Shown here: positions 1-11,368 of the stretch, piece after piece
How positions within the stretch are numbered: the first letter of the stretch is position 1
Layout of the letters: every line of letters begins with the position of its first letter
Source: an uncultured Kiloniellales bacterium
GTDB taxonomy: Bacteria > Pseudomonadota > Alphaproteobacteria > Kiloniellales > JAKSDN01
Length of the DNA stretch: 11,368 bases
Direction: 5' to 3'
Assembly: GCA_937974415.1 (NCBI GenBank)
Contig: CALJXB010000199.1
Span: forward strand, 1 to 11,368
Notes under the pieces: model-generated
The model's database searches: none
What the model was told of the DNA's origin: nothing
The model's input: only the letters and a program-made list of their open reading frames with translations
Translations under genes and position numbers: made by a program

Positions 1-1
1 G

Positions 2-994
2 AACAACCACGCCGGCCCCCACACCTTCCCCTCGACGCCGGAAAGCGAGCCGGTCTTCACCACCACCCGCGAGCGCTGGGACGCGGCCCTTGCCCGCCAC
101 CCGGACCTGGCGCCGCACCTCGACGTCTTCATCGACTGGGACTGCGAGAATTTCGCGAGATCCATGACGGACAGCGAGGTATTGCTCTGTTGGGACCTGC
201 CGACCGACAACCTCCGCGCCGTCGCGCCGGAGCTCAAGTGGATCCATATCATCGGCGCCGGGGTCGAGCACCTCTGCCCGATGGACTGGGTGCCCGAGGG
301 AGTCACGGTGGTCAACAACAAGGGCGCCCACGCCGCCAAGGCCGGCGAGTTCGCCCTGATGGGCGTACTCATGCTCCATTGCCACCTGCCGGCCATCGTC
401 ACCAACCAGCGGGCCTCGCGGTGGGAATCGCTTTTCTCGACCCCCATTGCGGGCAAGACGGCCCTCATCGTGGGCGTCGGCAGCCTGGGCGGCGGCGCGG
501 CCAAGCAGCTCAAGGCGCTCGGCCTTGAGGTCTTGGGGGTGAACCGCAGCGGCAAGCCCCATCCCAGCGTCGACGAGATGGTGCCGCAGGCAAGGATCGA
601 CGACGTGCTGCCCCGCGCCGACTATGTCTTCGTCTCCCTGCCGGCGACGCCCGAGACCGTTGGGCTGTTCGACCGGGGCCGCCTCGAGCGCCTGAAACCG
701 GGCGCCGGCATCGTCAACGTGGGGCGGGCCTCGGCCATGGATTACGAGGCGCTTTCGGACCTACTCGGCTCCGGCCATCTCTCGGGCGCCATCCTCGATG
801 TCTTCGATCCCGAACCCCTGCCGCCGGACTCGCCCCTCTGGTCGGTGCCCAACCTCATCGTGACCCCCCACGTCTCGGCCGACGACGGCGACAACTACGT
901 ACCCATAACCCTCGACATCTTTTTCAATAACATGCGACGCTATCTCGCCGGCGAGCCGCTGCAAAACGTCGTCGACCCCAAGCTGGGCTATTGA
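2..994 (+). CDS. D-2-hydroxyacid dehydrogenase, NAD(P)-dependent (5' truncated)
   Basis: The frame is open from the left edge to the TGA at 992-994, so the true start lies upstream; the first internal ATG at 164 would delete much of the substrate domain and is not the start. Family role: reversible reduction of 2-keto acids such as glyoxylate, hydroxypyruvate or phenylpyruvate to D-2-hydroxyacids in the cytoplasm. Numbered from the Met at 164, the Rossmann motif GVGSLG is at 104-109. The catalytic triad is complete: Arg188 in NVGRAS, Glu217 in DPEPLPP and His236 in TPHVS. The C-terminal VDPKLGY ending is intact, so the 331 visible residues are nearly full length. Exact substrate cannot be read from the sequence. 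The hemerythrin-like gene follows after 16 bp, and its AAGGAG ribosome site overlaps this stop codon, suggesting co-transcription. Confidence 0.9.
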   Translation, partial: NNHAGPHTFPSTPESEPVFTTTRERWDAALARHPDLAPHLDVFIDWDCENFARSMTDSEVLLCWDLPTDNLRAVAPELKWIHIIGAGVEHLCPMDWVPEGVTVVNNKGAHAAKAGEFALMGVLMLHCHLPAIVTNQRASRWESLFSTPIAGKTALIVGVGSLGGGAAKQLKALGLEVLGVNRSGKPHPSVDEMVPQARIDDVLPRADYVFVSLPATPETVGLFDRGRLERLKPGAGIVNVGRASAMDYEALSDLLGSGHLSGAILDVFDPEPLPPDSPLWSVPNLIVTPHVSADDGDNYVPITLDIFFNNMRRYLAGEPLQNVVDPKLGY

Positions 995-1010
995 AGGAGC
1001 CGGGCGCTCC

Positions 1011-1598
1011 ATGTCGCGCGCTATCAGCATCATCAAGCAGGAACACCTGAACTATCTCGCCCTGCTGCAGTGCCTCGGGCACCTGGCCGACGAGGCGAGC
1101 GAATCCCGCTCGGCGCCCGACCTCACCCTGTTCCACAGCATCATCGACTATATCGAGTCCTTTCTGGATCGCTTCCATCACCCCAAGGAAGACGATTATC
1201 TGTTCCGGGCGCTCGTGAAGCGCCACCCGGAGAGCGGAGCCTTGATCCAGCGCCTTCAGGGCGAGCACGCCGAGGGCGAAGTCTTGTTGCGCGACCTCAA
1301 GGACGTTCTGGCGGCCTGCGAAGGCGGCGGCGAGCCCGATTGGATCGGCTTCGCCGATGCCGTCGGCCGCTACCGGGAGCACCAGTACAACCACATGCGC
1401 AGCGAGGAAATGGAAGCCCTGCCGCTCGCCCGGGAGCATCTGAGCGCGGAGGACTGGCAGGAAATCGATGCGGCCTTCTTGGCCCACGACGACCCCCTCT
1501 TCGGCGACGAACGGAGCGCGGCCTACCGTCGGCTCTACTCCAAGATCGTCGCCATGGCCCCCGCGCCCTATGGCTTCGGCGCCAAGGCCCCGCGTTAG
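1011..1598 (+). CDS. Hemerythrin-like HHE cation-binding domain protein
   Basis: 195 residues, soluble, mostly helical, no signal peptide. Family knowledge: HHE proteins form a four-helix bundle holding a di-iron or similar metal centre and act in O2/NO binding, iron handling or stress repair. Candidate metal ligands are seen in the expected helices: His12 (KQEHL), His56/His57 with Glu60 (FHHPKEDDYLF), His86 (GEHAEGE), and His124/His128 with Glu132-133 (REHQYNHMRSEE). Start at 1011 is supported by AAGGAG at 994-999. The tail from about 150 (LFGDERSAAYRRLYSKI) resembles C-terminal extensions seen in bacterial HHE proteins. It lies 16 bp after the dehydrogenase and may share its mRNA. The specific function is unknown. 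Confidence 0.88.
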   Translation: MSRAISIIKQEHLNYLALLQCLGHLADEASESRSAPDLTLFHSIIDYIESFLDRFHHPKEDDYLFRALVKRHPESGALIQRLQGEHAEGEVLLRDLKDVLAACEGGGEPDWIGFADAVGRYREHQYNHMRSEEMEALPLAREHLSAEDWQEIDAAFLAHDDPLFGDERSAAYRRLYSKIVAMAPAPYGFGAKAPR

Positions 1599-1766
1599 AG
1601 CGCCCGGCTTCGATCTATCCGCCCCGATGGCCGGCCGCTACGGGCCAGCACCCCTGCATTCCTGATACATGCAAGCGACTTAGGCGGATTCCGTCTGTCT
1701 CAGAAAGCAGAACGCCTGCATATTGAGCTGTGCCTGGCAGTTACGAATCGAAGACCGGAGAACAAA

Positions 1767-2039
1767 ATGAACGAAGAGGAATTTAGAAAACTGGCCAAGG
1801 AAAAGGGCTACGGAGAGGTCGAGTTATACGAAGTGGGGCCGGGCCCCGAGGAGGAGATGCACGCTCACGACCATTCCGTCCTATCCCTTGTCTTGAGCGG
1901 GGAATTCACGATGACGACTGAGAATTGGACAAAAGTCTTCAAAGCGGGCGAACTGTGCGAAAACCCGGCAGGCACAATGCATAAAGAGCGGACAGGCCCG
2001 GAGGGAGGCTCGTTTCTGGCGGCAAAGAAGCTCGGCTGA
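1767..2039 (+). CDS. Small single-domain cupin protein
   Basis: 90 residues, about the minimal length of a one-domain cupin barrel. Motif 1 appears as HAHDHS (His32, His34, His36) followed by a short strand and SGE. Motif 2 matches the family pattern exactly: Gly61, five residues, Pro67-Ala-Gly69, two residues, His72. These histidines would bind one metal ion. Start is supported by GGAG at 1757-1760, 6 nt before ATG. A hand count gives about 55% GC, clearly below the flanking genes, and codons such as AAA and TTA are frequent near the 5' end, so this gene may be a recent acquisition. Such small cupins can be metal-binding sensors, isomerases or dioxygenase-like enzymes; no function can be assigned. 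It stands alone, facing the small minus-strand gene at 2257-2343. Confidence 0.85.
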   Translation: MNEEEFRKLAKEKGYGEVELYEVGPGPEEEMHAHDHSVLSLVLSGEFTMTTENWTKVFKAGELCENPAGTMHKERTGPEGGSFLAAKKLG

Positions 2040-2233
2040 ACACCGCTGAACCCCGCTGTACCTCGCCGTGAACCTGCCGCACAGCGCGCGCATCCGTCGA
2101 CCGCGGCGCCGCCCGCGGCAGGCGTCGGTGAATGGCTGACGCCAGTCGCGCGGTCATGCCAATGGCGTACCGGCGGCACGAGCTCTCCTAATCTCGGGCG
2201 TTGGAGGTCTGAGCAGTAGAGACGGCCCGGAGC

Positions 2234-2250
2234 GCAGGCGAAGCGCCCGC
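2234..2250 (-). terminator. Possible hairpin terminator behind the 28-residue gene
   Basis: Read on the minus strand, GCGGGCG and CGCCTGC form a 7-bp stem (one G-U pair) around a CTT loop, beginning 6 nt after the TGA of the small gene. There is no clean U-run after it, so it may be a weak or Rho-assisted terminator, or only a stabilising 3' hairpin. Confidence 0.3.
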
Positions 2251-2256
2251 ACCGGT

Positions 2257-2343
2257 TCACCAGTTTAACAGCGTAAACCCGATGATGAGGCCACAGGCGA
2301 TGAGAATGGTTGTCGGCTTGAGGAACGGTTCCTTTTGTTCCAT
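2257..2343 (-). CDS. 28-residue single-membrane-segment small protein
   Basis: Not recognised. ATG at 2343 (minus strand) to TGA at 2257-2259. It has a textbook ribosome site, AAGGAGG, at 2352-2358 with an 8-nt spacer. The product is short and amphipathic-then-hydrophobic: a charged start MEQKEPFLKP, then an uninterrupted hydrophobic stretch from about Thr11 to Trp28 (TTILIACGLIIGFTLL core), ending in NW. This is what a one-pass membrane miniprotein looks like. A tail of only two residues suggests an N-in, C-out or fully buried segment. It lies alone between the cupin and a minus-strand terminator at 2456-2498, so it probably has its own promoter within 2360-2455. Similar-sized proteins are often small subunits or regulators of membrane complexes, but nothing here ties it to a partner. 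It resembles neither KdpF nor CydX by eye. Confidence 0.65.
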   Translation of the reverse strand: MEQKEPFLKPTTILIACGLIIGFTLLNW

Positions 2344-2455
2344 TCGGCGGCCCTCCTTCGCGCCACTACATCACAGCGCGGTAAAGCACCTGTTAAAGCC
2401 GGACTCCGGCTCTCCGCCACAGATGCACGCAGAGTGGGCGCGGGATCCGAAGCGC

Positions 2456-2498
2456 AAAAAAAGACGCCCCCACAGCACGTTTGGCCAGTCTGGGGGCG
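2456..2498 (-). terminator. Rho-independent terminator, minus strand
   Basis: CGCCCCCA (2465-2472) and TGGGGGCG (2491-2498) form a perfect 8-bp, mostly G-C stem with an 18-nt loop. Reading leftward on the minus strand, the stem is followed after two bases by seven consecutive T (A run at 2456-2462). There is no T run on the plus-strand side, so the direction is minus. The nearest upstream minus-strand gene is the lipoprotein ending at 2828, 330 bp away, so this terminates either a long 3' UTR or a separate small RNA. Confidence 0.7.
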
Positions 2499-2559
2499 CT
2501 CGAGTAGGGGTGTCATCGAGGCGTTCCGCCGGAGGGTGGAAAGGCGGGCGCCTCTTTGC

Positions 2560-2618
2560 GAGACGTACCACGATCGGGGGCGCAAATGGTCGTCTCTTGG
2601 GCCCAAAGTCACTTTGCG
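2560..2618. repeat. Nested inverted repeats
   Basis: Arms GAGACGTACCA (2560-2570) and TGGTCGTCTC (2587-2596) pair over 10 bp with one bulge. Directly beside them lies the perfect palindrome TTGGGCCCAA (2597-2606), then AAAGT-C-ACTTT (2605-2615). CGCAAA at 2581-2586 can pair with TTTGCG at either 2555-2560 or 2613-2618, giving two mutually exclusive folds. The density of symmetry suggests an RNA structure or a protein-binding region. Confidence 0.5.
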
Positions 2619-2630
2619 GTCCCCGAGTCG

Positions 2631-2650
2631 TCAAGTTAACTCAAGTTAAT
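2631..2650. repeat. Tandem 10-bp direct repeat
   Basis: TCAAGTTAAC is followed immediately by TCAAGTTAAT: two copies differing only in the last base, AT-rich within GC-rich DNA. A one-helical-turn period would place two protein-binding sites on the same DNA face. It lies at the presumed 5' side of the candidate minus-strand RNA. Confidence 0.5.
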
Positions 2651-2796
2651 CCACACTCACGCGCCGGGACGCCGGGGACAGGCTTGCCAAGCTGTCCGCC
2701 GCGGCGGCGTGCCATCTAGAGAGGGCGGGTTTACTTGTCGTCCTTCTTTGAAAATCGCGCCCCCGGGCGACAGGTCCCTTCCGCCGCCTTCGCTGC

Positions 2797-2820
2797 CCGC
2801 CGAGGTCGCCATCTCGGCGG
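2797..2820 (-). terminator. GC-rich hairpin after the lipoprotein gene
   Basis: CCGCCGAG (2797-2804) and CTCGGCGG (2813-2820) form a perfect 8-bp stem with an 8-nt loop. On the minus strand it starts 7 nt after the stop codon of the lipoprotein gene. No U-run follows, so it may protect the operon 3' end or aid Rho-dependent termination rather than terminate by itself. Confidence 0.4.
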
Positions 2821-2827
2821 CATCGGT

Positions 2828-3214
2828 TCACCGCAGGCCCCGTGCCCAGATCCGCGTGACCCGACACTGCTCCGACAGCTCGACGACCAGGGCGCCGCCG
2901 CCGTCCTCGGGGTAGACCCAGGCCTCGAAGCCGGTGATGCGGTTGCCCTCCCGGACCGCCCGATAGAAGATCCGCCGGACCCAGTCTTCCGATACGTTCT
3001 TCTCGGCCAGAGCCTCCCGCACCGCGGCGCGGCAAACCCGGTCCTGCCCGGGCGGCAAGTGCTGGATCAAGGCATCGTCGCCGATCTGAAAACCCTCGCA
3101 GGCGCCGAGCAGCAGGAGGCCGAGGCCCATCGCGACGACCCTTCGTGCGGTGCGGGCCGCCTTTTCTCTATCCTGACTTCGGGGGCTGCCTGACATTCGG
3201 CTGCCGCCGGTCAT
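2828..3214 (-). CDS. Small putative lipoprotein, unknown function
   Basis: 128 residues from ATG 3214, chosen because it overlaps the upstream stop as ATGA and has AGGAG 5 nt before it; a second Met at 3196 has no ribosome site. The N-terminus is long and basic (to about residue 29), followed by MGLGLLLLGAC, a clear lipobox with the lipidated Cys at 39. The mature part has about 90 residues, is soluble, and contains two cysteines (about 61 and 117) that could form a disulfide, plus aromatic/charged segments (EDWVRRIFYRAV, EAWVYPEDGG). No family recognised. It is translationally coupled to the 68-residue membrane protein and lies downstream of the DUF1538/PII/CBS cassette, so a periplasmic or membrane-anchored accessory role is possible, but this is inference. 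Confidence 0.75.
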   Translation of the reverse strand: MTGGSRMSGSPRSQDREKAARTARRVVAMGLGLLLLGACEGFQIGDDALIQHLPPGQDRVCRAAVREALAEKNVSEDWVRRIFYRAVREGNRITGFEAWVYPEDGGGALVVELSEQCRVTRIWARGLR

Positions 3215-3417
3215 TTCCGCTCCTGCTGGGCCGGTCGAATCCGCTTGAGGAAGTCCCAGGTGGGCAAGGCCGCCAATCCTCCGATGAGGCCGGCGACATA
3301 ACTCGGGATCGGCACGGCGAAAAGGCCCTGACACACCAGGCCTGCCAGATAGCTGGTCAGCAACATGACACCGACGGTGATGAGCAAACGCTGCCAAAAC
3401 GGCAGGAACAGCTTCAT
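3211..3417 (-). CDS. Small two-segment membrane protein, unknown
   Basis: 68 residues. Two hydrophobic stretches, about 11-33 (LLITVGVMLLTSYLAGLVC) and about 38-53 (PSYVAGLIGGLAAL), separated by a short turn, and a basic tail (KRIRPAQQERK) that should sit in the cytoplasm with the basic N-terminus. The start is decided by an exceptionally complete Shine-Dalgarno sequence (see 3418-3428). Its TGA overlaps the ATG of the lipoprotein gene by ATGA. No family recognised. It lies 113 bp behind the CBS gene, a gap that holds a strong hairpin, so it may belong to the same operon at reduced level or have its own promoter. Confidence 0.78.
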   Translation of the reverse strand: MKLFLPFWQRLLITVGVMLLTSYLAGLVCQGLFAVPIPSYVAGLIGGLAALPTWDFLKRIRPAQQERK

Positions 3418-3428
3418 GGATCACCTCC
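3418..3428 (-). promoter_or_regulatory. Extended ribosome binding site of the 68-residue protein
   Basis: On the minus strand the sequence before ATG reads GGAGGTGATCC, eleven bases complementary to the usual bacterial 16S rRNA 3' end (GGATCACCTCC). It abuts the ATG at 3417. Most genes match only 4-6 of these bases, so strong initiation is expected. Confidence 0.75.
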
Positions 3429-3464
3429 CCGCAGTGACCAGGATGGCCCTGTCTACCGTCAACC

Positions 3465-3490
3465 CGACCGCCGGGCGCCGGCAACGGTCG
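3465..3490 (-). other. Intercistronic hairpin between the CBS gene and the small membrane protein
   Basis: CGACC-GCCGG (3465-3474) pairs with CCGGC-AAC-GGTCG (3478-3490): 10 bp, all but one G-C, with one 3-nt bulge and a 3-nt loop. There is no U-run. It could act as an RNA processing or stabilising element that sets different levels for the upstream cassette and the two small downstream genes. Confidence 0.45.
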
Positions 3491-3530
3491 AACCAGGCCC
3501 GAAAGGCTCGATTCTCGCTCCCTCAAGCGA

Positions 3531-3971
3531 TCACGGTTCCTCGCTGGCGTCCGCCTCGCCCCGGCCTGCGTCGCCGACCGGCATGTAGCGCAAGACCAGG
3601 TCGCGCAGGGTGACCATGCCGACCAGCGCATCGCGGTCGGTGACCAGCGCGCGCGAGACGCCGAAACGGGCGAGCAGCCGGATCACGTATTTGATGTCCA
3701 TGTCCTGGTACACGGTGAGCACGGGCTTGGACATGACCTCGTAGACGTTGGTACGCTCGGGGGAGCGGTCGAGGCCAATCAGCTTGGTGGCGATGTCGGC
3801 GACCACCAGCAGCCCGTATTCGTCGCTCTCGTGGCGCCGGTCGATGACCAGCGAGCTGATCTCATGCTCGCGCATGAGGTTGATCGCCTCCTGAACGCTG
3901 GCCAGGCCGTCGATCGTCTGGACCGAGGTCGTCATAACCTCGCCGGCAGAAACGTAGTTCTTGGCACTCAT
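3531..3971 (-). CDS. Tandem CBS-domain protein
   Basis: 146 residues, cytoplasmic, no other domain. CBS1 spans about 8-66 (VMTTSVQTI ... SSLVIDRR ... YGLLVVADI) and CBS2 about 77-129 (VMSKPVLTV ... VSRALVTDRDALVGMVTLRDL), forming one Bateman module. Family knowledge: such modules bind AMP, ATP, SAM or c-di-AMP and control the activity of neighbouring enzymes or channels. The acidic tail (GEADASEEP) is presumably disordered. Its ATG overlaps the TGA of the PII-like gene (ATGA at 3968-3971), with a purine-rich site just upstream, so the two should be made in fixed proportion. The gene order implies that the CBS protein helps set the activity of the DUF1538 pair; the ligand is not predictable from sequence. 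Confidence 0.9.
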   Translation of the reverse strand: MSAKNYVSAGEVMTTSVQTIDGLASVQEAINLMREHEISSLVIDRRHESDEYGLLVVADIATKLIGLDRSPERTNVYEVMSKPVLTVYQDMDIKYVIRLLARFGVSRALVTDRDALVGMVTLRDLVLRYMPVGDAGRGEADASEEP

Positions 3972-4318
3972 AGCTTCTCCTCGATCTCGCTGAAGATCGT
4001 CTTGAATTGCGATCCCAATCCCACGGCGTCCTCGATGTCGACCTGGAAGGCGATGCCGGTGCCCGGCGTATCGTCAAAGTGCCCGACCTCGGCGATCCGC
4101 TCAAGTATACTGCGGCTGAGATGGCCCTCGACCAAGAGAAGTATGGCGTCGCGCTGGCTTTCCAGGTCGAGCCCGAGGAAGGTCTTGATCGGCACCAGGC
4201 CTTCGCCCCGGGCGCTGGTGATGACCGTCGAGCCGGTCGCGCCGAGTTCGCGCGCGGTCTTGAGCACCAGCTCGGTTTCGTTGTCGTTGACCAGTGCGAC
4301 GATGAGTTTGAACTTCAT
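3968..4318 (-). CDS. Divergent PII-like signalling protein
   Basis: 116 residues, about the length of a canonical PII (112). The ferredoxin-like core is recognisable: KFKLIVALV (2-10), helix NETELVLKTARELGA, GSTVITSARGEG (29-40), ILLLVEGHLSRSILERI (59-75). Two classical elements are altered. The region of the T-loop (about 38-56) is GEGLVPIKTFLGLDLES, without the uridylylated Tyr of GlnB. The B-loop position carries DDTPGTGIAFQV (82-93) instead of the TGKIGDGKIF type, keeping a glycine-rich turn that could still bind a nucleotide. It is therefore probably not part of GlnD/nitrogen control. Its ATG directly abuts the TAG of the preceding DUF1538 gene, and GGAGGAGG lies inside that gene. This parallels GlnK-AmtB and SbtB-SbtA, where a PII-fold protein gates a co-encoded transporter. 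Confidence 0.88.
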   Translation of the reverse strand: MKFKLIVALVNDNETELVLKTARELGATGSTVITSARGEGLVPIKTFLGLDLESQRDAILLLVEGHLSRSILERIAEVGHFDDTPGTGIAFQVDIEDAVGLGSQFKTIFSEIEEKL

Positions 4319-5110
4319 CTAGCTGTCCTCCTCCGGCCGGCGGCTGCGGCGCTGGGCACGAAACTGCGTGATTTGGGCATAGGCCATGACGGTTATCATC
4401 GGAAACAGGCTGGCGAAGGCAATCAGGCCGAAGCCGTCGATGATCGGGCTGCGGCCGGGAATCGTCGACGCCAGGCCCAGTCCCAAGGCGGTGATCAGGG
4501 GCACGGTGACCGTGGACGTGGTGACCCCGCCGGAATCGTAGGCCAGCGGAATGATGGCGCGCGGCGCTACAAAGGTCTGGCCGATCACCACGATATAGCC
4601 CGCGATGATGTAATAGGGAAGCGGCGTTCCGGTGACGATCCGGAAGGTGCCAAGGGCCACGCCGATCGCGACCCCGATGGCGACCGCGATGCGCAGGCCC
4701 CAGGGGTTGAGCGACTGGCCCGAGACCTCGCTGGCCTTGAGGGCCACGGCCAAGAGCGCCGGCTCGGCTACGGTGGTGGCAAAGCCGATGGCCGCGGCGA
4801 AGACGTAGACCCAGAAATAGCGCTGCCAGAGCGAGGCCGGGTCCGCGGCGCCTTGGACGACGCCTTCCATGGCGTCCGCCGTTAGCTGCGCGGCCATGAC
4901 CTCACCAAGCGGAAACAGCGCCTTCTCCAGCCCGACCAGGAACAACGTCAGGCCGACCAGCACATAGAGGAATCCGATTGCGATGCGGCGCGGATTGGCG
5001 AGCTTTTCGCGCAGCACGAAGAGCTGGAAAAACACCAGCACCGCCAGGATCGGGAGCACGTCGAAGACCGTGTCCGCCAGAACCGCCGCCATTTCCGTCA
5101 GCCAAGCCAT
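4319..5110 (-). CDS. DUF1538 membrane protein, second of a paralogous pair (UmpB/UmpA-like)
   Basis: 263 residues, polytopic; hydrophobic segments at about 9-33, 43-66, 98-122, 138-158, 165-182, 196-216 and 224-246. Family landmarks are intact: FPLGEVM (66-72), [11 protein letters not shown] (109-119), [14 protein letters not shown] (191-204) and [14 protein letters not shown] (224-237). The polar residues in [10 protein letters not shown] and the Glu in VAEP are the likeliest ion-path residues. From memory, paired DUF1538 proteins named UmpA/UmpB were reported as a two-component Na+(Li+,K+)/H+ antiporter in Halomonas. The function here is inferred from that and not proven. The basic/acidic tail (RAQRRSRRPEEDS) is presumably cytoplasmic. 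It starts 6 bp after the first paralogue and its stop abuts the PII-like start. Confidence 0.88.
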   Translation of the reverse strand: MAWLTEMAAVLADTVFDVLPILAVLVFFQLFVLREKLANPRRIAIGFLYVLVGLTLFLVGLEKALFPLGEVMAAQLTADAMEGVVQGAADPASLWQRYFWVYVFAAAIGFATTVAEPALLAVALKASEVSGQSLNPWGLRIAVAIGVAIGVALGTFRIVTGTPLPYYIIAGYIVVIGQTFVAPRAIIPLAYDSGGVTTSTVTVPLITALGLGLASTIPGRSPIIDGFGLIAFASLFPMITVMAYAQITQFRAQRRSRRPEEDS

Positions 5111-5116
5111 GTTCCG

Positions 5117-5851
5117 TCACACCGTCATGCCGTAGACCAGGACGAAGATGATCGGCGTCAGGCTGGCAAAGGCGATCAGCCCGAAGCCGTCGATCAGCGG
5201 ATTGCGGCCGCGAATGACGCTGGCCAGGCCGACCCCGAGGGCGGCGACCAGCGGGACGGTGACGGTGGACGTGGTCACGCCGCCCGAATCGTAGGCCACG
5301 CCCACGATCTCGTCGGGCGCAAAGGGGGTCAGCGCGACCACCAGAATGTAACCGGCGATGATGAAATACTGGATCGGCCAGCCCTTGACGATCCGCACCA
5401 CGCCGAGCATCAGGGCCACGCCGACCGACACCGCCACGGTCAGGCGCAGGCCCAACGCATAACCCTCCATGGCCGGTTCCCCGGCAGCGAGGAGACCTGC
5501 CTCGGCGGCAGCTTCGGCTGCCTCGTCGGCCACGGCGATCAGCGCGGGCTCGGCCACGGTCGTGCCGAATCCCAGGGCGAAGGCAAAGGCGAGCAGCCAG
5601 CCCAGGCTGCCCTTGCGGGCGAAGGCGCCGGCCATGGCCTCGCCGAGGGGGAAGAGGCCCATCTCCAGGCCCTGCACGAACATGGCGAGGCCGAGCATGA
5701 CCAGGCCGAGGCCGGCCAGGATCTCGCCCAAGTTCTCGGGCGTCTGCTGCAGCACAACGACCTCAAAGAAGCCGACCACCAGGATGATCGGCGCCAGGTC
5801 CCGCAGAGTCGCGAGTATCAAACGGCCGAGAGAGGCGAGATTGGTGAGCAT
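5117..5851 (-). CDS. DUF1538 membrane protein, first of a paralogous pair
   Basis: 244 residues from ATG 5851. This start aligns the first hydrophobic segment with that of the paralogue ([19 protein letters not shown] beside VFDVLPILAVLVFFQLFVL). It has no good ribosome site, and an in-frame TTG ten codons upstream is an alternative. The open frame continues much further upstream, but that extension is arginine-rich and overlaps the MFS gene in another frame. Conserved blocks match the partner: LFPLGEAM (66-73), [11 protein letters not shown] (94-104), [14 protein letters not shown] (187-200), [14 protein letters not shown] (220-233). The segment between 105 and 130 differs: an Ala/Glu-rich loop ([11 protein letters not shown]) not seen in the partner. 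The two genes look like an ancient duplication kept as a heteromeric pair. The MFS gene ends 110 bp upstream, so a promoter for the cassette may lie in that gap, though none is obvious. Confidence 0.88.
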
Positions 5852-5961
5852 TTCGGCAACGGTGGTTGGTCCCTCACCCAAGGCTAACCCGCATGGGCCG
5901 CCGCGGACAACGGCGGTGTATGCGAGCCGCCGTCCCTCCAACGGGCAAACCAGTCCGGGCC

Positions 5962-7197
5962 TCACGGCGGCCGGGCCATGCCTTTCAGTCCCGCCACCAG
6001 AAAGAGACTGGCAAGCAGGCAATAGAGGGCGAAGACGAGGCAGATGGTTTCGACCGAGACGCCGCCGTCCAACAGTCCACCCATCGCCACCGGCCCCAGC
6101 GCCGAGGCGAAGACGGAAGCGGCCACCGCCAGAGAGCGGATCGCCCCCAGGTGCTTGAGGCCGTATATCTCGGCCCACAGCGCTATGATGGCGGTATAGG
6201 CGATGCCGCTGGTCAGTCCGGTGAGGAAGAGATAGGGCCAAGCCCAGATCGGATCGTCGAAAGCCCAGATCACCAGCAGCCCGGCGGCAAGCGGCAGCAG
6301 AAACCCGGGCAGCACGCGCACCGCCGTGACGCGATCGATGAGCGGGCCCGCGGCCAAGGTCGCCAGGACGGAGCCGACGGCATAGACCCAGTAGCTTCCC
6401 GTTAGCCAAGCCGCGCTCCAACCCTTGATCTCGGCCAACGTGAGATGATGAAAAAACAGCGCCGTGCCGACGAACGACGGCGCAAGAACCGCCGGCAAGA
6501 TGAGATAGAAGCGGCCGTCGCGCAGGACCTCGTGGCGGGTCCAGGACCCGCCCATATCATCGCCAGCGCCAGCGCCTGGCCTCGCCGCGGCAGACTGGGA
6601 CGGTCCCAGATACGCACCGCGCAGCAGCGCCCAGAGCACCGGAGGCAGGATCAGCACCAGGGCCAGAGCGGCGCCGCCATAGGTCGCCCGCCAACCGACC
6701 GCGGCGATGGCGAAGACGGCCAGCAGGGGCAGAATCGTCTCGCCGGCGGCGAAGCCGAGCGACACCAGGGCGACCGCCTTGCCGCGGTGGGCACCGGCGT
6801 GGCGCGCCGTGGCCGTGGTGCCGGTATGGCTCGCCAAGCCTTGGCCCGTCTGCCGCAGCAGAAAGACTGCCAGGACCAGAAGTGCCGCGGATGGAGCCAA
6901 GGCCATGGACGCGGCGGCGACCACCATGGCGGCGACTACCAGGGCGGTGTAGCGCCCCAACGGCAGACGGTCGATCAGCGCCCCGGACCAGGGCAAGAGG
7001 GCCGCGCTCAAGAGCGTGCCCGCCATATAGATACCGCCCCACTCGGCGTGGCTGAGGGCGAAGTCCCGCTGGATCGAGGGCCCGAAGGCGCCGATAAAAA
7101 AGGTCTGCCCGACGCTGGACGCGAAGGTCATGGCGAAGCCGAAGCCCAGCAAGCACGGCTGGCTGGCGGCAAGACGGAGATAGCTCTTAACCGGCAC
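5962..7197 (-). CDS. Major facilitator superfamily transporter
   Basis: 411 residues, about twelve hydrophobic segments, normal for MFS. I chose the GTG at 7197 (protein starts VPVKSYLRL), which keeps the complete first segment [19 protein letters not shown]; an AAGG lies about 12 nt upstream. The frame stays open to 7635, but the extra part overlaps the AraC gene on the other strand and is compositionally noncoding. The inner ATG at 7131 would cut the first segment. Loop 2-3 carries a motif-A variant [13 protein letters not shown] (72-84), repeated in the second half as [12 protein letters not shown] (284-295). A polar central loop (about 195-228) separates the two six-helix halves. The block [16 protein letters not shown] (341-356) resembles the monocarboxylate / oxalate-formate branch, so an organic-acid substrate is plausible but unproven. 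It is divergent from an AraC-type regulator, its probable controller. Confidence 0.88.
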
Positions 7198-7312
7198 GTC
7201 CCGGACGACCTTCGAAGTAAACCCGCAGCGACCGGGACAATGGGGCGGGCCCGCCGCGCCCACAAGGGGTCGCGTCGGCGCCGAGCGGTCCAGCGCGACA
7301 GGCCGGATAATC

Positions 7313-7342
7313 TTGATATTCCACGCCACGGTTTTGATATTC
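7313..7342. promoter_or_regulatory. Candidate AraC-family operator: two 9-bp direct repeats 21 bp apart
   Basis: TTGATATTC occurs at 7313-7321 and again at 7334-7342, identical and exactly 21 bp start to start. It lies in the 253-bp space between the divergent MFS and AraC genes. Two helical turns is the spacing of AraC-family half-sites such as araI1/I2. The repeats are AT-rich islands in GC-rich DNA. Binding by the adjacent regulator is inference. Confidence 0.5.
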
Positions 7343-7361
7343 GCGACCGGTGCGGTACTCT
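7334..7361 (+). promoter_or_regulatory. Possible promoter of the AraC-type gene overlapping the operator
   Basis: TTGATA (7334-7339, five of six matches to TTGACA) is followed after 16 bp by TACTCT (7356-7361). The -35 is inside the second direct repeat. An overlapping alternative is TTGATA at 7313-7318 with GATATT at 7336-7341, spacer 17 bp. Either would let the regulator act directly on its own promoter. Confidence 0.3.
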
Positions 7362-7450
7362 GCCGCCCCGTGAGGCGGGCAAGCCGGGGCCGCAAGGCCG
7401 CCGCCCCCGGCGCCGCCCCGGCGTCGCGGTGCGGCCGGGAGGACAGGACG

Positions 7451-8455
7451 GTGCAAATGAGGATGGCCGATGCCCGCTGGGCCGTCTTGGTGGTAGCGGC
7501 GTTGAATTCCGCCAGGATCGAGACGGATCCGATCCTGAAGCGGGCCGGGCTAACGAGACGGCAGGTGACCAATCCGGACGCCAAGATCCCCTTCCACAAG
7601 CACGCCGCGCTTTTGACACTGGCCGCCGAAGCCACGGGGGATCCCTATTTTACGCTCCACCTCAGCTTGCAGATTCATCCCAGACAGGCCGGCGTCCTCG
7701 GTTACATCCTGCTCAATTCCTCGACTCTCGGCGATGCGCTGAGAAATCTTCAGCGCTACCACCATGTCCTGAGCGACGGATGGGAGCTCGAATTTCAGAT
7801 AGACGACGTGACGGCCGCGCTTCGCGCCCGCATGGTGGATCCCCTGGTCGAGGACGAGCGGCAGGTCGCCGAGGGCGTCACGAGCCTGTTGCTCCAGACA
7901 TGCGAGCTGATCACCCAATCCGAGATAAGCCCGATCCGGGTGGAGTACCGCCACGACAAACCCGTGCGGGCCCGAACCCTAAGGGAGCGCTTCGGGTGCC
8001 CGATTCGTTATGGCCAGGACGGCGTTGCGCTGGTTTTCAGGCGCGAGTTCCTCGACTATGCCGTGGAGACGGCCGACGACGAGTTGCTCAAGATACTGAA
8101 ACGCCACTGCCGACAGATCCTGGGTGGGCGACCGAAGACCAACGACTTTGTCTTCCAAGTCCAGAAATTGATAACGGACCGTCTTTCGTCCGGCCAACCC
8201 AAGATCGATACTGTCGCCCGGGAACTCGGCATGAGTTCCCGCACCCTCACGCGACGGCTGGCGGAAGACGGCGTCACCTACAAAGCCCTGTTGGACGAGG
8301 TACGACAGAAGCTGGCGCTGCAATACCTTAAAGACCGGCGGATCAGCCCCAAGCAAGTCGCCTATTTGCTCGGCTATTCCGAAGTTCCGGCCTTCTATCA
8401 CGCGTTCCGGCGGTGGACCGGGTCGAGCCCCTTGCAGCATCGGCTGGAGGGGTAA
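7451..8455 (+). CDS. AraC-family transcriptional regulator
   Basis: 334 residues from GTG 7451, chosen because GGAGG at 7438-7442 sits 8 nt before it; ATG at 7457 and 7463 are in-frame alternatives. The N-terminal part (about 15-200) resembles the arabinose-binding-like sensor domain of the OruR/ArgR-type AraC proteins: HKHAALLTLAAEATGDPYFTLHL and the GVLGYILLNSSTLGDALRNLQRY segment are characteristic. The C-terminus (about 238-332) is the double helix-turn-helix: DTVARELGMSSRTLTRRL (253-270) and SPKQVAYLLGYSEVPAFYHAF (299-319), ending in the usual FRRWTGSSP block. It should bind DNA as a dimer on direct repeats after sensing a small ligand. It is divergent from the MFS transporter and 253 bp from it, with a matching repeat pair between them, so it most likely controls that gene and perhaps itself. 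Confidence 0.92.
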   Translation: MQMRMADARWAVLVVAALNSARIETDPILKRAGLTRRQVTNPDAKIPFHKHAALLTLAAEATGDPYFTLHLSLQIHPRQAGVLGYILLNSSTLGDALRNLQRYHHVLSDGWELEFQIDDVTAALRARMVDPLVEDERQVAEGVTSLLLQTCELITQSEISPIRVEYRHDKPVRARTLRERFGCPIRYGQDGVALVFRREFLDYAVETADDELLKILKRHCRQILGGRPKTNDFVFQVQKLITDRLSSGQPKIDTVARELGMSSRTLTRRLAEDGVTYKALLDEVRQKLALQYLKDRRISPKQVAYLLGYSEVPAFYHAFRRWTGSSPLQHRLEG

Positions 8456-8608
8456 GACAGCGTCGCAGGGAGGAAGACGCGGCGGGGCGGGGCGCGGTGG
8501 CGACCGCCTTGCAGCAGCGGCGCGCCATCCCGGTTTAGCGGAGTGCGCGGTTCGCTGGAAGTGCTGTATGGTCGGGCGTCCTAGGCTTTCATAGTGACGT
8601 GATCTGCG

Positions 8609-9373
8609 ATGTCGGGAACTCAGAACGCCACGCCTTCGCTCGAGGTCCTATCGGTCTCGCACGCCTTTGCCAAGCGCAAGGCCCTCGACGGGGTTAGCGT
8701 CACACTCGCGCCCAAGACCTTCTGCGTGCTTCTGGGCCTCAACGGTGCCGGCAAGACGACGCTTTTCTCGCTCGTCACGCGGCTCTACGACAACGCCTCG
8801 GGAACCATCGAGGTGCTCGGCCACGACGTGCGAAAAGAGGCCAGCCAGGCCTTGCGGCGGCTAGGCGTGGTGTTCCAGCAACGCACTCTCGACCTCGACC
8901 TGACGGTCGCCCAGAACCTCAAGTACCATGCCGCGCTCCACGGACTCCCGCCCGCCAAGGCCAAGACGAGGGTCCGGGCGGTGCTCGAGCGCGTGGCGCT
9001 CAGCGACCGTGCAGACGACAAGGTGCGCCGCCTTTCCGGCGGTCAGGCACGGCGAGTCGAGATCGCCCGCGCCTTGCTCCACGAGCCGCGCCTGCTGCTC
9101 CTGGACGAGCCGACGGTGGGTCTCGATATCGAGGCCCGCCAAGCTATTCTCGATCACGTCCGTCGACTCTGCGACGAGGACGGCTTGAGCGTCCTTTGGG
9201 CGACGCACCTGATCGACGAGGTGGGACCCGAAAGCGAGGTCGTGATCCTTCACCACGGCCGCGTCGTGGACGCCGGACCGGTATCGGAGGTCGTGACCCG
9301 GGCGCAGGCGCAAGACATTCGCCAGGCCTTTGCGACACTCACCCGGGCTGACGGCCCCCTGGAAGACGCATGA
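8609..9373 (+). CDS. ABC exporter ATP-binding protein, PQQ-alcohol-dehydrogenase-linked type
   Basis: 254 residues, one nucleotide-binding domain with all motifs: Walker A GLNGAGKTT (43-51), Q-loop VVFQQ (87-91), signature LSGGQ (142-146), Walker B LLLLDEP (162-168), D-loop GLD, and switch His200 (ATH). The stretch FQQRTLDLDLTVAQNLKYHA and the tail SVLWATHLIDEV match the subfamily found with PQQ-dependent alcohol dehydrogenase systems (Ped cluster of pseudomonads), rather than daunorubicin or Nod exporters. It powers the permease encoded next, with which it overlaps by 4 bp (ATGA at 9370-9373). There is no clear ribosome site before ATG 8609. No PQQ dehydrogenase, cytochrome c or periplasmic binding protein is in this window, so the usual partners are either elsewhere or missing. 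Confidence 0.9.
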   Translation: MSGTQNATPSLEVLSVSHAFAKRKALDGVSVTLAPKTFCVLLGLNGAGKTTLFSLVTRLYDNASGTIEVLGHDVRKEASQALRRLGVVFQQRTLDLDLTVAQNLKYHAALHGLPPAKAKTRVRAVLERVALSDRADDKVRRLSGGQARRVEIARALLHEPRLLLLDEPTVGLDIEARQAILDHVRRLCDEDGLSVLWATHLIDEVGPESEVVILHHGRVVDAGPVSEVVTRAQAQDIRQAFATLTRADGPLEDA

Positions 9374-10236
9374 GGGCCGACATGGTAGGTGCGACAGCCG
9401 GATCGGATGCGGAACCCTACGGTGCGGGGGCCTATCTCATCTGCCTGCGGGGCATCGTCTGGCGCGAGGCCCTCAGATTCATCCACCAGCGCGAGCGCTT
9501 CGTGGCGGCCTTGGTCCGGCCGCTCGTATGGCTGTTCATTTTCGCCGCGGGGTTTCGCTCGGTTCTGGGCGTCTCCATCATCCCGCCCTACGAGACCTAC
9601 GTGCTCTATGAAGTTTACATCACGCCCGGCCTGATCGCGATGATCCAGCTCTTCAACGGCATGCAGTCATCGCTCTCCATGGTCTACGACCGGGAGATGG
9701 GAAACATGCGCACGCTTTTGATCAGCCCCTTTCCGCGCTGGTTTCTGCTCACCTCGAAGCTGCTGGCCGGCGTCGCCGTGTCGCTTCTGCAGGTTTACGT
9801 GTTCCTCGCGATCGCCTGGTGGTGGGGCATCGAGCCGCCGCTTTACGGCTACCTCGCGATCTTGCCGGCCCTCGTCGTCTCGGGGCTCATGCTGGGCGCG
9901 CTTGGCATGCTCCTGTCCTCGCTCATCAAGCAGCTCGAGAACTTCGCCGGCATCATGAACTTCGTGATCTTTCCCATGTTCTTCGCCTCCTCGGCCCTCT
10001 ATCCCCTGTGGCGGATCAAGGAGGCCAGCAACGTGCTCTACGACATCTGCGTCCTGAATCCCTTCACCTATGCGGTCGAGTTGATTCGTTTCGCCCTTTA
10101 CGGCCAGCTCCACGAAGTCTCCCTGGGCGTCCTTGCCGGCTGCACCCTGATCTTCCTGGCAGGGGCCATCTACGCCTACAACCCTTCCAAGGGATTCATC
10201 GCTCGACGCGGCGGCCCGGGCGGCGCGGGAGCGTGA
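9370..10236 (+). CDS. ABC-2 type exporter permease, PedC-like
   Basis: 288 residues. A soluble N-terminal stretch (about 1-45, including the RFIHQRERFVAALVRP amphipathic element typical of ABC-2 permeases) is followed by about six membrane segments: 47-70, 83-104, 127-150, 160-185, 194-214 and 252-270. The ABC-2 signature FPMFFASSALYPLWRIKEAS leading to NPFTYAVELIRFALYG (201-245) is well kept. The ATG overlaps the ATPase stop as ATGA, so the two subunits are translationally coupled; a second ATG at 9382 is possible. It should dimerise and work with two copies of the ATPase in the inner membrane as an exporter. The substrate is not known for this subfamily; it is linked by genome context to quinoprotein alcohol oxidation. 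The Gly/Ala-rich tail after 280 is probably disordered. Confidence 0.9.
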   Translation: MRADMVGATAGSDAEPYGAGAYLICLRGIVWREALRFIHQRERFVAALVRPLVWLFIFAAGFRSVLGVSIIPPYETYVLYEVYITPGLIAMIQLFNGMQSSLSMVYDREMGNMRTLLISPFPRWFLLTSKLLAGVAVSLLQVYVFLAIAWWWGIEPPLYGYLAILPALVVSGLMLGALGMLLSSLIKQLENFAGIMNFVIFPMFFASSALYPLWRIKEASNVLYDICVLNPFTYAVELIRFALYGQLHEVSLGVLAGCTLIFLAGAIYAYNPSKGFIARRGGPGGAGA

Positions 10237-10357
10237 GATGCCATTTTGGTTTGGCGCCGCGAGAAAATCCCGTACCTTACCTGCGACGGCGTCCGTGACA
10301 CACGGTCTCTGCGACTAGAACGAAACGGTCCAGGTAGGCGAGGAAAAGGAGGAGAGC

Positions 10358-10798
10358 ATGTCGCATAAGCACTCTGGGGGGTGCGATCACATCCACACCC
10401 ACTCGGACAACGATCCGATCGACAATCACACCTGCCACTGTTCCGTCTGCAAGCGGGTTACCGGGCAAGACACGACCCATGTGGTGTTTTTCAATCACGG
10501 CGACCTTAGCGTCGATAACCTCGACGGCCTGAACCGTCAGCCGTTCAACGATCAAAACCCGGACGGGCCACTGGAGCTCTGCACCTGTTCGACCTGCGGC
10601 ACGCCGATCATGTTGGACGACAAGCAAGGCCGCATTCGCGCGATCGTCCCCAATCTCATGGGGCACGACGCGGACGCCATGCCGGCGACCTATCACGCCT
10701 TCTACGACCCCGCCGCCGGCGCGCCGAGGCCCGACGACGGCCGCCCGGTCTACGAAGGGCTTCGCCCCGAGTTCGTCTGGCCGGGGGCCAGCCTCTAG
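10358..10798 (+). CDS. GFA-family (Mss4-like fold) zinc protein with His-rich N-terminus
   Basis: 146 residues, soluble. The GFA family includes the glutathione-dependent formaldehyde-activating enzyme Gfa; most members have no known reaction. Two zinc motifs are present: CHCSVCKRVTG (Cys26, Cys28, Cys31) and CTCSTCGTP (Cys75, Cys77, Cys80). The family normally starts with a GxCxCG element near the N-terminus. Here that place holds MSHKHSGGCDHIHTHS, with one Cys (9) and five His, so the structural zinc site may be built from Cys9 and a His instead, or be remodelled. Start is firmly set by AAGGAGGAG at 10346-10354. The acidic, Pro-rich tail (AAGAPRPDDGRPVYEGLRPEF) is common in the family. It stands alone behind the ABC exporter (121-bp gap) and before a hairpin. 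A role in aldehyde handling is only suggested by context. Confidence 0.85.
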   Translation: MSHKHSGGCDHIHTHSDNDPIDNHTCHCSVCKRVTGQDTTHVVFFNHGDLSVDNLDGLNRQPFNDQNPDGPLELCTCSTCGTPIMLDDKQGRIRAIVPNLMGHDADAMPATYHAFYDPAAGAPRPDDGRPVYEGLRPEFVWPGASL

Positions 10799-10822
10799 GC
10801 GTTTTCACGACTGAAGCCTCCC

Positions 10823-10857
10823 GACTGCCCCGCGCCGAGTGACCGGTCGGGGCAGTC
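10823..10857 (+). terminator. GC-rich hairpin after the GFA-family gene
   Basis: GACTGCCCCG (10823-10832) and CGGGGCAGTC (10848-10857) form a perfect 10-bp stem with a 15-nt loop that itself contains ACCGGT. It starts 24 nt after the TAG at 10796-10798 and ends 45 nt before the next gene. There is only TCT after the stem instead of a U-run, so termination may be partial. Confidence 0.55.
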
Positions 10858-10902
10858 TGGCGGCACGTGTCCGGCCGCCCCTAAATCTGGAGTGGGTGCA
10901 AG

Positions 10903-11368
10903 ATGGATTCAGGAGACGCCGAAGCCGAGGAGAAACCCCGGCCGAAGAACAGGGACGTCTACAGCGCGACCGTGAAGCTGTTCGGCTCCCAGCCGGAACC
11001 CGCCTTCGATCACCCGGAGCGCATGGCCGCCGTCTGGGGCCGTGAATGGGGCTGCGACAACGATGTCGGCCGGATCCGCACGGTCCTGGTCCACCGCCCC
11101 GGGGCGGAATTCGAGGTGATCGACCCCTCGAAGTCTATCGAGGAAACCGGGGGCTTCGGCGACCTGGACGCCGGCTGGTATTGGCAATCGGAGGAGATTC
11201 CGCCGCTCGCCGAGATGCAGGCCCAGCATGACGGCCTGGTCACGGCGCTGCAGAACGAGGGGGTGGAGGTCGTCTTCCTCGACGGCGTCTCCGATGGGCG
11301 GATCAAGTCCTGCTACACCCGGGACTCGGCCCTCACGGTGAACGGCGGCGCCGTGGTCTGCCGGCTCG
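10903..11368 (+). CDS. Amidinotransferase / dimethylargininase-like enzyme (3' truncated)
   Basis: The frame is open from ATG 10903 to the right edge: 155 codons, about half of a typical 280-320-residue member. GGAG at 10889-10892 precedes the start by 10 nt. Family knowledge: the pentein-fold enzymes (arginine deiminase, DDAH, glycine amidinotransferase) act on guanidino groups using a Cys-His-Glu/Asp set. Visible landmarks: GRIRTVLVHRPGAEFEVI (57-74), the AEMQAQHDGLVTALQNEGVEVVFL block (103-126) matching the A-EHD-L-GVEV signature, and SCYTRDSALTVNGGAVVCRL (136-155), with the substrate-binding Asp in TRD. The catalytic His and Cys would lie beyond the window. The charged N-terminal 20 residues (EAEEKPRPKNRD) are probably disordered. 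Exact reaction cannot be set from this half. Confidence 0.85.
   Translation, partial: MDSGDAEAEEKPRPKNRDVYSATVKLFGSQPEPAFDHPERMAAVWGREWGCDNDVGRIRTVLVHRPGAEFEVIDPSKSIEETGGFGDLDAGWYWQSEEIPPLAEMQAQHDGLVTALQNEGVEVVFLDGVSDGRIKSCYTRDSALTVNGGAVVCRL

Follow-up and report, generated by a model that had tools for sequence, protein, structure and literature searches.

Genomic coupling of DUF1538 transporter genes to a divergent PII-like protein, a candidate gate for cation/proton antiport

The genes for DUF1538 membrane proteins and for a divergent subfamily of PII-like proteins were found together in nearly every genome that carried either of them, and at most loci they were direct neighbours. This genomic coupling is well supported by our surveys, in which the PII-like gene was the near-constant core partner of the transporter and a gene for a tandem-CBS protein was an optional accessory. 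The best explanation, to which we assign a probability of roughly 0.6, is that a DUF1538 cation/proton antiporter is gated by the T-loop of the divergent PII-like protein, with the CBS protein acting as an extra sensor.

The window, by which we mean the whole stretch of 11,368 nucleotides that was analysed, contains the cassette as four genes on the minus strand between positions 3531 and 5851:

5117..5851, minus strand: UmpA-like DUF1538 membrane protein, 244 aa from the ATG at 5851 (Pfam DUF1538, NCBIfam UmpA)
4319..5110, minus strand: UmpB-like DUF1538 membrane protein, 263 aa (Pfam DUF1538, NCBIfam UmpB)
3968..4318, minus strand: PII-like protein of a divergent subfamily, 116 aa (Pfam P-II, 33 bits)
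3968..3971, minus strand: 4-bp ATGA overlap of the PII stop and the CBS start, read from the sequence
3531..3971, minus strand: stand-alone tandem-CBS protein, 146 aa (Pfam CBS, 72.5 bits)

The PII and CBS classes to which the two smaller products belong generally act as nucleotide sensors. The two DUF1538 genes are separated by 6 bp (5116-5111) and the umpB-like stop codon directly abuts the PII start codon (TAG/ATG, 0 bp), so that the layout claimed by the sequence-only reading, with spacings of 6 bp, 0 bp and a 4-bp overlap on one strand, was confirmed by the coordinates and the Pfam matches. The exact start of the UmpA-like protein is a choice, since the frame stays open upstream of 5851. 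The -4 spacing of the PII and CBS genes recurred at most loci with both genes and was absent at five loci with a short fused transporter. A scan of positions 3100-7200 returned no promoters, and six terminator-like sites against 2.7 in shuffled sequence.

Co-occurrence was assessed in 397 genomes of the window's phylum, using as the PII query the window's own protein and not the whole PII family. DUF1538 was present in 111 of the 397 genomes and the window-type PII subfamily likewise in 111, with 107 genomes containing both, four DUF1538 only and four PII only. A single family, f41, accounted for 57 of the 111 DUF1538 genomes, and outside f41 both genes were found in 53 of 54; the Fisher statistic for the association takes no account of such kinship. 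A further broad genome sample was taken to represent the same phylum and is not counted separately. Among the four DUF1538 genomes without PII, two showed a PII fragment at the locus that was masked or cut by a contig end (one of these loci is L150), one had only fragments of DUF1538, and in the last no PII was seen before the end of the contig, 1.2 kb further on. One of the four PII-only genomes (locus L138) carried what is by sequence a canonical PII.

Adjacency was scored in four sets of loci; one locus occurs in two of them, and some named loci may also be present among the unnamed ones, for which reason the counts are kept apart. In the first set (90 fetched loci with 93 transporter loci, from the higher-scoring DUF1538 matches listed), PII lay directly downstream at 88 of 93 and CBS came next at 61 of 93; among the five transporter loci without a downstream PII, the second pair of locus L069 had a PII just upstream. 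The second set comprised 20 weaker or fused loci, with some listed and unlisted matches falling outside both of these sets; PII was directly downstream at 17/20, two PII genes were present at 14/20 and CBS at 0/20, and two of the three loci without PII end within 200 bases. The third set, the nearest 80 of 588 confirmed relatives, consisted of named loci with titles that include Vibrio, Photobacterium, Shewanella and Colwellia, and had PII directly downstream at 79/80 (the exception ends 723 bases on) and CBS at 78/80. The fourth set was drawn from 198 genomes of the phylum to which a Desulfobacterales record belongs; nine of them have DUF1538, with PII directly downstream in all nine (one cut by a contig end) and CBS present in four. 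The same neighbours were also annotated on a plasmid of Methylocystis rosea that is typed as mobilizable (L255, NZ_CP044330.1 73169-83639; 37% identity to UmpB over 60%), where two DUF1538 genes and a 'P-II family nitrogen regulator' stand in a row; no CBS gene is listed there, and the annotation places IS66 and IS4 transposase genes downstream.

A neighbourhood survey of this kind had been proposed as a check on the sequence-only reading, with random neighbours counting against it. The neighbours proved systematic, which makes a functional coupling between DUF1538 and a PII-fold protein very likely, and the travel of PII with the exchanger across many bacteria suggests that metabolic state gates the exchanger. 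It can be objected that gene order alone is not function and that about half of the DUF1538 genomes come from one family, so that PII and CBS might be hitch-hikers without a functional link to the transporter; however, the near one-to-one co-occurrence persists outside f41, PII adjacency appears in two phylum samples and a plasmid copy shows it too, and we strongly disfavour this explanation, to the point of allowing it only the slightest chance. The earlier proposal of a dual-sensor control gains support from this coupling for its PII half; its CBS half fits only part of the family, since CBS is optional.

The cassette occurred in several forms: the window's order UmpA-UmpB-PII-CBS; UmpA-UmpB-PII; a double DUF1538 fused into one short protein (approximately 500 aa, seen at five loci), accompanied by PII and CBS; and a long fused form (approximately 570-620 aa), in most cases accompanied by two PII genes. 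Fused transporters were also seen under the source names Persephonella and Hydrogenimonas, and at three loci, L069 among them, different cassette forms lay within approximately 3 kb of each other. In a PII tree of 141 rows, the labels for transporter form required 13 changes compared with 53.9 in shuffles; the short-fused PII formed one group with a support of 100, and the first and second PII of the long fused form required two label changes each. This tree was built without multi-PII proteins, masked rows and short rows, and because its columns are few and its branches long, nothing beyond its clustering was used. Judged in this way, the PII groups follow transporter form. Three proteins directly behind DUF1538 (L244, L248 and L251), from three of the nine genomes of the fourth set, contained two or three PII-like stretches each according to our own profile, for which the Pfam P-II model found one stretch in L251, one sub-threshold stretch in L244 and none in L248. 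An apparent PII fusion of 589 aa at L150 was dropped, as its frame runs through masked bases.

Further copies of this PII subfamily, away from a DUF1538 gene, were seen in 15 genomes, 12 of which also have DUF1538. The neighbours scanned for these orphan copies include genes for ETF-QO, MutS, Dus and an SH3-domain protein, and no other transporter was found among the 10 neighbours scanned, which are a part of all neighbours. Three genomes of family f60 have a PII-CBS pair next to a phosphotransacetylase gene in place of DUF1538; the pair lies behind a malic enzyme-phosphotransacetylase gene in two of them and behind a phosphotransacetylase gene cut by the contig end in the third. A second target of PII-CBS at this neighbour is possible, and the orphan copies together with these pairs make other PII targets possible as well. 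Taken further, such loci would fit an arrangement in which PII and CBS are co-expressed with the transporter and act on other targets, enzymes or gene expression, with co-ordination through expression only. We consider this improbable, given that PII adjoins the transporter at most loci in two phylum samples, including short-fused, long-fused and multi-PII forms, and that the PII groups track transporter form.

Both membrane proteins of the window matched Pfam DUF1538 strongly (UmpA-like 224.3 bits, UmpB-like 226.3 bits, cut-off 22.6), and reached 346.8 bits against a cut-off of 490 with the NCBIfam UmpA model and 327.4 bits against a cut-off of 500 with the UmpB model, respectively. As both scores fall below the NCBIfam cut-offs, we describe the pair as UmpAB-like and not as an equivalog. 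Residues D17, E116, D192 and D225 were invariant among UmpB relatives in a 20-row alignment. Evidence for transport by DUF1538 comes from the one experimental study found, in which UmpAB of Halomonas zhaodongensis is described as a heterodimer and two-component Na+(Li+,K+)/H+ antiporter, with Na+, Li+ and K+/H+ antiport measured in everted vesicles (PMC5484666). UmpAB and the window pair are alike in having two adjacent paralogous DUF1538 membrane proteins, but the insert of that study lacks PII and CBS genes and the window locus has both. Besides a truncated ORF, the 4.2-kb umpAB insert carried three intact ones, with no PII or CBS gene among them, and antiport was nevertheless obtained with the pair in E. 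coli (PMC5484666), so the Halomonas UmpAB does not need PII for activity in that setting. Neither PII, P-II nor CBS is mentioned in the main text of that paper. Other papers cite the DUF1538 antiporter as a trait that may adapt cable bacteria to marine conditions or to salinity (PMC12093952, PMC10030654).

The cargo of the same PII-gated transporter could nevertheless be something other than Na+ or K+, perhaps bicarbonate, ammonium or a further ion, in which case the Na+/H+ phenotype seen in E. coli would be secondary. The PII-gated transporters described in the available parts of two papers carry ammonium, bicarbonate, nitrate/nitrite and urea (PMC8352866, PMC10710835), and by sequence DUF1538 had no relative among solved structures at E <= 10 in a PDB search with the UmpB profile. 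The UmpA-like protein also weakly matched Na_Pi_cotrans (22 bits against a cut-off of 29.1), as did one of 20 UmpB relatives (E 0.054), a match too weak for us to accept a Na/Pi-cotransporter kinship. Against another cargo stand the exchange activities measured for UmpAB and a table in a machine-learning study which lists DUF1538 in the section on key pH-adaptation genes (PMC13255231), and on balance we regard a different cargo as unlikely.

Among the four genes the PII-like one had the weakest Pfam match (P-II, 33 bits, cut-off 25), and no NCBIfam family matched its protein at E <= 0.1. A single-sequence PDB search returned chance matches only and a profile was needed; one built from 19 relatives reached solved PII chains with up to 39.2 bits and SbtB with 21.7 bits. 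The only match to the P-II family in the window's own genome, which is 69% complete, was this same protein, though a canonical PII may lie in the missing part. In an alignment with the canonical relative at L138, the window T-loop is approximately five residues shorter and its tyrosines are gone, PGTGIAF replaces IGDGKVF so that there is no GDGK B-loop, and the two arginines that follow the B-loop are gone. The features of a canonical PII, namely the GDGK B-loop, the T-loop tyrosine and the two C-loop arginines, are thus missing from the window protein.

The subfamily shows instead a conservation of its own. The window T-loop reads KTFLGLDLESQRD, the commonest form among relatives being KTFFGL-L-QRD, and in 173 rows scoring at least 120 bits, an alignment that leaves out the divergent classes below 120 bits, the loop region was conserved at T46 (93%), F47 (97%), G49 (100%), L50 (93%) and D57 (91%). 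In the same rows, glycines 26, 29, 38, 40, 49, 88 and 100 were conserved at 100% and T31 at 98%. Across 19 more diverse rows the invariant residues were reduced to G26, G29, T31, G38 and G49, of which G49 is the only one in the loop, and the long-fused class has a different T-loop sequence without KTFFGL. In E. coli numbering, the positions that we take to form the adenine/ribose cleft (T31, G38, G40, G86 and G88) are matched here, and Arg38, Gln39, Lys90, Arg101 and Arg103, presumably the residues for the ATP phosphates and 2-oxoglutarate, are replaced in this subfamily. Classical sensing of ATP and 2-oxoglutarate by the window protein is therefore unlikely as judged from its residues, and with the phosphate residues replaced and the adenine/ribose cleft kept, a ligand with few phosphates would be expected, if it is an adenine nucleotide at all.

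Cyclic di-AMP had been put forward as a candidate ligand, and we rejected it as a general one on the grounds that 54 of the 111 DUF1538 genomes contained no strong match to the DAC domain. Weak DAC matches (E 2e-4 to 8e-4) were present in six of those 54, one of them (G037) being flagged as above the cut-off together with the neighbours in its frame, and 48 DUF1538 genomes had no DAC match at E <= 0.001. Among the genomes without a strong match were the one that contains the window, which is 69% complete, and three of the same class that are listed as 100% complete. The 57 genomes with a strong match included 54 from f41, and a local role for c-di-AMP in that family is possible for this reason.

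The CBS protein gave a Pfam match over two stretches (72.5 bits, cut-off 24), and its nearest solved chain was that of CBS-CP12 (5nmu, 84.9 bits). Among 141 rows scoring at least 80 bits, from which divergent classes below 80 bits are left out, Asp59 of the first repeat was kept in 94% and Asp124 in 65%; both residues presumably serve nucleotide binding. The Microcystis CBS-CP12 differs from the window protein in its gene context and in its CP12 part, of which nothing is seen in the window protein, where the matched region extends to residue 128 of 146. CBS-CP12 binds AMP according to a review (PMC9406205).

The nearest functional parallels are with transporters that are controlled by PII proteins. 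To our knowledge, no CBS protein belongs to the SbtA-SbtB system. The window locus resembles that system in having a transporter gene and a PII-like gene in an operon, for which T-loop docking has been put forward as a model (PMC8352866), but its transporter is DUF1538 and not SbtA, and its PII, which has no cysteine, lacks the C-terminal CGPxGC R-loop of SbtB. With its gene linked to a secondary transporter, the window protein would work like SbtB without being a member of that group. The AmtB-GlnK system likewise links a PII gene to a membrane target that is blocked by the T-loop (PMC10710835); the window PII differs from GlnK in its shorter T-loop without tyrosine and in its missing GDGK B-loop and following arginines. 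T-loop insertion thus has precedents in SbtB/SbtA (PMC8352866) and GlnK/AmtB (PMC10710835), the former being itself disputed in vivo (PMC8352866).

What we infer from the genes, their order, their co-occurrence and the PII grouping is a complex in which UmpA and UmpB would form a two-part transporter, whose most likely activity is Na+(Li+,K+)/H+ antiport as in the Halomonas UmpAB. The PII-like protein would dock, presumably as a trimer, on the cytoplasmic face of the transporter through its short T-loop and so open or close it, either sign of control being compatible with the model. The state of the PII-like protein would be set by a small ligand bound in the cleft where its subunits meet, and AMP, ADP or cAMP, with their few phosphates, seem more probable than ATP with 2-oxoglutarate. 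The CBS protein occurs in the window's branch though not in every branch; it may bind AMP or another adenine nucleotide and adjust either PII or the transporter. More tentatively, and at somewhat less than even odds, DUF1538 may represent a major class of PII-gated antiporters that are plugged or opened by the T-loop of an adenylate-reading PII, with a KTFFGL-type loop in the paired and short-fused classes, a different loop in the long-fused class, which comes with two PII proteins, and CBS as a second adenylate input in one branch. If so, energy charge would switch ion and pH homeostasis at the level of the protein.

According to the available portions of two papers, PII gating concerns transporters of nitrogen and inorganic carbon (PMC8352866, PMC10710835). 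If a PII fold also gates a cation/proton antiporter, PII control would extend from these to ion and pH balance, a role would be assigned to a PII subfamily that has no NCBIfam model, and the DUF1538 antiporter would gain a regulator. We found no paper that describes a link of DUF1538 to PII or CBS, in agreement with what the earlier reading had supposed, in a search that covered mostly literature outside subscription; the link itself may have been seen by others, as genome annotations show the PII neighbour. All four genes are short and lend themselves to co-expression, which makes the gating question directly testable.

Upstream of the cassette, a gene for an MFS transporter at 5962-7095 has the same orientation as umpA, from which it is separated by 110 bp; its NCBIfam MFS matches are sub-threshold. 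An MFS-type ORF also precedes umpA in the Halomonas insert (PMC5484666).
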